Assembly (NCBI GenBank): GCA_021157585.1
Contig: JAGGWH010000037.1
Span: 1-64,000, forward strand
Direction: 5' to 3'
Length of the DNA: 64,000 nt
Origin: Bacteroidales bacterium
GTDB lineage: Bacteria > Bacteroidota > Bacteroidia > Bacteroidales > UBA12170
Below are positions 1 through 64,000 of this stretch, in pieces. The notes under the pieces were generated by a model. The model searched no databases. It saw only the letters and a list, made by a program, of their open reading frames with translations, and had not been told where the DNA came from. The number at the start of each line of letters is the position of its first letter. Position 1 is the stretch's first letter. The translations under genes and the position numbers were made by a program.

Positions 1-1514
1 TCTCTTCTTGGACCACGACTTCTATCAGCATAATTAGATCTTTCATCTTTAGTATCCGAATCGGATCTTCTTTTATGCTTATTGTCTGATTTGTCAAAAG
101 TTCTTCTTGGTGTTCGTCTTTCGGAATAATCGGATTTTTCGTCTCTATTTTTATAATCCGATCTGTGTTCTTTCCTGTGTTCATCTGATTTGGGAAACTT
201 ATCTTTAGTCCCTTTTCGCTCTTCTTTTAGCTTAGCATCAAATGCCCAATCGCTTTTTGTTTTTCCTTTAAATTTGGTATTTTTTCCTTCTCTATCCCAA
301 TCGTCTTTTCTTCGGTAAGCAGGTCCTTTTTGTCTGTTATTATCTTGTTTACCTCTTGATTTATAGTCTTTATACTTTTCTTTTTTACTGCCTTCGTAGA
401 TTTCGAATTTCTCAAAACGACATTCAAGGGGTCCGTTATAAAGTTCGAGTTTTTGCGATGGATATAAGCCGATTTGCTTTAGAGCAATAATATCAGAACT
501 GATTATCCAAGCATTATATCCGCCATATTTTTGTTTCATTGTATCGCCCATTTCACGATATAATTCCACAATATCGCGTGTTTTGATACGCTCTCCATAA
601 GGTGGATTACAAACCATTATTCCGGGACCTTTAGGAGGATTAAATTCTTGCATTGGGACTTGCTCAAGCTGTATTTCGTTTTTAAGATGTGCCGATTTAA
701 TATTTTTTTCAGCAATTGTAATCATCCCGGCAGCAAGATCGGTTCCAACTATTTTGTAGTCAAAATCTTGTTGTTGTGCTAAGGCATCAATTTTAATTTC
801 TTTCCATAGCTCAGCATCAAAATCTTTAAAGTTCTGAAAGCCAAAGAAATCGCGATAGCTGGCAGGTGGAATATTCATTGCAATTAAAGCTGCTTCTATA
901 AGTAAAGTTCCCGAGCCGCACATTGGATCAACAAAATTGCTTTTTTTGTCCCAGCCGCTTAATAGAATCATACCCGCGGCCAAAACTTCGTTCAAAGGAG
1001 CAGAGCCGGCACTTACACGGTAGCCGCGCTTGTGTAAAGATATATTCGAACTGTCTAAGGAAACGGTACAATGATCGTCTTTAATAAAGATGCTAATACG
1101 TAAATTGGGACGTGTAGTCTCAACATTTGGTCTTTCTTTAAATTTGAATACAAACTGGTCAGCAATAGCATCTTTTGTTTTTAAAGCAGCATATTGCGAG
1201 TGGTTTATTTTGGAATTGCTAAGAGTGGCATCAATAGCAAAGGTATCTTCCAATCCCATAAGTTGCGACCAATCTATAGAACGAATGCCTTTGTATAAAG
1301 CCAACTCATCGGCAGCAGGAAAGTCTGCTATTGGTTTTAAAATTCTTATGGCGGTTCTGCACCAGTAATTAGCTGTGTATAAGTCTTTTAAGTCGCCTTT
1401 AAATGAAACGGCGCGATTAAGTATTTCTACTTCATTTATTTGTAAATCTCGAAGTTCTTGTGCTAAAATTTCTTCTAATCCGGCAAATGTTTTAGCTATG
1501 TATAAATCTTTCAA
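1..1514 (-). CDS. THUMP-domain SAM-dependent RNA methyltransferase, 3' end cut by window
   Basis: Reading the minus strand from a TTG at 1514 gives an open frame that runs off the window edge. An in-frame TAG lies two codons before the TTG and no ATG is near, so TTG is the likely start. The N-terminus (LKDLYIAKTFAGLEEIL) resembles the ferredoxin-like/THUMP part of the RlmL/YpsC family. The methyltransferase part shows the SAM-binding motif DPMCGSGTLLIEAAL and the catalytic NPPYGER motif, as in enzymes that methylate guanine N2 in 23S rRNA. From about residue 372 the protein changes to a long tail very rich in Lys, Arg, Asp and Ser, which continues past the window edge. Such tails often bind RNA (inference). 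The exact rRNA target cannot be told. Confidence 0.85.
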   Translation of the reverse strand, partial: MKDLYIAKTFAGLEEILAQELRDLQINEVEILNRAVSFKGDLKDLYTANYWCRTAIRILKPIADFPAADELALYKGIRSIDWSQLMGLEDTFAIDATLSNSKINHSQYAALKTKDAIADQFVFKFKERPNVETTRPNLRISIFIKDDHCTVSLDSSNISLHKRGYRVSAGSAPLNEVLAAGMILLSGWDKKSNFVDPMCGSGTLLIEAALIAMNIPPASYRDFFGFQNFKDFDAELWKEIKIDALAQQQDFDYKIVGTDLAAGMITIAEKNIKSAHLKNEIQLEQVPMQEFNPPKGPGIMVCNPPYGERIKTRDIVELYREMGDTMKQKYGGYNAWIISSDIIALKQIGLYPSQKLELYNGPLECRFEKFEIYEGSKKEKYKDYKSRGKQDNNRQKGPAYRRKDDWDREGKNTKFKGKTKSDWAFDAKLKEERKGTKDKFPKSDEHRKEHRSDYKNRDEKSDYSERRTPRRTFDKSDNKHKRRSDSDTKDERSNYADRSRGPRR

Positions 1515-1567
1515 TGTCTATGCTTTAAGTTTTTTGCAAAGATAGCTTTTTCTTAGGCTCGCTTTAA

Positions 1568-2500
1568 CTAAAATTTCTTTTGATAAATATGGCAATATGG
1601 AGTGCCTCCTTTGTTTTTATAATAGTTTTGGTGATAATCTTCTGCTTTCCAGAATGTAGTAGCAGGACTAAGTTCTGTGGCTACATCAAAACCATTTTTC
1701 TGTAATTCGGCTATTAGCTTTTTAGCTGTTTCCTTTTCTGTTTCAGAGGTGTAGAATATTGCAGAGCGGTATTGTGTTCCAATATCGGGTCCTTGACGGT
1801 TTCGCTGACTTTGGTCGTGGGTTTCAAAAAATATTTTCGTTAACTCTTCATAACTTATTTTGTTTGCATCGAAAATAACTTTTACCGTTTCTGCATGAGC
1901 TGTTTGTCCCGTACACACTTGCTCGTAAGTTGGGTTGTCGCGATGTCCTCCCATATATCCGACTTCCGTTGATATTACTCCTTTTTGCTTCTGAAAGTGA
2001 TATTGAGTTCCCCAAAAACAACCGCTTGCAAAATAGGTAGTGTCAAAATTTTCTACGGGAAGTTTTACGGCTTCAAAATTAAGAGATATAGAGTTTACAC
2101 AATGACGGATATTTTTATCGGTAAATTTTTCACCTTCAAAAATATGTCCAAGATGAGCACCGCAATTAGCGCAAAGAATTTCCGTTCTTTTGCCATCGGC
2201 ATCTAATTTACGCTCAATAGCTCCCGGAATTTCATCGTCAAAGCTTGGCCATCCGCAATGTCCGTCAAATTTATCGTCTGATTTATATAGGTGAGCACCA
2301 CATCTTTTACAGTTGTAAGTGCCACTTTCTGTATGTTCGTTATACTGTCCGGAAAAAGGACGTTCCGTTCCTTTATATACTATTACCTTTTCTTCCTCTG
2401 CTGTTAATGCTTTGTATTTTGGTTTATTTTGGCTGTTTGTAGACATAATTGTAAATATTAATAGAGATGCTAAAACTATTGTTTTTTGTTTCATATGCAA
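1568..2500 (-). CDS. msrBA: Bifunctional peptide methionine sulfoxide reductase MsrB-MsrA fusion
   Basis: This enzyme repairs oxidised methionine in proteins, with MsrB acting on the R form and MsrA on the S form. Residues 1-23 look like a signal peptide, so it probably acts outside the cytoplasm. MsrB occupies about residues 30-145, with zinc-binding CxxC pairs at 64/67 and 110/113 and the reactive Cys134 in RHCVNS. MsrA follows from about 154, with catalytic Cys161 in the GCFWG motif. The order MsrB then MsrA is one of two known fusion orders. Length (310 aa) fits a two-domain protein. A second possible start is Met3. It follows no obvious operon partner; the methyltransferase lies 54 bp downstream on the same strand. 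Confidence 0.95.
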   Translation of the reverse strand: MHMKQKTIVLASLLIFTIMSTNSQNKPKYKALTAEEEKVIVYKGTERPFSGQYNEHTESGTYNCKRCGAHLYKSDDKFDGHCGWPSFDDEIPGAIERKLDADGKRTEILCANCGAHLGHIFEGEKFTDKNIRHCVNSISLNFEAVKLPVENFDTTYFASGCFWGTQYHFQKQKGVISTEVGYMGGHRDNPTYEQVCTGQTAHAETVKVIFDANKISYEELTKIFFETHDQSQRNRQGPDIGTQYRSAIFYTSETEKETAKKLIAELQKNGFDVATELSPATTFWKAEDYHQNYYKNKGGTPYCHIYQKKF

Positions 2501-2647
2501 AGAAACTTAAAATTGATTTCTGTTCCGAAGATAAGTTCTAAAAAGCTGTTAAAAAAATAATCATTTAAAAACTTGATATATATTTTGGTATTTTGTATTA
2601 TTGTGATATTAAAATAATATCATTACAAATTATAAATTTACTATATT

Positions 2648-3502
2648 ATGAAAGAAGAAAAAGAATTTAGTCCATCATCAGGTTATTTTATGTTATTTAT
2701 AACTTTAATATTAATTCTTGTACCAATTCCATTAATTATTCTGTCGAAAATGATTGTTTTATTGGTTTTCTTAGTCATTGGAATCTTTTTGGCAATTGGA
2801 TTTTTCATTGTTAATCCAAACGAATCGATGGTTATGGTTTTATTTGGCTCATATAAAGGAACCGTGAGTAATAACGGATTTTTCTGGGCTAACCCTTTTT
2901 TTACAAAAAGAAAGATATCATTACGAGCAAGGAATATAGATAGTTCGCCTATTAAAGTGAATGATCATGTAGGAAATCCGATTATGATAGGAATTGTATT
3001 GGTTTGGAGAGTTAATAATACGTTTAGAGCTGCTTTTGACGTTGATGATTACATTCAGTTTGTAGAGATACAATCAGAAGCCGCAATTAGGAAGTTAGCA
3101 GGTGATTATCCTTACGATAATTTTGATGATGAGGGTGCTGATATTACGCTAAGATCAGGAGGCGAGATTGTTAATCATAAGCTTGAGCATGCACTTAAGG
3201 AACGCTTAGAAATTGCTGGAATAGAGGTAATGGAAGCTCGTATTTCTCATTTAGCCTACGCCCAAGAAATTGCTCAAGCTATGCTAAAACGTCAACAAGC
3301 TACCGCTATTGTAGCAGCACGGTTTAAGATAGTTGAGGGTGCTGTTAGTATGGTTAAAATGGCTCTTGATCAGTTGAAGGAAGAGGATATTATTGAAATG
3401 GATGATGAGCGTAAAGCCGCTATGGTTAGTAATTTGATGGTTGTTTTGGTTAGTGATAAAGATGCTGCTCCCATTGTAAATACAGGAACACTTCATCATT
3501 AA
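2648..3502 (+). CDS. SPFH (stomatin/prohibitin-like) domain membrane protein
   Basis: The 284-aa protein starts with two hydrophobic stretches (about residues 13-35 and 37-55) and continues with an SPFH/band 7 domain. Family-typical segments are the NPNESMVMVLFGSYKGT start of the domain, the VGNPIMIGIVLVWRV strand, and the helical part ending in AQAMLKRQQA. SPFH proteins form membrane-attached ring or microdomain scaffolds, often linked to membrane protease control. A 63-codon Arc-like gene begins within a few bases of its stop, a pairing common in bacterial genomes. Its own function is not established. It is not HflK/C, because no FtsH or paralogous partner is adjacent. Confidence 0.88.
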   Translation: MKEEKEFSPSSGYFMLFITLILILVPIPLIILSKMIVLLVFLVIGIFLAIGFFIVNPNESMVMVLFGSYKGTVSNNGFFWANPFFTKRKISLRARNIDSSPIKVNDHVGNPIMIGIVLVWRVNNTFRAAFDVDDYIQFVEIQSEAAIRKLAGDYPYDNFDDEGADITLRSGGEIVNHKLEHALKERLEIAGIEVMEARISHLAYAQEIAQAMLKRQQATAIVAARFKIVEGAVSMVKMALDQLKEEDIIEMDDERKAAMVSNLMVVLVSDKDAAPIVNTGTLHH

Positions 3503-3527
3503 TTTTTTGGGTAAAAAGTATTCTAAA

Positions 3528-3698
3528 ATGTCTGAGAAGAAAAAAATCAATAAAAAAAAGGCTTTTGCTTTACGCTTAAATCCAAAAATGATGGATGCAC
3601 TTGAAAAATGGGCTGCTGATGATTTTCGGAGTATGAATGGTCAGATAGAGTGGCTACTTTCAGAAGCGTTAAAAAAGGCAGGACGAAAGTTAAAATGA
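3528..3698 (+). CDS. Small Arc-like ribbon-helix-helix protein
   Basis: The product of about 56 aa is basic at the N-terminus (MSEKKKINKKKAF) and then shows the pattern FALRLNPKMMDALEKWAADDFRSMNGQIEWLLSEAL split over a strand and two helices, which fits the Arc/MetJ ribbon-helix-helix fold. The ATG at 3528 is preferred over a TTG at 3507 because the extra seven residues overlap the spacer and add nothing conserved. It directly follows the SPFH gene and is very likely co-transcribed. Genes of this pair commonly occur together; what the Arc-like partner binds is unknown. Confidence 0.75.
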   Translation: MSEKKKINKKKAFALRLNPKMMDALEKWAADDFRSMNGQIEWLLSEALKKAGRKLK

Positions 3699-3783
3699 AT
3701 ATTAGATTAATATCTGTACCCTTAAATGGTAATATTTATTTCATATTGTTAAATTAATCTTGCATTGATGAACAAAATAATCT

Positions 3784-3808
3784 AAACTATATTTGTTTCA
3801 AATAGTTT
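3784..3808 (+). promoter_or_regulatory. Promoter and palindrome ahead of the AbiEi-like gene
   Basis: TATATTTG at 3788-3795 matches the Bacteroidota -10 consensus TAnnTTTG. It overlaps an inverted repeat, AAACTAT at 3784-3790 and ATAGTTT at 3802-3808. The start codon is at 3811, so the 5' leader would be very short. AbiEi antitoxins are known to bind inverted repeats in their own promoter, which makes this a plausible autoregulatory site (inference). Confidence 0.5.
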
Positions 3809-3810
3809 AA

Positions 3811-4530
3811 ATGAGAACAGCAGAATACCATATCGAAGAATTTAAAAATGTATTTGAGAATAGCATTTTTTTTCATGTGTCTGATATATATGCATTTTAT
3901 CAATCATTTGATGCTAAAATTCCACGAACTACAGTTAATTGGAGAATTAACACCCTTGTTAAAATTGGAGTAATTCAACGGGTTGGAAGAGGTAAATATA
4001 AATTAGGGACAGGAAATATTTTTTCACCACAGATATCATCTAAAGCTATACGGCTAAATAACTTGATGAAAGCTAACTTTCCGTATTTAAATTTTTTAAT
4101 TTGGCATATAAGTGAAATAAATTCACTTTCACAACACCTTATCAATAAAGATATATATTATGTTGAAGTGGAGCGAGATGCTATTGATGCGGTTTATGAG
4201 AAACTTGGGGAAAAATATAAATTTGTATTAAAAGGAACAATCAATGACGATGTGTTTTTTGACGAAAGTCAAATCGTAGTTCGTCCATTAGTTACAGCTT
4301 CACCTCTTCAAGTTGTAAAAAAAGTCCAGACCATCACTATCGAAAAGTTATTGGTGGATTTGTTTGTCGATAAAGAATTTGAGTTTCTTCAAGGAAATGA
4401 GTTAATACATATTTTTACAAATGCGTTTTCCAAATATACCATAAACACTGATAAATTGCTTAGATATGCCAGTAGAAAGGAAAAACGGATAACAATCGCC
4501 AATTATATCGATACTATAAAACGACAGTAA
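3811..4530 (+). CDS. AbiEi-like antitoxin (DUF6577-type, type IV toxin-antitoxin)
   Basis: This 239-aa protein has an N-terminal winged-helix region (about 1-70, ending in GVIQRVGRGKYKLG) followed by a C-terminal domain seen in AbiEi-like/DUF6577 proteins, with a region around LQVVKKVQTITIEKLLVDLFVD. In the AbiE system AbiEi blocks or represses the nucleotidyltransferase toxin AbiEii and represses its own promoter. The gene is intact, but the toxin gene 30 bp downstream is broken. An operator-like palindrome lies just upstream. The family call rests on its pattern and on the neighbour, which is a clear AbiEii relative. Confidence 0.72.
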   Translation: MRTAEYHIEEFKNVFENSIFFHVSDIYAFYQSFDAKIPRTTVNWRINTLVKIGVIQRVGRGKYKLGTGNIFSPQISSKAIRLNNLMKANFPYLNFLIWHISEINSLSQHLINKDIYYVEVERDAIDAVYEKLGEKYKFVLKGTINDDVFFDESQIVVRPLVTASPLQVVKKVQTITIEKLLVDLFVDKEFEFLQGNELIHIFTNAFSKYTINTDKLLRYASRKEKRITIANYIDTIKRQ

Positions 4531-4560
4531 AATTAATTTACTGTCAATAATCTAATTATA

Positions 4561-5620
4561 ATGATTCAAACAATTTGTACAACAAACGAGTGGATTTCCG
4601 AAATTGCTCACACAAAAAAAGCAGATAAAGGGTTGGTTCAGAAACTTATTCGTGTATTCGTGCATTAATGCTATTGGAAGGATTGTCCGAATCAAAACTC
4701 GACTACGTTTTTAAAGGCGGAACAGCACTTATGTTGATACTCAATAGCACCAAAAGATTATCCATTGATATAGATATTATTATTCCGAAAAGGATGAAAG
4801 TCTTCAAGGAATATTGTCCAAAATTGCTGATAATAAAGGGTTTATTGGTTTTGAAGAACAAAAGCGGAAAACAATTAGTGGAATAGAAAAAGCGCATTAT
4901 AAATTTTTCTATCCCAATGCACTTAAAGCGGATGATGAAGATTTTATATTGCTTGATATTTTGTTTGAAAAAATCCATTATACCACGTTGATTTCAATCC
5001 CAATTCAGTCTTCTTTCGTTTTAAATGCTGGAGATAATATCGAAACCAGAACTCCCGATTTTAATAATATCATGGGAGATAAATTAACCGCTTTTGCACC
5101 CAATACAACAGGAATCCCATATTTCAAAAATGATAGACCAATGGGTCAGGAAATAATTAAACAACTTTACGATATTGGAAATATTTTTGAAGAAATAAAC
5201 GATGTTAAAATTGTTTATGATGTTTTTGTTCGCTTTGCTATTGTTGAACTCCAATATCGGGATTTAGGTTCTGATGTGAATATTGTATTAGATGATATTG
5301 TTGAGAATTGTTTATCCATTGCATTGCGCCAACCCATTGGAAATGCTAACTTTGAAGTGCTACAGCTTGGGCTAAAACAGATTACTAATTATATATTTTC
5401 CGAAAAGTATCATATAGAAAAAGCCATTGTTCATGCTTCACGAACAGCATACCTTACAGCATTAATGAAAATCAGTACTGAACTGGAACGGTATAACAAC
5501 AAAATTGATATGAAGGAATGGATAATCGAACAACCCAACAATACCAAGCTAAATAAGCTTAAAAAGACCAATCCAGAAGCATTTTACTATTGGTTTAAGT
5601 ATTATGCATTGCATAAATAA
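4561..5620 (+). pseudogene. Broken AbiEii-type nucleotidyltransferase toxin gene
   Basis: Three frames each carry part of one protein. Frame 1 (from ATG 4561) gives an N-terminus ending in LVQKLIR; frame 2 gives MLLEGLSESKLDYVFKGGTA and then RLSIDIDIII, the KGGTAL and DIDI motifs of the AbiEii/AbiGii nucleotidyltransferase fold; frame 3 continues from LSKIADNKGF to the natural end at 5620. The first break is an 8-bp imperfect tandem duplication, ATTCGTGT at 4648-4655 beside ATTCGTGC at 4656-4663; removing one copy restores LIRALMLLEGL. The second is a missing base near 4787; adding one G restores IIPEKDESLQG. The catalytic motif is therefore split and the toxin is probably inactive. Confidence 0.85.
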
Positions 5621-5775
5621 ATTGTAAGCAGTCGATTGATTGTGATCTTGGTAAATTATGCGCTCCTGCTTGGCTTAGTCTCCAGATTAGGTTGTATAAA
5701 AGCTTTACAACTAAAAATATTGTGATTTCTGAACGGGAAATATTCACTACATTTACTCTAAATTAGAAACAAAAA

Positions 5776-6060
5776 TTGACCAATCCAACTTTTATAACTA
5801 CCGCTTTGGATTCAGGGCCAAATGCTCTGGAAGCCTATAATTACTCCATTCAACAAAATAAATTAAACTTAGAATTTGATTGTTACGATTACGGTGCAAG
5901 GTTTTCTGATGTGAATTTTGTGCAAATAACTCTGGCTATTTTACAAATTAAATTCACAATTACCGTCGCTTTGGTACAAGTATTACAAGTAAATACCATC
6001 TCTTTGTTACAAAATACTTGTATATTTACATCCTCTTTGTTACAAAATAAACAAAAATGA
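5776..6060 (+). pseudogene. RHS core remnant 1, running into a 33-bp repeat
   Basis: From TTG 5776 the frame reads to CYDYGARF, the hallmark of the RHS-associated core domain, but then becomes SDVNFVQ instead of YDP. RHS similarity is lost at about 5905-5910. The rest of the frame is a 33-bp tandem repeat and ends at 6060, overlapping the next gene's ATG. An in-frame TAG lies just before the TTG. The same leader and start of similarity recur at 10160-10330, so this is a copied cassette edge and not a whole gene. The upstream stretch 5621-5775 shows no recognisable gene. Confidence 0.65.
5935..6049 (+). repeat. 33-bp degenerate tandem repeat (11-aa period)
   Basis: Copies begin at 5935, 5968, 6001 and 6034, exactly 33 bp apart, with a possible more decayed copy before them. 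The last two share 16 identical bases (TCTTTGTTACAAAATA at 6001-6016 and 6034-6049). Earlier copies keep the CTTTGGTACAA core. In the frame of the RHS remnant they encode an 11-residue period with Gln at the same place (AILQ, ALVQ, SLLQ, SLLQ). The array stops 7 bp before the ATPase start codon. Confidence 0.75.
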
Positions 6061-7406
6061 ATATAAAAAGGAAAGCTTATTCTCAACTGCTTGAGTGGAA
6101 GGAATCAGAAAATAGGAAACCATTGCTATTGCGTGGAGCCCGACAAGTAGGCAAAACGACATTAGTAAGAGAATTCTCTAAAGAGTTTGACAATTACATT
6201 GAGTTGAATCTTGAAAGAGATGCTGATCGTAATCTGTTTCAGGTTGACGATATTAATAAGATTTTAAATGGCGCATATATTCTTAGAGATGTTACGCCTA
6301 CAAATAAACCAACACTTTTATTTCTTGATGAGATTCAAGAATCACCCAAAGCAATTCAATTGCTTAGGTATTTCTATGAAGAAAAACCAGAACTCTACGT
6401 TATAGCAGCAGGATCTTTATTGGAATTTGCATTAGGCAAAGTGCCTAGTTTTCCGGTGGGTAGAATAGAGTATCTTTATATGCATCCTTTAAATTTTGAA
6501 GAGTATTTGGGCGCGATAAATCATACACAAGCAATAAACGTAATTAAGAAAATTCCCATTCCTGATTATGCACACGATATATTATTAGATTTATTTCACG
6601 ACTTTGCAATTGTAGGTGGAATGCCTGAAGTAGTACGTCAGTATATTAAAAATAAAAGTATTGCAATACTATCGAAAACGTATAATAAATTGTGGCAGGC
6701 CTATAAAGACGATGTTGAAAAATATGCGCGAAACAATTCGGATAAAAAAGTTCTTCAGCATATTATTAACGTAGCTCCAAATGAAATTGACCGGATTAAA
6801 TTTGAAGGTTTTGGAGAATCAAATTATCGTTCACGAGAAGTCGGTGAGGCTCTTCGTTCTTTGAGTTTAGCTAAAATAATACAACTCATTTATCCAACTA
6901 CCAGTATATCGCCGCCTCTTCGTCCTAATTTAAAGAAAAGACCTCGCCTACAATTTCTCGATACAGGAATGTTAAATAATATATTGCTAATACAAGGAGA
7001 TATGATAACCGTTAAAGATCTTAATGATTTTTATCGAGGCAAAATTATTCATCATCTGGTTTGTCAGGAGTTAATTTCTATTCATGATGAGCAAACGTAT
7101 ATTCCACATTTTTGGGTAAGAGAATCCAAAGATTCCAATTCTGAAGTAGATTTGGTGTATAGATCCGGTAAATATCTTATTCCCATTGAAGTAAAATCTG
7201 GGAGTCAAGGGAGGTTAAGGTCTCTACATCAATTTATTGAAAGAACCGACCATCCGTATGCTATGCGTGTTTACGCTGGAGTATTTAAAGTGGAAACCCA
7301 TACTACACCTGGAGGAACGCCATATTTATTAATGAATTTGCCCTATTATTTAGGAACCAAAATACCAGAGTATTTAGATTTTTTTGTAAAGAATTATAAC
7401 CTATGA
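6057..7406 (+). CDS. AAA+ ATPase with DUF4143 C-terminal domain
   Basis: The 449-aa protein has Walker [10 protein letters not shown] near residue 28 and Walker [11 protein letters not shown] near residue 85, which is the AAA_14 family. The following DUF4143 region ends with [20 protein letters not shown], where the acidic residues and the ExK motif resemble a PD-(D/E)XK nuclease-like core. Such standalone ATPases are common in Bacteroidota accessory DNA and their role is not well defined; defence and mobile-element functions have been proposed. Its ATG overlaps the stop of the preceding remnant, and it overlaps the next frame by four bases. It is unlikely to be part of the RHS system, since it interrupts it. 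Confidence 0.88.
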
Positions 7407-8017
7407 CAGAAGTGCTTATACTTGGTGGGCAAATGAGATTGTGGATTATACTGAATCCCCCCAATAATCAAAAAACTTACTGTTACGATTACGGGGCAAG
7501 GTTTTATGACCCACAGTTGGGACGCTTCCACACATTGGATCCTTTAAGTGAAAAGTACAGTTTTCAGTCTCCTTTTGTTTATGCAGCTAACAACCCGATA
7601 AGATATGTTGATTTTAATGGATTAGGTCCGGATGATCCAAGTAAACGCCAAAAGAAAGCAGAAGCAAGTTTTGCTTTTGCTCATCCCATTGCTGCAAGGG
7701 GTATTGGTTTTGAGTATAAACGTGATGGTAAAAACTTAATCGCATATGCCGGAAATTTTTCCATTAATGCTGCAAAGGATAATCTTTTAACTGGTGAAGG
7801 TTCACAAAGAAATGCTGTGCGACATGGCGTATGGCAGGCAATGATTACACAAGAATACGGGACAGACATTGCTAAAAGTGCTGGTTTTGCTCATGAAGGT
7901 TTTACTGTCCCAGAAGTTGGTGTTACAGCCGAAGGTTATACTGTTTCTGGCACTAGCAAAGAAAAGTTGTCTGAAGCTGATGGGATGGCCGATTTATTGA
8001 ACAATATCATTGGATAA
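7403..8017 (+). CDS. Orphan RHS tip with DUF6973-like C-terminal domain, prematurely ended
   Basis: Residues from about 25 to 75 are an RHS-associated core end: [24 protein letters not shown] and [13 protein letters not shown]. After the core comes a variable C-terminus with [19 protein letters not shown], which fits the DUF6973 pattern seen at the ends of polymorphic toxins. The RHS repeats that normally precede the core are absent, so this is a displaced tip. Translation ends at TAA 8015-8017, but the same frame stays open for 71 further codons and keeps the domain's character, so the stop looks like a CAA to TAA change. The true start is unknown; ATG 7403 overlaps the ATPase stop. It is probably not a functional toxin. 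Confidence 0.75.
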
Positions 8018-8233
8018 ACCATTGGTGAAAATAACCCTGACGCATCTAACGCTGACCTAACCAAACTTGTTTTAGATACTTTTAAAGAAGATGGAATGTG
8101 GACTGTAACCGAAACAGAATCTGGATTTTCCATTACTAAAACAAAAATAACGGAAGAACAACATCAAAAAGCAATTGAAAATACACAGTCAAAAGGAGAA
8201 AATGGGTTAAATAAAGATGAAGAGAATGAATAA
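8018..8233 (+). pseudogene. Read-on of the RHS tip beyond its premature stop
   Basis: In the frame of the preceding RHS tip this stretch reads TIGENNPDASNADLTKLVL and on to a second TAA at 8231-8233. It has ordinary protein composition and continues the domain (MWTVTETESGF). The end overlaps the first 17 bp of the lipoprotein gene at 8217, as is common between a toxin and its immunity gene. Confidence 0.65.
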
Positions 8234-8735
8234 AATTAATAATAGCCTTGTAATATTTATATTTTTAGCAGTTGTTAGTCTTCTTTTTCTTAATAGTTGC
8301 ACTAATTCATTTGATGAACGAATTGCTAAACAAGTTGAGACCAAGTGTTCTGATTTTTCGACACCTGAAAGCTGTATTATCGGTTTAAATGAAATAACAG
8401 AGTTTGATTGGAATAATGTTTATGTTTTTGCGAGTATGACAATGCCTGATGAAATAAGTAACATTATTGGATTTGATTGTGATTGCAGTCATGTTAAAGA
8501 TAATTATACAAGGATTGTTTTTACAAAAGATAATATGATAGTTTTTCAGGATCAGTATTATGGATTATCTTCATTGGTTCAATTCAGATCAGTTAACAAA
8601 GCTGACAAATACTTACATTACTCAAAAACTGAAGCGAAATTTTATGCAATAAAGAGAAACAATACTTTATCTAATGGGTATTTTTATGATCTTTATCCTG
8701 TTAGTGGTGAAAGGAAACCAAGATTTAGCAGGTAG
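8217..8735 (+). CDS. Small lipoprotein, possible immunity protein for the RHS tip
   Basis: The 172-aa product has a lipoprotein signal: a basic start, a hydrophobic stretch and LFLNSC as lipobox (Cys about residue 28). The mature part has several Cys and Trp residues and no family I recognise. It begins inside the end of the RHS-tip frame, with a 17-bp overlap, and a strong terminator follows it. Gene order and overlap are the usual arrangement for an RHS toxin and its immunity protein, so that role is inferred. If the toxin is dead, the gene may persist as protection against related cells. Confidence 0.6.
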   Translation: MKRMNKINNSLVIFIFLAVVSLLFLNSCTNSFDERIAKQVETKCSDFSTPESCIIGLNEITEFDWNNVYVFASMTMPDEISNIIGFDCDCSHVKDNYTRIVFTKDNMIVFQDQYYGLSSLVQFRSVNKADKYLHYSKTEAKFYAIKRNNTLSNGYFYDLYPVSGERKPRFSR

Positions 8736-8787
8736 TTTTATTTTATGAAAATACTGAAAAATAACTGGCAATAATTAAGAATTACCC

Positions 8788-8816
8788 AAAACCCGGCTCT
8801 GCGTCGGGTTTTTCAT
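8788..8816 (+). terminator. Intrinsic terminator after the lipoprotein gene
   Basis: AAAACCCG at 8788-8795 pairs with CGGGTTTT at 8805-8812 around a nine-base loop, followed by more T. Because both flanks are A/T runs, it can act in both directions and may also serve the convergent Fic gene. Confidence 0.8.
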
Positions 8817-8855
8817 TTTAAGTTATCAGTACTACCAAAATTTTTCAGAGTCTCT

Positions 8856-8880
8856 AAGCCGGCAAGTCCGGGCTTTTTTC
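8856..8880 (+). terminator. Second hairpin with T-run before the Fic gene end
   Basis: AAGCC-GG pairs with CC-GGGCTT with one bulged C, followed by TTTTTTC. It stops four bases before the Fic stop codon and reads as a plus-strand terminator. Confidence 0.5.
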
Positions 8881-8883
8881 TTA

Positions 8884-10008
8884 CTAATCACCGCTCAAAA
8901 TCCTTAGCAAATCATTATTTAGATAATAAACTTCCAAGCCTTCTTTTTTGGGTGTCAAAATATCGGTTTTTGTTAGTTCGGCCATATATTTTGTTATGGT
9001 TGTTCTCGATGTTTTATTGAGAATTTCACCAACAGTTTTGGCCTTAATATAGGGTTGACTATAAATGGCTTCGTTAAGCTCTTTCGAATACCATTTGAAT
9101 TTTGACTGCGCATAAACATAGGTTTCGTTCATCTGGTCAATAATATCTATAATCAAATTGCGTGTCTGAACCGCAGTTTTTTCAACCGCATTAAGCATAT
9201 AGATTATCCAGCTTTTCCAGTTCTGTCTTTGTGTTACTCCAGCCAGATAATGATAATAATCATCTTTATTTTTGATAATATATTTAGATAAATATAATAT
9301 TGGTTGAGTAAGTAAACCAGTATGAGATAGGTATAATAAATTCAGTATTCGACCTGTTCTGCCATTGCCATCCTGAAAAGGATGAATGGCTTCAAATTGG
9401 TAATGTGCAATACACATTTTTAATAATGGATCTGTTTCTGCATTTAGTGATCCGTTCAAGTATTCAATCAGATTTTTCAGATAGGATTCAATAATTCCTT
9501 CGCCTCTTGGCGGTGTATAAACAACTTCTCCTGGACGTAATTCACTATTTCCTCTTCTGATTATTACTCTGGACTGAGGTGGTCGTATTCCAATATTAGT
9601 GTTTTTAATTTGCTGAACAATATTTATTATGGTTTGTAAGTCAATTTCCTTTTTCTCATAAATTGAATTATACCCAGTCCATAAAGCTTCTCTGTATCTA
9701 AGAACTTCTCTTGTTGCCGAGTCTGTATGTTCTTCTCTTTTTGAGTCTGATATGGCCTTAAACAGCTCATCTTCTGTGGTAAATATGTTTTCTATCTCGG
9801 ATGATGATTTAGCTTCTTGAATAGAAATTGTGTTTATAAGCATAAAGGGGTTAGGTAACTTGGTCATTTCAATATTTACGGAAGATAAAGCACGGGAAGC
9901 AGAGACTAGCTTTTTTAGTATTTCACTATCATTCTCTAATTCTTTGTCTGGTGGAAGCAAAGGTAAATTGTTGAAAGGCTTGTTTCGATCAAAAATATAT
10001 TTGTTCAT
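8884..10008 (-). CDS. Fic family protein (probable AMPylator) with C-terminal winged helix
   Basis: Fic enzymes transfer AMP (or another NMP) from a nucleotide to a Ser, Thr or Tyr of a target protein. The motif HPFQDGNGRTGR, with catalytic His209, is complete. An N-terminal helix contains SSEIEN (Ser69, Glu73, Asn74), matching the inhibitory (S/T)xxxE(G/N) motif, so this is a self-inhibited class II Fic and not a free toxin. The C-terminal 70 residues (KTVGEILNKTSRTTITKYM) look like a winged-helix DNA-binding domain. Length (374 aa) is typical. The ATG at 10008 lies close to a promoter with a palindrome, which suggests autoregulation. Confidence 0.93.
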   Translation of the reverse strand: MNKYIFDRNKPFNNLPLLPPDKELENDSEILKKLVSASRALSSVNIEMTKLPNPFMLINTISIQEAKSSSEIENIFTTEDELFKAISDSKREEHTDSATREVLRYREALWTGYNSIYEKKEIDLQTIINIVQQIKNTNIGIRPPQSRVIIRRGNSELRPGEVVYTPPRGEGIIESYLKNLIEYLNGSLNAETDPLLKMCIAHYQFEAIHPFQDGNGRTGRILNLLYLSHTGLLTQPILYLSKYIIKNKDDYYHYLAGVTQRQNWKSWIIYMLNAVEKTAVQTRNLIIDIIDQMNETYVYAQSKFKWYSKELNEAIYSQPYIKAKTVGEILNKTSRTTITKYMAELTKTDILTPKKEGLEVYYLNNDLLRILSGD

Positions 10009-10020
10009 TTTCTATCATTT

Positions 10021-10078
10021 ATTGGACATAGTACAAAAGTATGTCCAATTTCTTTTAAAACCTAGGAGTATGTCCAAA
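10021..10078 (-). promoter_or_regulatory. Fic promoter flanked by a 10-bp palindrome, with a third half-site
   Basis: ATTGGACATA at 10021-10030 and TATGTCCAAT at 10040-10049 are perfect inverted copies. The nine-base spacer contains most of CAAAAGTA (10034-10041), which on the minus strand is TACTTTTG, a match to TAnnTTTG. A further half-site TATGTCCAAA lies at 10069-10078. A protein bound to this palindrome would cover the -10 box of the Fic gene. The winged helix of the Fic protein itself is a candidate ligand. Confidence 0.55.
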
Positions 10079-10200
10079 AAATATATTAAAAATGAACGTA
10101 ATGTTAAATTGTGTCCATTTGTATTATTTTTTCTCTCCTTATTGTTTAAAGTAGTATGCTGGAAATATTCATTACATTTACTTTAAATTAGAAACAAAAA

Positions 10201-10439
10201 TTGACTAACTCAACTTTAATAACAACCGCTGTTTATACTGAGCCAAATGCCATGGAAGCCTATAATTTTGCCATACAACAAAATAAATTAAAATTGGAAT
10301 TTCACTGTTACGATTATGGTGCTAGGTTTTATGATCCGGCAATAGGGCTGTTTACAACTATTGACCCTTGAGCTGAAATTTACATTTCGACACCTTTTTT
10401 TATAACAACAACGATTTTATTAGGTATACAGAAATATAA
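10201..10439 (+). pseudogene. RHS core remnant 3
   Basis: From TTG 10201 the frame reads through MEAYNFAIQQNKLKLEF to [14 protein letters not shown] and TIDP, then meets TGA at 10369-10371 where relatives have Leu (DPLAE). After the stop the frame continues AEIYISTP, and past a run of seven T a different frame reads YNNNDFIRYTE, the next part of the core. So there is one nonsense change and one frameshift. The first 170 bp and its leader are about 80% like 5739-5905 by eye. Confidence 0.75.
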
Positions 10440-10521
10440 ACGTCAAGCAAAAAACACAATCGTATTGCACTATTAATTGAGCATTAATTAGGATAATTGT
10501 TAATTGTATTGTGCATTTTGT

Positions 10522-10529
10522 ATCTTTGT
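10522..10529 (+). promoter_or_regulatory. -10 box of the second ATPase gene
   Basis: TATCTTTG matches TAnnTTTG and lies 20 bp before the ATG at 10550. Several TTG triplets lie upstream as candidate -33 elements. The region before it is very A/T-rich and holds the end of RHS remnant 3. Confidence 0.5.
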
Positions 10530-10549
10530 GAAAATAAATTATAGAAGCA

Positions 10550-11719
10550 ATGAGAACACTTTATCAGAAATTTGAAACGCTTTTACAAAATACAACAACA
10601 GATTTTAAACGTTATTTGTACGAAAAAGTCTCTTGGGATAGTCGTATGATTGGGATTATTGGTCCTCGTGGTGTTGGTAAAACAACAATGATTTTGCAGT
10701 ATATCAAAGAAAACTTAGACAAAAAGAAAGCATTATATGTATCAGCAGATGATATGTATTTTAGTGAAAATAAACTTGTTGAATTAGCAGATGACTTCTA
10801 TAAAAATGCAGGAGAGTATTTGTTTATTGATGAAATACACAAATACAAAGATTGGTCGCGTGAATTAAAAAATATTTACGATTCATATCCTACATTAAAA
10901 GTTGTATTTACTGGTTCCTCAGTTCTTGACATCCTTAAAGGTTCTGCGGACCTAAGTCGTCGTGCTTTAATCTACAAATTACAAGGGCTTTCGTTTCGGG
11001 AATATTTAAACTTTTTTCATAATTACGAGATCGAAGTTTATTCCTTAGAACAAATAATTAATAACGAAGTAAAACTTGAAAACATTAAACATCCACTACC
11101 ATTATTTAATGACTATCTACAAAATGGATATTATCCTTTTGGAAATGAAAACGAATTGAATTTACGTTTAGGACAAATCATTGTACAAACATTAGAAACA
11201 GATATTCCACAATATGCAAACTTAAATGTAGGAACAAGTCGTAAACTGAAACAATTGCTTTCTATTATTGCAGAAAGTGTACCGTTTAAGCCTAATTTTT
11301 CTAAGATTTCTGAAATAATTAAAGTTAGTAGAAATTCTTTAGATGATTATTTCTCTTATATGGAAAAAGCTGGACTTATTGGTCAGTTGAGAAATGAAAC
11401 AAGTGGTATTCGTGGATTAGGAAAGGTTGATAAAGTTTATTTAGATAATACTAATATCATTTTTAATTTAGCTGGAGAAAAAACAAATGCAGGAAATTTA
11501 CGAGAAACCTTTTTCTTTAACCAAATACGATTGAAAAATGAAGTGATTTCTTCAAAAAAGGCTGATTTTGTCATTGATAATTATACGTTTGAAGTTGGTG
11601 GTAAAAACAAACAACAGAAACAAATTGAGAAAGATAGAAAATTATTTGTGGTAAAGGATGATATTGAATTTGGATATTTAAATGTAATACCTCTTTGGGC
11701 TTTTGGATTAAATTACTAA
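10550..11719 (+). CDS. AAA+ ATPase with DUF4143-type C-terminal domain (second, distinct copy)
   Basis: Walker A is GPRGVGKTTM near residue 38 and Walker B is YLFIDEIHKY near residue 93. The C-terminal part keeps KKADFVIDNYTFEVGGKNKQ, matching the nuclease-like end of this ATPase group. It differs widely from the ATPase at 6057-7406, so it is not a recent duplicate. The two flank the RHS/Fic segment. Function is unknown; many such genes sit in accessory islands. It lies just before tRNA-Asp and is transcribed towards it. Confidence 0.87.
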   Translation: MRTLYQKFETLLQNTTTDFKRYLYEKVSWDSRMIGIIGPRGVGKTTMILQYIKENLDKKKALYVSADDMYFSENKLVELADDFYKNAGEYLFIDEIHKYKDWSRELKNIYDSYPTLKVVFTGSSVLDILKGSADLSRRALIYKLQGLSFREYLNFFHNYEIEVYSLEQIINNEVKLENIKHPLPLFNDYLQNGYYPFGNENELNLRLGQIIVQTLETDIPQYANLNVGTSRKLKQLLSIIAESVPFKPNFSKISEIIKVSRNSLDDYFSYMEKAGLIGQLRNETSGIRGLGKVDKVYLDNTNIIFNLAGEKTNAGNLRETFFFNQIRLKNEVISSKKADFVIDNYTFEVGGKNKQQKQIEKDRKLFVVKDDIEFGYLNVIPLWAFGLNY

Positions 11720-11758
11720 AAAACAAAGCATATAAAAATGCCAAGCACATTGTTAAAA

Positions 11759-11792
11759 GAAAAAAGCCCTTAAAATGAATTAAGAGCTTTTT
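11759..11792 (-). terminator. Bidirectional terminator between the ATPase and tRNA-Asp
   Basis: AAAAAGCCCTTAA at 11761-11773 pairs with TTAAGAGCTTTTT at 11780-11792 with G-T and one mismatch. T-runs follow on both strands, so it can stop both the ATPase and the tRNA transcript. Confidence 0.65.
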
Positions 11793-11799
11793 AAAATCG

Positions 11800-11873
11800 C
11801 GGTCTGGACGGGACTCGAACCCGCGACCCCCTGCGTGACAGGCAGGTATTCTAACCAACTGAACTACCAAACC
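11800..11873 (-). tRNA. tRNA-Asp (GTC)
   Basis: The minus strand folds as a full cloverleaf: acceptor GGTTTGG with CCAGACC, anticodon stem CCTGC/GCAGG around CTGTCAC (anticodon GTC), and the T-arm containing GGTTCGAGTCC. The discriminator base is G and no CCA is encoded. It marks the edge of the accessory region, but no integrase or duplicated tRNA end is visible. Confidence 0.95.
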
Positions 11874-11998
11874 GTTTTTTCAATGTACTTGCCTTGTGTA
11901 AAGCGTTGCAAAAGTACATTATTTTTAATTATCTCCAAATGTTTTTTATCTTTTTTGATTTTATTTTTTAGAAAAAAATATAACTGCTAAAAAGAGCA

Positions 11999-14900
11999 TT
12001 ATTCTTCAATTAACGGAAGGCTAAAGTTAAATGTAGAACCATTTCCTTCTTCCGACTCTAACCATATCTTTCCTCTAAAACTGTTTACTAATCCTTGAGA
12101 AATTGCTAAGCCAAGCCCTGTTCCTCCATAAAGTTTGGTGGTCTTTAACTCTGCTTGCATAAAGCGCTGAAAAATTTCATCTTGTTTGTCTTTGGAAATG
12201 CCTATGCCGCTATCTTTTACATAAAAGCGAATACTTTTTTTGTGGTCTGTTATATAATAACCAAATTCTACAAATCCACTCTGTGTAAATTTTAATGCGT
12301 TACTTATTAAATTGATTAATATTTGTTTTAATCTTAATTCGTCGGTTATTATAAAGTATTCTATTTTAGGACAATCTGGTTTAAGAATTAGCTTTAGATT
12401 TTTTTCTAGTGCTGATATCTCAAACATATTGAAGATATCCTTAAGAGTTTCGCAGAGATTAATTCTTTCATAGTTAAGTTTAATTTGCCCTGATTCTATT
12501 TTAGAAATATCAATAATATCGTTGATGATACTCATTAACTGATTGCCGTTTTGTCTGATAATTCTAATGAAATGATCCTTTTCATTTTGGGAAATATCAT
12601 CTTCGCCAAGTAAGTCGGAAAAACCGATAATAGAGTTCATAGGTGTACGTATTTCATGACTCATATTGGCTAAAAAAGCCGACTTTAATTTTTCATTCTC
12701 TTCTGCTTTTTCTTTTGCTTTTAATAAATCGTGTCCGGCTTGTTTTACTTTAGTTATATCTCTTACAATAATGAGTAAATGTGGTTCATTATTATAATTT
12801 ATTAAACGTCCTTTTACATTGACAAAGAAACTTTTTCCATTTTTGGTTTTATCTATCGACTCTCCTTCAAACATTTTAGTGTAGCTATTGTCGAGATGAT
12901 TAATAACTTCTTCAAAGCTGTGATCTTTAACGGGATTGATATATCGTGAGCTTGTTGATTGTGTAAATTCAGTATAGGAATAGCCATACATGCTTATTGC
13001 CATTTTATTTACCTGAACAATCTCTGCTTTCATATTGTAGATAATTACACCATCTAAAATAGATTCAAAAATATGACGGTAACGTGTTTCGCTTTCTTCT
13101 AGTGCTTTTTGTGCAATTTTGCGGTTTGTAATATCTCGACTAACAATAACTAACGAAAGCGGTTTCCCTGCTGTATCCAGTAGTGTTTTTGCAGTAAATT
13201 CTAATGGAATTGCACTTGCATCTTTTTTAATACCTGTAATTTCTTTTTGGAAATAGCCGTAAATGTCAATACTGCTTATTATTTCTTCAAATAGTGATTC
13301 TCTGTCTTCATCTTTCCAAAGAATATGAATTTGCTCTCCAAGTATTTCGTGATTTTTATAACCGAAGATATATTCAGCTTTGCCCGTCCACGTACTTATT
13401 TTTCCCGATAAATCGGTTATTATAAGCCCATCATTCATTTGTGATAGAATTTCTTCAGATTGTCTGAGTTTTTCAATACGCGAAATGTCATCTGTAATGT
13501 CTGATAAAACACCGTAGAAATGAGTTATTTCACCCTCGGAATTATATTGAACAGTAGTGCGATCGTTAACCCATTTAATTTTATTGTCTTTTGTAATAAT
13601 TCGGTAGGGATGATGAGTAAAATTGTTTCTTTCTTTTTTGGATAACTCTTCAGTCTCTTTTCTTAATCTACCAATATCGTCAGGATGAATAAATTGAAGA
13701 TAATTCATATTTTGAGAATAGAGCTCTTTAGGTTTGTATCCGAATAAAATCTCGGAATTATCAGAGACAAATTCTATCGGACTACCGTTTTCATTTTTCC
13801 ATAAAATAGCAACCATACCACTCATATTTAAAATACGAATAGCTTCTTCTTTATTAGTTATATCTTCACCTGAACTGATGGTGCCAATTATTTTGTTGTT
13901 TTCATCTCTCAGCAAGCTGTTGCGCCAAGCAATTAGTTTCTCTTTTCCGTTGACCGTTTTTATCTTGTTCTCAAAGTAGTTATCATGAAACTCTTTATGT
14001 TCCATTGACTTATTAAATAGTTCCCTATACCTATTACTTTCATTTTTGGGGAGAAAAGTTGAAAACCAATTCTTGCCTACAATATTTTCTTTGGTTGTTT
14101 CAAGAATTTCACATCCTTTTTTGTTGATATCAATTATAGATCCATGGGTATCTAGAACAATCATTATCGTACCTGCAACTTCAAAGTACTGCCTTGCTCT
14201 TTGGTGCTCTTTTTCTATTATTAAAGCTGTTTTTTTACGTTCGGTAACATCAAGCAGTTGTGCAATTGTTTTGTTTTTGCCGTCAACATTTTTTATAACA
14301 GAAGAATGAATTTCAACATGCCGTATTTCTCCGCTTTTTCTTATTACTTGAAAAGTATAATATTGAGGAACAGATTTTCCTTCTTGTCTGTCTTTATATC
14401 GTCGTCCGACTAAAGTGGCACTTTCCGGCGTTAGAAATTCTCTGAAATCTTTGCCTATAAGTTCTTCGGTAGTATATCCTGTTATAATTTCCATTTGATG
14501 GTTTACATACTCGAAATGAAATGTATTGTCAATAATAGTAATTCCCTCGTAAGAGTTGTTGACAATAGTTTTATAATTATTATCTTTTTCGAAAAGTGCT
14601 TTTTGGATATTTACAAAGTCATTAATATTCTTAGCAATTATCAGATAGTATTTTTTATTACCAATATCGATAAGTTTTGCCGAAACAAGCATATGAATTT
14701 GTTTCCCGTTTTTTAGGGTGAACAAACTCTCGTGATTGATGATTTCTTCTTTGTTTTGTAATTTTTGAGTAAAAAATTTACGATCCGATTTACGCGTCCA
14801 TAAATTTAAGTTGAAGGTTGACTTGCCAATGATTTCCTGATATGATAATCTGGTTATTTTAGTAAACATTTCATTTACTTCTACATAGGTCCAGTTATCC

Positions 14901-16180
14901 ATTTCCATAATAGCTAAAGCATCGGGGCTATTGCTAAAAATACTTTGGAATTTTTCTTCGCTGCGTTTTAGTTTATCTTGCGCAGCTTTAATTTCGGTCA
15001 TGTCTTTAGTGACGGTTATTATGTGAGCTTCTCCGTTTAATTCAATAATATCTGCAGATATAAGTGCCTGAAGTAAACTCCCATTTTTCATACGGAAAGT
15101 AATCTCCAAGTTGGAAATATGGCCGTCTTTTTTAAGTGGTCGGTAAAAACTACGATTAGTTATACCATCTACCCAAATATTTAAATCGTGAGGTGTTTTC
15201 CCAATAAGCTCTTTTCTAGTATATCCTGTGTATTTTAGAAAGGTCTCATTTACGTCTACAAAAGTAGCATCCGAAACTTTATTAATCTGAAAAGCATCAG
15301 GAATATTCATAAAGGCTTTGCGGAATTGTTCTTCGCTTAGCTTTATTTTTTGTGTTAGTTCATTAATTTCAGTTACATCTTTGGAAGTAACTATAAAGCT
15401 TGGCTCTTCATTATAAACAATTGTTTTAGCAGATAGTAAGGTATCAATAGTTCTCCCTTCTTTTGTTTGAAAAGAAGTTTCTAAATTTTTAATAAATCCC
15501 TTCTTTTGAAGCTCGCTAATATAATAATCTCTGTCCTTTTCATTTATCCACATGCCAAGATCAAAAGCAGATTTATTCTTAACATCAGTATCAGTATAGC
15601 CAGTAGTATCTGTAAACGATTGGTTTATGAAAGTAAATTTCCCATCAGATATTCTACTTATTGTAATTGAGTCTGGGCTTAAAACTACTGCATCTTTAAA
15701 TTGTTGCTCTTGTATTTTTTCTTTACCGATATCTTCCGTAGAGACAATAGCTAAAACTTTCTCGTCTTTCTTAATTAAATTTGATTTTAGTCGAATATGT
15801 TTAAGCGTGTTATTTTTGGTAATGATCTCTGTATTAGCACTAAAATGTGTATTCCCTTTAAAAAAATGATTCAATTGCTGAATAAATATTTCTCGTGATT
15901 TTTTAGTAAAAAAACGAGAACCATTTAATTCAAGTTCTTCTTTAGAATCTATTTCGTAAAGGTCGAGTACTTTTTGGTTTAACTGTGTGATTTTGCTCTT
16001 ATCAATAAAAAGTAAGAATTCCGTTGGGTTCTCAATAAGATACTTTTTTAAATCTTTAACTCCATCTTCTTTAAGCGTATCGAAATAAGAAAACATCTCT
16101 GTATAATCAATTTCCCAAAGAGGAATAGGGGAATGCTCAAAAATGAGTTCAAAAGAAGACAGGTCAAGCGACTTGCTCAT
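11999..16180 (-). CDS. Soluble sensor histidine kinase with about nine PAS domains
   Basis: This 1393-aa protein has no signal peptide or membrane segment, so it senses something inside the cell. About nine PAS units follow one another (starts near 1, 155, 283, 405, 530, 655, 780, 900 and 1020), several with GYT-type cores and PAC-like ends (for example VTKDMTEI). The kinase module is complete: H-box FLANMSHEIRTPMN (His about 1175), N-box LINLISNALKF, G1 DSGIGIS and G2 GGTGLGLAIS. It has no receiver domain and no adjacent response regulator, so its partner is elsewhere. Several PAS units are similar to each other, consistent with growth by duplication. Ligands cannot be predicted. Confidence 0.93.
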   Translation of the reverse strand: MSKSLDLSSFELIFEHSPIPLWEIDYTEMFSYFDTLKEDGVKDLKKYLIENPTEFLLFIDKSKITQLNQKVLDLYEIDSKEELELNGSRFFTKKSREIFIQQLNHFFKGNTHFSANTEIITKNNTLKHIRLKSNLIKKDEKVLAIVSTEDIGKEKIQEQQFKDAVVLSPDSITISRISDGKFTFINQSFTDTTGYTDTDVKNKSAFDLGMWINEKDRDYYISELQKKGFIKNLETSFQTKEGRTIDTLLSAKTIVYNEEPSFIVTSKDVTEINELTQKIKLSEEQFRKAFMNIPDAFQINKVSDATFVDVNETFLKYTGYTRKELIGKTPHDLNIWVDGITNRSFYRPLKKDGHISNLEITFRMKNGSLLQALISADIIELNGEAHIITVTKDMTEIKAAQDKLKRSEEKFQSIFSNSPDALAIMEMDNWTYVEVNEMFTKITRLSYQEIIGKSTFNLNLWTRKSDRKFFTQKLQNKEEIINHESLFTLKNGKQIHMLVSAKLIDIGNKKYYLIIAKNINDFVNIQKALFEKDNNYKTIVNNSYEGITIIDNTFHFEYVNHQMEIITGYTTEELIGKDFREFLTPESATLVGRRYKDRQEGKSVPQYYTFQVIRKSGEIRHVEIHSSVIKNVDGKNKTIAQLLDVTERKKTALIIEKEHQRARQYFEVAGTIMIVLDTHGSIIDINKKGCEILETTKENIVGKNWFSTFLPKNESNRYRELFNKSMEHKEFHDNYFENKIKTVNGKEKLIAWRNSLLRDENNKIIGTISSGEDITNKEEAIRILNMSGMVAILWKNENGSPIEFVSDNSEILFGYKPKELYSQNMNYLQFIHPDDIGRLRKETEELSKKERNNFTHHPYRIITKDNKIKWVNDRTTVQYNSEGEITHFYGVLSDITDDISRIEKLRQSEEILSQMNDGLIITDLSGKISTWTGKAEYIFGYKNHEILGEQIHILWKDEDRESLFEEIISSIDIYGYFQKEITGIKKDASAIPLEFTAKTLLDTAGKPLSLVIVSRDITNRKIAQKALEESETRYRHIFESILDGVIIYNMKAEIVQVNKMAISMYGYSYTEFTQSTSSRYINPVKDHSFEEVINHLDNSYTKMFEGESIDKTKNGKSFFVNVKGRLINYNNEPHLLIIVRDITKVKQAGHDLLKAKEKAEENEKLKSAFLANMSHEIRTPMNSIIGFSDLLGEDDISQNEKDHFIRIIRQNGNQLMSIINDIIDISKIESGQIKLNYERINLCETLKDIFNMFEISALEKNLKLILKPDCPKIEYFIITDELRLKQILINLISNALKFTQSGFVEFGYYITDHKKSIRFYVKDSGIGISKDKQDEIFQRFMQAELKTTKLYGGTGLGLAISQGLVNSFRGKIWLESEEGNGSTFNFSLPLIEE

Positions 16181-16251
16181 AAAATACGGTTTTTCATTAA
16201 ATTAACAACTGATTTTAATAATTAACGTGCAAGTTACAAATTATTTTAGTA

Positions 16252-17730
16252 TTACTCTTCAAAAGGTAAAACCTGAGAAGCTTCATCAAAACTTTTAGGC
16301 AAAATTGCCGATTTTGTTTCTTCTAAGCTTTCTAAGCTGTCAACATTTTTTAGTTTGCGTTCCATAGCGCGAGCACGTGTATTGGCTAAGGTGTCTAATG
16401 TTCCTGCTGCTGTATGTATCTGTCGGTGTGCTTTTTCTAATGTCGATGAGAATTTATTAAACTCGGTTTTTACTTCTTCTAAAACTTTCCATACTTCGCT
16501 ACTGCGTTTTTGAACAGCCAAAGTGCGGAATCCCATTTGCAGACTACTCAATAAAGCAGAAAGGGTAGTAGGTCCGGTTATTGTAATATGATATGTTCTT
16601 TGTAAACGCTCAAAAGTACCTGGATGCCGTAGAATTTCAGCATAAAGGCCTTCTACAGGTAAAAACATAATAGCAAAATCGGTTGTGTTTGGTGGATCTA
16701 AATATTTTGTGCTTATGTCTTTAGCAAATCCTTCTATGGTTTTTAAAAGTAATTTCTGTGTTTGTTCAATTACCGTTTTATCTCCTAATTCAAAAGCATC
16801 TATCAGTGTATTATAATGTTCTAATGGGAATTTTGAATCAATGGGTAACCAAACTTCTTGATCACTTGATTTTCCGGGTAGTTTTACGGCATACTCAACA
16901 TTAGCTTGACTGCCTTTTTTTGTTGCAACATTTTGTGAATATTGTTCCGGTGTTAAAATTTGCTCTAATATATTTCCGAGTTGGTATTCGCCCATTATAC
17001 CACGCGTTTTAACATTACTCAGCACTTTTTTTAAATCACCAACTCCGGTTGCCAAGCTTTGCATTTCGCCAAGACCTTTATGTACTTGCTCTAAGCGGTC
17101 GCTGACTTGTTTAAAGCTTTCGCCGAGGCGTTTTTCCAATGTTGTTTGCAGCTTTTCATCTACTGTTTTGCGCATTTCGTTGAGCTGAGTTGTATTGTCG
17201 GTTCTGATATCTTTCATCTGCTTTTCAACAGTTTCTTTAAGCTCTTTTTGGCTGTTTTGGGATTGTTTATTCAAATCTGCAAAATTGTTACGCATTTGCT
17301 CTGAGAATTCATTTAGCGATTTTCCTAGTTTTTCTTCAAAACGACTAAGGTTTTTACTTAATTCCTCACGACTATCTTTAGCGTTTTTGGCTTGTGTATC
17401 GCGGAATATTGTAAAATGTTGCTGCATTTTATCGGAGAAATCAGATAGTGATTTCGAGAATTTGTTAAACTCAGCTTGTTGCATCTTTATCGAATCAAAA
17501 ACCCTGTTTAATAAGCTGTCTTGTAGGATTTTAAAAAGCTCGTTAATTTCTTTTCTGTTCTCGGTATTAAGCTCTCGAGTTTCTTTACGCATTTCTGCTA
17601 GATTGTCTTTTATATCACGTTTAAAATCATCAAAAGCAAAATCGTCTTTCTGTTTGTTACCGTATTTGTAAACCAAATAAATGAGCGCTAGGAGTAAAAC
17701 AATTACTAAATAAGTAAGATAAATTTCCAT
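16252..17730 (-). CDS. rmuC: DNA recombination protein RmuC
   Basis: The 492-aa protein has one N-terminal membrane helix (about 4-21), a long coiled coil (about 30-225, rich in Lys, Glu and Gln), and then the RmuC domain with GIMGEYQLGNILEQIL, PIDSKFPLEHY and MFLPVEGLYAEIL. RmuC limits sequence inversions and is related to nucleases, although its exact biochemistry is unsettled. Length and order of parts match the family. It stands between the PAS kinase and the murD-like gene on the same strand. Confidence 0.93.
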   Translation of the reverse strand: MEIYLTYLVIVLLLALIYLVYKYGNKQKDDFAFDDFKRDIKDNLAEMRKETRELNTENRKEINELFKILQDSLLNRVFDSIKMQQAEFNKFSKSLSDFSDKMQQHFTIFRDTQAKNAKDSREELSKNLSRFEEKLGKSLNEFSEQMRNNFADLNKQSQNSQKELKETVEKQMKDIRTDNTTQLNEMRKTVDEKLQTTLEKRLGESFKQVSDRLEQVHKGLGEMQSLATGVGDLKKVLSNVKTRGIMGEYQLGNILEQILTPEQYSQNVATKKGSQANVEYAVKLPGKSSDQEVWLPIDSKFPLEHYNTLIDAFELGDKTVIEQTQKLLLKTIEGFAKDISTKYLDPPNTTDFAIMFLPVEGLYAEILRHPGTFERLQRTYHITITGPTTLSALLSSLQMGFRTLAVQKRSSEVWKVLEEVKTEFNKFSSTLEKAHRQIHTAAGTLDTLANTRARAMERKLKNVDSLESLEETKSAILPKSFDEASQVLPFEE

Positions 17731-17801
17731 ATGTAGATTAAATCAGGGTTAAAAAATGATATTTCTCAGGCACAATAATTAGAATTAAAGTGTAGCTAAA
17801 A

Positions 17802-19136
17802 TTACATAAATTTTTCGATAAGACTTCTAAAATAGTCGCCTCTTTCTTCAAAATTTTTAAATTCATCGTAGCTTGCTGCCGCCGGCGATAATAGGCAGAT
17901 AGAGTTTTTGTTTTCTTGTATGATGTTTTCTAAATGAGGCTCAAACAGGTGCAGCTTTTCAATATGTATTTTTTTAAATTTACTGTTGTTCGCTAATTCG
18001 TCAAACATTCTTTTCCCGGCAGGGCCGATAAAGAATATTGTATTTAAAGTAAATTTTTCAAGAAAAGCATATAATTTTTGATAATTGAGTTTGCGATCTA
18101 ATCCTCCTAAAATAAGATAATCGACTTTTTTTAAAGATTTTAGAGCTTCTATACTAGCTTCGGGAATTGTCGATATAGAATCGTTGTAAAATTGTAATTT
18201 TTTAATTTTTCCGATAAACTCAATGCGGTGTGGTAGTGGTTTGAAGTTTCTTATGCTCTCTAATGTCAATTCTTCATTCAGCCCAAGAATATTAGTCAAA
18301 TTTAAAATAGGAATACAGTTTTTTAATTGATGCAGCCCTTTTAAATAAAGCATCTCATCAATATGGATTAATTTTTTATAATCGTTTTTTCTTTTAATAC
18401 TATCGTTTATTAAAGTATAATTTGAGCTATAAATTTTATCTTTTAAAAAAGAAAAACCCTCTTTTATCAATTCTGTTTGATTACAAAAAAAGAATTCACC
18501 TTCCGATTGGAATTTTGCAATATTCAGCTTTGCTTTAAAATAATTATTTTCAGTCTTAAAATAATCTAAATGTTCCGGAAACAGATTTAATAAAATGGAA
18601 TAAGTAGGACTGAATCGTGTATATTCCAATTGGTGAGCAGAAAGCTCAAAGACAATAAAGGTATCATCTTCAATTTTGTCCCAGTAATCTAAAGCGGGCT
18701 TTCCAATATTCCCAATAAGGATTGCTTTTTTATTTTGGTCGCTTAAAATTTTAAATAGTAAACTGGAAGTGGTGCTTTTTCCTTTTGTGCCGGTAACTCC
18801 AATAATTTGTTTTCTAAAGGCTTGTATAAATAAATCGGTTTGGGAAAAAATAGAATCGTGATTTAATTTACAATTTTCCGGAAGTTTAATTCCCGGCGAT
18901 TTAATAATAAAGTCATTATCAGAAATAGAACTCAAATAATTCTGTCCGGTACTTATTTCTATATCAGCTTGTTGAAGAAGAGGATGCTCTCTTATATTCG
19001 GGTTTTTGTCGGCGATTAAAAAATTATTCTTGGGAAAATTTTTACTAAAAAAGCGAAAAGAAGATTGACCTTCCATTCCAAAACCCAGAAGTACAATACG
19101 TTTATCTTGAATTATAGAAGGAAGTTTATTTAGCAT
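17802..19136 (-). CDS. MurD-family ligase, candidate MurD2 (UDP-MurNAc-L-Ala:L-Glu ligase)
   Basis: The 444-aa Mur ligase has an N-terminal dinucleotide-like region with GFGMEGQSS, the ATP loop GTKGKST (about 116-122), FELSAHQLE near residue 168 and LFPEHLDYF. MurD normally adds D-glutamate to UDP-MurNAc-L-alanine. This gene overlaps by seven bases with a MurL-like epimerase gene, the arrangement known in Xanthomonas, where MurD2 adds L-glutamate and MurL then converts it to the D form. The common MurD motif SSFQLE is SAHQLE here. The Mur ligase call is firm; the MurD2 assignment is inferred from the neighbour. Confidence 0.8.
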   Translation of the reverse strand: MLNKLPSIIQDKRIVLLGFGMEGQSSFRFFSKNFPKNNFLIADKNPNIREHPLLQQADIEISTGQNYLSSISDNDFIIKSPGIKLPENCKLNHDSIFSQTDLFIQAFRKQIIGVTGTKGKSTTSSLLFKILSDQNKKAILIGNIGKPALDYWDKIEDDTFIVFELSAHQLEYTRFSPTYSILLNLFPEHLDYFKTENNYFKAKLNIAKFQSEGEFFFCNQTELIKEGFSFLKDKIYSSNYTLINDSIKRKNDYKKLIHIDEMLYLKGLHQLKNCIPILNLTNILGLNEELTLESIRNFKPLPHRIEFIGKIKKLQFYNDSISTIPEASIEALKSLKKVDYLILGGLDRKLNYQKLYAFLEKFTLNTIFFIGPAGKRMFDELANNSKFKKIHIEKLHLFEPHLENIIQENKNSICLLSPAAASYDEFKNFEERGDYFRSLIEKFM

Positions 19137-20512
19137 GTCGATAGCTTTTGTTTCAATAATATTTCTAAAAATTCAGGTAAAAAATGTTCCTGATTCCAGT
19201 CTTTTAGCGATTTAGCAAAGAGTTTTTCTGCCTCTGTTACAACTTGCAATTTTAGTGTTTTGGGCTTTGGGTAATTGTTTTTGTTTATTGCCTGAATAAG
19301 AGATAAATTTACTTCTTCAACAGTTCCAACACATTCAAAAGGTTTTACTTCTGTCAATCCGCGTAATTCTTCGAGCGATGTTTTAAGAGAGGGTTTTATA
19401 ATTAAATTTTCACCTATCATTGCGTTTAATTCCGTTTCTGCTATAAAAGGAGCTAACATTATATATGTAAATAAACACTTCGGACAATTGCAACACCAAG
19501 AATCAGTTTTGCTTCCAACATTGCAAGATCTGAAAGTATAATGATGACTTTTTAATTTTGAAAATAAGCAGGCAATTTGAAGCTCGGAAAGAGGTCGTAA
19601 AAAACTGAAATATTCAATGTCGGGTGTAATATAGTTTTTGTAATAGTTTCTAAAATCCGATTCAAATTCAAATGTTTTGGAATATTGATGATTCACGTGA
19701 CTATCGGCTACGGAAGGTTCGTTGGCACTTGATTCGTTGGATAAAGCAACATATTTTGTGTTTGTAATATAAGCTTGCAACAAGCTTGTAAAAGCTAACA
19801 TAGCAGAAAAGGGAGTGTGCCCATTCAGATAGCCTTGTTTGTTTAGTCTTATTAAAGCAGGATCTATACTGCGCTTTGCAAGAAGCATATTCTCTTCCGG
19901 TAGTTCGGCTTGCTTTATTGTACTGAGGCTTGCTCCACGAGGATTTATAATAAATGGAAATAGTTTTAGCGATGAGCTTTTTAGCAGTTCTAAGCTTACT
20001 GCTGAGTCTTTTCCTCCACCAATAGGGACAATAATTTTTTGTTCTGTCTGTAAAGAAAACGATTCTGATTTCTTACTCGAATCTGTTCTAATATGCATAA
20101 AATTTTGCATATCAGCAGCTATCTCGTTTATATAAAAAAACTCACCTAACCCATTCCAATATAATTTCTTCCAGAATTGAATCTGATCTTCGTTTAAATA
20201 AAATGGTTTTATTATTACTTCAGCCGGACAGGCAGCTTTCCAATAACTGATTAATTCAACCATTCCCATATTAAATACAAGATTATCTATCTCCTGAGAT
20301 TTTATTTTGTTGCCTTTAAACGACGACGGAAGAGCTAAATTTAGTGAAGGCTCAAATTTAACAGACGGTAAATCTTTTGGAAATTCACTTTCTAATAAAA
20401 ATTCAAAACTAATATTAAGCTCTTCATTTTTAATGTAGTAATGGAAGTTTGTATATGTAAACTTTGAGTATATTTTGCGATATTTTATGTAGTCTTGCTG
20501 TCTGTTTGGCAT
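19130..20512 (-). CDS. murL: MurL-like UDP-MurNAc-L-Ala-L-Glu epimerase
   Basis: In Xanthomonas MurL uses ATP to epimerise the terminal L-glutamate of UDP-MurNAc-L-Ala-L-Glu. The 460-aa product has a PP-loop-type nucleotide motif, VPIGGGKDSAVSLELL (GGGKDS at 165-170), followed by SNESSANEP, NHQYSKTFEFE and a Cys-rich stretch, CNVGSKTDSWCCNCPKC, all in the order I associate with MurL. Its stop overlaps the start of the MurD-like gene, so the two are translated together. If the pair is functional, the cell could make D-glutamate in peptidoglycan without glutamate racemase MurI. The alternative is another PP-loop ATPase, but the context argues against that. Confidence 0.78.
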   Translation of the reverse strand: MPNRQQDYIKYRKIYSKFTYTNFHYYIKNEELNISFEFLLESEFPKDLPSVKFEPSLNLALPSSFKGNKIKSQEIDNLVFNMGMVELISYWKAACPAEVIIKPFYLNEDQIQFWKKLYWNGLGEFFYINEIAADMQNFMHIRTDSSKKSESFSLQTEQKIIVPIGGGKDSAVSLELLKSSSLKLFPFIINPRGASLSTIKQAELPEENMLLAKRSIDPALIRLNKQGYLNGHTPFSAMLAFTSLLQAYITNTKYVALSNESSANEPSVADSHVNHQYSKTFEFESDFRNYYKNYITPDIEYFSFLRPLSELQIACLFSKLKSHHYTFRSCNVGSKTDSWCCNCPKCLFTYIMLAPFIAETELNAMIGENLIIKPSLKTSLEELRGLTEVKPFECVGTVEEVNLSLIQAINKNNYPKPKTLKLQVVTEAEKLFAKSLKDWNQEHFLPEFLEILLKQKLSTC

Positions 20513-20709
20513 TTGTTGCTGTTTGCTGTAATTTTTTGTTAAAGATAAATGGATTTTTGTAATCTGAAATGAAGAATAGAATAATTTAAATTAGCGTATA
20601 ATGTTTATTTAAATTGTAGATTTTTAACTGAAAAACACTTTTTTATAATTCATCTTTAAATAAATGTTAAATTTTTTTAAAAATCTTGTGGCTGCTATAA
20701 AAAAAAGTG

Positions 20710-20720
20710 TACTTTAGCAG
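20710..20720 (+). promoter_or_regulatory. Candidate distal promoter ahead of the sugar kinase
   Basis: TACTTTAG (about 20710-20717) is one base off TAnnTTTG, with a CTTG element about 21 bp upstream. A transcript from here would meet the hairpin at 20752-20784 after about 30 bases. Confidence 0.35.
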
Positions 20721-20751
20721 TGCGTTAATTTTAAGTGGGAATAATAATTGG

Positions 20752-20784
20752 CCCCCGATCATTGGTTTGATTGGGGGTTTTTTT
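20752..20784 (+). terminator. Strong hairpin with T-run in the leader of the sugar kinase gene
   Basis: CCCCCGATC at 20752-20760 pairs with GATTGGGGG at 20769-20777 (one G-T pair) around an eight-base loop, followed by seven T. No plus-strand gene precedes it, so it is a leader terminator (attenuator) or the end of a very short RNA. It also shows that the TTG at 20748 is not the kinase start. Confidence 0.75.
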
Positions 20785-20791
20785 ATATTTG
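20784..20791 (+). promoter_or_regulatory. -10 box of the sugar kinase gene, next to the hairpin
   Basis: TATATTTG fits TAnnTTTG exactly, with TTG at 20762-20764 spaced by 19 bases. Its -33 element lies inside the hairpin loop. Transcription would begin about 10 bases before ATG 20808 and so bypass the terminator. Confidence 0.55.
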
Positions 20792-20807
20792 TGAAAAGGT
20801 ACCTTTT

Positions 20808-21824
20808 ATGGAGCATTTATTGGAACTGGAAAAAATTTATTCAATTTGGAAAAATTGCCCCCCCGATAGTATTAAACCATTAGATAAAAGTTCGGCATCT
20901 CCGAGGCTCTATTTTCGTATTTATGCTGATAATCAAACATATATAGGAGCTTATAATACCGATTTAAAAGAGAATAGAGCATTTTTTCATTATACAAATA
21001 TTTTTAAAAAGGCAGGAATTAATGTTCCTGAACTCTATTTTGTTTCTGATAATGAAGCTTATTATTTGATTGAAGACTTAGGAAACAAGAATTTATTGGA
21101 TGTACTTAAGAAAGAAGGAGAGTCTGATTTTGTTAAGCAATTGTATAAAAAAGCGATTAATAATCTCTTGAAAATGCAGCTATTTGGAAAAAATAAAATT
21201 GATTTTAAGCATTTTTCCTATCCAAGAGCCGAATTTGACACCCAATCGGTGCTTTGGGATTTAAATTATTTTAAATATTATTTTTTAAAAGTATCCGGTC
21301 TTACTTTTGATGAGCAGCTATTAGAGAATGATTTTCAGCTTTTGGCTAAGGAAATAGAAAAACAACATTGGATTGCATTTATGTTTAGAGATTTTCAAGC
21401 AAGAAATATTCAAGTTGTAGAAGACGATGTTTGGTTTATAGATTATCAAGGTGGCAGAAAAGGTCCGATGCTTTACGATTTAGTTTCTTTATTGTATCAG
21501 GCATCAGCCCAATTGAGTACGGAATTTAGACATGAATTAAAAGCATATTACGAGCAAGAAATGGGAAAAATATTTTCTGTTGATGATAGGATATTTAAGC
21601 AAGATTTTGATATTATGGTTTTTATACGAATTATTCAAACATTAGGAGCCTATGGCTTTCGTGGTTTAATAGAAAAGAAACCTTATTTTATTAATAGTAT
21701 TCCTTTGGCTTTGGGAAATCTGGACGATTTTCTTCAAACCCAGCATCTTAAGTTAGAAATTCCTTATTTTATTAATTTGTTAAATCAATTAGTCAAATTA
21801 AAATCTAATTTTGCACCTAAATAA
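20808..21824 (+). CDS. AmgK-like amino-sugar kinase (aminoglycoside phosphotransferase fold)
   Basis: AmgK phosphorylates N-acetylmuramate or N-acetylglucosamine at the anomeric position in cell-wall recycling. The 338-aa protein shows FRDFQARNIQ (catalytic Asp and Asn of the APH fold) and FIDYQGGRKGPMLYDLVSLL, both close to the AmgK versions. The ATG at 20808 is chosen because the earlier TTG lies before the terminator hairpin. It is followed after six bases by a RapZ C-terminal protein, a pair often found in Bacteroidota. The nucleotidyltransferase MurU that usually acts next is not in this window. The MurL/MurD pair lies just across the divergent intergenic region. Confidence 0.82.
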   Translation: MEHLLELEKIYSIWKNCPPDSIKPLDKSSASPRLYFRIYADNQTYIGAYNTDLKENRAFFHYTNIFKKAGINVPELYFVSDNEAYYLIEDLGNKNLLDVLKKEGESDFVKQLYKKAINNLLKMQLFGKNKIDFKHFSYPRAEFDTQSVLWDLNYFKYYFLKVSGLTFDEQLLENDFQLLAKEIEKQHWIAFMFRDFQARNIQVVEDDVWFIDYQGGRKGPMLYDLVSLLYQASAQLSTEFRHELKAYYEQEMGKIFSVDDRIFKQDFDIMVFIRIIQTLGAYGFRGLIEKKPYFINSIPLALGNLDDFLQTQHLKLEIPYFINLLNQLVKLKSNFAPK

Positions 21825-21830
21825 GATTGC

Positions 21831-22229
21831 ATGCTAACAGTTACGGTTACCAGTTTTTCTTTTATATACGGCTCTTATCCTAAGGATGATAATTCAAATG
21901 GAGGAGGCTTTGTTTTTGATTGTAGGGCTTTGCCTAATCCCGGAAGATATGAGAAATATAAAGCTTTATCCGGAAAAGATGATGAGGTTAGTAAATACCT
22001 TGAGCAACAAGAGGAAGTTGCTTTATTTTTAGATGCCGTATTTAAGTTGGTAAGTCAGTCGGTAAAAAAGTATCAAGAACGCGGTTTCGAGAATTTACAA
22101 GTTAATTTTGGTTGTACCGGTGGACAACATAGATCGGTTTATTCTGCCGAAAGATTAACAGATTATTTAAATGAAAATTTTGATATTAAAGTTAATCTGA
22201 TTCATTTACGAGAAAAAATCTGGGGGTAA
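21831..22229 (+). CDS. RapZ C-terminal domain protein
   Basis: This 132-aa protein corresponds to the C-terminal half of RapZ, without the P-loop half. It keeps GGFVFDCRALPNPG and NFGCTGGQHRSVYSAE, the segments that bind glucosamine-6-phosphate in E. coli RapZ. Its position behind an amino-sugar kinase supports a role in sensing or handling amino-sugar phosphates (inference). It is not a truncated RapZ here; stand-alone versions are common in this phylum. Confidence 0.88.
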   Translation: MLTVTVTSFSFIYGSYPKDDNSNGGGFVFDCRALPNPGRYEKYKALSGKDDEVSKYLEQQEEVALFLDAVFKLVSQSVKKYQERGFENLQVNFGCTGGQHRSVYSAERLTDYLNENFDIKVNLIHLREKIWG

Positions 22230-22230
22230 T

Positions 22231-22875
22231 TTGGGAGAAGAAACGACTTTAGATACAGATTACGCTTTGAAAAAAAAGCGGATGCTTAAATTTAATTTTT
22301 TGATTATTTTTGCTACTTGGATTCCGTTTGTATTTATTGCTATTTTTTCTAACTCATTAACTTTAATTGCTCAAATGATAATGGGTGGAGCACAAAGCCT
22401 GTCTGTTTTTCTTAGTTGGATGTCGACACGTAAATCTTATAGATTGCGAATGAATTTACCAAAAGGAGAATGTTTAAATGCTCGCTTTATGGCTTTTGTG
22501 TTTTTAATTTCCTTTATTGTAGTTTTGGCTATGGCTATGGAGAGGTTTGTTAATCCAAGAGAAATGAAGGAAGAGATTGCTTTGTTTGCCCTGTTGGTAA
22601 ATAGCTTTGCTCTTATTGTAAACTACGTTCAGTGGCGTAAAAATTCTCATTTATCTAAGCAGAATCAGTCATTGGTTATGGAAAGCCAAAAATCTTTATT
22701 TTTTATTAAATTCTTTACCGTTCTGACAGTTGAAATCTCTCTTTCCCTTTATTTTTTACTTGAGGGAAAAGGTATTCACGATTATGTTGATACTTCTTTT
22801 AGTGTCGCATTGGCATTTTTAACATTATATTCCTCATTTCGTTTGTTTCGTAAATCTAAGCGCATTAAAGTATAA
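22231..22875 (+). CDS. Six-helix membrane protein, degenerate cation-diffusion-facilitator fold
   Basis: The 214-aa protein begins with TTG one base after the RapZ-C stop. It has about six membrane segments in CDF order. Traces of the CDF family are GGAQSLSVFLSWMSTRKS where helix 2 of CDF has DSLxDxxxS, AMERFVNPREM where CDF has xxAIxRLxxPxxM, and LYSSFRLFRKS in the last helix. The usual Asp/His metal ligands and the C-terminal cytoplasmic domain are missing. It is probably not a metal exporter. The family link is by eye only. Confidence 0.5.
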   Translation: MGEETTLDTDYALKKKRMLKFNFLIIFATWIPFVFIAIFSNSLTLIAQMIMGGAQSLSVFLSWMSTRKSYRLRMNLPKGECLNARFMAFVFLISFIVVLAMAMERFVNPREMKEEIALFALLVNSFALIVNYVQWRKNSHLSKQNQSLVMESQKSLFFIKFFTVLTVEISLSLYFLLEGKGIHDYVDTSFSVALAFLTLYSSFRLFRKSKRIKV

Positions 22876-23027
22876 TTTTTTTATTTGTTGTTGATACTTT
22901 TGTTTTTACATAAAGATTATCTCTGCTTACTTGCTCTCAGAAACCGGCAAAAGGATGAAGATTCTAAATTATCAAATTAGTATTAATTTTATTAAGTTTG
23001 CATACATATTAACTAAAACACAAGTAA

Positions 23028-23582
23028 ATGATGGAAAACAAAGTGTCACCTTTCAAGCCGGCTCTGAATAATGGAATTATTTTGGGTATTGTAAGTATTT
23101 TTATTTCGGTTATTATATGGATTGCAGGTCTTATGGAATCTATGGGATTTGCAGGATCTTTTTATATCCTTATGTTTAATTTAACGATAACAGTTGTTTT
23201 GTTAGTTGTTTTTACAAAATCCTATAGAGATAACCTTTTGGATAGAAAAATAACTTTTGGTAAAGCATTTGTTTTTGCTTTTCTTGTTGTAATTGTAAGT
23301 GTAATCCTTTCAGCTATTTATAATTATATTTTCAATACTTTTATCGATCCTGATTATGTTCAGAGATTAATGCTTAGTATGCAAGATAAAACTGTAGCGA
23401 TGTTAGAAAATAGTGGTGCAGGTGATGAAGCTATAGATGCTGTGCTTGCTAAGTTTGAAGAGCAGGGAATTCCTAGCGTATTAAAACAGGTTCAACAAGC
23501 TTTAATTGGAGGTATAGTTGGAGGCGCATTTATGGCACTAATTAGTTCTGCAATTATTAAAAAAGATAATACAGAAGCTTAA
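23028..23582 (+). CDS. DUF4199 membrane protein
   Basis: The 184-aa protein has four membrane helices (about 14-34, 42-62, 80-105 and 155-178), with a long loop between the third and fourth. The pattern NGIILGIVSIFISVIIW near the start and ITFGKAFVFAF before helix 3 matches DUF4199, a Bacteroidota family of unknown function that is often next to glycosyltransferase genes. Such a glycosyltransferase follows 30 bp downstream. The start may be at Met2. Confidence 0.85.
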   Translation: MMENKVSPFKPALNNGIILGIVSIFISVIIWIAGLMESMGFAGSFYILMFNLTITVVLLVVFTKSYRDNLLDRKITFGKAFVFAFLVVIVSVILSAIYNYIFNTFIDPDYVQRLMLSMQDKTVAMLENSGAGDEAIDAVLAKFEEQGIPSVLKQVQQALIGGIVGGAFMALISSAIIKKDNTEA

Positions 23583-23612
23583 TAAATTATATTTTTTACT
23601 GAGATTAAAAGT

Positions 23613-24566
23613 ATGAATATATCGGTAGTAATACCTCTGTATAACGAAGTGGAATCCATTGGCGAATTGAGTCAGTGGATTTCGCGTGTTATGTTGGAAA
23701 ATGAGTTTTCCTACGAAATTATTTTTGTAGATGATGGAAGTAGGGATGGTTCTTGGGATGAAGTTCAACGTTTGTCCGCAGAAAACCAAAATATTAAAGG
23801 CATACGATTCCAAAGAAATTATGGAAAGTCTGCGGGTTTGAGTCAAGGCTTTCGTTATGCGCAAGGCGATGTAGTAATTACTATGGATGCCGATTTGCAG
23901 GATAGTCCGGATGAAATTCCTGATTTGTATCATAAAGTGATGGATGAGGGTTTTGATTTGGTTAGCGGTTGGAAGAAAAAACGCCACGATCCTTTTATTA
24001 AACGACGAACATCTAAATTCTTTAATTGGGCAACGAGAGTAGTAAGTCGTATAAAGCTCCACGATTTTAATTGTGGTTTAAAGGCTTATAAAAACGAAGT
24101 CGTTAAATCTGTTGAAGTATATGGCGAAATGCATCGCTATATTCCTGTAATGGCAAAATGGGCTGGATTTACTAATATTGGAGAACAGGTTGTTCATCAT
24201 TATCCGCGCAAATATGGAAAAACCAAGTTTGGATTGGAACGCTTTATCAATGGTTTTCTCGATTTATTATCCATTACATTTGTAAGCCGTTTCGGAAGAC
24301 GTCCGATGCACTTTTTTGGTTTGTGGGGCTCTGTTTTATTTTTTATAGGTTTTCTAATTGCCGGGTATTTAGCTTATGAAAAAATATTTAATGAAGTCTA
24401 TAAAATGACCGAAAGACCTTTGTTTTACTTAGGTTTAGTAGCTATGATAGTTGGAGCTCAAATGTTTTTGGCAGGTTTTATTGGAGAACTGATTTCCAGA
24501 ACATCTATTAATAAAAACGATTATATAATTGCCGATACTAAAGGCTTAAATATTGATAAGGTGTAA
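23613..24566 (+). CDS. Family 2 glycosyltransferase, DPM1/GtrB-like
   Basis: The 317-aa enzyme has a GT-A fold: VVIPLYNEVESI at the start, FVDDGSRDGS, the metal-binding DADLQDSPDEIP, then two C-terminal membrane helices (about 232-255 and 266-290). Such enzymes transfer a sugar from a nucleotide donor to polyprenyl phosphate, feeding surface polysaccharide or protein glycosylation. It lies in a run with DUF4199, a second glycosyltransferase and miaA, with gaps of only a few bases, suggesting one operon. The sugar is not predictable. Confidence 0.9.
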   Translation: MNISVVIPLYNEVESIGELSQWISRVMLENEFSYEIIFVDDGSRDGSWDEVQRLSAENQNIKGIRFQRNYGKSAGLSQGFRYAQGDVVITMDADLQDSPDEIPDLYHKVMDEGFDLVSGWKKKRHDPFIKRRTSKFFNWATRVVSRIKLHDFNCGLKAYKNEVVKSVEVYGEMHRYIPVMAKWAGFTNIGEQVVHHYPRKYGKTKFGLERFINGFLDLLSITFVSRFGRRPMHFFGLWGSVLFFIGFLIAGYLAYEKIFNEVYKMTERPLFYLGLVAMIVGAQMFLAGFIGELISRTSINKNDYIIADTKGLNIDKV

Positions 24567-24568
24567 TC

Positions 24569-25714
24569 TTGAGAAAAATAATTGTTATCGGTCCGGCTTA
24601 CCCTTTGCGGGGCGGTATTGCCGCTTTTACAGAGCGACTATCTGATGAATTGTTTAAGCAAGGTAATGATGTGAGTATAGAAACATACAGCTTTCAATAT
24701 CCTAAATTTCTTTTTCCCGGTAAAACTCAATTAAGCACAGAAGAGAATACATCAAAAGTTCCAATTCAGGTTTCTTTAAACAGTATTAATCCTTTTAATT
24801 GGATTAGTCTGGGTAAACGTTTAAAAAAGGCTAAACCCGATATTGTTATTTTTAAATACTGGATTCCATTTATGGCTCCGGCTTTGGGAACGTTGGCACG
24901 GATTATTAAAAAAAATAAAGTAACAAAATGTATTGCTTTAGCTCATAATATTTTGCCTCACGAAAAACGAATAGGGGATAGATGCTTATCGAAATACTTT
25001 ATTAAAGCAATGGATGGCTTTCTTGTGCTTTCCGAATCAGTAAAAAAAGATTTGGAAAGTTTTAACTTTAAAAAGCCCGTTCGTATTAGTTCACATCCGC
25101 TTTACGATCATTTTGGAGAACTTTTAAAAAGAGAAGAAGCTCTGAGGATTCTTCAATTAGATACCGATTATAACTATCTTCTGTTTTTTGGTTTTATCAG
25201 AGAGTATAAAGGATTAGATTTAGCTTTAAAAGCGTTAGCAAGCGCAAAATTGAAAGGCTTAAAATTAAAATTGATTGTCGCCGGAGAATTTTACAGTGAG
25301 GCTAAATCATATCACGATTTAGTAAATAAGTTGAGTATTTCTAATCGTGTAATTTTCCGTAGCGATTTTATCCCGGATAGCCTGGTTCCTGCTTATTTTT
25401 CTGCTGCTGATTTAATTGTACAGCCTTATAAAGATGCAACGCAAAGTGGTGTTACACAAATTGCTTACCATTTTAACAAACCTATTTTAGTGACTAATGT
25501 TGGAGGCTTGCCTGAACTTGTCCCTCATAAAAAAGCAGGTTACGTTTCCAGTCTTGATACAGAAGAAATAGCTTCATATATTCTCGATTTTTTTAAAGAA
25601 AAACGAGAAAAAGAATTTTCAGCTAATATTTTCGACTTGAAGAAAAAATATAGTTGGAAATTGTTTGTAGAGCGGTTCAATGAATTAATAACAGACATAG
25701 AATCGTTCAAATGA
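24569..25714 (+). CDS. Family 4-type glycosyltransferase
   Basis: The 381-aa protein starts with TTG two bases after the previous stop. It shows a GT-B layout: N-terminal GPAYPLRGGIAAFT (nucleotide/acceptor loop) and in the C-terminal half LFFGFIREYKGLDLALKA, ADLIVQPYKDATQSGV and VTNVGGLPELV, which correspond to the donor-binding ExxxxxG region of GT4. It overlaps the miaA start by four bases. Substrate and pathway are unknown; pairing with the DPM1-like enzyme suggests envelope glycan synthesis. Confidence 0.85.
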   Translation: MRKIIVIGPAYPLRGGIAAFTERLSDELFKQGNDVSIETYSFQYPKFLFPGKTQLSTEENTSKVPIQVSLNSINPFNWISLGKRLKKAKPDIVIFKYWIPFMAPALGTLARIIKKNKVTKCIALAHNILPHEKRIGDRCLSKYFIKAMDGFLVLSESVKKDLESFNFKKPVRISSHPLYDHFGELLKREEALRILQLDTDYNYLLFFGFIREYKGLDLALKALASAKLKGLKLKLIVAGEFYSEAKSYHDLVNKLSISNRVIFRSDFIPDSLVPAYFSAADLIVQPYKDATQSGVTQIAYHFNKPILVTNVGGLPELVPHKKAGYVSSLDTEEIASYILDFFKEKREKEFSANIFDLKKKYSWKLFVERFNELITDIESFK

Positions 25715-26610
25715 ATAGAAAAACGGTTTATTTTGTAGTTGGTCCAACTGCCGTTGGAAAAACAGCTTTTGCTATTCAATTGGCTAAATACCTCGATACG
25801 GAGATTATTTCGGCAGATTCACGACAGTTTTACAGAGAAATGAATATTGGAACAGCAAAACCATCAGAAGAAGAGCTTAATCAGGTAAAACATCATCTTA
25901 TCGGGAATTTATCAATTTACCAAGATTATAATGTTTCTTCTTTTGAGCAAGATGCTTTAGCCCTTTTAGAGGAATTATTTCAATCAAAAGATACTGCTGT
26001 TGTCGTGGGTGGTTCAGGTTTGTATTTAGATGCTTTAGCCTATGGAATTGATGATTTGCCTGATGCTTCAGAAGAGCTCAGAATGAATTTAAAACGACTT
26101 TACGATAGTGAAGGCATTGAAGCTTTACAAAAGATGTTAGAGAAACTAGATCCTTTGTTTTATGAGCAGATTGATAAACAAAATCCCAAACGACTATTGC
26201 GGGCTTTGGAAGTATGCTTGACTACCGGAAAATCATATTCAGAGCTTAGAATGGGGCAAAAGAAAAAACGCGATTTTGAAATACTATGGATAGGTTTGAA
26301 GCAAGAGCGTTCCGTTTTGAATGATCGTATAAATTTACGAGTAGATTTGATGTTGGAAGCCGGTTTGTTGGAAGAAGTAAAACAGCTTTATCCTCATAAA
26401 GATTTAAATGCATTGAATACCGTTGGCTACAAAGAGTTTTTTCTTTGGTTAGATGGAAAAGAAAGTTTTGAATGGGCGGTAGAAAAGGTAAAAACAAATT
26501 CGCGGCGTTATGCTAAACGTCAAATGACTTGGTTTAGAAAGAATGATAAAATTAATTGGTTTAATGTGGAAAAGTTACCGGATTTTCGGGATATGCTTAA
26601 TGGGTTATAG
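25711..26610 (+). CDS. miaA: tRNA dimethylallyltransferase
   Basis: MiaA attaches a dimethylallyl group to A37 of tRNAs that read codons starting with U. The 299-aa protein has the P-loop GPTAVGKTAFA, ISADSRQFYREMNIGTAKPS (the DSRQ switch), HHLI, VGGSGLYLDA and KTNSRRYAKRQMTWFR near the end, all standard. The ATG overlaps the preceding glycosyltransferase stop by four bases. Length is normal. Confidence 0.97.
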   Translation: MNRKTVYFVVGPTAVGKTAFAIQLAKYLDTEIISADSRQFYREMNIGTAKPSEEELNQVKHHLIGNLSIYQDYNVSSFEQDALALLEELFQSKDTAVVVGGSGLYLDALAYGIDDLPDASEELRMNLKRLYDSEGIEALQKMLEKLDPLFYEQIDKQNPKRLLRALEVCLTTGKSYSELRMGQKKKRDFEILWIGLKQERSVLNDRINLRVDLMLEAGLLEEVKQLYPHKDLNALNTVGYKEFFLWLDGKESFEWAVEKVKTNSRRYAKRQMTWFRKNDKINWFNVEKLPDFRDMLNGL

Positions 26611-26776
26611 TGTATTTATTTGGGTTTTTACGGAGTGAAGATATAATATTTAGAAGCTTGACAATCAATTAGTTTGCTTTTACTTGCAGAGATTGCTCAT
26701 TCGCAGAATCGTGATTTGAATTTTTATATAGAGCAAGCAAAGGTATACAGAACAGCAACAATCTTTTAGGGAGCTA

Positions 26777-27232
26777 ATGTTAATTTTGGCTTTAGCAACA
26801 CTCTTTGTATTTGCCGTTTTGATGTTCTTGTTTAAACGCTGGCGAATAGCATTTTTGATTTTGTTTCTCTATTTAATGGGAATAACAGGAAGTCTAATTA
26901 TGTTATATGTATTTAATATTCCTTTGAATGTGAGTAGCTATACCGGTTTGATTATGATAGTTGGAATTATTGCTGAGAATGCAATCTTTACGGTATTTCA
27001 ATATTTTTCGGAGCTGGAAAATGAATCTAGAGATTTTGCAATAAAAAATGCCATTAATTTACGTTTACGTCCCAATTTAATGACAGCCCTAAGTGCTATC
27101 TTGGCTCTAATTCCTTTATCAAGTGGTATTGGCATTGGAGCACAGATGCAACAAGCCATCGCTATTGCCGTTATTGGTGGGTTTATTGTTGGATTACCTT
27201 TATTGTTCTACCAACTTTCTTACAACGAATGA
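26777..27232 (+). pseudogene. C-terminal remnant of an RND efflux pump
   Basis: The 151-residue frame contains the last membrane helices of an AcrB/CusA-type pump, with NVSSYTGLIMIVGIIAENAIFTVFQY, LRLRPNLMTALSAILALIP and a Gly-rich final helix. A functional RND pump has more than 1000 residues with large periplasmic domains, which are missing. In the 160 bp before it another short frame (LLLAEIAHSQNRDL) may be debris from the same operon. Nothing in this window could complete the pump. Confidence 0.85.
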
Positions 27233-27254
27233 AATTTAATTGATAGTAGTATAA

Positions 27255-27935
27255 ATGAAACCTTATTATATTACCTTTTCAGCAATTATTTTTTTGTCAA
27301 TATTATTTTTCCAATCAACTAATAATAGTTTGTTTGAAAATCCACAATCTAATATTGAAATGGTTACGAATACAATAATCAGTTTTGAGAAATCAGTTTT
27401 GAGAGAAAAACCGGAAAAATGGTTTCTGGCACGTACGGGTAAAGGAGAAATGTGCGATTGAGAAATTGAAAATGATAATAGAAATAAAGTATTGGTACAA
27501 CTATCGAAGCAAAAAATAGATTATCGTTTCAATCTAATTATTAATAATTCCTTAAGAACTAAAAATATTGAAATGCAAGTTAGTTTGAAAGCAATTTCAG
27601 GCAAAATGGATCAGGGAGGCGGATTAGTGTGGCGATATCAGGATGAGAATAATTATTATGTAGTACGAGCCAATCCTTTAAAGAATAATTTTCGAGCCTA
27701 TAAAGTAGTGAATGGAAATAGAATAGAGCTGAATAGTGCTAGCATAGAATTGGATTCTAAACAATGGTATATCATAAAAATAAGGATGCAGGAAAATCAT
27801 ATCGAATGCTATCTTAACGGCAATATAATGTTGGATGTATTTGATAATACAATAACTAATAGTGAAAAAGTTGGCTTTTGGACTAAATCTGATGCCGTAA
27901 CGTATTTTGATGACCTTCGCATAAATGCTTTATAA
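27255..27935 (+). pseudogene. Secreted glucanase-fold (DUF1080/LamG-like) protein with an in-frame TGA
   Basis: An N-terminal signal sequence (about 1-20) and KWFLARTGKGEMCD are followed by TGA at 27459-27461, and the same frame then continues EIENDNRNKVLVQLSKQ to 27935. Relatives of this concanavalin-like domain carry Trp at this spot (WEV/WEI), so TGG to TGA is the simplest reading. The rest is intact and typical (GGGLVWRYQDENNYYVVRAN, WYIIKIRM, KVGFWTKSDAVTYFDDL). TGA is a normal stop in neighbouring genes, so readthrough as Trp is unlikely. Confidence 0.75.
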
Positions 27936-28070
27936 GATTACTAGAATATTCATTTAATGTGGCTTATAACTTCTCAATATTTATTCACTTTAAAAGGTTA
28001 ATATTTTAATTTGTTTTTTATATCTAATTTATTAGATACAATACTAACTTTGCGGCTTGATAAATTTAAT

Positions 28071-29834
28071 ATGAAGTTAAAAAAAGATCAAAAACTATCG
28101 CAGTTATCCGCTACTGCTATTAGTGGAAACGATATTAGTTCGTCGGTTTTGTACGTGTCTGCTTTATCTATTATTTATGCAGGGCAATATGCTTGGATTA
28201 CTTTGTTAATAGTTGCTTTTGTTTTATTTTTATTTAGAAAGATTTATGCAGAAGTGGTTGGGGCACTGCCTCTTAATGGAGGAGCATATAACGCATTACT
28301 GAATACAACCAGTAAAAATACAGCCTCTTTTGCCGCCGGTTTAACAATATTGTCATACATGGCTACATCAGTAATCTCTGCTAATGAGGCTATGCATTAT
28401 CTACATAATATAGTTCCTAGTATAGAGGTTATTACGGCTACAATATTAGTGCTGGTTTTTTTCGCAGTATTAACAATTATTGGAATTAAAGAATCGTCGG
28501 TAGTTGCCATTGCAATATTCATATTTCATCTAATTTCGATGTTGGTTCTATCTTCCTCTATTGCCTATTATCTGATGCATAATGGATTCTCTATTTTTGT
28601 ACAGAATTGGCATGCTCCAATTGAAGGTGGTAGTATTTGGGTTGCTATTTTCTTAGGATTCTCTGTGTCGATGTTGGGAATTTCCGGATTTGAAAGTTCG
28701 GCTAACTTTGTCGAAGAACAAAAGCCGGGCGTTTTTCCAAAAACGCTTCGTAATATGTGGATAATTGTAAGTGTTTTAAATCCTTTAATGGCTTTCTTTG
28801 CCTTGTCTATTGTCCCAATTCCTGAAGTTAAAGAATTGTATGAAAATACGTTGTTGTCTCATATGGGAGAAGTTTCAGGAGGAAATTTGGTTTCATTAAT
28901 AGTTTCAATAGATGCAGTATTGGTTTTAAGTGGGGCAGTTTTAACATCTTATGTGGGCGTTTCCGGATTATTAGAACGAATGACTCTGGACAGAATTTTA
29001 CCGCCGTTTTTCTTGAAAAGAAATAAACGCGGAAGTTCATATCGTATCATCATTCTATTTTTAATATTGAATGTATCTGTATTATTTCTCTCTCATGGTA
29101 AAGTTACAACTTTAGCTGGTGTTTATACTATCTCTTTCCTTTCAGTAATGGGTTTATTTGTTGTGGGAAATATTTTCTTAAAGATAAGAAGAGCCAGGTT
29201 GCCACGGCCTGAGAGAGCGTCTTGGATTAGTTTGCTTGTCGCTTTATTTGGAGTTTCTGTTGCTTTAATTGGAAATATTAAATTGGAGCCGGAACCAGGT
29301 GAAGTTTCTAACTTTTCAATTTTTATGGACTATTTAATACCTACTATGCTGTTAATCATTATTATGCTTAATAGAATTAGTGTTTTAAGGTCGGTAATTA
29401 AAGTAGTGCATTATATGGTCGATCCAATAACAAAGAATGTTAGGCGATTGGATATGAATATTATAAAATTAATACAAAAAATTAATTCACAGGAATTTGT
29501 TTTCTTTACAAAGGGAGATTATATCAATAATCTGAATAGAGTAATGCTATATATTCTTAGAAATGAGCAAACTAGAAAGGTTAAGATTGTAACTGTTTTA
29601 AAAAAGGGAGAACAAGTACCTGCTAGTCTACAAAAAGATTTAGATTTTCTGAACAGGCTTTATCCTGATATAACCATTGATTTTGTGAAAATTGAAGGAG
29701 AATTTGGTCCCCAATTAATACAGGAACTGTCTAAAAAATGGGGTATTCTTCCTAATTTTATGTTTATTGGAGTTCCAGGAAATAAATTCCCTTATCGTAT
29801 CCAAGAGTTGGGTGGAGTAAGATTAATTATCTAA
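28071..29834 (+). CDS. APC-family amino acid permease with cytoplasmic C-terminal region
   Basis: The protein (587 aa from ATG 28071) begins KLSQLSATAISGNDISSSVLYVS, matching helix 1 of APC-superfamily permeases, and has about 12 membrane helices up to residue 440. GFSVSMLGISGFESSANFVEEQKPG fits the conserved helix 6 region. The last 150 residues are soluble. ATG 28071 is preferred over TTG 28011 because the extra 20 residues are not conserved. The substrate is unknown. The gene is isolated, with a convergent peptidase downstream. Confidence 0.85.
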   Translation: MKLKKDQKLSQLSATAISGNDISSSVLYVSALSIIYAGQYAWITLLIVAFVLFLFRKIYAEVVGALPLNGGAYNALLNTTSKNTASFAAGLTILSYMATSVISANEAMHYLHNIVPSIEVITATILVLVFFAVLTIIGIKESSVVAIAIFIFHLISMLVLSSSIAYYLMHNGFSIFVQNWHAPIEGGSIWVAIFLGFSVSMLGISGFESSANFVEEQKPGVFPKTLRNMWIIVSVLNPLMAFFALSIVPIPEVKELYENTLLSHMGEVSGGNLVSLIVSIDAVLVLSGAVLTSYVGVSGLLERMTLDRILPPFFLKRNKRGSSYRIIILFLILNVSVLFLSHGKVTTLAGVYTISFLSVMGLFVVGNIFLKIRRARLPRPERASWISLLVALFGVSVALIGNIKLEPEPGEVSNFSIFMDYLIPTMLLIIIMLNRISVLRSVIKVVHYMVDPITKNVRRLDMNIIKLIQKINSQEFVFFTKGDYINNLNRVMLYILRNEQTRKVKIVTVLKKGEQVPASLQKDLDFLNRLYPDITIDFVKIEGEFGPQLIQELSKKWGILPNFMFIGVPGNKFPYRIQELGGVRLII

Positions 29835-29941
29835 GGTTTTCTGCTTACTTTCTCAATATAAGTCGTAAGAGTTTGTAATTATACATCCAAAAATATTAGC
29901 GTTATTTTTCAATAGCAGCAACTAAAAGATTACAGCTAAAT

Positions 29942-31030
29942 TTAGAATCTGTAAGCTGCTTTTCGCAGTTCTTCAAGATTCCTAATAGGTCTTGGAGGCC
30001 TTAGCTTATCGCTTAAAAATTTATAAATCTTAACCCGAATCTGATTTGCTTTCTTGGTATCAATTCTATCAAAAGAATGACCTCCGGGTATTGCTTGATA
30101 TATCTCGTATTCAAACTCTTTTCCGTCTGCTTTTAGAGATTTTATTAAGTTTTCAACTTCCAAAACATTCACATCGTCATCGATAGTGTTAGAATGAATC
30201 AAAAGAGGAGTGTTTCCCATTCGGTGAGTATTCCATGCCGGTGAACGTCTGCGGTATTCGGCTACATCTTCATTTACGGTTTTTCCAATATGATAATCAG
30301 CAGAATATAAATCGAGGTAACTTTGATTATGATAACCCATACGAGCAATTAAATCGCTAACAGGAACACCTGCAAAACATGCTTGATAATCATCGGGATG
30401 ATCAAAAATATTCATTAGACTAATCAATCCACCGTGGCTCCAACCAATAATTCCAACACGGCGTTTATCTACAATTTTATAATTTTCAACCATATGGTTA
30501 CGAGCAGCATAAACGTCTTCTATTTCTAATCCTCCATAGTCAATATTTTGATAATAAGATTTACCATAACCTGTGCTGCCTCTATATTCTGGGGCAACAA
30601 CAATATAGCCTTGAGCCATTAATTCGCGGATAATATGAGTGTAATAAGTGCCGAGATTTGAATGTACACCACCATGAGGTAAAACTATAAGCGGATACTT
30701 TCTCTCGGGGTTAATCCAACGAGGAATAAATACATAAGTCCAGAATTTTAATGGATTTCCGTATCCCATAGCAGTTGGGTTTTTCATATTTGTTCTGGGA
30801 GGACCCGTAATATAAATTTTATCGACAAAAGCTATATCACCTACACGTTGAAACCATAAAATATCATCGTTTTGTTTGGACAACTGATCTATGCGATGTC
30901 TTAAATTGTCGTTTGATCTTTCTATATTTTGTAGTTTTTTTAAGATTGCTTCAGTATTATCTTGTGCTTGGAGAGTGTAACTGGCGCTAATAAGAATAAT
31001 AAAAGCAAATAATCGGGTAAGGGTTTTCAT
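29942..31030 (-). CDS. Secreted S9-type prolyl oligopeptidase/dipeptidyl peptidase-like hydrolase
   Basis: A signal peptide (about 1-22) is followed by a short coiled coil (EAILKKLQNIERSNDNLRHR) and an alpha/beta hydrolase domain. Catalytic residues are Ser in GWSHGG, Asp in the HSNTIDDDV segment and His in GGHSF. LVLPHGGVHSN, APEYRGSTGYG and the rest match the S9 catalytic domain. At 362 aa it lacks the beta-propeller found in full-length prolyl oligopeptidases. It is transcribed away from tig, with 230 bp between them. Confidence 0.88.
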   Translation of the reverse strand: MKTLTRLFAFIILISASYTLQAQDNTEAILKKLQNIERSNDNLRHRIDQLSKQNDDILWFQRVGDIAFVDKIYITGPPRTNMKNPTAMGYGNPLKFWTYVFIPRWINPERKYPLIVLPHGGVHSNLGTYYTHIIRELMAQGYIVVAPEYRGSTGYGKSYYQNIDYGGLEIEDVYAARNHMVENYKIVDKRRVGIIGWSHGGLISLMNIFDHPDDYQACFAGVPVSDLIARMGYHNQSYLDLYSADYHIGKTVNEDVAEYRRRSPAWNTHRMGNTPLLIHSNTIDDDVNVLEVENLIKSLKADGKEFEYEIYQAIPGGHSFDRIDTKKANQIRVKIYKFLSDKLRPPRPIRNLEELRKAAYRF

Positions 31031-31191
31031 TTGGCTTGATTAGTTTTAAGATTTCTGTATCCTCAAAAGTACAATAATTTTTTTGTGAAGCTATCACCTT
31101 GGAAAAATCTAATAAAAAAAAGTTTAAATGTATTTGAAATTGTTATTACAATTTTCCATTAATAAAGCCTTCGTATTTTTAAAAAAATATG

Positions 31192-31199
31192 TATATTTG
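31192..31199 (+). promoter_or_regulatory. -10 box of the tig-clpP-clpX cluster
   Basis: TATATTTG matches TAnnTTTG and lies about 60 bp before the tig start. Confidence 0.5.
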
Positions 31200-31260
31200 C
31201 AGCCCTTAAAAACAAGCTAAAAACAATTGATTTTTAATCCATTAATAATTCAATTTATCA

Positions 31261-32628
31261 ATGAATATTACAAAAGAGAGTACAGGAGATTTAACAGCAC
31301 TAATTACTGTTGAAATTAATGAAAATGATTATGCCGATAAAGTTAAAAGTTCTTTGAACGATTATCGTAGAAAGGCTAATATCCCAGGATTTAGAGCAGG
31401 TAAAGTGCCATTTGGTATTGTAAATAAGATGTATGGAAAAGCCGTTTTGGGCGAAGAAGTGAATAAAGTTCTATCTGAAAAATTGAATTCGTATATTACT
31501 GAGAATAAGTTAAATATATTAGGAAATCCGCTACCTAGCCTTGAAAATAAAGATAAAGCTGATTTGGATAATGATAAAGATTTTACTTTCTATTTTGATA
31601 TTGCGCTATCACCGGAAATAAAATTGGAGTTAAATGATAAAATTAAAGCTAATTATTTCGATATCGAAATAAGCGATAAAATGCTTGACGATTATGTGCT
31701 GGATATTCAAAATCGTTTTGGTGAGCATTCTAATCCCGAGGTTGTAGCCGAAGGAACAGAAGTTGAAGCCGAATTTAAACAGTTGGATGCAGATGGTAAT
31801 ATTCTTGAAGGTGGTATTGCTCACAAAGGAAAATTTAAAGTAGACGATATTAAGCTTAAAACTGTTGCCAAGAAATTTATTGGTGCTGCCAAAGGTGATA
31901 AAGTAGTTTTTGATCCTATGAAAGCATTTAAAGATGCCGATAAAGTTGCTGCTATGTTAGCTGTTGCTAAAGAAATGCTTGAAGACTTGAAAGCTGATTT
32001 TGAAGCTGTGATAACAGAAATTTACCTAACTATTCCTGCCGAAATAAATGAAGACCTTTATAAAAAAGCTTATCCTAACGATGAAATTAAAAGTGAAGAG
32101 GAGTTGAGAGCAAGAATAAAAGAAGATGCAGCAAAACAATTTATTGCCGAGAGTGATAAATTATTTATGTCAGAAACCGTTGATATGTTAATAGAAAAGG
32201 CTAAAATTCAAATTCCTGCCGATTTTATGAAACGTTGGGTCTTAGCCAATAATGAAGGAAAATTAACAGCTGAACAGATAGAAGTACAGTGGGATAGCTA
32301 TGAGCATTCTTTAAAATGGCAATTACTGCAAGATAAGATATTCAAAGAAAACGATATTAAAGTTGAACAAGCAGAAGTACGTGAGCATATTAAAGGATTT
32401 ATAGGTGGTCAATATTTTGGCGGACAAGCACAAGATCCTGCTTTAGCAAGTCAAATGGATGGTATTGTTGATTCGGTTATGCAAAATCAAGAAGAAGTAA
32501 ATAAAATTTACGATCAGCTTTACGATAAAAAATTGCTAGACTTATTCAAAGAAAAGCTATCTTTAAAAAATAAATCAATCTCATTAGAGAATTTTATTAA
32601 AAAAGCTAGTCAACCACCTAAAGCATAA
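31261..32628 (+). CDS. tig: Trigger factor
   Basis: Trigger factor is the ribosome-bound chaperone for new proteins. The 455-aa product has the N-terminal ribosome-binding signature NIPGFRAGKVP near residue 40 and the alpha-helical chaperone arms. The central FKBP-like part is divergent, as in other Bacteroidota. It directly precedes clpP (5 bp gap) and clpX, the classic tig-clpP-clpX order linking folding and degradation. Confidence 0.93.
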   Translation: MNITKESTGDLTALITVEINENDYADKVKSSLNDYRRKANIPGFRAGKVPFGIVNKMYGKAVLGEEVNKVLSEKLNSYITENKLNILGNPLPSLENKDKADLDNDKDFTFYFDIALSPEIKLELNDKIKANYFDIEISDKMLDDYVLDIQNRFGEHSNPEVVAEGTEVEAEFKQLDADGNILEGGIAHKGKFKVDDIKLKTVAKKFIGAAKGDKVVFDPMKAFKDADKVAAMLAVAKEMLEDLKADFEAVITEIYLTIPAEINEDLYKKAYPNDEIKSEEELRARIKEDAAKQFIAESDKLFMSETVDMLIEKAKIQIPADFMKRWVLANNEGKLTAEQIEVQWDSYEHSLKWQLLQDKIFKENDIKVEQAEVREHIKGFIGGQYFGGQAQDPALASQMDGIVDSVMQNQEEVNKIYDQLYDKKLLDLFKEKLSLKNKSISLENFIKKASQPPKA

Positions 32629-32633
32629 TAATT

Positions 32634-33302
32634 ATGGATGCCAACGAATTTAGAAAGTACGCAACTAAACACATAGGAATCAGTTCTTTAACCCTTGATC
32701 GTTATACTTCAATAGCGCAAAACTATATTTCGCCAACTATCATAGAAGAACGTCAGTTAAATGTTGCTCAAATGGATGTTTTTTCTCGTTTGATGATGGA
32801 TCGTATTATCTTTTTGGGCGTTCCTATTGATGATTATGTTTCAAATATCATTCAGGCACAATTACTTTTTTTAGAAAGTGCAGATGCCGAAAAGGATATT
32901 CAAATTTATTTGAATACCCCCGGAGGCTCTGTTTATGCAGGTTTGGGTATTTATGATACCATGCAATATATTAATCCTGATGTAGCTACCATTTGTACTG
33001 GTATGGCGGCATCTATGGGTGCTGTTCTATTATGTGCCGGTGCCGAGGGGAAACGTACTGCGTTAAAGCATTCTCGTGTTTTGATTCATCAACCAATGGG
33101 AGGTGCTTCAGGGCAAGCGTCTGATATAGAGATTACAGCTCGCGAAATTGTTAAATTAAAGAAAGAGCTTTACGAAATAATTTCTAAGCATAGTGGTCAG
33201 ACAATGAAGAAAATAGAAAAAGATGGAGATCGTGATTTTTGGATGACAGCAATTGAAGCCAAAGAATACGGTATGATCGATGAAGTTTTAGGTCAGAAGT
33301 AA
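32634..33302 (+). CDS. clpP: ATP-dependent Clp protease proteolytic subunit
   Basis: The 222-aa serine protease has the catalytic triad Ser127 (CTGMAASMGA), His152 (LIHQPMGG) and Asp201 (GDRDFWM). The N-terminal part carries a short propeptide-like region before the typical ISPTIIEERQ start. It forms a barrel degraded through by ClpX or ClpA. It sits between tig and clpX. Confidence 0.97.
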   Translation: MDANEFRKYATKHIGISSLTLDRYTSIAQNYISPTIIEERQLNVAQMDVFSRLMMDRIIFLGVPIDDYVSNIIQAQLLFLESADAEKDIQIYLNTPGGSVYAGLGIYDTMQYINPDVATICTGMAASMGAVLLCAGAEGKRTALKHSRVLIHQPMGGASGQASDIEITAREIVKLKKELYEIISKHSGQTMKKIEKDGDRDFWMTAIEAKEYGMIDEVLGQK

Positions 33303-33320
33303 TATAAAAAATGATTTATA

Positions 33321-33361
33321 AAACTACTTTGAAGGTATTTATCTTTAAGGTAGTTTTTTTA
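33321..33361 (+). terminator. Hairpin with T-run between clpP and clpX
   Basis: AAACTAC (33321-33327) pairs with GTAGTTT (33350-33356), and inner bases (TTTGAAG/CTTTAAG) extend the stem, followed by T. It could end clpP transcripts or give partial attenuation before clpX. Confidence 0.55.
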
Positions 33362-33373
33362 TAAGATATTGAA

Positions 33374-34618
33374 ATGGCAAAAAAAAATATTACCGATTCT
33401 TGTTCTTTTTGTGGTCGCTCTAAAGATGAAGTTCAACTTCTGATTGCAGGATTTAATGCGCATATCTGCGATGCTTGTATTGAACAAGCACATCTGATTT
33501 TAAAGGAAGAGTTACAAGGTCAAAAAGACGGTTCCGATTTTACTTCCGGAGAGTTGTTAAAGCCTGTGGATGTAAAATCTCATCTCGACGAATATGTAAT
33601 TGGTCAGGATGCTGCCAAAAAAATGCTGTCTGTTGCGGTTTATAATCATTATAAGAGACTTGTGCAGCCCGAAAGCAAGAAATTTGCAGATGTGGAGATT
33701 GAAAAATCTAATATGATAATAGTTGGAGAAACAGGTACGGGAAAGACGCTACTTGCCAGAACTATTGCTCGTGTTTTAGATGTCCCCTTTGCTATTGTTG
33801 ATGCTACGGTTTTAACAGAAGCAGGTTATGTTGGCGAAGATGTAGAAAGTATTTTATCGAAACTCTTACAAGCTGCTGATTTTGATGTTAAAGCAGCTGA
33901 GCGAGGAATAATTTTTATTGATGAGTTGGATAAAATTGCACGTAAGAGCGACAATCCAAGTATTACTCGCGATGTTTCCGGCGAAGGTGTTCAGCAAGCT
34001 CTTTTAAAATTGCTTGAAGGAACTATTGTAAATGTTCCGCCACAAGGTGGTAGAAAACATCCTGAGCAAAAAATGATACAGGTAAATACCAAGAATATTT
34101 TATTTATTGCCGGTGGTGCTTTTGATGGTATCGAACGTAAAATAGGATCTCGACTAAAAGCCAATATGTTAGGATATGGTGCTAAAAAAGAAACAGGCAA
34201 TATTGATAAGAAAAACCTTTTACAATATATTACGCCGGGCGATTTAAAGTCATATGGTTTAATTCCTGAAATTGTGGGTCGCCTTCCTATTGTTACCTTT
34301 TTAAATCCTTTGGATGAAGATGCTTTGCGTAAGATTTTAACCGAGCCTAAAAATGCCCTTATTAAGCAATATTCTAAATTGTTTGATATGGATAATGTAA
34401 AGCTCGATTTCAAAAAAAGTGCTGTAGATTTTGTTGTGGAAAAAGCATTAGAATCGAAAATTGGAGCTCGTGGATTGCGTTCGATTATGGAAGCCATTAT
34501 GTCTGATGCTATGTTTGATATTCCATCTAGGAAAGATGTGAAAATATTGAAGGTAGATAGAAAATATGCTGACGAAAAATATAATCAAAATAATCTTACT
34601 GATCAGAAAGTAGCCTGA
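33374..34618 (+). CDS. clpX: ATP-dependent Clp protease ATP-binding subunit ClpX
   Basis: The 414-aa AAA+ unfoldase has an N-terminal zinc finger ([11 protein letters not shown] ... CDACIEQ), Walker A GETGTGKT, Walker [13 protein letters not shown] and the sensor 2 region [12 protein letters not shown]. It unfolds tagged proteins and feeds them to ClpP. It is 71 bp downstream of clpP with a hairpin in between. Confidence 0.98.
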
Positions 34619-34690
34619 CTCTAAAAGGTGTTTCTGTTGTTTCTGATATAGGCATTATTTTTGTAGTCTTATTTAGGTAATTTATTTACT

Positions 34691-35272
34691 ATGAAGGCCT
34701 TTATTCTTACATCGTATTTTTTACTTTTATTTTTTGTAGCTAACGCTCAGCAGTCGGATACTTTGCTTATTCAGGCAAAAGTTCAGGCTGGTGATACACT
34801 AATGGTTAAGCAACTTAAAGAAGTAGAAGTTTATCCTAAATTCAGAAATAGATATCAGGCTCGACGGTATTATAGATTGGTTAGGTATGTTAAAAAAGTA
34901 TATCCTTATGCGCAAATAGCAGCCGAGAAAATGAAGGAATACGAGCAGATTTTAGCCGATATTCCAGAACCCTCTGATCAGCGTAAAATTATGAAACAGA
35001 TTGAAGCTGAGATTTATGAAGAGTGGGAAGATGATCTTAAAAATCTTACTTATTTGCAAGGTGGTATCTTGCTAAAACTTATTGATAGACAAACAGGAGA
35101 AGCATCCTATACTATAGTGCAAGAATTTAGAGGTAATTTTCGTGCTTTCTTTTACCAGTCTTTTGCTCGTATTTTTGGTTTTAATTTAAAGGAGCGTTAT
35201 AACCCAAAAGGTAATAATTACGATATGCAGATTGAGCATATTGTTCATCTGATAGAAACAGATAGACTATAA
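34691..35272 (+). CDS. DUF4294 exported protein
   Basis: A signal peptide (about 1-19) leads a 193-aa protein matching DUF4294, a Bacteroidota family of unknown function. KEVEVYPKFRNRYQARRYYRLVRYVKKVYPYAQIA and RFFYQSFARIFGFNLKERY-type segments are the conserved parts. It converges with a hybrid kinase and overlaps its end by six bases. Confidence 0.85.
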   Translation: MKAFILTSYFLLLFFVANAQQSDTLLIQAKVQAGDTLMVKQLKEVEVYPKFRNRYQARRYYRLVRYVKKVYPYAQIAAEKMKEYEQILADIPEPSDQRKIMKQIEAEIYEEWEDDLKNLTYLQGGILLKLIDRQTGEASYTIVQEFRGNFRAFFYQSFARIFGFNLKERYNPKGNNYDMQIEHIVHLIETDRL

Positions 35273-36931
35273 ATCTAGAATATTAGATAATTCGTTGTAA
35301 TTAAATGGCTTTCTTAGCATACCATCCATTCCTGCAACTCGGCACTTTTCTCTAATACCCTGATAATCTTCAGCCGTTAATGCTAAAATTTTTGGAGCAT
35401 TAGGCTTTTCAAGTTCCAAATCAATATCGCGCATAGCTTCACAAACCTGAAATCCATCGAGTTCGGGCATTTTTAAATCCATTAAAACTAAATCATATTC
35501 TTCTCGGCGGTATTTTGAAATAGCATCTTTTCCAGTTCTAGATACATCAACATTATATCCAAGACGATTTAAGCTCGTTTTAGCAATCTTTTCGTTTATC
35601 AAATTATCTTCCACTAAAAGTATTTTTAGGTTTTTTGGACTTTCTCCTATATCCGGTTTCCTTAAGTCTTTATATTTTGCTGGGATAATTGATCCGATTT
35701 CATTAGCTAAATGTGCCAATTTAATGGGTTTGTTTAGGTAGCCGGAATATCCAACTTCTTTAAGACTTTTAAGTGGGAAAAGACTGGCAGTAGTAGAAAT
35801 TAGAATAAGCTCTGCTTTACTCAATTGAGTTATATCTCTAAGTTTTTTAATAACAAAGGTGTCTAGTGTGTCACGGTATTCTCTGTCGAGTAATACTAAA
35901 TCGTAAAAAGTAGATTCTGCACCTCTTTCTTTAAAATAGCTGTAAGCTGCCGAGGGATCAGGGAAATCTTTGGCTGTAATACTTAGGCTTTGGAGATATT
36001 TAATTAATATTTTTCGACTTATCTCATTAGGCTCAATTACTACTACACTTAATCCGCTAAAAGAAATATCTAAAACAGCTTTTGTAATATCAAGTCGTGT
36101 TGTAGTTTTTGTTAGTTGAGCGGTAAACCAGAATGAGGTACCGTTGCCTTCTTCACTATTGAAGCCCATTTCGCCACCCATTAATTCACATATTTTTTTC
36201 GATACAGCGAGAGTAATGCCGGGTTCATCTGAATCTAAAAAGCGTAATCTGTCCATACGTGTAATTGTATTGTACAATGCTTTTTGTTTTGCAATATTCA
36301 TTCCGATACCGGTATCATCAACCTTAAATTTTACTTCTACTTTATCTATAGTATTTTCTATTCGTTCAACAAAAATAACTATCTGCCCCGTTTCTGTATA
36401 GCGGATAGCATTATTGATCATATTGAGTAGAATTTCTTTTATACGTACCGGATCACCAAGTAAAGTTTGTGGAATTTTAGGCTCTACGTAAATTGCTAAC
36501 TCCAATTGTTTTTTTGAAATATCATTACTTACCAAGTCGGCTATACCGTAAATAACATCATGAATATTAAAAGGCACTTCATCAAGCTCAATATCATCAG
36601 ATGCTAATCGACTTCTGTCGAGTAAATTATTTACCACGGTCAATAAGTTATTTGAAGAAATAACCAAATCTTCCATGTATTCACTTTGCTCTTTAGAAAT
36701 ATTGGTTTTTTTTAAAAGATCAATTAGTCCTACAATACCATTCATCGGAGTTCTGATATTGTGAGATATCGATGACCAGAATTCGGATTTGCTCAGGTTT
36801 AATTCTTTGATTGTAGCTTCGCCATGAATCTTATATTTTTTTACTTTTTGTTGTAAAAACAAAACTGTAAATCCCAAAATAGCAATTATTACAATTAATA
36901 TAATGAGAAAAATTCCTAAGTTGTCTATCAT
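35267..36931 (-). CDS. Hybrid sensor histidine kinase with two receiver-type domains
   Basis: The 554-aa protein starts with one membrane helix (about 5-27), then HisKA with SSISHNIRTPMNG (His57), and HATPase_c with MINNAIRYTETG and DDTGIGMN. Next comes a divergent receiver-like domain around residues 290-400 and a C-terminal REC domain with VLMDLKMPELDG (phospho-Asp). It has almost no periplasmic part, so its signal is unclear. The 6-bp overlap with the convergent DUF4294 gene is at the stop codons only. Confidence 0.9.
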   Translation of the reverse strand: MIDNLGIFLIILIVIIAILGFTVLFLQQKVKKYKIHGEATIKELNLSKSEFWSSISHNIRTPMNGIVGLIDLLKKTNISKEQSEYMEDLVISSNNLLTVVNNLLDRSRLASDDIELDEVPFNIHDVIYGIADLVSNDISKKQLELAIYVEPKIPQTLLGDPVRIKEILLNMINNAIRYTETGQIVIFVERIENTIDKVEVKFKVDDTGIGMNIAKQKALYNTITRMDRLRFLDSDEPGITLAVSKKICELMGGEMGFNSEEGNGTSFWFTAQLTKTTTRLDITKAVLDISFSGLSVVVIEPNEISRKILIKYLQSLSITAKDFPDPSAAYSYFKERGAESTFYDLVLLDREYRDTLDTFVIKKLRDITQLSKAELILISTTASLFPLKSLKEVGYSGYLNKPIKLAHLANEIGSIIPAKYKDLRKPDIGESPKNLKILLVEDNLINEKIAKTSLNRLGYNVDVSRTGKDAISKYRREEYDLVLMDLKMPELDGFQVCEAMRDIDLELEKPNAPKILALTAEDYQGIREKCRVAGMDGMLRKPFNYNELSNILDL

Positions 36932-37311
36932 ATCTGAGGCATCTAGTTTTCAAAAAGTTAAATTACTTTATTTATTAGGGAAACGGTATTGTCTAAATGC
37001 TATTTTATTAACAATAAATTTTGAATAAGTATTAGTCTGTTTTAGATTTTCTTAAGTGTTAATGATATTTTGTAATTAGTTGATATACAGTAAGAAAGTG
37101 CCTGTTGTAGATTGCGTAGTTTTTCTGTCTGTTGAGGCAAAATATTTTTAAAGAACTATACGATAAAATTTGTAGTTTTGTTCTTCCAAAAATATGATTA
37201 TAAAAGACTATGTTTTGTAATATATTCTTTAAATTATTTTGGGCTTAAATAAAATAAATATATTGAAAACCAGATATTAACAAATAAAAATTTAATATAA
37301 AATTTAGTAAA
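36932..37311. other. 380-bp gene-free region between divergent hybrid kinase and ppdK
   Basis: No ORF of note or RNA gene seen. A TAGTTTTG at 37173-37180 fits the -10 consensus and may drive ppdK with a leader of about 125 bases. Otherwise it is A/T-rich with no clear repeat. Confidence 0.4.
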
Positions 37312-40248
37312 ATGGCTAAAGACAAAAAACAAAAAAATGTATATCTGTTTGGTAACAAAAAAGCCGAAGGAAATACAACAATGAAAAACCTTTTAGGTGG
37401 TAAAGGAGCAAATCTTGCTGAAATGAATTTAATTGGAGTTCCGGTTCCTCCGGGATTTACAATAACTACCGAAGTATGTACTGCATATAACGAAAAAGGT
37501 AAAGAGTATGCAATAGACTTGATTAAAGATGAAGTTGAAGCAGGAGTGAAATCTATTGAGGACATTATGGGAACCAAGTTTGGGGATAGAGAGAATCCTT
37601 GTTTGGTTTCTGTTCGATCTGGAGCTCGCGCTTCTATGCCGGGAATGATGGATACCGTATTAAACTTAGGTTTAAACGATACTGCTGTTGAAGGTATTGC
37701 AAAAAAATCGGGTAACGAGCGTTTTGCTTGGGATTCTTATCGTCGTTTTGTGCAAATGTATGGCGATGTAGTAATGGGAATGAAACCTGAATCTAAAGAA
37801 GATATTGATCCTTTTGAAGAAATTATAGAGAAAATAAAAGAAGAAAAAGGTGTTAAAGATGATAACGATTTAACCGTTGCTGACTTAAAAGATATGGTTG
37901 TTCGTTTTAAATCTGCCGTTAAAGATCAAACCGGACAAGATTTTCCTGAAGATCCTTGGGAGCAACTATGGGGTTCCATTATGGCTGTCTTCGATAGTTG
38001 GATGAACGACAGAGCTATTCTTTACCGTAAATTAGAAAATATTCCTGCTGAATGGGGAACAGCTGTTAATGTTCAAGCAATGGTATACGGTAATATGGGA
38101 TCTAATTCTGCAACAGGGGTTGCGTTTTCAAGAGATGCAGCTACAGGAGAAAATATTTTCAATGGAGAATATTTAATAGACGCTCAAGGCGAAGATGTTG
38201 TTGCCGGTATTCGTACTCCACAGGAGATTACAATCGAAGGTTCTAAACGTTGGGCTGTTTTGGCAAATGTTACTGAAGAAGAGCGTGCCGCAAAATATCC
38301 TTCTTTAGAGGAAACAATGCCCGAAATTTATAAAGAATTAGATGAGATTCAGAAAAATTTAGAGCTTCACTATAAGGATATGCAGGATATGGAATTTACT
38401 ATTCAAGATGGTAAATTGTGGATGTTGCAAACTCGTAATGGAAAACGTACCGGAGGAGCAATGGTGAAAATTGCTATGGATATGCTCAAAGAAGGTATGC
38501 TTACAGAAAAAGAAGCTTTATTGAGAGTTGAACCTAATAAATTAGACGAATTGTTGCACCCTGTTTTTGATAAAAAAGCTATTGGTAATGCAAACGTAGT
38601 TATTAAAGGTTTACCAGCTTCTCCCGGAGCTTCTACTGGACAAGTGGTTTTCTTTGCCGATGAGTGTGATAAGTACGAAAATTCTATTTTGGTTCGTATC
38701 GAAACTTCTCCTGAAGATTTAGAAGGAATGAATATTGCCAACGGTATTTTAACGGCTCGTGGAGGTATGACTTCTCACGCTGCTGTTGTTGCTCGTGGTA
38801 TGGGTAAATGTTGTGTTTCTGGTGCCGGTAGTGCTAAAATTGATTATAAAACTAGAACATTGGTTGCCGATGGTAAAGAATTTAAAGAAGGTGATTGGAT
38901 TTCATTAAACGGATCTACCGGTGAGGTTTATGAAGGAAAAATTGATACTATTGATCCTGAATTAAGTGGCTATTTTGGAGAATTAATGACTTTGGCTGAT
39001 AAACATTCGGTTATGTTAGTTCGTACTAATGCCGATACTCCTCACGATTCTAAAGTGGCTCGCGATTTTGGTGCACAAGGAATTGGATTATGCCGTACAG
39101 AGCATATGTTCTTCGAAGAAGATAAAATTCGTCCTATGCGCGAAATGATTTTAGCAAATGATGAAGCAGGTCGCCGCGAAGCTTTAGATAAACTATTGCC
39201 ATTGCAACGTACCGACTTTGAAGGTATTTTTGGTGCAATGCATGATCTTCCTGTTACTGTTCGTTTGCTCGATCCACCATTGCATGAGTTTGTTCCTCAC
39301 GAGGAAGAAAATCAAGCCGAAATGGCAAAAGAAATGGGGATTAGTGTTGAAGCGATTAAACAAAAAGTTGAAGACCTTCACGAATTTAACCCAATGCTTG
39401 GTCACCGTGGTTGTCGTTTAGGAAATACCTATCCTGAAATTACAGAGATGCAAGCACGTGCTATTATCGAAGCTTGCTTGAACTTGAAGGAAAAAGGCAT
39501 TACTACTAAACCTGAGATTATGGTTCCTTTAACAGGTACTAAAGCAGAAATGAAAATGCAAGAGAAAATCGTTCGCACAACTGTTGAGAAAGTATTTGAA
39601 GAAAGAAATGATAGTATCGACTATATGGTTGGTACTATGATTGAAGTTCCTCGTGCTGCTTTAACTGCTGATGAAATGGCAGAATCTGCTGAATTTTTCT
39701 CCTTTGGAACAAACGACTTAACCCAAATGACTTTTGGTTATTCTCGTGATGATGCCGGTAAATTCTTACCTATTTATTTAGAAAAAGGATTATTAGAAAA
39801 GGACCCTTTCCAAGCGTTAGATCAGACCGGTGTTGGCAGTTTAATGAAAATTGCTGTTGAAAAAGGGCGTAAAACCAGACCAAATATCAAGATTGGCATT
39901 TGTGGTGAGCATGGTGGTGAGCCAAGTTCTGTTGAATTCTGTAATACTTTAGGATTTAACTATGTAAGTTGTTCGCCATTCCGCGTTCCTATTGCTCGTT
40001 TGGCTGCTGCTCAAGCAAATATTAAGCAAGCTACTTGGGATAAAGATAAAGCTGTAGATCAACTAAAAGATAGTACTAAAAATGTTGGTGATGTTTTAGG
40101 TGTTGAGTTTACAGAGCTTGAAAAAGAAGCCAGAAAAGCAGCTAAGGTTGCTCGCAAAGAAGCTGAAAAAGAAATCAAGCGTTTGCAATCTGAAGCTAAG
40201 GATGTACTTAAAAAACTAAAAAAAGAGTTGAAAAACTTTAAAAAATAG
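37312..40248 (+). CDS. ppdK: Pyruvate phosphate dikinase with an additional basic C-terminal tail
   Basis: PPDK interconverts pyruvate, ATP and phosphate with PEP, AMP and pyrophosphate. The 978-aa protein has the N-terminal ATP-grasp domain (GGKGANLAEM, SVRSGARASMPGMMDT), the phosphohistidine domain (GGMTSHAAVVARGMGK, His about 488) and the PEP-binding barrel (GICGEHGGEPSS, Cys about 863; SFGTNDLTQMTFG). The family fold ends near AAAQANIKQ (about 906). A further 72 residues, mostly Lys, Glu and Ala, form a probable helix or coiled coil ending KELKNFKK. That tail is unusual for PPDK. Confidence 0.96.
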   Translation: MAKDKKQKNVYLFGNKKAEGNTTMKNLLGGKGANLAEMNLIGVPVPPGFTITTEVCTAYNEKGKEYAIDLIKDEVEAGVKSIEDIMGTKFGDRENPCLVSVRSGARASMPGMMDTVLNLGLNDTAVEGIAKKSGNERFAWDSYRRFVQMYGDVVMGMKPESKEDIDPFEEIIEKIKEEKGVKDDNDLTVADLKDMVVRFKSAVKDQTGQDFPEDPWEQLWGSIMAVFDSWMNDRAILYRKLENIPAEWGTAVNVQAMVYGNMGSNSATGVAFSRDAATGENIFNGEYLIDAQGEDVVAGIRTPQEITIEGSKRWAVLANVTEEERAAKYPSLEETMPEIYKELDEIQKNLELHYKDMQDMEFTIQDGKLWMLQTRNGKRTGGAMVKIAMDMLKEGMLTEKEALLRVEPNKLDELLHPVFDKKAIGNANVVIKGLPASPGASTGQVVFFADECDKYENSILVRIETSPEDLEGMNIANGILTARGGMTSHAAVVARGMGKCCVSGAGSAKIDYKTRTLVADGKEFKEGDWISLNGSTGEVYEGKIDTIDPELSGYFGELMTLADKHSVMLVRTNADTPHDSKVARDFGAQGIGLCRTEHMFFEEDKIRPMREMILANDEAGRREALDKLLPLQRTDFEGIFGAMHDLPVTVRLLDPPLHEFVPHEEENQAEMAKEMGISVEAIKQKVEDLHEFNPMLGHRGCRLGNTYPEITEMQARAIIEACLNLKEKGITTKPEIMVPLTGTKAEMKMQEKIVRTTVEKVFEERNDSIDYMVGTMIEVPRAALTADEMAESAEFFSFGTNDLTQMTFGYSRDDAGKFLPIYLEKGLLEKDPFQALDQTGVGSLMKIAVEKGRKTRPNIKIGICGEHGGEPSSVEFCNTLGFNYVSCSPFRVPIARLAAAQANIKQATWDKDKAVDQLKDSTKNVGDVLGVEFTELEKEARKAAKVARKEAEKEIKRLQSEAKDVLKKLKKELKNFKK

Positions 40249-40271
40249 TATAAGTTCCTAATTCATTTAAG

Positions 40272-40304
40272 AGGGGTCACGTGAGTGATCCCTTTCTTTT
40301 TTTT
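40272..40304 (+). terminator. Intrinsic terminator after ppdK
   Basis: AGGGGTCAC (40272-40280) pairs with GTGATCCCT (40285-40293), with one G-T pair and loop GTGA, followed by a long T-run. Confidence 0.88.
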
Positions 40305-40488
40305 ATAAAACAGTATAAATAAAATGAATATAGGATTGTGCTATTACTGAGTATTTATGCTTGACTTTGGGTGTTTTTGTGATATCCTTTGTGATTATTT
40401 GTGACGAAAATTTAACCATAAAGTACATATTAAGGAAAACTGAGAAAAATTTAATTTTTAAACTGATTTTAATTTTTTACATTTGGCT

Positions 40489-41379
40489 ATGAAGAAAACA
40501 GTTTCGTTAGTTTTATCGAGTGGTGGTGCAAGAGGGATTGCTCATATTGGTGTTATAGAAGAATTGGAAAATCGTGGCTATACCATAGGTTCTGTTTCAG
40601 GAACATCTATGGGTGCTTTAGTGGGTGGTATTTATGCCGCCGGAGGACTGAAACTTCTTAAAGAGTGGATGCTTACCCTTGATCGTTTAGAAGTTTTTAG
40701 CTTGGTTGATTTTACGCTAACACGCAGCGGAATGGTAAAAGGAGAGAAAGTATTAAAGGAAATGAGAAAACTTATTCCTGATAAAAATATCGAAGACTTT
40801 TCTATTCCTTATACTGCCATTGCAACCGATATTATAAACGATAAAGAAGTGGTTTTTGATAAAGGAAGTTTGTATAATGCAATTCGTGCTTCAATATCAA
40901 TTCCTACTGTTTTTACTCCTTTCGAACATCAAGGGGTTAAAATGGTTGATGGAGGTGTTATCAATCCAATTCCACTAAATCGTGTTAAAAGAAGCGAAAA
41001 TGACTTAGTTGTGGCTGTAGATGTAAATGCCAGAATTCCTTTTGTTTCTACAATAAGCAAAAAACAAATTGCTGAAGAAAATAGAATTAAAAAAGATAAG
41101 CGGTTCTCAAAATATATAAATCTTCTATCTGGGAGGATTAATGCTTTTATTCCCAAGCATGAAAAAGATAAACTGGGATATTTTAATCTAATGAATAAAA
41201 CAACAAGCTTGATGGTGCATCAGCTTACAAGACAGTCTATTAAACAATATAAGCCTGATGTTTTAATAAATATACCACATCAAGCATTTGGTACATTTGA
41301 TTTTTATAAGACAGCAGAAATTATCAAAATGGGAGAGGAGCTTACCCGAAAGACTTTAGATGATTTTGAGAATAAATAA
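40489..41379 (+). CDS. Patatin-like phospholipase
   Basis: The protein (about 296 aa) has the oxyanion loop SGGARG, nucleophile motif GTSMG and MVDGGVINPIP for the catalytic Asp, so the Ser-Asp dyad is complete. This is the RssA-like patatin family, probably cytoplasmic lipid acyl hydrolases. ATG 40489 is preferred over TTG 40483, two codons earlier. It ends one base before tRNA-Ser on the other strand. Confidence 0.9.
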   Translation: MKKTVSLVLSSGGARGIAHIGVIEELENRGYTIGSVSGTSMGALVGGIYAAGGLKLLKEWMLTLDRLEVFSLVDFTLTRSGMVKGEKVLKEMRKLIPDKNIEDFSIPYTAIATDIINDKEVVFDKGSLYNAIRASISIPTVFTPFEHQGVKMVDGGVINPIPLNRVKRSENDLVVAVDVNARIPFVSTISKKQIAEENRIKKDKRFSKYINLLSGRINAFIPKHEKDKLGYFNLMNKTTSLMVHQLTRQSIKQYKPDVLINIPHQAFGTFDFYKTAEIIKMGEELTRKTLDDFENK

Positions 41380-41380
41380 G

Positions 41381-41467
41381 CGGAGAGACAGGGATTCGAA
41401 CCCTGGGTCCGTTCGCACGAACAACGGTTTTCGAGACCGCCCCATTCGACCACTCTGGCATCTCTCC
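41381..41467 (-). tRNA. tRNA-Ser (CGA)
   Basis: The minus strand has acceptor GGAGAGA paired with TCTCTCC, an anticodon loop with CGA (GGTCTCGAAAACC), a long variable arm typical of class II tRNA, and a T-arm with GGTTCGAATCC. The length of 87 nt fits Ser. Confidence 0.95.
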
Positions 41468-41630
41468 GAGGCTGCAAAAGTAGTAAAATTGTGAAATAAA
41501 TATTATTTCTAATATTTAAAATTGCAAGACTATTTTTAATTGATCAAACCCAATTTATTCTAAGCTTCAGCTAATATTTTTGCCAAATTATAATTTATTG
41601 AAGCTATAAACCTTTAATTTTATTATATCG

Positions 41631-43196
41631 TTATAATTTTTTTTGAATAAAACTCATCCCACGCTCCGTCATAGCCGTAATGCTTAAAGAAGGATTAACG
41701 CCTGGATTAGCTGAAATAGCTGAGCCATCAAAAACATACATATTCTCATAGCCAAAAACTTTATGTTGACTATCAATTACACCTTGTTCAGCATCTTTTC
41801 CTATACAAGATCCACCCAAAATATGAGCCGTCGAAGGAGTTCCCATAATAGTTTCCGTAAATAAAACAACGGGTTTCCCATTAATAATTTCTCCAAATTG
41901 ATGTGCTACTTTATGTGCTTCAGGAATAAATGGAGTGGGAGCTTTACCACTTGAAATTCTAGACTTGTAGCCAAAAAGCCAATGGTTCTTTAATTTTAGA
42001 GTGCTATCTAAATGTTGCATAAAAAGTAGAGTAGTCGATCGTTTGGCAAAGTCATCCACAAAATAAATCTTTAACCATTTTAATGGTGCTTTAAAGGGTT
42101 CAATAAACATTTTGCCAATCCGCTTAAAAAAGTTCCTTTCCAAAATCATGGGCGTAATTCCCAAGCGCCAAAAGCCGGAACCTTCTCCATAACGAACGGG
42201 CTCAAGATGGCTGTTTTCATCCAGTTCTAAAATAGAACCAATAGCAATTCCTTTGGAGAGGTTTCTATCTTTATCCAAAGTTACATCCATAATTAAAGCT
42301 TCGTTATTGGTACGAATCATTTCTCCAATACGTGGACTAAGATTGGGTAAGCTTTTCTTTTTGAGTTTTAAGAAGAGAGGAATAGTCCCTAAAACACCTC
42401 CGGCAAAAATCACTGATTGAGCTGTAAGCGATTTGCTTTTGCCAAAAAAGCTAGTTGCCTTTTTAAAACTGATACGGTAACCATTTTCACCACTTTCGCT
42501 GTTCAAAGGAATAACATCTTTAACTTGGTGTTCTGCAATAACTTCAACACCCATCTGTTCTGCTAAGTACAAATAATTCTTATCCAAAGAGTTTTTGGCA
42601 TTATGACGGCAGCCTGTCATGCAGGCACCGCAAAATGTACAACCTGCTCTTTCCGGTCCTTTGCCATTAAAGAAAGGATCGGGAACGGTTTTTTCAGCCT
42701 CACCAAAAAACACACTGACTTTTGTTGGCTCAAAGCCTTTCTCTTTTCCGATTTTTTTTGCTAGTGCTTTTAATGCTAAATCACTTTCTTCCAGATTGGG
42801 ATTAACCGCAGCTCCTAACATTTCCCAAGCCTTTTCATAATGAGGTTCTAATTCCTTTTCCCAATCGTTTAATTCAGCCCAAGAACCTGTATTGTAAAAA
42901 GCCTTTTTTGGTTTAGGTAAAGTGTTTGCGTAAACTAAAGAGCCTCCTCCAACACCAACACCACTTAATATGCTTGCATGTCTTAAAAAAGTTAGTTTTT
43001 GTATTCCATGAAATCCAAGTTGAGGTAGCCATAACCATTTTCTCAGATTCCAAGTGGTTTTTGCAAAATCATTGTCTTTAAAGCGTTTGCCTTTTTCAAT
43101 AACTAAAACTTTATAGCCTTTTTCAGCCAATCTTAAAGCGGAAACAGAACCTCCAAAGCCGGAACCAATAATAATATAATCGTAGTCGTGAGTCAT
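41631..43196 (-). CDS. GMC-family oxidoreductase (FAD-dependent)
   Basis: The 521-aa protein starts with YIIIGSGFGGSVSALRLAE, the FAD-binding motif, and ends with GGSCIGKDAEQGVIDSQHKVFGYENMYVFDGSAI and NPSLSITAMTERGM, the GMC C-terminus. Around residues 186-196 it has C-x2-C-x2-C-x3-C (CTFCGACMTGC), a cluster-like motif seen in the cholesterol oxidase/long-chain alcohol oxidase-like branch; a possible Fe-S or structural role is unproven. It has no signal peptide. The substrate is unknown. Confidence 0.87.
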   Translation of the reverse strand: MTHDYDYIIIGSGFGGSVSALRLAEKGYKVLVIEKGKRFKDNDFAKTTWNLRKWLWLPQLGFHGIQKLTFLRHASILSGVGVGGGSLVYANTLPKPKKAFYNTGSWAELNDWEKELEPHYEKAWEMLGAAVNPNLEESDLALKALAKKIGKEKGFEPTKVSVFFGEAEKTVPDPFFNGKGPERAGCTFCGACMTGCRHNAKNSLDKNYLYLAEQMGVEVIAEHQVKDVIPLNSESGENGYRISFKKATSFFGKSKSLTAQSVIFAGGVLGTIPLFLKLKKKSLPNLSPRIGEMIRTNNEALIMDVTLDKDRNLSKGIAIGSILELDENSHLEPVRYGEGSGFWRLGITPMILERNFFKRIGKMFIEPFKAPLKWLKIYFVDDFAKRSTTLLFMQHLDSTLKLKNHWLFGYKSRISSGKAPTPFIPEAHKVAHQFGEIINGKPVVLFTETIMGTPSTAHILGGSCIGKDAEQGVIDSQHKVFGYENMYVFDGSAISANPGVNPSLSITAMTERGMSFIQKKL

Positions 43197-43293
43197 CCCG
43201 TAAAGGTAGGGAAGAAATTTAAATAGAAAAAATGGGGGATTTGTAAAAAGTATTTATCTACACACTATTTACTTATTTTTTACACTGAGTATT

Positions 43294-43740
43294 CTATTTG
43301 CTTTTTACAATTTCCTTGAAATTATCTGTTTTGGGTAGCTCGTTAAAATTATCAGCAATATTTATTGGAGGTGGTTTTAGTTTGCGTTTTGTCATATCTA
43401 TCCAAGCACCGTCAACTGAGATAACAGCCGAGAGTTTCCCGTCTGATTTATAAATATGGTGAACCATCTGCCATCTTTCTCCATCGGCTGAAAGTCCTGA
43501 GATTTGAAGATCGACTTTAATCTTTTCACCCATTCTAACTTCTGAGAGAAAACGTGTTTCTTCTTTAAATAGAACCGGAGCGAGTTGTAGTTTTTCCATT
43601 TCTTCTAGGTTCAATCCGTTATCAGCCATAAAGGTTACGCGAACCTGTGCCGCATAATCGTTATAAGCGGTATGACGCATATGTCTATTGGGATCCATAT
43701 CGGCCCAAATCACTTCAAATATTTTACTGTAGTTTTTCAT
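43294..43740 (-). CDS. Hot-dog fold acyl-CoA thioesterase
   Basis: The 148-aa protein has WADMDPNRHMRHTAYNDYA at the start, with Asp in the position used by 4HBT/YbgC-type thioesterases, and a typical hot-dog ending. These release CoA from short or aromatic acyl-CoA. It is on its own, 98 bp before the GMC gene on the same strand. Confidence 0.85.
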   Translation of the reverse strand: MKNYSKIFEVIWADMDPNRHMRHTAYNDYAAQVRVTFMADNGLNLEEMEKLQLAPVLFKEETRFLSEVRMGEKIKVDLQISGLSADGERWQMVHHIYKSDGKLSAVISVDGAWIDMTKRKLKPPPINIADNFNELPKTDNFKEIVKSK

Positions 43741-43896
43741 AATGGATTTTGGTTTATGAGCTGTAAAATTAGAGTATAAAGTTGGAATATTATAATGTAA
43801 AAGTCAGCTTTTTAATGTAGATTTCTAAAATTTAGAATGATCTGTTATTGAAAATAAGTAGTACATTCGTGTCCTTAACGCATCTAAACTACCTGA

Positions 43897-45189
43897 ATGA
43901 AAAAACGACTATTACTTACGCTCCTATCCTTATTTTTTATTTTGTCAGTATTTGCTCAAGTCGAGATGTCAGCATTGAGTTTTGGAGAAAAAAAACAATT
44001 GAGAAAAGCTTTAAAAGTTGAAGCCTACACGCTCGATGGAAATCAGCATAAAGGGTATTTGTATTATGCTGATTCGGACAATATTTATTTAACAGACAAT
44101 CCTTTTGAAAATGGTAAGCTTACGGAGATTAAGTCCTTAGATTTATATCAAATAAAAGTGATAAGTCATATTCCTTTTGGAAAGCGTTTTTTAGGGGGAA
44201 TTACCTTTTCTGCTGCAGTAATGGCAATATTAACAGCAGAAATGTATAGTCATGGCGATGCCATTATGATAGGTCCTGATTTTGTATTTATTGCAGGAAC
44301 AGCTTTTTTTGGAACTCCCGTTGGTTTTTTATCAGCAGCTATATTTCCAAAAGAGCGAACCGATTTTGAGTATATAACGGATGGGCAGGACGAGGCTTTT
44401 AAGATAACTTCAACGTTTTTTGAAAAAAGACGGTTTACGTCTATTCACCCCAATACAGAATATGTTGAGGAACTTCATATTGTTAAAAATGATGAAGGTT
44501 TGAAGAATGTATTAGAGCCTTTAAAATCACTGCATCCTGAAGCCATAAGGAGTTTTCATCTTATGTTTGGTACTTCTTTTACAATAAATAATTTAGGTAA
44601 GCAATTGGGGGGAGTATTTTCGGATACTCAGGGACTTGAGACTGGGTATTATCGTTCAGATAGAATCAGTTTAACAGGAAAATTACAATTTAATGTGAAT
44701 GATCATATTCGTCCTTATTTGAGTTTTACTTTTGGTGAAACGGGATATGCTAGCGGCGAATTGCTTCCGGAAAGGGATGAACCTGAATATATTTATAATG
44801 ATTATTCTATCTCTTATGGCCATTTGGGTGCTGATTATGTTTTGAATCCGATAAATAATATGGGATTGTCTTCTTTTGAGTTTTCAATAAACGGAGGATT
44901 GAGCTTTGCAAAGCTTAATTATGATTATACTTCGGGTCAGACAGGTTTCTTCTCTCAACCTAAAAACACATCTTATACAAGTTTTGGACTTCAGTTAGGT
45001 GGAAGAGTGGATTATTATATCTCACGCAGTTTATCGATAAATCTCGGACTTACAACAGATATCATGTATCCAATTAAATTGGATGATATGCATTATGAAT
45101 CGGCTACAGCTGGATCTTTAGTCTTTGATGGAGGGTGGTTCAATACTTCGAACGGACAAATACATTTTGGTTTAAGTCTTCACTTATAA
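43897..45189 (+). CDS. Exported protein with C-terminal beta-barrel-like half
   Basis: A signal peptide (about 1-21) is followed by a region with two hydrophobic stretches (about 109-124 and 130-152) in a Gly-rich context, and then from about 220 alternating strands with aromatic residues ending HFGLSLHL. That end is typical of outer-membrane barrels. The N-terminal part (VEAYTLDGNQHKGYLYYADSDNIYL) resembles a small beta domain. I do not recognise a named family. Confidence 0.5.
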   Translation: MKKRLLLTLLSLFFILSVFAQVEMSALSFGEKKQLRKALKVEAYTLDGNQHKGYLYYADSDNIYLTDNPFENGKLTEIKSLDLYQIKVISHIPFGKRFLGGITFSAAVMAILTAEMYSHGDAIMIGPDFVFIAGTAFFGTPVGFLSAAIFPKERTDFEYITDGQDEAFKITSTFFEKRRFTSIHPNTEYVEELHIVKNDEGLKNVLEPLKSLHPEAIRSFHLMFGTSFTINNLGKQLGGVFSDTQGLETGYYRSDRISLTGKLQFNVNDHIRPYLSFTFGETGYASGELLPERDEPEYIYNDYSISYGHLGADYVLNPINNMGLSSFEFSINGGLSFAKLNYDYTSGQTGFFSQPKNTSYTSFGLQLGGRVDYYISRSLSINLGLTTDIMYPIKLDDMHYESATAGSLVFDGGWFNTSNGQIHFGLSLHL

Positions 45190-45235
45190 AATCTACTATG
45201 AGGAAATATATGATATTGATTTTACCGAAAATAAT

Positions 45236-46165
45236 TTAAAAGTGTAAGGGGTGAAAAGAGATACCGTTTTCGCTATTATATTCCAAAGTAGGAAAAGGGA
45301 TTTTAACTACACTAACAATATCTAAAAGCATTTTAAGAAATTCAGATTTGGTGTGTATTCGACTTAAATCTACATCGAGCGATAAATAATATTGACGTGT
45401 TCTGTTAAATGTTGGAATAATAGAACTATTTGAAATAGAGTTTGAATAAGTATTTAGCATTCCTTTTGCGCCATATCCAAAAGCAATATTCAACCATTTG
45501 GGTATTTTGGTTTCTTGTTTTAGAAAAGAAGCAATATTTACAGATAACCAATATGTTTGTCCGTTATAATCTTTTAAAACTCTTTCTTGAAAATTAGCTC
45601 CTAAAACGGCTGGATTAAATTCTGCATATTCACTTGGGAAATAAGAAAATTTAAGACTAATACGTTGCTCTTTCCATAGAATCTGTTGTCCGGCAAAAAT
45701 AGCTGTCCCTGCAATATTTGCCCCAAAGTCGCCCCAAGAAAAACCCCAGTTTGTAGAAAGTCCATCAAGTATTTCAACGCTTGTTTGAAAAGTTAAACCT
45801 GCTAAACTACCTATAAATAAAGCTTTATTGTCGGTCATTCCCGACCATTTAAAAATAGTATAACTGCTTTTTGCTAAATGATAAGTTGTAGTGCTATGAC
45901 CAACTTTATCAACTTGTAGCCAAGCCGCATTATCGTTTAAAGTATGAAAGGAAGATTGCGGATAATTTTTATACCATAAAAAATATAAAGCTGTCATTCC
46001 GCCGGCATAAGTTGTTCCTGCAGCTGTTAGTGTTGGAATAAGTCGTTTGTTGCGGATTTGTGTGCTGTCTTGTTGAGCGGAAATAGGAGTAGAGGTGAAA
46101 AGAAAAATAGCAAGTACAATGGGTGTTAAACAATTTTTATAAAACTTGTATTTGCTATTTTTCAC
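45236..46165 (-). CDS. DUF2279 envelope protein
   Basis: The 309-aa protein has a signal peptide (about 10-31) and the DUF2279 core with DKVGHSTTTYHLAKSS and GFSWGDFGANIAG. DUF2279 is a Bacteroidota/Gram-negative outer-membrane-associated family of unknown function. It follows 19 bp after the phosphohexomutase on the same strand. Confidence 0.85.
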   Translation of the reverse strand: MKNSKYKFYKNCLTPIVLAIFLFTSTPISAQQDSTQIRNKRLIPTLTAAGTTYAGGMTALYFLWYKNYPQSSFHTLNDNAAWLQVDKVGHSTTTYHLAKSSYTIFKWSGMTDNKALFIGSLAGLTFQTSVEILDGLSTNWGFSWGDFGANIAGTAIFAGQQILWKEQRISLKFSYFPSEYAEFNPAVLGANFQERVLKDYNGQTYWLSVNIASFLKQETKIPKWLNIAFGYGAKGMLNTYSNSISNSSIIPTFNRTRQYYLSLDVDLSRIHTKSEFLKMLLDIVSVVKIPFPTLEYNSENGISFHPLHF

Positions 46166-46184
46166 TTTTTTAGTATTTATTTAA

Positions 46185-47528
46185 TTAGCTGAAACTCTTG
46201 ATAATATCAGTTGATTCAGTAACAATTTTATCTAATAATTCTGTTGTTTTTGCTTCGGCTAAGAAACGTAAATAAGGCTCTGTATTTGATGGACGAATAT
46301 TTAACCACCAATCAGCAAATTCTATACGGTAACCATCAAAATCGTAAAAAGCATCCGGTGTTCCTTGACTTTTAAAGTGTGCAATAACTGCATCCATTGC
46401 CTCTTGCTTTTTCTCAATTTTAAAATTGATTTCTCCTGAATTCTTATAAACTTCTATTTCTGCAATGGCTTCCGATAAAGAAATGCCTTGCTTTTTAAGA
46501 TCACTTAGGATATTTAGAATTAGGCTTGCAGCCATTAAACCGGAATCGGAATAGAAAAACTCTTTAAAATAATAATGTCCAGCTAATTCACCACCAAATA
46601 AACCGTCAATTTCTCTGAGTTTTAGTGCGGCATAAGCACGACCAACACGCCACATATGCATTTCGCCATTGAATTTAGCAATATATTCACCCACAGCTTT
46701 TGAAGTGCGTATATCTTGTAAAACACGAACACCTTCTTTTTTCTCTTTTAAGAAATGGTTGGCTAAAAATGCAATCATTAAATCTGGCGAGATAAATCTT
46801 GAATTTTCATCCACAAACATTACACGATCTGCATCACCATCAAAAATAACTCCAATATCGGCTTTGGTTTTCTCGACTAATTTTTGAGCATCTACAATAT
46901 TCTCAGGTTTTAAAGGATTTGCTTCGTGATTGGGAAATGTTCCGTCAAGATCTTCAAAAATATAATGAGGATTATCGCCTAAAATGTCACGAATAAACAA
47001 TCCGGCCATTCCGTTAGATACATCAACAGCTATATTTAGATTAGAAATGTCATTTAGTTTTTCTTTCTGAAAAGCAAGATAATCGTTTCTAAAATCATTT
47101 TCAATAATTTTACCTTTTAGTGTTACAGGCTCAATTTTTTCATTTAAAACCATTTGTTCTAAATCGCTTAATCCGCTGTCGTAGCCAACAGGCAAAGCAT
47201 TGCTCGCAGAAACTTTTAACCCATTATATTCTTTTGGATTATGTGAGGCTGTAATCATAACGGAAGCATCAAAACCATATTGAGCTGTTCCCCAATAAAT
47301 CATAGGAGTTGTTGCTAAGCCTGTATTGTAAACATCTGCTCCACTATCGGTAATACCTTTACATAAGTATTCAAATATTTCTATAGAAGAGGTGCGTACG
47401 TCACGCCCTATAAGTACCTTGTTTGTTTTTAAAAGGCGAGGAATAAAAAAACCAACCTTATAAACATCGTCTTTGTTAAAATCGCGGTTATAGACACCGC
47501 GAATGTCGTAAGCTTTAAAAGCATTCAT
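46185..47528 (-). CDS. Phosphomannomutase/phosphoglucomutase
   Basis: The 447-aa enzyme moves phosphate between C1 and C6 of hexose. It has the YDIRG start, the phosphoserine loop TASHNPKEYNG, the metal loop DGDADR, the sugar loop GELAGHYYF and the C-terminal RPSNTEPYLR phosphate-binding loop. Substrate preference between mannose and glucose cannot be set. It precedes a DUF2279 gene and follows a 102-aa hypothetical gene on the same strand. Confidence 0.93.
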   Translation of the reverse strand: MNAFKAYDIRGVYNRDFNKDDVYKVGFFIPRLLKTNKVLIGRDVRTSSIEIFEYLCKGITDSGADVYNTGLATTPMIYWGTAQYGFDASVMITASHNPKEYNGLKVSASNALPVGYDSGLSDLEQMVLNEKIEPVTLKGKIIENDFRNDYLAFQKEKLNDISNLNIAVDVSNGMAGLFIRDILGDNPHYIFEDLDGTFPNHEANPLKPENIVDAQKLVEKTKADIGVIFDGDADRVMFVDENSRFISPDLMIAFLANHFLKEKKEGVRVLQDIRTSKAVGEYIAKFNGEMHMWRVGRAYAALKLREIDGLFGGELAGHYYFKEFFYSDSGLMAASLILNILSDLKKQGISLSEAIAEIEVYKNSGEINFKIEKKQEAMDAVIAHFKSQGTPDAFYDFDGYRIEFADWWLNIRPSNTEPYLRFLAEAKTTELLDKIVTESTDIIKSFS

Positions 47529-47543
47529 AGTATTATAATTTTG

Positions 47544-47852
47544 TTAAAATTTTGTTCCTATTTGAGATAGTATTTCGCGTATGATAGTTTGCTCGTAAAC
47601 GCCACAGTTATCAATATGAACTTCCATTATAGTTCTAAATGCTGCCGCTTCGGCTTTATTTAAGCTGATTTTGTTTTTCTTTTTTAAATCTTGAAAGCGA
47701 TTAATCATTTTTTTAAGTACTCTGCCTAAAAGAAAACGTGCCATTATCTCTTTATCGGGATCCTCGCCATAAAGTTTTTTGATACTTAACATGCACTGTG
47801 CCAGTGCGGAAAACTGACTGGCTGTTAGGTCGAGTTTTATTTTATCATTCAT
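47544..47852 (-). CDS. Small unknown helical protein
   Basis: The 102-aa product is rich in Lys, Leu and Ala, mostly predicted helical (DLTASQFSALAQCMLSIKKLY), with no signal peptide and no family I recognise. It is 15 bp upstream of the phosphohexomutase gene on the same strand and is likely co-transcribed with it. Its protein-like composition and tight linkage support a real gene. Confidence 0.6.
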   Translation of the reverse strand: MNDKIKLDLTASQFSALAQCMLSIKKLYGEDPDKEIMARFLLGRVLKKMINRFQDLKKKNKISLNKAEAAAFRTIMEVHIDNCGVYEQTIIREILSQIGTKF

Positions 47853-48071
47853 ATTGCGAACTTAAATACTCTGCAAAGATATTCCTTCCTGATGAGTTTT
47901 AAAAATTTATAATGATTCTAAACATAGAGCGTAACTTTCAGTAAATCAGCCGGTAAACGCATTTTGTGAAAGGCGTAGTATTTTCAAATTGACTATAACT
48001 ATGTCGTTATCAATTAGTTATATATAAAAAAATAGCTTGTATATGAAGTGCTTCATAATTAAATTTGTTCA

Positions 48072-48079
48072 TACTTTTG
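48072..48079 (+). promoter_or_regulatory. -10 box of the rnf operon
   Basis: TACTTTTG matches TAnnTTTG, 46 bp before the GTG start of rnfB. Confidence 0.5.
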
Positions 48080-48125
48080 CGCATCAATAAGGGTTTAATA
48101 ATAAACCTTACTAAAACTTTGAAAT

Positions 48126-49076
48126 GTGAACGAAGTACTGATTTATGCAGTTGGTTCTTTAGGTGCTATAGGTGTTGTTGCCGCCATTATTTTATATTTT
48201 GTCGCGCAAAAATTTAAAGTCTATGAAGATCCTAGAATCGATGAAGTAGAAGAAGCATTACCGAGTGCAAACTGTGGTGGATGTGGATATGCAGGTTGTC
48301 GTGCCTTTGCTGAGGGAATAGTAAAAGCCGGAAATATGGAAGGCTTTAATTGTCCGGTCGGTGGTGCTAAAGTGATGGAGCAAGTAGCAGGGATTTTAAA
48401 TTTGGTGGCTGAGGTTGCTGAACCACAGATTGCTGTTGTTCGTTGTAATGGTTCTTTGGCTAATTCACCCAAAAAGGTAGAGTACGACGGAATTTCAACT
48501 TGTGCTTCGGCACATGTGCTTTATGCCGGAGATGGAGGATGCTCTTACGGTTGTTTAGGATTAGCGGATTGTGTTGCTGCTTGCGAGTTTGATGCTATTC
48601 ATATGAATCCTGAAACGGGTTTGCCTGTAGTAGATGTTAATTGTGTGGCTTGTGGCGCTTGCGTCGAAGCTTGTCCACGTGATATTATTGAGCTCAGAAA
48701 TGTGGGTAAAAAAGAACGCCGCATCTTTGTTTCTTGTGTAAACGAAGAGAAAGGTGCTCCTGCCAAAAAGAATTGTACCGTTGCCTGTATTGGATGTGCA
48801 AAGTGTTTTAATGTTTGTGCATTCGATGCTATTGAGATGAAAAATAACCGTGCTTACATAGATTACGAAAAATGTAAACTTTGTAGGAAATGTGTGACTG
48901 TTTGTCCTACTGATGCTATTCATGAGATTAATTTTCCTGTTCGTAAACTTATAGTTAAAGAAGAAAAGGAAAAGGCAAAAAAAACTGTTGAAGCAAAGAA
49001 AGTAACTGAAACAGTTAGCTCAAAGGCGAGTGCCAATGAGAAAAAAGAAGAAGTAAATAAAACTAAAGAGTCATAA
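48126..49076 (+). CDS. rnfB: Rnf complex subunit RnfB
   Basis: RnfB accepts electrons from ferredoxin. The 316-aa protein begins with one membrane helix, then the Fe-S domain (CGGCGYAGCRAFAEG ... CPVGG), and ferredoxin-type clusters (CVACGACVEACP, CIGCAKCFNVC, CKLCRKCVTVCP). A Lys/Glu-rich tail ends it. The start is GTG. It opens the operon rnfBCDGEA, the order found in Bacteroides. Confidence 0.95.
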   Translation: MNEVLIYAVGSLGAIGVVAAIILYFVAQKFKVYEDPRIDEVEEALPSANCGGCGYAGCRAFAEGIVKAGNMEGFNCPVGGAKVMEQVAGILNLVAEVAEPQIAVVRCNGSLANSPKKVEYDGISTCASAHVLYAGDGGCSYGCLGLADCVAACEFDAIHMNPETGLPVVDVNCVACGACVEACPRDIIELRNVGKKERRIFVSCVNEEKGAPAKKNCTVACIGCAKCFNVCAFDAIEMKNNRAYIDYEKCKLCRKCVTVCPTDAIHEINFPVRKLIVKEEKEKAKKTVEAKKVTETVSSKASANEKKEEVNKTKES

Positions 49077-49109
49077 AATATTCTCTTAAAAAAACTAAAG
49101 GGAAAACCT

Positions 49110-50441
49110 ATGAAAACCTTTAAACTAGGAGGTGTTCACCCACCTGAAAATAAATTATCTACTGAGGCAGTTATAGAAACTCTCATGATTCCTAAGCAAG
49201 TTGTAGTGCCTGTTGGTCAGCATCTTGGGGCTCCTGCAACTCCGGTTGTAAAGCGAGGCGAAGAAGTGAAAGTTGGTCAGTTAATAGCTAAGTCAAGTGG
49301 ATTTATCTCTGCAAATATTCACTCTCCGGTTTCCGGTAAAGTGTTTAAAATTGATAATGTATACGATGCAAGCGGTTTTCGCCGTCCATCTGTAATTATA
49401 AATGTAGAAGGTGATGAGTGGTTAGATACTATTGATCGTTCTGATGATATTGATTCTGATATCAAATTAAGCCCAAAAGAAATTACAGATAAGCTAAACG
49501 AAATGGGTATTGTAGGACTTGGCGGTGCTACTTTTCCATCTTTTGTTAAGCTGATGATTCCAGATGGCAAAAAAGTCGATTACTTGATTATTAACGGTGT
49601 TGAATGTGAGCCTTACCTTACTTCTGATCATCGACTGATGATGGAAAAAGGCGAGGAGATGCTTATAGGAGTTACGATACTAATGAAGGCTTTAAATACC
49701 AAAAAAGCAATGATTGGTATAGAAAACAATAAAGCTGACGCTATTGAACATCTTCAGAAATTAGTTGTTAAATATAACGGTATAAGTATTCACCCACTAA
49801 AAGTAAAATATCCTCAGGGAGGTGAAAAGCAGCTGATAAAAGCATTAACTGGCAGAGAAGTTCCATCAGGAAAATTACCATTGGAAGTTGGATGTGTTGT
49901 AAATAATGTTGGGACAGCATTTGCCGTTTATGAAGCTGTACAAAAAAACAAACCGCTGTTTGAGCGTGTAGTTACTATTACCGGCAAGTCGGTAAAAAAA
50001 CCTTCAAATTTCTTAGTTAGAGTAGGGACTCCTATTAAATACTTAATTGAAGCAGCTCAAGGATTGCCTGAAGATACCGGTAAAATTATTAGTGGTGGCC
50101 CAATGATGGGAAAAGCGGTATTAAATACCGATATCCCTGTTGTTAAAGGTACATCGGGTATCCTTTTAATGGCTGATGCTGATGCTAAGCGTGGAGAGGT
50201 TAATACCTGTATCCGTTGTGCAAAATGTGTAGAGGCTTGCCCTATGGGATTAGAGCCCTTCTTGCTTTCAAAATCGTCTAAGCTTGCTAAGTTTGATGTT
50301 GTAGAAAAAGAATTGGTAATGGATTGTATAGAATGTGGCTCGTGCTCTTACACTTGTCCATCTAATATTCCATTGCTCGATTATATCCGCTTAGGAAAAA
50401 ATAAAGTGGGTCAGATAATTAGAAACAGAAATCAGAAATAA
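49110..50441 (+). CDS. rnfC: Rnf complex subunit RnfC
   Basis: RnfC binds NADH and FMN and passes electrons. The 443-aa protein starts FKLGGVHPPE, with GGATFPSFVKL and EPYLTSDHRLMMEKGEE (flavin/NADH region), and two 4Fe-4S motifs CIRCAKCVEACP and CIECGSCSYTCP. It is 33 bp after rnfB. Confidence 0.97.
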   Translation: MKTFKLGGVHPPENKLSTEAVIETLMIPKQVVVPVGQHLGAPATPVVKRGEEVKVGQLIAKSSGFISANIHSPVSGKVFKIDNVYDASGFRRPSVIINVEGDEWLDTIDRSDDIDSDIKLSPKEITDKLNEMGIVGLGGATFPSFVKLMIPDGKKVDYLIINGVECEPYLTSDHRLMMEKGEEMLIGVTILMKALNTKKAMIGIENNKADAIEHLQKLVVKYNGISIHPLKVKYPQGGEKQLIKALTGREVPSGKLPLEVGCVVNNVGTAFAVYEAVQKNKPLFERVVTITGKSVKKPSNFLVRVGTPIKYLIEAAQGLPEDTGKIISGGPMMGKAVLNTDIPVVKGTSGILLMADADAKRGEVNTCIRCAKCVEACPMGLEPFLLSKSSKLAKFDVVEKELVMDCIECGSCSYTCPSNIPLLDYIRLGKNKVGQIIRNRNQK

Positions 50442-50449
50442 GATACCGT

Positions 50450-51436
50450 ATGAGTTTATTATCTATTTCGGCATCTCCACACGTTCATGGAGATAATTCA
50501 GTAAAAAAGATTATGTGGGGAGTAGTTATAGCAATGGTTCCGGCCTTGCTAGTCTCTATTTACTATTTTGGTCTTGATGCTATTAGAGTCACATTGATAG
50601 CCGTTTCGGCTTCATTGTTTTTTGAATGGTTTTTTCAAAAATACCTGATAAAAGGACCCGAGACCTATATGGATGGTTCTGCTGTTATTACAGGTCTTTT
50701 ACTGGCGTTTAATGTACCCTCTAATTTACCCTGGTGGATTATTGTGATAGGTGCACTTGTTGCTATTGGAATTGGAAAAATGTCTTTTGGAGGTATTGGG
50801 AAGAATGTTTTTAATCCGGCTTTAGTGGGTCGTGTTTTCTTATTGATTTCTTTTCCTGTTCAAATGACATCGTGGCCAAAAATTAGTCCAATAACAAATG
50901 GAATAGCCGATGCTATCACAGGACCAACACCTTTGGGAATTGTTAAAGAGGGTTTGGATGCAGGTTTAACTGTAGATCAAGTTATGGCACAAGTGCCGTC
51001 GTTTATGCAACAGTTTATTGGAGGTATAGGGGGCTCGCTTGGAGAAGTATCTGCTTTAGCAATACTGCTTGGTGGCTTTTGTCTTCTCAGAAGAAAAATT
51101 ATTACTTGGGAAATCCCTGTTAGTATTCTTTTAACAGTTTTGGTTTTTTCCGGTATTTTTTGGTTGATAGATCCAACACATTATGTAAATCCTATTTTTC
51201 ACTTGCTAACTGGAGGAATGATGTTAGGTGCTATTTTTATGGCTACTGATATGGTTTCTTCACCAATGTCGAGAAATGGTCAACTTGCATATGGCGTGGG
51301 TATTGGTTTAATAACGGTTATCATTCGTACTTGGGGTGCATATCCCGAAGGAATGTCGTTCGCTATTTTGCTTATGAATGCCGTTACACCATTATTAAAT
51401 AATGTTTTTAAACCAAAACGATTTGGGAGGAATTAA
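50450..51436 (+). CDS. rnfD: Rnf complex subunit RnfD
   Basis: The 328-aa membrane protein (about nine helices) matches RnfD/NqrB, starts ISASPHVH and carries a covalent-FMN region with AITGPTPLG (Thr in the flavin position). FGGIGKNVFNPALVGRVF is conserved. It follows rnfC by eight bases. Confidence 0.95.
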   Translation: MSLLSISASPHVHGDNSVKKIMWGVVIAMVPALLVSIYYFGLDAIRVTLIAVSASLFFEWFFQKYLIKGPETYMDGSAVITGLLLAFNVPSNLPWWIIVIGALVAIGIGKMSFGGIGKNVFNPALVGRVFLLISFPVQMTSWPKISPITNGIADAITGPTPLGIVKEGLDAGLTVDQVMAQVPSFMQQFIGGIGGSLGEVSALAILLGGFCLLRRKIITWEIPVSILLTVLVFSGIFWLIDPTHYVNPIFHLLTGGMMLGAIFMATDMVSSPMSRNGQLAYGVGIGLITVIIRTWGAYPEGMSFAILLMNAVTPLLNNVFKPKRFGRN

Positions 51437-51438
51437 TT

Positions 51439-52017
51439 ATGGCTGCTAAAACAAAATCCACATTTTTAAATATGGTTATAGCTCTTTTTGTAGTAACTGC
51501 CGTGGCTGGCTTGGCTTTGGGTAGTGTCTATAATCTGACGAAAGAGCCTATCGCGATAGCAAATCAAAAGAAATTAAACGATGCTATTAAAGCTGTTCTT
51601 CCTAATTTTGATACAATTCAAAAAATTAAGGTAGCAGTTGAAGGTACTTCTGATAGTTTACAGTTTTATGTTGCTTCTAAGGATAGTAAATATATTGGAA
51701 CCGCTGTAGAAACATTTACAATGAAAGGTTTTGCCGGATTGGTAAGGCTTATGGTTGGTTTTCTCCCCGATGGAAGTATTCATAATATTTCTGTTTTGGA
51801 ACATAAAGAAACACCTGGTTTGGGTACTAAAATGGGTGACGCTAAGTTTAAAGATCAATTTAAAGGCATACAACCAGCTACTTTTCAGTTAAAGGTTAAA
51901 AAGGATAAAGGCGATGTAGATGCCATTACGGCAGCCACAATTAGTTCTCGTGCTTTTTGCGATGCTGTTAAGCGTGCTTACGATACCTTTGAACAAAATA
52001 AAGGAGGGAATAAATAA
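51439..52017 (+). CDS. rnfG: Rnf complex subunit RnfG
   Basis: The 192-aa periplasmic subunit has an N-terminal membrane helix (about 10-30) and an FMN-binding domain with [13 protein letters not shown] and [13 protein letters not shown], where a Thr binds FMN covalently. It overlaps rnfE by one base. Confidence 0.95.
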
Positions 52018-52604
52018 TGAGTCAAATGAAGAATTTCACCAAAGGATTTATTAAAGAAAATCCGGTATTTGTTTTACTTTTGGGTATGTGCCCAACTCTT
52101 GGAGTAACTACTTCTGCTCTTAATGGTTTGGGTATGGGATTGGCTACAACTTTTGTTCTAATTGGTTCGAATATGGTTGTTTCTGCCGTTAAAGATTTTA
52201 TCCCTGATAAAGTGCGTATCCCTTCGTATATCGTGATTATCGCAACTTTTGTAACTATTGTTGAGCTTGTTATGCAAGCTTATCTTCCGGCACTTTATAA
52301 TCAATTGGGATTATTTATTCCTTTAATTGTGGTTAACTGCATTGTATTGGGTCGTGCAGAAGCTTTTGCCTCAAAAAATTCGGTGGGAGCTTCTATTATC
52401 GATGGACTAGGAATGGGATTGGGTTTTGCTTTTGCACTAACTCTTTTAGGAAGTGTTAGGGAATTATTAGGAAGTGGAGCACTCTTCAATTTCAAGTTTA
52501 TGGAGAGTGATGGAATGTTAGTATTTGTTTTGGCTCCCGGAGCATTTATTGTTTTAGGCTACCTTATTGCTATCATCAGTCGTTTAAATAAAAAGAACGC
52601 TTAA
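52017..52604 (+). CDS. rnfE: Rnf complex subunit RnfE
   Basis: The 195-aa membrane protein has about six helices and matches RnfE/NqrD, with [18 protein letters not shown] at the start and [16 protein letters not shown]. RnfE and RnfA form the paired inverted-topology core that probably carries Na+ or H+. Confidence 0.95.
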
Positions 52605-52622
52605 TTTTAAATAGATAATATT

Positions 52623-53195
52623 ATGGAATATGCTATTATAATTATTGCCGCTATATTTGTTAACAATGTTGTTCTTGCTCAGTTTTTGGGTATTTGTCCT
52701 TTTATTGGTGTTTCAGGAAAAATATCTACTTCGGTAGGTATGGGTGGTGCTGTTTTATTTGTTATGACTTTGGCTACCGTGGTAACTTGGTTAGCTCAAC
52801 ATTATATCTTAGTTCCTTTAGGAATAACCTTTTTACAGACTATTACTTTTATTTTGGTAATTGCTGCCTTGGTGCAAATGGTTGAAATTATATTGAAAAA
52901 AGTTAGTCCTGCACTTTACGGTGCTTTGGGAGTGTTTTTACCTTTAATTACTACTAACTGTGCTGTTTTGGGTGTTGCTATTTTAACTATTCAAAAAGAT
53001 TTTAATTTAATGGAAGGTGTTGTATTTGCTATTTCTACTGCTCTTGGTTTTACTTTAGCAATGGTTATTTTTGCAGGTATTCGTGAGCATCTTGATAATA
53101 TGGAAGTCCCTAAAGGGATGGCCGGAGTTCCGATAGCTTTGGTAACGGCTGGTATTTTAGCCCTTGCTTTTATGGGATTTACCGGATTGGTTTAG
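52623..53195 (+). CDS. rnfA: Rnf complex subunit RnfA
   Basis: The 190-aa membrane protein matches RnfA/NqrE with NNVVLAQFLGICPFIGVSG and LITTNCAVLGVAIL. It is the last gene of the operon and is followed by a terminator, so the complex is complete: B, C, D, G, E, A. Rnf couples reduced-ferredoxin oxidation to NAD+ reduction and ion pumping. Confidence 0.95.
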   Translation: MEYAIIIIAAIFVNNVVLAQFLGICPFIGVSGKISTSVGMGGAVLFVMTLATVVTWLAQHYILVPLGITFLQTITFILVIAALVQMVEIILKKVSPALYGALGVFLPLITTNCAVLGVAILTIQKDFNLMEGVVFAISTALGFTLAMVIFAGIREHLDNMEVPKGMAGVPIALVTAGILALAFMGFTGLV

Positions 53196-53222
53196 CCAAA
53201 AATCAAAATCTATATATTTTGT

Positions 53223-53249
53223 AGGAAGTCTTTGGGCTTCCTTTTTTTG
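53223..53249 (+). terminator. Intrinsic terminator after rnfA
   Basis: AGGAAGTC (53223-53230) pairs with GGCTTCCT (53235-53242), one G-T pair, loop TTTG, followed by TTTTTTG. It ends the rnf operon. Confidence 0.85.
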
Positions 53250-53504
53250 TTTAAGGAGCTATTGTTCTTTCTTGCTAAATATTGTTTATTTAGAAATAAT
53301 GAACAAGGAATGTTGATTATCTCCGGTAAGCTCGCAAGCTTGGTTAACGATTGACGAACTTTAAAAATCTTTATTTGTTACTCTTTGTTCTATATTCTTT
53401 TTTTGCTTTTTCGATAGGGTATTTTAAGTTTTAATCATCATATAAATGTAAGTTCGATAAGACGACTTTTAATTTGTTATATTTATAAACTTAAAATAAT
53501 CATC
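53250..53504. other. Gene-free spacer between rnf operon and the sigma/FecR region
   Basis: About 255 bp after the terminator with no ORF or RNA gene seen. A/T-rich before the next start; no firm -10 match. The small palindrome CAAGCTTG lies near 53335. Confidence 0.3.
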
Positions 53505-54809
53505 ATGAAAACAAGGAGAATTAACCAAGTGAGAACGATAGCAGTGGTTTTCATGCTATTTGTCACCTCAATCACAAGCGCATGGGCTCTAGGGCTTGAT
53601 GCTGTAGCCAAAAAGAATAACCAAGAAAGCGATACGCTTAGTTATCGTAGTTTTAAAGGTAAGATTGTAGATGCCCAAACCAAGAAAGCCCTCGTTTTTG
53701 CCAGTGTTACGGTTGAAGATGAGAACACCGCCACCATCACTAACCTCGATGGAGATTTCCTAATTAAAATTAGTAAAGACAGTAAGTCTCAGAATCTATT
53801 TGTTTCGTTTTTAGGATATTATAACCTTTCTTATCCTTTATCAAAGTTAAAAGTAGAAGGCAATGTTTTAGAACTTCAACCTGCCGTTATTACTTTAAAT
53901 GAGGTTCAGGTTTTTCCAGATGCTCCTGAATCAATAGTTCGAGCAATGCTTCGTAGGGTGGGTCAGAATTATGCAGAAGATGCAAATTCAATGAAAGGTT
54001 TTTACCGCGAATCAATAAAAAAAAGAAATACTTATGTAGGTCTTTCCGAAGCTGTTGTTGATATTTACAAAGCGCCTTACACGAATAATTCAAATGATAG
54101 AATTCGGATTTTTAAAGGACGTAAAGGGATCAACGAACGTAAGATGGATACTTTATTATTCAAATTACAAGGAGGACCAGTTACCGCTTTATTGCTAGAT
54201 GCGATGAAATATCCTCATATCTTAATAGATGAGGAAATGCTAAAGGATTACGACTTTACAATTGAAAATATGGTAAAGATTGATCATAAATTAAATTATG
54301 TAATCAGTTTTGTTGAACGACATAAAATTAAAGACTTTCCATTATACGAAGGGAAATTCTATGTGGATATGGAAACTTTTGCTCTATCGGCTGCCGATTT
54401 TAGTTTGAATATGGATAAGCCTGAAGAAGCAGCTCGTTTATTTATTAAGAGGAAACCTTTCGGAGCAAGAGTTGAACCAACAATGGCCAAGTATTCAGTA
54501 AAATATCGCGAGCAAAATGGGAAATGGTATTTCAACTATGCTATTGGCGAAGTGCAATTTAAAGTAAAATGGAAGAAAAAGTTATTCTCTACAACCTATA
54601 CACTTAAATCGGAAATTGCAATTACCGATCGCGATGAGCATAATGTAGAAACTATTCCGAATAAAGAGCGATTTAAAAGGAATCAAGTTTTAAACGATAA
54701 AGTGGGCGTGTTTGCTGATGAGAATTTCTGGGGAAAATACAATACCATTGAGCCAGATAAATCGATTGAAGTGGCTATTAGGAAGTTGAATCGAGCTATG
54801 AATAGATAA
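53505..54809 (+). CDS. Exported protein: carboxypeptidase-regulatory-like domain plus unknown C-terminal domain
   Basis: A signal peptide (about 1-28) is followed by a CarboxypepD_reg-like domain (about 47-127; FKGKIVDAQTKKALVFASVTV, TNLDGDFLI, VSFLGY) as found at the N-terminus of many TonB-dependent receptors. The remaining 300 residues have no plug or barrel; they are shared with the STN-containing protein at 56450 (common landmarks: FYRESI/FYREAV, VDIYKAP/LDVLKRP, the end NFWGKYNTIEP/NFWGGDNFLLP). Together with the sigma factor, FecR and that protein it forms one locus. The function is unknown. Confidence 0.7.
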   Translation: MKTRRINQVRTIAVVFMLFVTSITSAWALGLDAVAKKNNQESDTLSYRSFKGKIVDAQTKKALVFASVTVEDENTATITNLDGDFLIKISKDSKSQNLFVSFLGYYNLSYPLSKLKVEGNVLELQPAVITLNEVQVFPDAPESIVRAMLRRVGQNYAEDANSMKGFYRESIKKRNTYVGLSEAVVDIYKAPYTNNSNDRIRIFKGRKGINERKMDTLLFKLQGGPVTALLLDAMKYPHILIDEEMLKDYDFTIENMVKIDHKLNYVISFVERHKIKDFPLYEGKFYVDMETFALSAADFSLNMDKPEEAARLFIKRKPFGARVEPTMAKYSVKYREQNGKWYFNYAIGEVQFKVKWKKKLFSTTYTLKSEIAITDRDEHNVETIPNKERFKRNQVLNDKVGVFADENFWGKYNTIEPDKSIEVAIRKLNRAMNR

Positions 54810-54894
54810 GCCAATGTTTAGTTGATTCACAGAGGGAAGGAGGAATACTCCAATCCTTTGGACTTTTTTGTAAATTGATATTAAATTTTAGGCA

Positions 54895-55446
54895 TTGACA
54901 TTACACGATACAGCACGGTATAAAGCCATTAAAAAAGGCAATATTCAAGAGTATGAACTCTTGTTTAGGGAATACTTCCAGCCTTTGCTGTCTTATGCAA
55001 TATCAATATTAAAATCGGAAGCCGAGGCAGAAGAAGTTGTTCAAGATATATTCTTCAATCTGTGGAGAAACAAAAAGAAACTGAATATTCATACCTCCTT
55101 TTCATCTTATCTCTACAGAGCAGTTCATAACAATTGCTTACAATTATTGAAAAAAGAAAAAAGGAAGTTGAATTATCAACAAGATCAAAGAAACTGGAAT
55201 TATCATGAGAGTATGAGCCCAGGGGAAATTATGCAGTATAATGAGCTTTATGAAAAAATAAATAATGCCATTGACGAATTACCTGAAAATTGCAAAACAA
55301 TATTTAAGCTCAACCGTTTTCAGGGTTTAAAATATAGTGAGATAGCTGAAAAGTTAGCGATTAGCATTAAAACTGTGGAGGCTAATATGACCAAAGCATT
55401 AAAACATTTAAGACGCCATATGGATAAATATGCAGCAAATTTTTGA
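54895..55446 (+). CDS. ECF sigma factor (sigma-70 family, Bacteroidota FecI-like)
   Basis: The 183-aa protein has sigma region 2 (about 20-90, FREYFQPLLSYAISIL, EEVVQDIFFNLWRN) and region 4 (about 120-175, ELPENCKTIFKLNRFQGLKYSEIAEKL). Start is TTG; no better ATG is near. The anti-sigma FecR gene overlaps its stop. Such pairs usually respond to a TonB-dependent receptor with an STN domain; here the following gene has STN but no barrel. Confidence 0.93.
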   Translation: MTLHDTARYKAIKKGNIQEYELLFREYFQPLLSYAISILKSEAEAEEVVQDIFFNLWRNKKKLNIHTSFSSYLYRAVHNNCLQLLKKEKRKLNYQQDQRNWNYHESMSPGEIMQYNELYEKINNAIDELPENCKTIFKLNRFQGLKYSEIAEKLAISIKTVEANMTKALKHLRRHMDKYAANF

Positions 55447-55454
55447 AAGAAAGA

Positions 55455-56444
55455 ATGGAAACAAGAACAAATAACAAATATTGGGAGAATATAACAGCCT
55501 ATTTCTCCAGAGAGTTAAGTGATGATGAATTAATCAATATCGAAACTTGGGCAGATGGGCAAGATGGGAAGGAGTTGCTGATGGAAATGGATAGAAAAAT
55601 GAATACTGTAGAAAAAGCCAGCTTTATGTATAATGAGAAAACCGACTTGGCTTGGAATAAATTGAATACTAGAATTCAGGAGGAAAAGCCTGAAATGAGT
55701 TTTTTCTTCAATCCCAGAAATCTCGTAGGAATCGCGGCTAGCATAATTGTGTTGTTGGGAGTGGGCTTTGGAGTTTTTAAATTATTACAAAATGATATGG
55801 AAATGAATAGCTTACAGACTGCTTTTAACCAAAGTAGGGTAGAGCTTGCTGACGGAACTATTGTACATTTAAACGGAAATAGTTCGCTTGTTTATCCCGT
55901 TGAATTTAGCGAAGAAACCCGTTCGGTAAAGCTTACTGGTGAAGCTTATTTTGATGTGAAATCAGATAAACAACATCCTTTTGTTATTGAAACAAATAAT
56001 GCTCGAATTCAAGTACTGGGGACTTCTTTTAATGTTAAAGCTTTGAATTCGCAAGGTGATGTGGAAGTGATGGTAACCAGTGGAAAAGTGAGTTTGCAAG
56101 ATATCCAGAATCCCACAAAAGAGTTGATCTTGGAAAAGGGTGATTTTGCTAGTTTAATAAATAATGAATTGCAAAATAGGTCAGTTAGCGATGAAAACTA
56201 TTTAGCTTGGCAAACCAAATTTCTCAACTTTAACAATACACCTTTGCGCGAAGTTGTTAAAACGCTTAACCGCGCCTATGCTGTGCAAATAGAATTGGCT
56301 GAGGAGAAGCTTGGCGAATTGCCTTTGACTTCTAAATACGATCAAATGTCAGTGGATGCCTTATTAGATGCCATGTGTTTGACTTTTGGCTTGGATAAAA
56401 AAGTAGAAGGAGAACATATAATACTTTATTCACCAACACCTTAA
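55455..56444 (+). CDS. FecR-type anti-sigma factor
   Basis: The N-terminal cytoplasmic part (about 1-85) holds the sigma, a membrane helix lies about 90-112, and the periplasmic FecR domain follows (ELADGTIVHLNGNSSLVYP, GEAYFDVKSDKQHPFVIET, VLGTSFNV), with a C-terminal domain (FNNTPLREVVKTLNRAY) as in Bacteroidota FecR. ATG 55455 is preferred, but a TTG at 55443 would overlap the sigma stop and is possible. FecR senses an STN domain in the periplasm. Confidence 0.92.
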   Translation: METRTNNKYWENITAYFSRELSDDELINIETWADGQDGKELLMEMDRKMNTVEKASFMYNEKTDLAWNKLNTRIQEEKPEMSFFFNPRNLVGIAASIIVLLGVGFGVFKLLQNDMEMNSLQTAFNQSRVELADGTIVHLNGNSSLVYPVEFSEETRSVKLTGEAYFDVKSDKQHPFVIETNNARIQVLGTSFNVKALNSQGDVEVMVTSGKVSLQDIQNPTKELILEKGDFASLINNELQNRSVSDENYLAWQTKFLNFNNTPLREVVKTLNRAYAVQIELAEEKLGELPLTSKYDQMSVDALLDAMCLTFGLDKKVEGEHIILYSPTP

Positions 56445-56449
56445 TTGAT

Positions 56450-57967
56450 TTGCAAAAGCTCTGTTTAGTCATAATATTGCTCTTATTATTTAATGTCCAC
56501 CTAAAAGGACAAGAGCAGGTTTTGTATCAACCAGAGAATTTGAAATTTACGAATATAACGGTAGATTCTGCTTTGCAAATCATCGAAAATCAAACGGGTT
56601 TACATTTTACGTTTAATTCTGATTTATTACGTACTACAGAAAATGTAAATGCGCATTTCCAGAATATACCGCTTTGTATTATTTTAGATAGCTTGTTTGC
56701 AAATCCTAGCTTGAATTATCAAATAATTGAAAGTCAATTGGTTGTTTATGAGCAAAGAGTTGTGCTTGACTCTAACCCACTTGAAATTGATTCTATCGTG
56801 GCATCCTCGCTACAACTTTCATTTGGAGGTGAGATACGAGATTTTGAAACAGGTAAGCCCCTTCCGTTTGCGGCTATATCATTACAGAATTCGGCTGTGG
56901 GAACGGTTAGTAATGAGGATGGAATATTTTCGCTTAAGTTTACTAGTCACAATCTAAATGATTCTGTTTTAATTAGTTATTTGGGATATAAAACTTTGAT
57001 AATACCGCTAAAAAATTTTCCTAAATATCAGGTTTTTCAACTCCAGCCAACAAGTATATCTTTAAAAGAAGTTACCGTTCGTAGCTTGTATCCTGAGGGA
57101 CTCCTTCGTTTGGCTATTGCAAATAAGAAGAAAAATTACCCCAATCACTCCTTTGTTCAAAAAGCTTTTTATCGCGAAGCCGTAAGAAGAGATAAGAAAT
57201 ATATGTTGTATTCTGAGGGGATTTTAGATGTTCTTAAACGCCCATATCGTCCTTCGCTTTTTAATGAGCAAGTGAAATTGGTTAAGCAAAGGACTTTTAA
57301 ATCTATTGTGCGTGAAGACACGGTTCAGTTTAAATTACACGGTGGAATACAAACGAGTTTGGATTTGGATGTGGTTAAGCATAGCTTTTCATTTATTAAT
57401 CTGGAGTCTTTGGTTGAATACACTTATACTATACAAGATATGGTTTTAAATGATGGAAGACTAACGTATATGATAGCATTTCAACCTAAAAATACAAAGC
57501 AAGCCTTTGCTTTTGAGGGTTTTATTTATTTGGATGTTGAGAGTCTTGCTTTTGTAAAATTTGAATTTAAATATACCAAGACTTCTTTGCAAAAAATGCG
57601 TAATGCATTTGTTATTCGATCGAGTCCAAAGTTGAAAATAATTCCCACAGATGTGCATTATGCCGTTACTTACAAAGAATTTGAGGGTTTGTATTATATC
57701 CATCATATTCAAGGTGAGTTGAATTTAAAGGTTAAGCGTAAACGTAAATTCCTATCCTCTAAATACTCTGCTAGTTTTGAAATGGTTGCTACGGAACTTA
57801 GTGGTAATGCACCACGACGCTTTGCTTCTGATCAAACCATAAAGCCTAACAAAATTTTCAGCGATCTTTCACCTCATTACGATTTAAACTTTTGGGGTGG
57901 TGATAACTTTCTACTTCCTGAAACTGATTTAATGGAGGCTTTTGAACGTTTGAGTTTGGAGAAATAG
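56450..57967 (+). CDS. Exported STN-domain protein without TonB-dependent barrel
   Basis: Start TTG and a signal peptide (about 1-21). Residues about 32-100 form an STN (secretin/TonB short N-terminal) domain, with FTNITVDSALQIIENQTGLHF and FQNIPLCIILDSLF. A CarboxypepD_reg-like domain follows (about 127-205, FGGEIRDFETGKPLPFAAISL). The final 300 residues match the C-terminal part of the protein at 53505 and contain no plug or barrel. At 505 aa it is about half the length of a TonB-dependent receptor. It ends the operon. It is presumably the signal input to the FecR and sigma pair (inference). Confidence 0.75.
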   Translation: MQKLCLVIILLLLFNVHLKGQEQVLYQPENLKFTNITVDSALQIIENQTGLHFTFNSDLLRTTENVNAHFQNIPLCIILDSLFANPSLNYQIIESQLVVYEQRVVLDSNPLEIDSIVASSLQLSFGGEIRDFETGKPLPFAAISLQNSAVGTVSNEDGIFSLKFTSHNLNDSVLISYLGYKTLIIPLKNFPKYQVFQLQPTSISLKEVTVRSLYPEGLLRLAIANKKKNYPNHSFVQKAFYREAVRRDKKYMLYSEGILDVLKRPYRPSLFNEQVKLVKQRTFKSIVREDTVQFKLHGGIQTSLDLDVVKHSFSFINLESLVEYTYTIQDMVLNDGRLTYMIAFQPKNTKQAFAFEGFIYLDVESLAFVKFEFKYTKTSLQKMRNAFVIRSSPKLKIIPTDVHYAVTYKEFEGLYYIHHIQGELNLKVKRKRKFLSSKYSASFEMVATELSGNAPRRFASDQTIKPNKIFSDLSPHYDLNFWGGDNFLLPETDLMEAFERLSLEK

Positions 57968-57983
57968 TTTTACTTCTTTTTTT

Positions 57984-58047
57984 CTTCGTGGCTTAGTGAC
58001 TCTGTGGTAATTTTTATTTCACCACACAGAGGCACAAAGTACTGAAG
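57984..58047. repeat. Long imperfect palindrome of dispersed Bacteroidota type
   Basis: An arm of 25 bases (57984-58008, beginning CTTCGTGGCTTAGTGA) is matched by a complementary arm of 27 bases (58021-58047, ending GTACTGAAG) around a 12-base A/T loop. The CTTCGTGG-CTCTGTGGT style is like a repeat I recognise from many genomes of this phylum. It lies after the STN gene and may end its transcript. The next 50 bp carry a weaker echo (TCACAGAATATT, TTCACAAAG). Confidence 0.55.
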
Positions 58048-58138
58048 CTTACTTTTGTTTCTTGGTAGTTATTTTTTTTATCACAGAATATTAAAGGAGT
58101 TCACAAAGAAATAGTTTTAGATAGATTCCAAAAAAAAA

Positions 58139-58165
58139 TCCCGAAAACCAAAATGATTTCCGGGA
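58139..58165 (-). terminator. Terminator of sucC
   Basis: TCCCG-AAA pairs with TTTC-CGGGA with a bulge. On the minus strand the stem is followed by a run of eight T. Confidence 0.7.
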
Positions 58166-58189
58166 CTTATTTTTCAAGTATGTAGTCGA

Positions 58190-59377
58190 TTAAACAACCT
58201 CACTTACCAAGCGAGCAGCATCTTCTAAAGCGATAGCTGAAAGAACTTTTAGTCCTGATTCATCAATCAATTTTTTACCTTCAACAGCATTGGTTCCCTG
58301 TAAACGTACAATAATTGGAACAGTGATATCACCAATGTTCTGGTAAGCATCAACAATACCTTGAGCTACCAAGTCGCAACGAACGATACCTCCAAAGATA
58401 TTAACCAAAATAGCTTCTACTTTAGGATCTTTCAAAATGATACGGAAAGCCTCTTCAACACGTTTAGCATTAGCTGTTCCTCCTACATCTAAAAAGTTAG
58501 CAGGATCGCCGCCGGCCATTTTAATCATATCCATAGTGGCCATTGCTAAACCGGCTCCATTAACCATGCATCCAACGTTTCCGTCAAGTTTAACGTAGTT
58601 TAAATCAAAACGGCGAGCATCAACTTCAATAGGATCTTCTTCGGTAATATCGCGTAATTCTTTATAATCTAAATGACGATATAATGCGTTGTCATCAAGG
58701 TTAACTTTAGAATCTACGGCTAAAATTTTATTGTCAGAAGTTTTTAATACTGGATTGATTTCAAACATTGTAGAATCTGTTCCTTCATAGGCTTTGTATA
58801 AAGCAGTAACAAATTTTACCATATCTTTAAAAGCAGCACCGCTTAGACCTAGGTTGAAAGCAATTTTTCTAGCTTGGAATCCCTGTAAACCTACTTTAGG
58901 ATCAATTTCTTCTTTATGAATTAAATGAGGAGTTTTGTCGGCAACAGTTTCAATATCTACACCACCTTCGGTAGAGTACATAATGATATTTCTTCCTGTT
59001 GCACGATTCAATAGAACACCCATATAGTATTCGCTGGTTTCACTTTCTCCCGGATAATAAACATCTTGGGCAATAAGTACTTTACTCACAAGTTTTCCTT
59101 TAGGACCTGTCTGATGAGTAACCAATTGCATCCCTAAAATTTGATCTGCTAATGTTTTAACTTCTTCAAGACTTTTGGCAAGTTTAACTCCACCGCCTTT
59201 TCCGCGACCACCAGCGTGAATTTGGGCTTTTACTACCCACCAACTGGTGCCGGTTTGTTTTTGTAATTCTTTTGCAGCATCAACTGCTTTATCAGGAGTA
59301 GAAGCAACTATACCTTCCTGAATTCTAACACCAAAACTTTTTAGGATTTGTTTCCCTTGATATTCGTGAATATTCAT
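58190..59377 (-). CDS. sucC: Succinyl-CoA ligase [ADP-forming] beta subunit
   Basis: SucC, with SucD, makes succinyl-CoA or ATP in the citric acid cycle. The 395-aa ATP-grasp protein has [53 protein letters not shown], the [13 protein letters not shown] segment and [11 protein letters not shown]. All residues are standard. sucD is not adjacent in this window. Confidence 0.97.
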
Positions 59378-59951
59378 TTTTTAGGTTTTTTTGATATTTT
59401 TATTGTGATTTACACAAAAATAAGTTTACAATTAAGTAAAGTTGTAACACTTTACAATTAAGAGTTCAAAATTAAAATAAATTACGTGAAAAAAAGAGGT
59501 TTTCGGTATTTTTACTCTTTTCAAATAAGCTATTCTGCAAACTCTGAAAATACAGACTGTTTAAATGAGATGATAATAGATTGATGTGTTATAAATGTCT
59601 TATTATCTTATTATTATGTAAACAGTATTTTTTTGCTCCCATAAATATTTATAATTATCAAACATAGTAGCAATATTTAATTAGAACTAATATTAAAGTA
59701 ATGAGAATAATAGATTCTTTTAATCGACAATTATAACCACTTTATGATTGGAGTTTTTTTTGCGAAATTTTCTGTGATTAGAAAAAATACTTAATTTAGA
59801 CGTACGTTAATACGTAGTTGTTCGGCTTATAATTAATGATATTGTCGAATAATTAATTTTGTCAAAACTCAAACCTTAGGAGCGAATAAAAGTATATTAC
59901 AGCTTATGCTAAATACTTTAAAATGTTTCCTATATATTAAACTTTAGATTT
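59378..59951. other. 574-bp divergent gene-free region between sucC and the tricorn-like gene
   Basis: No ORF of note, RNA gene or terminator seen. TACGT (59803-59807) and ACGTA (59812-59816) form a short inverted repeat with a four-base spacer, a possible operator. The rest is A/T-rich. Promoters for both flanking genes must lie here, but no clear TAnnTTTG is close to either start. Confidence 0.35.
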
Positions 59952-62900
59952 ATGAAAAGATTTACTCTCGTTTTTTTTGCTCTTTTGAGCTTAAACTTAT
60001 TTGCTCAAAAAGATTGGATTCGTTATTCGGCAATTTCGCCCGATGCATCTCAAATTGTTTTCGCTTATCAAGGCGACTTATTTATAGTTTCTTCGGATGG
60101 AGGAACAGCAGAGCCTCTCTTGCTTAGTGAGGCATATGAATCTAATCCCGTATGGTCCAATGATGGTAGTAAGTTGGCTTACACCTCTGATTTATATGGT
60201 AATTTCGATATTTTTATTTTTGATTTTGCAAGCCGAAAAAGTTATAGAATTACTTATCACTCGGCTAAGCAAGTACCTTGGACATTTTCTCCTGATGATA
60301 AATTTGTTATTTTTTCAGCTACGCTGGATGATAATGTAAAGAATGCTCAATTTCCTTACGGATTATTAACTGAGCTTTATAAAGTACCTGTTACTGGTGG
60401 ACGTATTAAACAATGTTTGACCACTCCTGCAGAAAATGTCCAATTAAGTAAAGATGGTTCAAAAATACTCTATCACGATGTGAAAGGATATGAAGATCCG
60501 TGGCGTAAGCACCATACTTCTTCGGTAACTCGCGATATTTGGATTTACGATAAAATTACCGGAAAACATACTCAGTTGAGTACTTTTAAAGGCGAAGATC
60601 GTAATCCGGTTTTTGCTGATAGTGAAGAAAAAATGTTTTTTCTTTCAGAGCGAAGCGGAAGTTTTAATGTTTATGAAAAAGAACTCACTGCCGATAGTCC
60701 GGAAGTCCAATTAACGAATTTTGAAAATAATCCTGTACGATTTTTAAGTATAGCCGATAATAATACATTGGCATTTATTTATGACGGTGGATTATATACA
60801 AAAAGTGAAGGTGCTGATGCTAAAAAGTTAGAGTTAACAATTCCTAAGTTTAAGGAAGTAGCTCAATCAATTCCAAAATCATTCTCAAAAGATGCTACTG
60901 AAATGAATGTCTCGCCAAATGGTAAAGAAGTGGTGTTTGTTGTGCGTGGTGAAGTGTTTGTTACATCTGTAGAATTTGCAACAACCAAGCGCATTACAAA
61001 TACGCCGGAACAGGAGAGGAGCGTTAGCTTTAGTCCCGATGGTAAATCTATTCTTTATGCTTCTGAACGTAATGGTAGCTGGGGTATTTATGAAACTAGT
61101 CTGGTGTTTGACGATGAGGACGCCTTTGCCACAGCTACTGTTTTAAAAGAAAAAGTTATATTGGCAAATGATAAAAATACTTTCCAACCCGAATATTCTC
61201 CCGATGGAAAAGAAATTGCTTTTTTAGAAGAACGTACGGAACTAAAAGTGATAAATCTTGAGACTAAGGCTCAACGCAGCATTTTATCAGGCGACTATAA
61301 TTATTCTTATTCCGATGGCGATCAGTGGTATCAATGGTCACCCGATGGTAAATACTTTTTGGTAAGTTATTTGGGTGGAAAACGCTGGGTTGATGAAGTT
61401 GGTTTGGTTGATGCCAAAGGTGGAGTAGAACCAATTAATTTAACTTTAAGCGGATATTCCGATTCTAATCCAAAATGGATAATGAATGGAAACGGTATGT
61501 TGTGGATTTCTGACCGTAATGGTATGCGAAGTCACGGTAGTTGGGGTTCAAAACGCGATGCTTATGCTATGTTCTTTAATCAGGAGTTTTATGAGAAATT
61601 TACGATGACAAAAGAAGAATATGAAGCAAAATATGATAAGAAGAAAGACGACGATAAAGATAAAACAGAAGATACTAAGACTTCTAAAAAGAAAAAAGAT
61701 AAGGATGTAGATGAAGAAGAAAGCGTTGTCTTAAACTTAGAGAACCTTGAAGATCGTATAAGTCGGTTAACAATTAACTCTTCTAGTTTAGGCGATGCCG
61801 TACTTACAAAAGACGGGAAGAATTTATTCTATCTCAGTAGTTTTGAAAAAGGATATGATTTGTGGTTGCATAAATTTAAAGAAAAAGAAACAAAACTTGT
61901 TCTTAAACTCAATGGTCGTGGCGGCCAGTTGAAAATGGATAAAGACGGTAAAAACTTATTCCTTCTTTCGGGTGGAAGTATCATGAAATTGGATATAAAA
62001 AATATTGATAAACCGGTAAAAAAGAATATTGCTTTTAAAGCGGAGATGGATTGGAATCCTGCTGCTGAACGTGAGTATATTTTTAATCATACTTGGAAAC
62101 AGGTTAATGATAAATTTTATGCTCCTGATTTTAAAGGTGTCGACTGGAAAATGTATAAAGAAATCTATAAAGCCTTTTTGCCCAGCATAAGTAATAATTA
62201 TGATTTTGCAGAACTTTTAGGCGAAATGCTAGGCGAATTGAATGGTTCGCATACCGGAGGGCGTTATTCGCATCATAGCAACGGAGATGCCACAGCTAGT
62301 TTAGGTGCTTTTTACGACTTATCGTTTAGGGGGAAAGGCTTGAAAATTGCCGAAATTTTAGAAAAAGGACCATTAGATAAATCTGATTTAGATATTTCTG
62401 TTGGCGATGTAATCGAACAGATTAACGGTGTAGATATTCTTCCCGAAGTAAATTATTTTAAATTACTGAATAAACTCGATGGCAAGAATACGCAATTGAG
62501 AATTTATCATCCAACAACTCAAAAGTCTTCAATAGTAGTTATGAAACCGATAAGTCAGCGTAAAAAATCAGCTTTGCTATACGACAGATGGACTAAATTT
62601 ATGCGCGAAGAAACAGCTCGCCTTTCTGATGGGAAAATTGGTTACGTACATATTAAAGGAATGAACGATGCCAGCTTCCGCGTTGCTTATTCCGAAATTT
62701 TAGGTAGGAATGTAGATAAAGAAGCTATTATTGTTGATACTCGTTTTAACGGTGGTGGTTGGCTGCATGATGATTTAGTAACTTTATTAAGCGGAAAACG
62801 CTATGTTGATTTTGCCCCTCGTGGACATTATATTGGCTCAGAACCAATGGAAAAATGGTATCGTCCTTCTGTAGTTTTAATGAGCGAAGGGAACTATTCC

Positions 62901-63179
62901 GATGCTCACGCTTTTCCGTATGTATACAAGGTTTTGAAGATTGGTAAATTGGTTGGAATGCCTGTTCCCGGTACTATGACTGCCGTTTGGTGGGAACGCC
63001 AAATAGATCCTACTATTGTTTTTGGAATACCGCAAATGGGAGTTTGGGATTTGAATGGTAATTATTTAGAAGGACAACAGTTAGAACCAGATGTTAAAGT
63101 GGCTCAGGATAAAGAAAAAATAAGTCAAGGTATTGATCAGCAACTAATGAAAGCGGTAGAAATATTGCTCGAAAAATGA
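59952..63179 (+). CDS. Tricorn-like S41 protease with beta-propeller, PDZ and catalytic domains
   Basis: The 1075-aa protein has a signal peptide (about 1-19), two stretches of PD40/WD40-like propeller repeats (ISPDASQIVFAYQGDLFIVS, SPDGKSILYASERNGSWGIY and others, residues 20-670), a PDZ-like region (about 800-865, SVGDVIEQINGVDI) and the S41 catalytic domain. Tricorn residues are recognisable: NGSHTGG (Ser765-His766) and GNYSDAHAFPY (Ser983, Asp984). Residues about 560-595 are a highly charged Lys/Asp/Glu insert. It is exported, so it probably degrades peptides in the periplasm. Confidence 0.92.
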   Translation: MKRFTLVFFALLSLNLFAQKDWIRYSAISPDASQIVFAYQGDLFIVSSDGGTAEPLLLSEAYESNPVWSNDGSKLAYTSDLYGNFDIFIFDFASRKSYRITYHSAKQVPWTFSPDDKFVIFSATLDDNVKNAQFPYGLLTELYKVPVTGGRIKQCLTTPAENVQLSKDGSKILYHDVKGYEDPWRKHHTSSVTRDIWIYDKITGKHTQLSTFKGEDRNPVFADSEEKMFFLSERSGSFNVYEKELTADSPEVQLTNFENNPVRFLSIADNNTLAFIYDGGLYTKSEGADAKKLELTIPKFKEVAQSIPKSFSKDATEMNVSPNGKEVVFVVRGEVFVTSVEFATTKRITNTPEQERSVSFSPDGKSILYASERNGSWGIYETSLVFDDEDAFATATVLKEKVILANDKNTFQPEYSPDGKEIAFLEERTELKVINLETKAQRSILSGDYNYSYSDGDQWYQWSPDGKYFLVSYLGGKRWVDEVGLVDAKGGVEPINLTLSGYSDSNPKWIMNGNGMLWISDRNGMRSHGSWGSKRDAYAMFFNQEFYEKFTMTKEEYEAKYDKKKDDDKDKTEDTKTSKKKKDKDVDEEESVVLNLENLEDRISRLTINSSSLGDAVLTKDGKNLFYLSSFEKGYDLWLHKFKEKETKLVLKLNGRGGQLKMDKDGKNLFLLSGGSIMKLDIKNIDKPVKKNIAFKAEMDWNPAAEREYIFNHTWKQVNDKFYAPDFKGVDWKMYKEIYKAFLPSISNNYDFAELLGEMLGELNGSHTGGRYSHHSNGDATASLGAFYDLSFRGKGLKIAEILEKGPLDKSDLDISVGDVIEQINGVDILPEVNYFKLLNKLDGKNTQLRIYHPTTQKSSIVVMKPISQRKKSALLYDRWTKFMREETARLSDGKIGYVHIKGMNDASFRVAYSEILGRNVDKEAIIVDTRFNGGGWLHDDLVTLLSGKRYVDFAPRGHYIGSEPMEKWYRPSVVLMSEGNYSDAHAFPYVYKVLKIGKLVGMPVPGTMTAVWWERQIDPTIVFGIPQMGVWDLNGNYLEGQQLEPDVKVAQDKEKISQGIDQQLMKAVEILLEK

Positions 63180-63217
63180 GTTTACAAGCCTCGATAATGT
63201 CAAAAATATAAAGAAGG

Positions 63218-63781
63218 ATGTCAAAATTATTGATAAAAAATATGGTTTGTCCGCGCTGCATTCTTGCGGTGCGGGCAATTCTTGATGAGATGAATATTCC
63301 GACTATCGACGTTCAATTGGGAGAAGTATGGTTGAAAAGAGAGTTGCAGGAAGATGAAAGAGAAGTTTTAAAATCTAAATTAGAAGATGTAGGCTTTGTT
63401 TTGCTCGATGATGCTAAAAAACAGCTTATCGAAAAGATTAAAACCTTGTTAATTAGCTTAGTACATAATTCTGACGGAGAAATGAATCTCAATTATTCAA
63501 CTTATTTATCAGAAAGTATAGGTAAAGATTATCGCTATTTAAGTAATCTGTTCTCATCGCAATTGGGAATGACTATTGAGAAATATATTATTCAGTTAAA
63601 AGTGGAAAAGATAAAAGAATATATTTCTTACGATGAGCTTAGTATTAGTGAGATAGCTTATAAAATGAACTATAGTAGTCCGGCTCATCTAAGTCGTCAG
63701 TTTAAACAAGTTTGTGGTCTTTCTCCCAAAGAATATAAAAATCAAATGGGCAATCAGCGGAAGCCGTTAGATCAGATTTAG
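63218..63781 (+). CDS. AraC-type regulator with N-terminal HMA-like domain
   Basis: The 187-aa protein starts with IKNMVCPRCILAVRAIL, whose MxCxxC motif (Cys11, Cys14) is like the heavy-metal-associated domain of metal transporters. A C-terminal AraC domain (about 85-180) has SISEIAYKMNYSSPAHLSRQFKQVCGLSPKEYK, a full two-helix-turn-helix pattern. Similar short fusions occur widely in Bacteroidota next to metal resistance genes, so metal sensing is likely, though no metal gene is beside it here. It follows the tricorn-like gene by 38 bp. Confidence 0.82.
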   Translation: MSKLLIKNMVCPRCILAVRAILDEMNIPTIDVQLGEVWLKRELQEDEREVLKSKLEDVGFVLLDDAKKQLIEKIKTLLISLVHNSDGEMNLNYSTYLSESIGKDYRYLSNLFSSQLGMTIEKYIIQLKVEKIKEYISYDELSISEIAYKMNYSSPAHLSRQFKQVCGLSPKEYKNQMGNQRKPLDQI

Positions 63782-63814
63782 TATTAATCAAAAAACTCTT
63801 GATATACTTAGTTT

Positions 63815-64000
63815 ATGACCGACATTGAAGAATTATTTATCGAATCCTTGAAAGATCTTAGGGCAAAGATTGAAGATCCCCAAAAATATAATAACCTAAA
63901 GGCTTCTGGAGTTTTGCGATTGCTTCTTATGGACGATAATCCTTTATTACATCAAGCTAATAGACTTCATAGAATTCCAATTAATTTTGTTACTCGAAAA
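63815..64000 (+). CDS. Unknown protein, N-terminal 62 residues only
   Basis: From ATG 63815 the frame is open to the window end (MTDIEELFIESLKDLRAKIE, then VLRLLLMDDNPLLHQANRLH). It has helical character, no signal peptide, and no family I recognise. It is on the same strand as the HMA-AraC regulator, 34 bp downstream. Confidence 0.65.
   Translation, partial: MTDIEELFIESLKDLRAKIEDPQKYNNLKASGVLRLLLMDDNPLLHQANRLHRIPINFVTRK

Follow-up and report, generated by a model that had tools for sequence, protein, structure and literature searches.

FecR pathways are usually understood to signal the uptake of external nutrients via an outer-membrane receptor. In one such pathway, the STN-type signalling domain of FoxA binds FoxR and, when no signal is present, shields it from proteolysis (PMC11637429). 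A partner of a different construction is VreA of the P. aeruginosa PUMA3/Vre system, a mostly soluble periplasmic STN protein of 23 kDa that lacks a beta-barrel, possesses a TolA/TonB-like C-terminal domain and is encoded together with an ECF sigma factor (VreI) and a FecR-type regulator (VreR) (PMC2729926). In a further group of systems, the LolA/LppX-like domain of MucB/RseB holds the anti-sigma factor MucA and releases it upon lipid binding (PMC7400510).

The locus described here lies within a window of 64,000 nucleotides (this being the whole stretch of DNA that was analysed) from the genome of a member of the Bacteroidales. It encodes, on the forward strand, an exported protein (referred to as A), an ECF sigma factor, a FecR-type anti-sigma factor and a second exported protein (B). 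The nearest known system is Vre, as in both cases a barrel-less STN protein is linked to an ECF sigma factor and a FecR, and a partner of this kind has precedent in VreA. The C-terminal domain differs, however, with B possessing a CarboxypepD domain and a C-terminus that is LolA-like according to a fold search, rather than TolA/TonB-like. Other dissimilarities to Vre are that the module includes A, a paralogue without an STN domain, that it spans many families of the Bacteroidales (and thus belongs to another phylum) and that it has its own promoter motif. With systems of the FecI/FecR/FecA type, including FoxA-FoxR, the locus shares an ECF sigma factor, a FecR with a FecR_C domain and an STN-bearing transducer, but B has neither the plug nor the 22-strand barrel of a TonB-dependent receptor, which implies no transport and no direct exposure at the cell surface. 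The occurrence of a probably LolA/LppX-like periplasmic protein beside an ECF sigma factor and a membrane anti-sigma factor resembles the arrangement of RpoE-RseA-RseB and AlgU-MucA-MucB, and B may be alike to RseB/MucB in being a possible lipid sensor (PMC7400510). The two differ in that FecR is not RseA, contact in this locus would run via STN and FecR_C, and no sequence match of B itself to RseB was obtained, with a distant relative (L011) showing a weak match to MucB_RseB (PF03888, E = 0.048). No published description of the locus was found in the openly licensed literature searched.

The module retains a FecR pathway in many families although no receptor is part of it, and some genomes have no FecR other than that of the module. 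For Bacteroidota it provides a testable candidate for how periplasmic lipid or lipoprotein stress is sensed, and members of the Bacteroidales may use it to detect disturbances of the cell envelope.

Gene content and domain organisation

The gene of A (53505..54809) encodes a signal peptide, a CarboxypepD-like domain (CarbopepD_reg_2, E = 1e-12) and a LolA-like C-terminal domain (53910..54806) that is homologous to that of B. It lacks an STN domain, and the region following CarbopepD_reg_2 gave no Pfam or NCBIfam matches. The ECF sigma factor (54895..55446) is of the TIGR02985 type, scoring 168 bits against a cut-off of 126, which corresponds to the FecI type of Bacteroidota. The FecR-type membrane anti-sigma factor (55443..56444) was matched by both PF04773 and FecR_C (PF16344) over their cut-offs and possesses one transmembrane segment (residues ~94-112). 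It represents the sole FecR_C match in this genome; single matches were also found in each of the module carriers G001, G008 and G072, and in G039.

B (56450..57967) is an exported protein consisting of STN, CarboxypepD and LolA-like domains, the last of these covering residues ~206-505 (57065..57964). CarbopepD_reg_2 was matched in B with an E-value of 1e-12, and the STN domain (PF07660) was matched weakly, under its curated cut-off (E = 5e-4). Among 80 proteins of the A/B family, PF07660 was matched in 36 at E<=0.1, with a best E-value of 7e-13, and weak profile matches (E 0.1-0.3) were obtained to the PupA signalling domain (2a02) and to PilQ N0. B proteins carry a signal peptide, with 43 of 44 lacking a lipobox. 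A TTG start is apparent for both the sigma factor (54895) and B (56450), and the start codon of the latter is kept in relatives within the genus.

The first-pass annotation had described an ECF sigma/FecR locus with an STN protein lacking a receptor barrel, and its four genes, their coordinates and their domains were all confirmed. Its further statement, that A is an exported protein encoded upstream of the sigma gene with the same C-terminal domain as B and no STN domain, also held, as the C-terminal domains of A and B share 29-31% identity with many positions being invariant, and invariant FYRE-type and W motifs occur in these domains across the A/B family. A receptor barrel or plug in the C-terminal region was looked for, and no Plug or barrel families were listed by Pfam for B or for the 80 A/B proteins. 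The number of strands in the AlphaFold model of B was likewise too small for a receptor barrel.

Elsewhere in the window, positions 43897-45189 encode a 430-aa exported protein for which no Pfam match was obtained.

Fold of the C-terminal domain

The C-terminal domain had at first gone unrecognised, and structure prediction together with profile comparison now places it, with moderate support, as being like the LolA superfamily. An AlphaFold model of B, generated with an 80-row family alignment, had a pLDDT of 87.2 and a pTM of 0.84, with the pLDDT of the C-terminal domain being mostly >80. Comparison of this model to the PDB using Foldseek showed that its CarboxypepD part matches the N-terminal extension of a SusC protein (9hfj). 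Matches to LolA-superfamily and lipid-transfer folds were to DUF1329 (4z48), P. gingivalis LolA3 (9tp6), the LolA-superfamily protein NE2245 (3buu) and MTP (6i7s), with probabilities of 0.99-1.00 and alignments spanning ~270 columns, the target-normalised TM-score for the LolA entries being low (~0.34).

Profile comparison of the domain using hhalign gave an E-value of 1.2e-4 against a LolA_like set and of 5.3e-5 against a LolA-type set, compared to ~0.2 for the controls (sigma factor and FecR), with the LolA match covering 54-62 columns at a probability of 55-67%. No LolA Pfam match was obtained for B, and no PF03888 (RseB/MucB) match was listed by Pfam for A or B; the distant relative L011 was matched by LolA_like (PF17131) with an E-value of 3.6e-4. 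Judged from the model and these profile matches, the domain probably belongs to the LolA superfamily of lipid- or lipoprotein-binding proteins, which are open half-barrels with a helical lid and a hydrophobic cavity for acyl chains and whose fold is that of RseB/MucB.

The predicted half-barrel is shared with LolA, with carriers of LolA_like and with DUF1329, from which the domain of B differs in being longer (~295 residues), in being fused to CarboxypepD and STN domains and in having marginal sequence similarity to them. A CarboxypepD domain followed by a related domain is also found in proteins with DUF5686, but these continue for several hundred further residues (open frames of ~820-850 aa) where A and B stop. 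In DUF5686-type proteins (L004 and other long frames), the part after CarboxypepD was also observed to match LolA_like weakly, and CarboxypepD proteins of the phylum may often have a LolA-like fold.

Conservation and gene order

The profile of the C-terminal domain was run on 393 genomes sampled from the order Bacteroidales, with matches being found in 119 of them. Regions chosen for a match to A and/or B were then read out, 58 at first and further ones later. The search for other loci with the same gene order yielded 39 instances of A-sigma-FecR-B, which represent 17 GTDB families and include four genomes of the window's genus. Sigma-FecR-B without an adjoining A was found in 11 further loci, and A-sigma-FecR with B on another contig in three. 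B adjoins sigma-FecR in ~50 loci, even where A has been lost, and in a few genomes (e.g. G039) A and B each stand alone. A contig scan with B as the query gave a close relative as the sole match. A reading of the locus as a pseudogene was ruled out by this conservation.

Linkage to the rnf operon was found to be confined to the window's genus and was not taken as functional, with the genus neighbours rnf and sucC being absent from loci of other families. Tandem duplicates of A were observed in family f15 (L081, L082, L083), where the full promoter motif described below occurs only at the copy beside the sigma gene. In another locus, L118, an identical 26-base sequence is present in opposite orientations at 4687 (-) and 6490 (+), flanking the B gene.

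In family f173, which belongs to another order, a homologue of A was identified (L209-L213) with no sigma, FecR or B nearby and without the promoter motif, indicating that the basic function of A is independent of the pathway. At L212 this homologue lies near genes that, judged by eye, are relA/spoT-, fur- and purA-like.

Promoter motif

A candidate sigma-dependent promoter, ATAGGGTA-N15-ATCATA, was identified upstream of A at 53414..53442 on the basis of motif conservation and spacing; as with all matches reported here, it is a match to the consensus. The motif ATAGGGTA-N15-ATCWTA precedes A in ~44 of 47 cases with nearly fixed spacing. TAGGGT was present in 44 of these 47 upstream regions, compared to a mean of 2.5 and a maximum of 7 among shuffles, and the full bipartite form was present in 37 (mean of 0.05 and maximum of 1 among shuffles). 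In the 2.93-Mb genome of this study, the match at A is the only one to the strict motif. Across 43 genomes, 45 strict matches were obtained versus 16 for a reversed-pattern control (as counted from the table of matches). Genomes G224 and G114 each contain one match, at A, despite having 70 and 52 FecR_C matches, respectively, which shows that this is not a general FecI promoter.

The motif was also found where the gene order differs. In family f65, in which A is unlinked, it precedes A in L106-L110 and also lies directly 5' of the FecR frame in L097, L104 and L118, and in family f98, in which A is absent, it sits before the sigma gene in L101 and L116. Conservation of the motif supports a tie of the sigma factor to A and to its own operon and, with the promoter defined, the regulon is directly testable. 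Allowing one mismatch in this genome gave seven matches versus 16 in the control, and thus no evidence of a wider regulon there. In f98, extra motif matches precede the same genes in pairs of genomes (L154, L156, L160, L161, L163, L164, L166, L167), these being genes for a MORN-repeat protein and a DUF3836 protein, a pantothenate-kinase operon and a TatD-asparaginase-ExbB operon. The extra matches suggest a wider regulon in this family.

Proposed mechanism

The module combines parts of FoxA-FoxR and of MucA-MucB, and the simplest reading of this is that the STN domain holds FecR while the LolA-like domain senses an amphiphile. The favoured interpretation, to which a probability of roughly 0.6 is assigned, is that of FecI/FecR-type cell-surface signalling in which periplasmic, presumably soluble B acts as an amphiphile-sensing transducer and the sigma factor induces A and the operon. 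FecR, the membrane anti-sigma factor, would be held by B through docking of the STN domain on FecR_C. The LolA-like half-barrel of B would sense a periplasmic amphiphile, with lipids, LPS and mislocalised lipoproteins as the likeliest candidates. A filled pocket would alter the contact between STN and FecR, the sign of regulation presumably being such that FecR is then processed and the ECF sigma factor freed. The freed sigma factor would transcribe A-sigma-FecR-B from the TAGGGTA-N15-ATCWTA promoter, while A, with no STN domain and what would be the same pocket, may be a binder or carrier of that ligand and function both as an effector and in negative feedback.

The architecture of the locus, its conservation, the single FecR and the linkage to the promoter are directly visible in the genomes. 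The idea, raised in the first-pass annotation, of a non-transport STN protein feeding FecR has good support from comparative genomics, through the linkage of B, the single FecR_C match and the promoter motif. It is also conceivable, at somewhat less than even odds, that the module represents an envelope-stress sensor of the RseB kind built onto FecR signalling in Bacteroidota, in which a LolA-type domain that binds lipids or lipoproteins, joined to STN, would report periplasmic amphiphiles to FecR and the ECF sigma factor, and STN-less A would be the main target. In other genomes, with many FecRs and TonB receptors, cross-talk is possible.

Alternative partners for the STN domain

B could instead be an adaptor whose STN domain contacts FecR and whose other two domains (CarboxypepD and C-terminal) dock on a separate outer-membrane sensor, be it a receptor or a DUF5686-type barrel. 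An extracellular signal would then be relayed by B. VreA has been proposed to contact some outer-membrane protein (PMC2729926), CarboxypepD domains form the N-terminal extension of SusC-type receptors, and the arrangement of CarboxypepD and LolA-like domains also begins DUF5686-type proteins, all of which favour such a role. However, no outer-membrane protein was consistently linked to the locus across the loci read, with the rnf and sucC neighbours being limited to one genus, and a search for a TonB-dependent receptor as a neighbour found none of the 20 Plug matches of this genome to lie on the window's contig (C37). A role as adaptor is regarded as unlikely.

The presence of those 20 Plug matches would also accord with the true STN partner being a TonB-dependent receptor encoded elsewhere, with B being a downstream product that competes for FecR or lying outside signalling. 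Two TonB receptors, L191 (G000:C162) and L192 (G000:C94), were observed to carry an N-terminal extension of ~165 residues before CarboxypepD that looks STN-like by eye, but these extensions matched neither Pfam STN nor the STN profile of the B family. The Pfam STN search of the genome gave no match at cut-off, its sensitivity being limited as the STN domain of B itself was missed too. The retention of B beside sigma-FecR, including in loci without A, also speaks against this explanation, which is considered improbable.

The STN and CarboxypepD N-terminus common to B and SusC-type receptors might imply that B arose by decay or truncation of a TonB receptor, with the barrel lost in this lineage. 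This is exceedingly improbable and is refuted by the barrel-less form being conserved across families. In 44 homologues B has its full length of 483-539 aa, its C-terminal domain is conserved, well modelled and common to A, and intact reading frames are retained in dozens of genomes.
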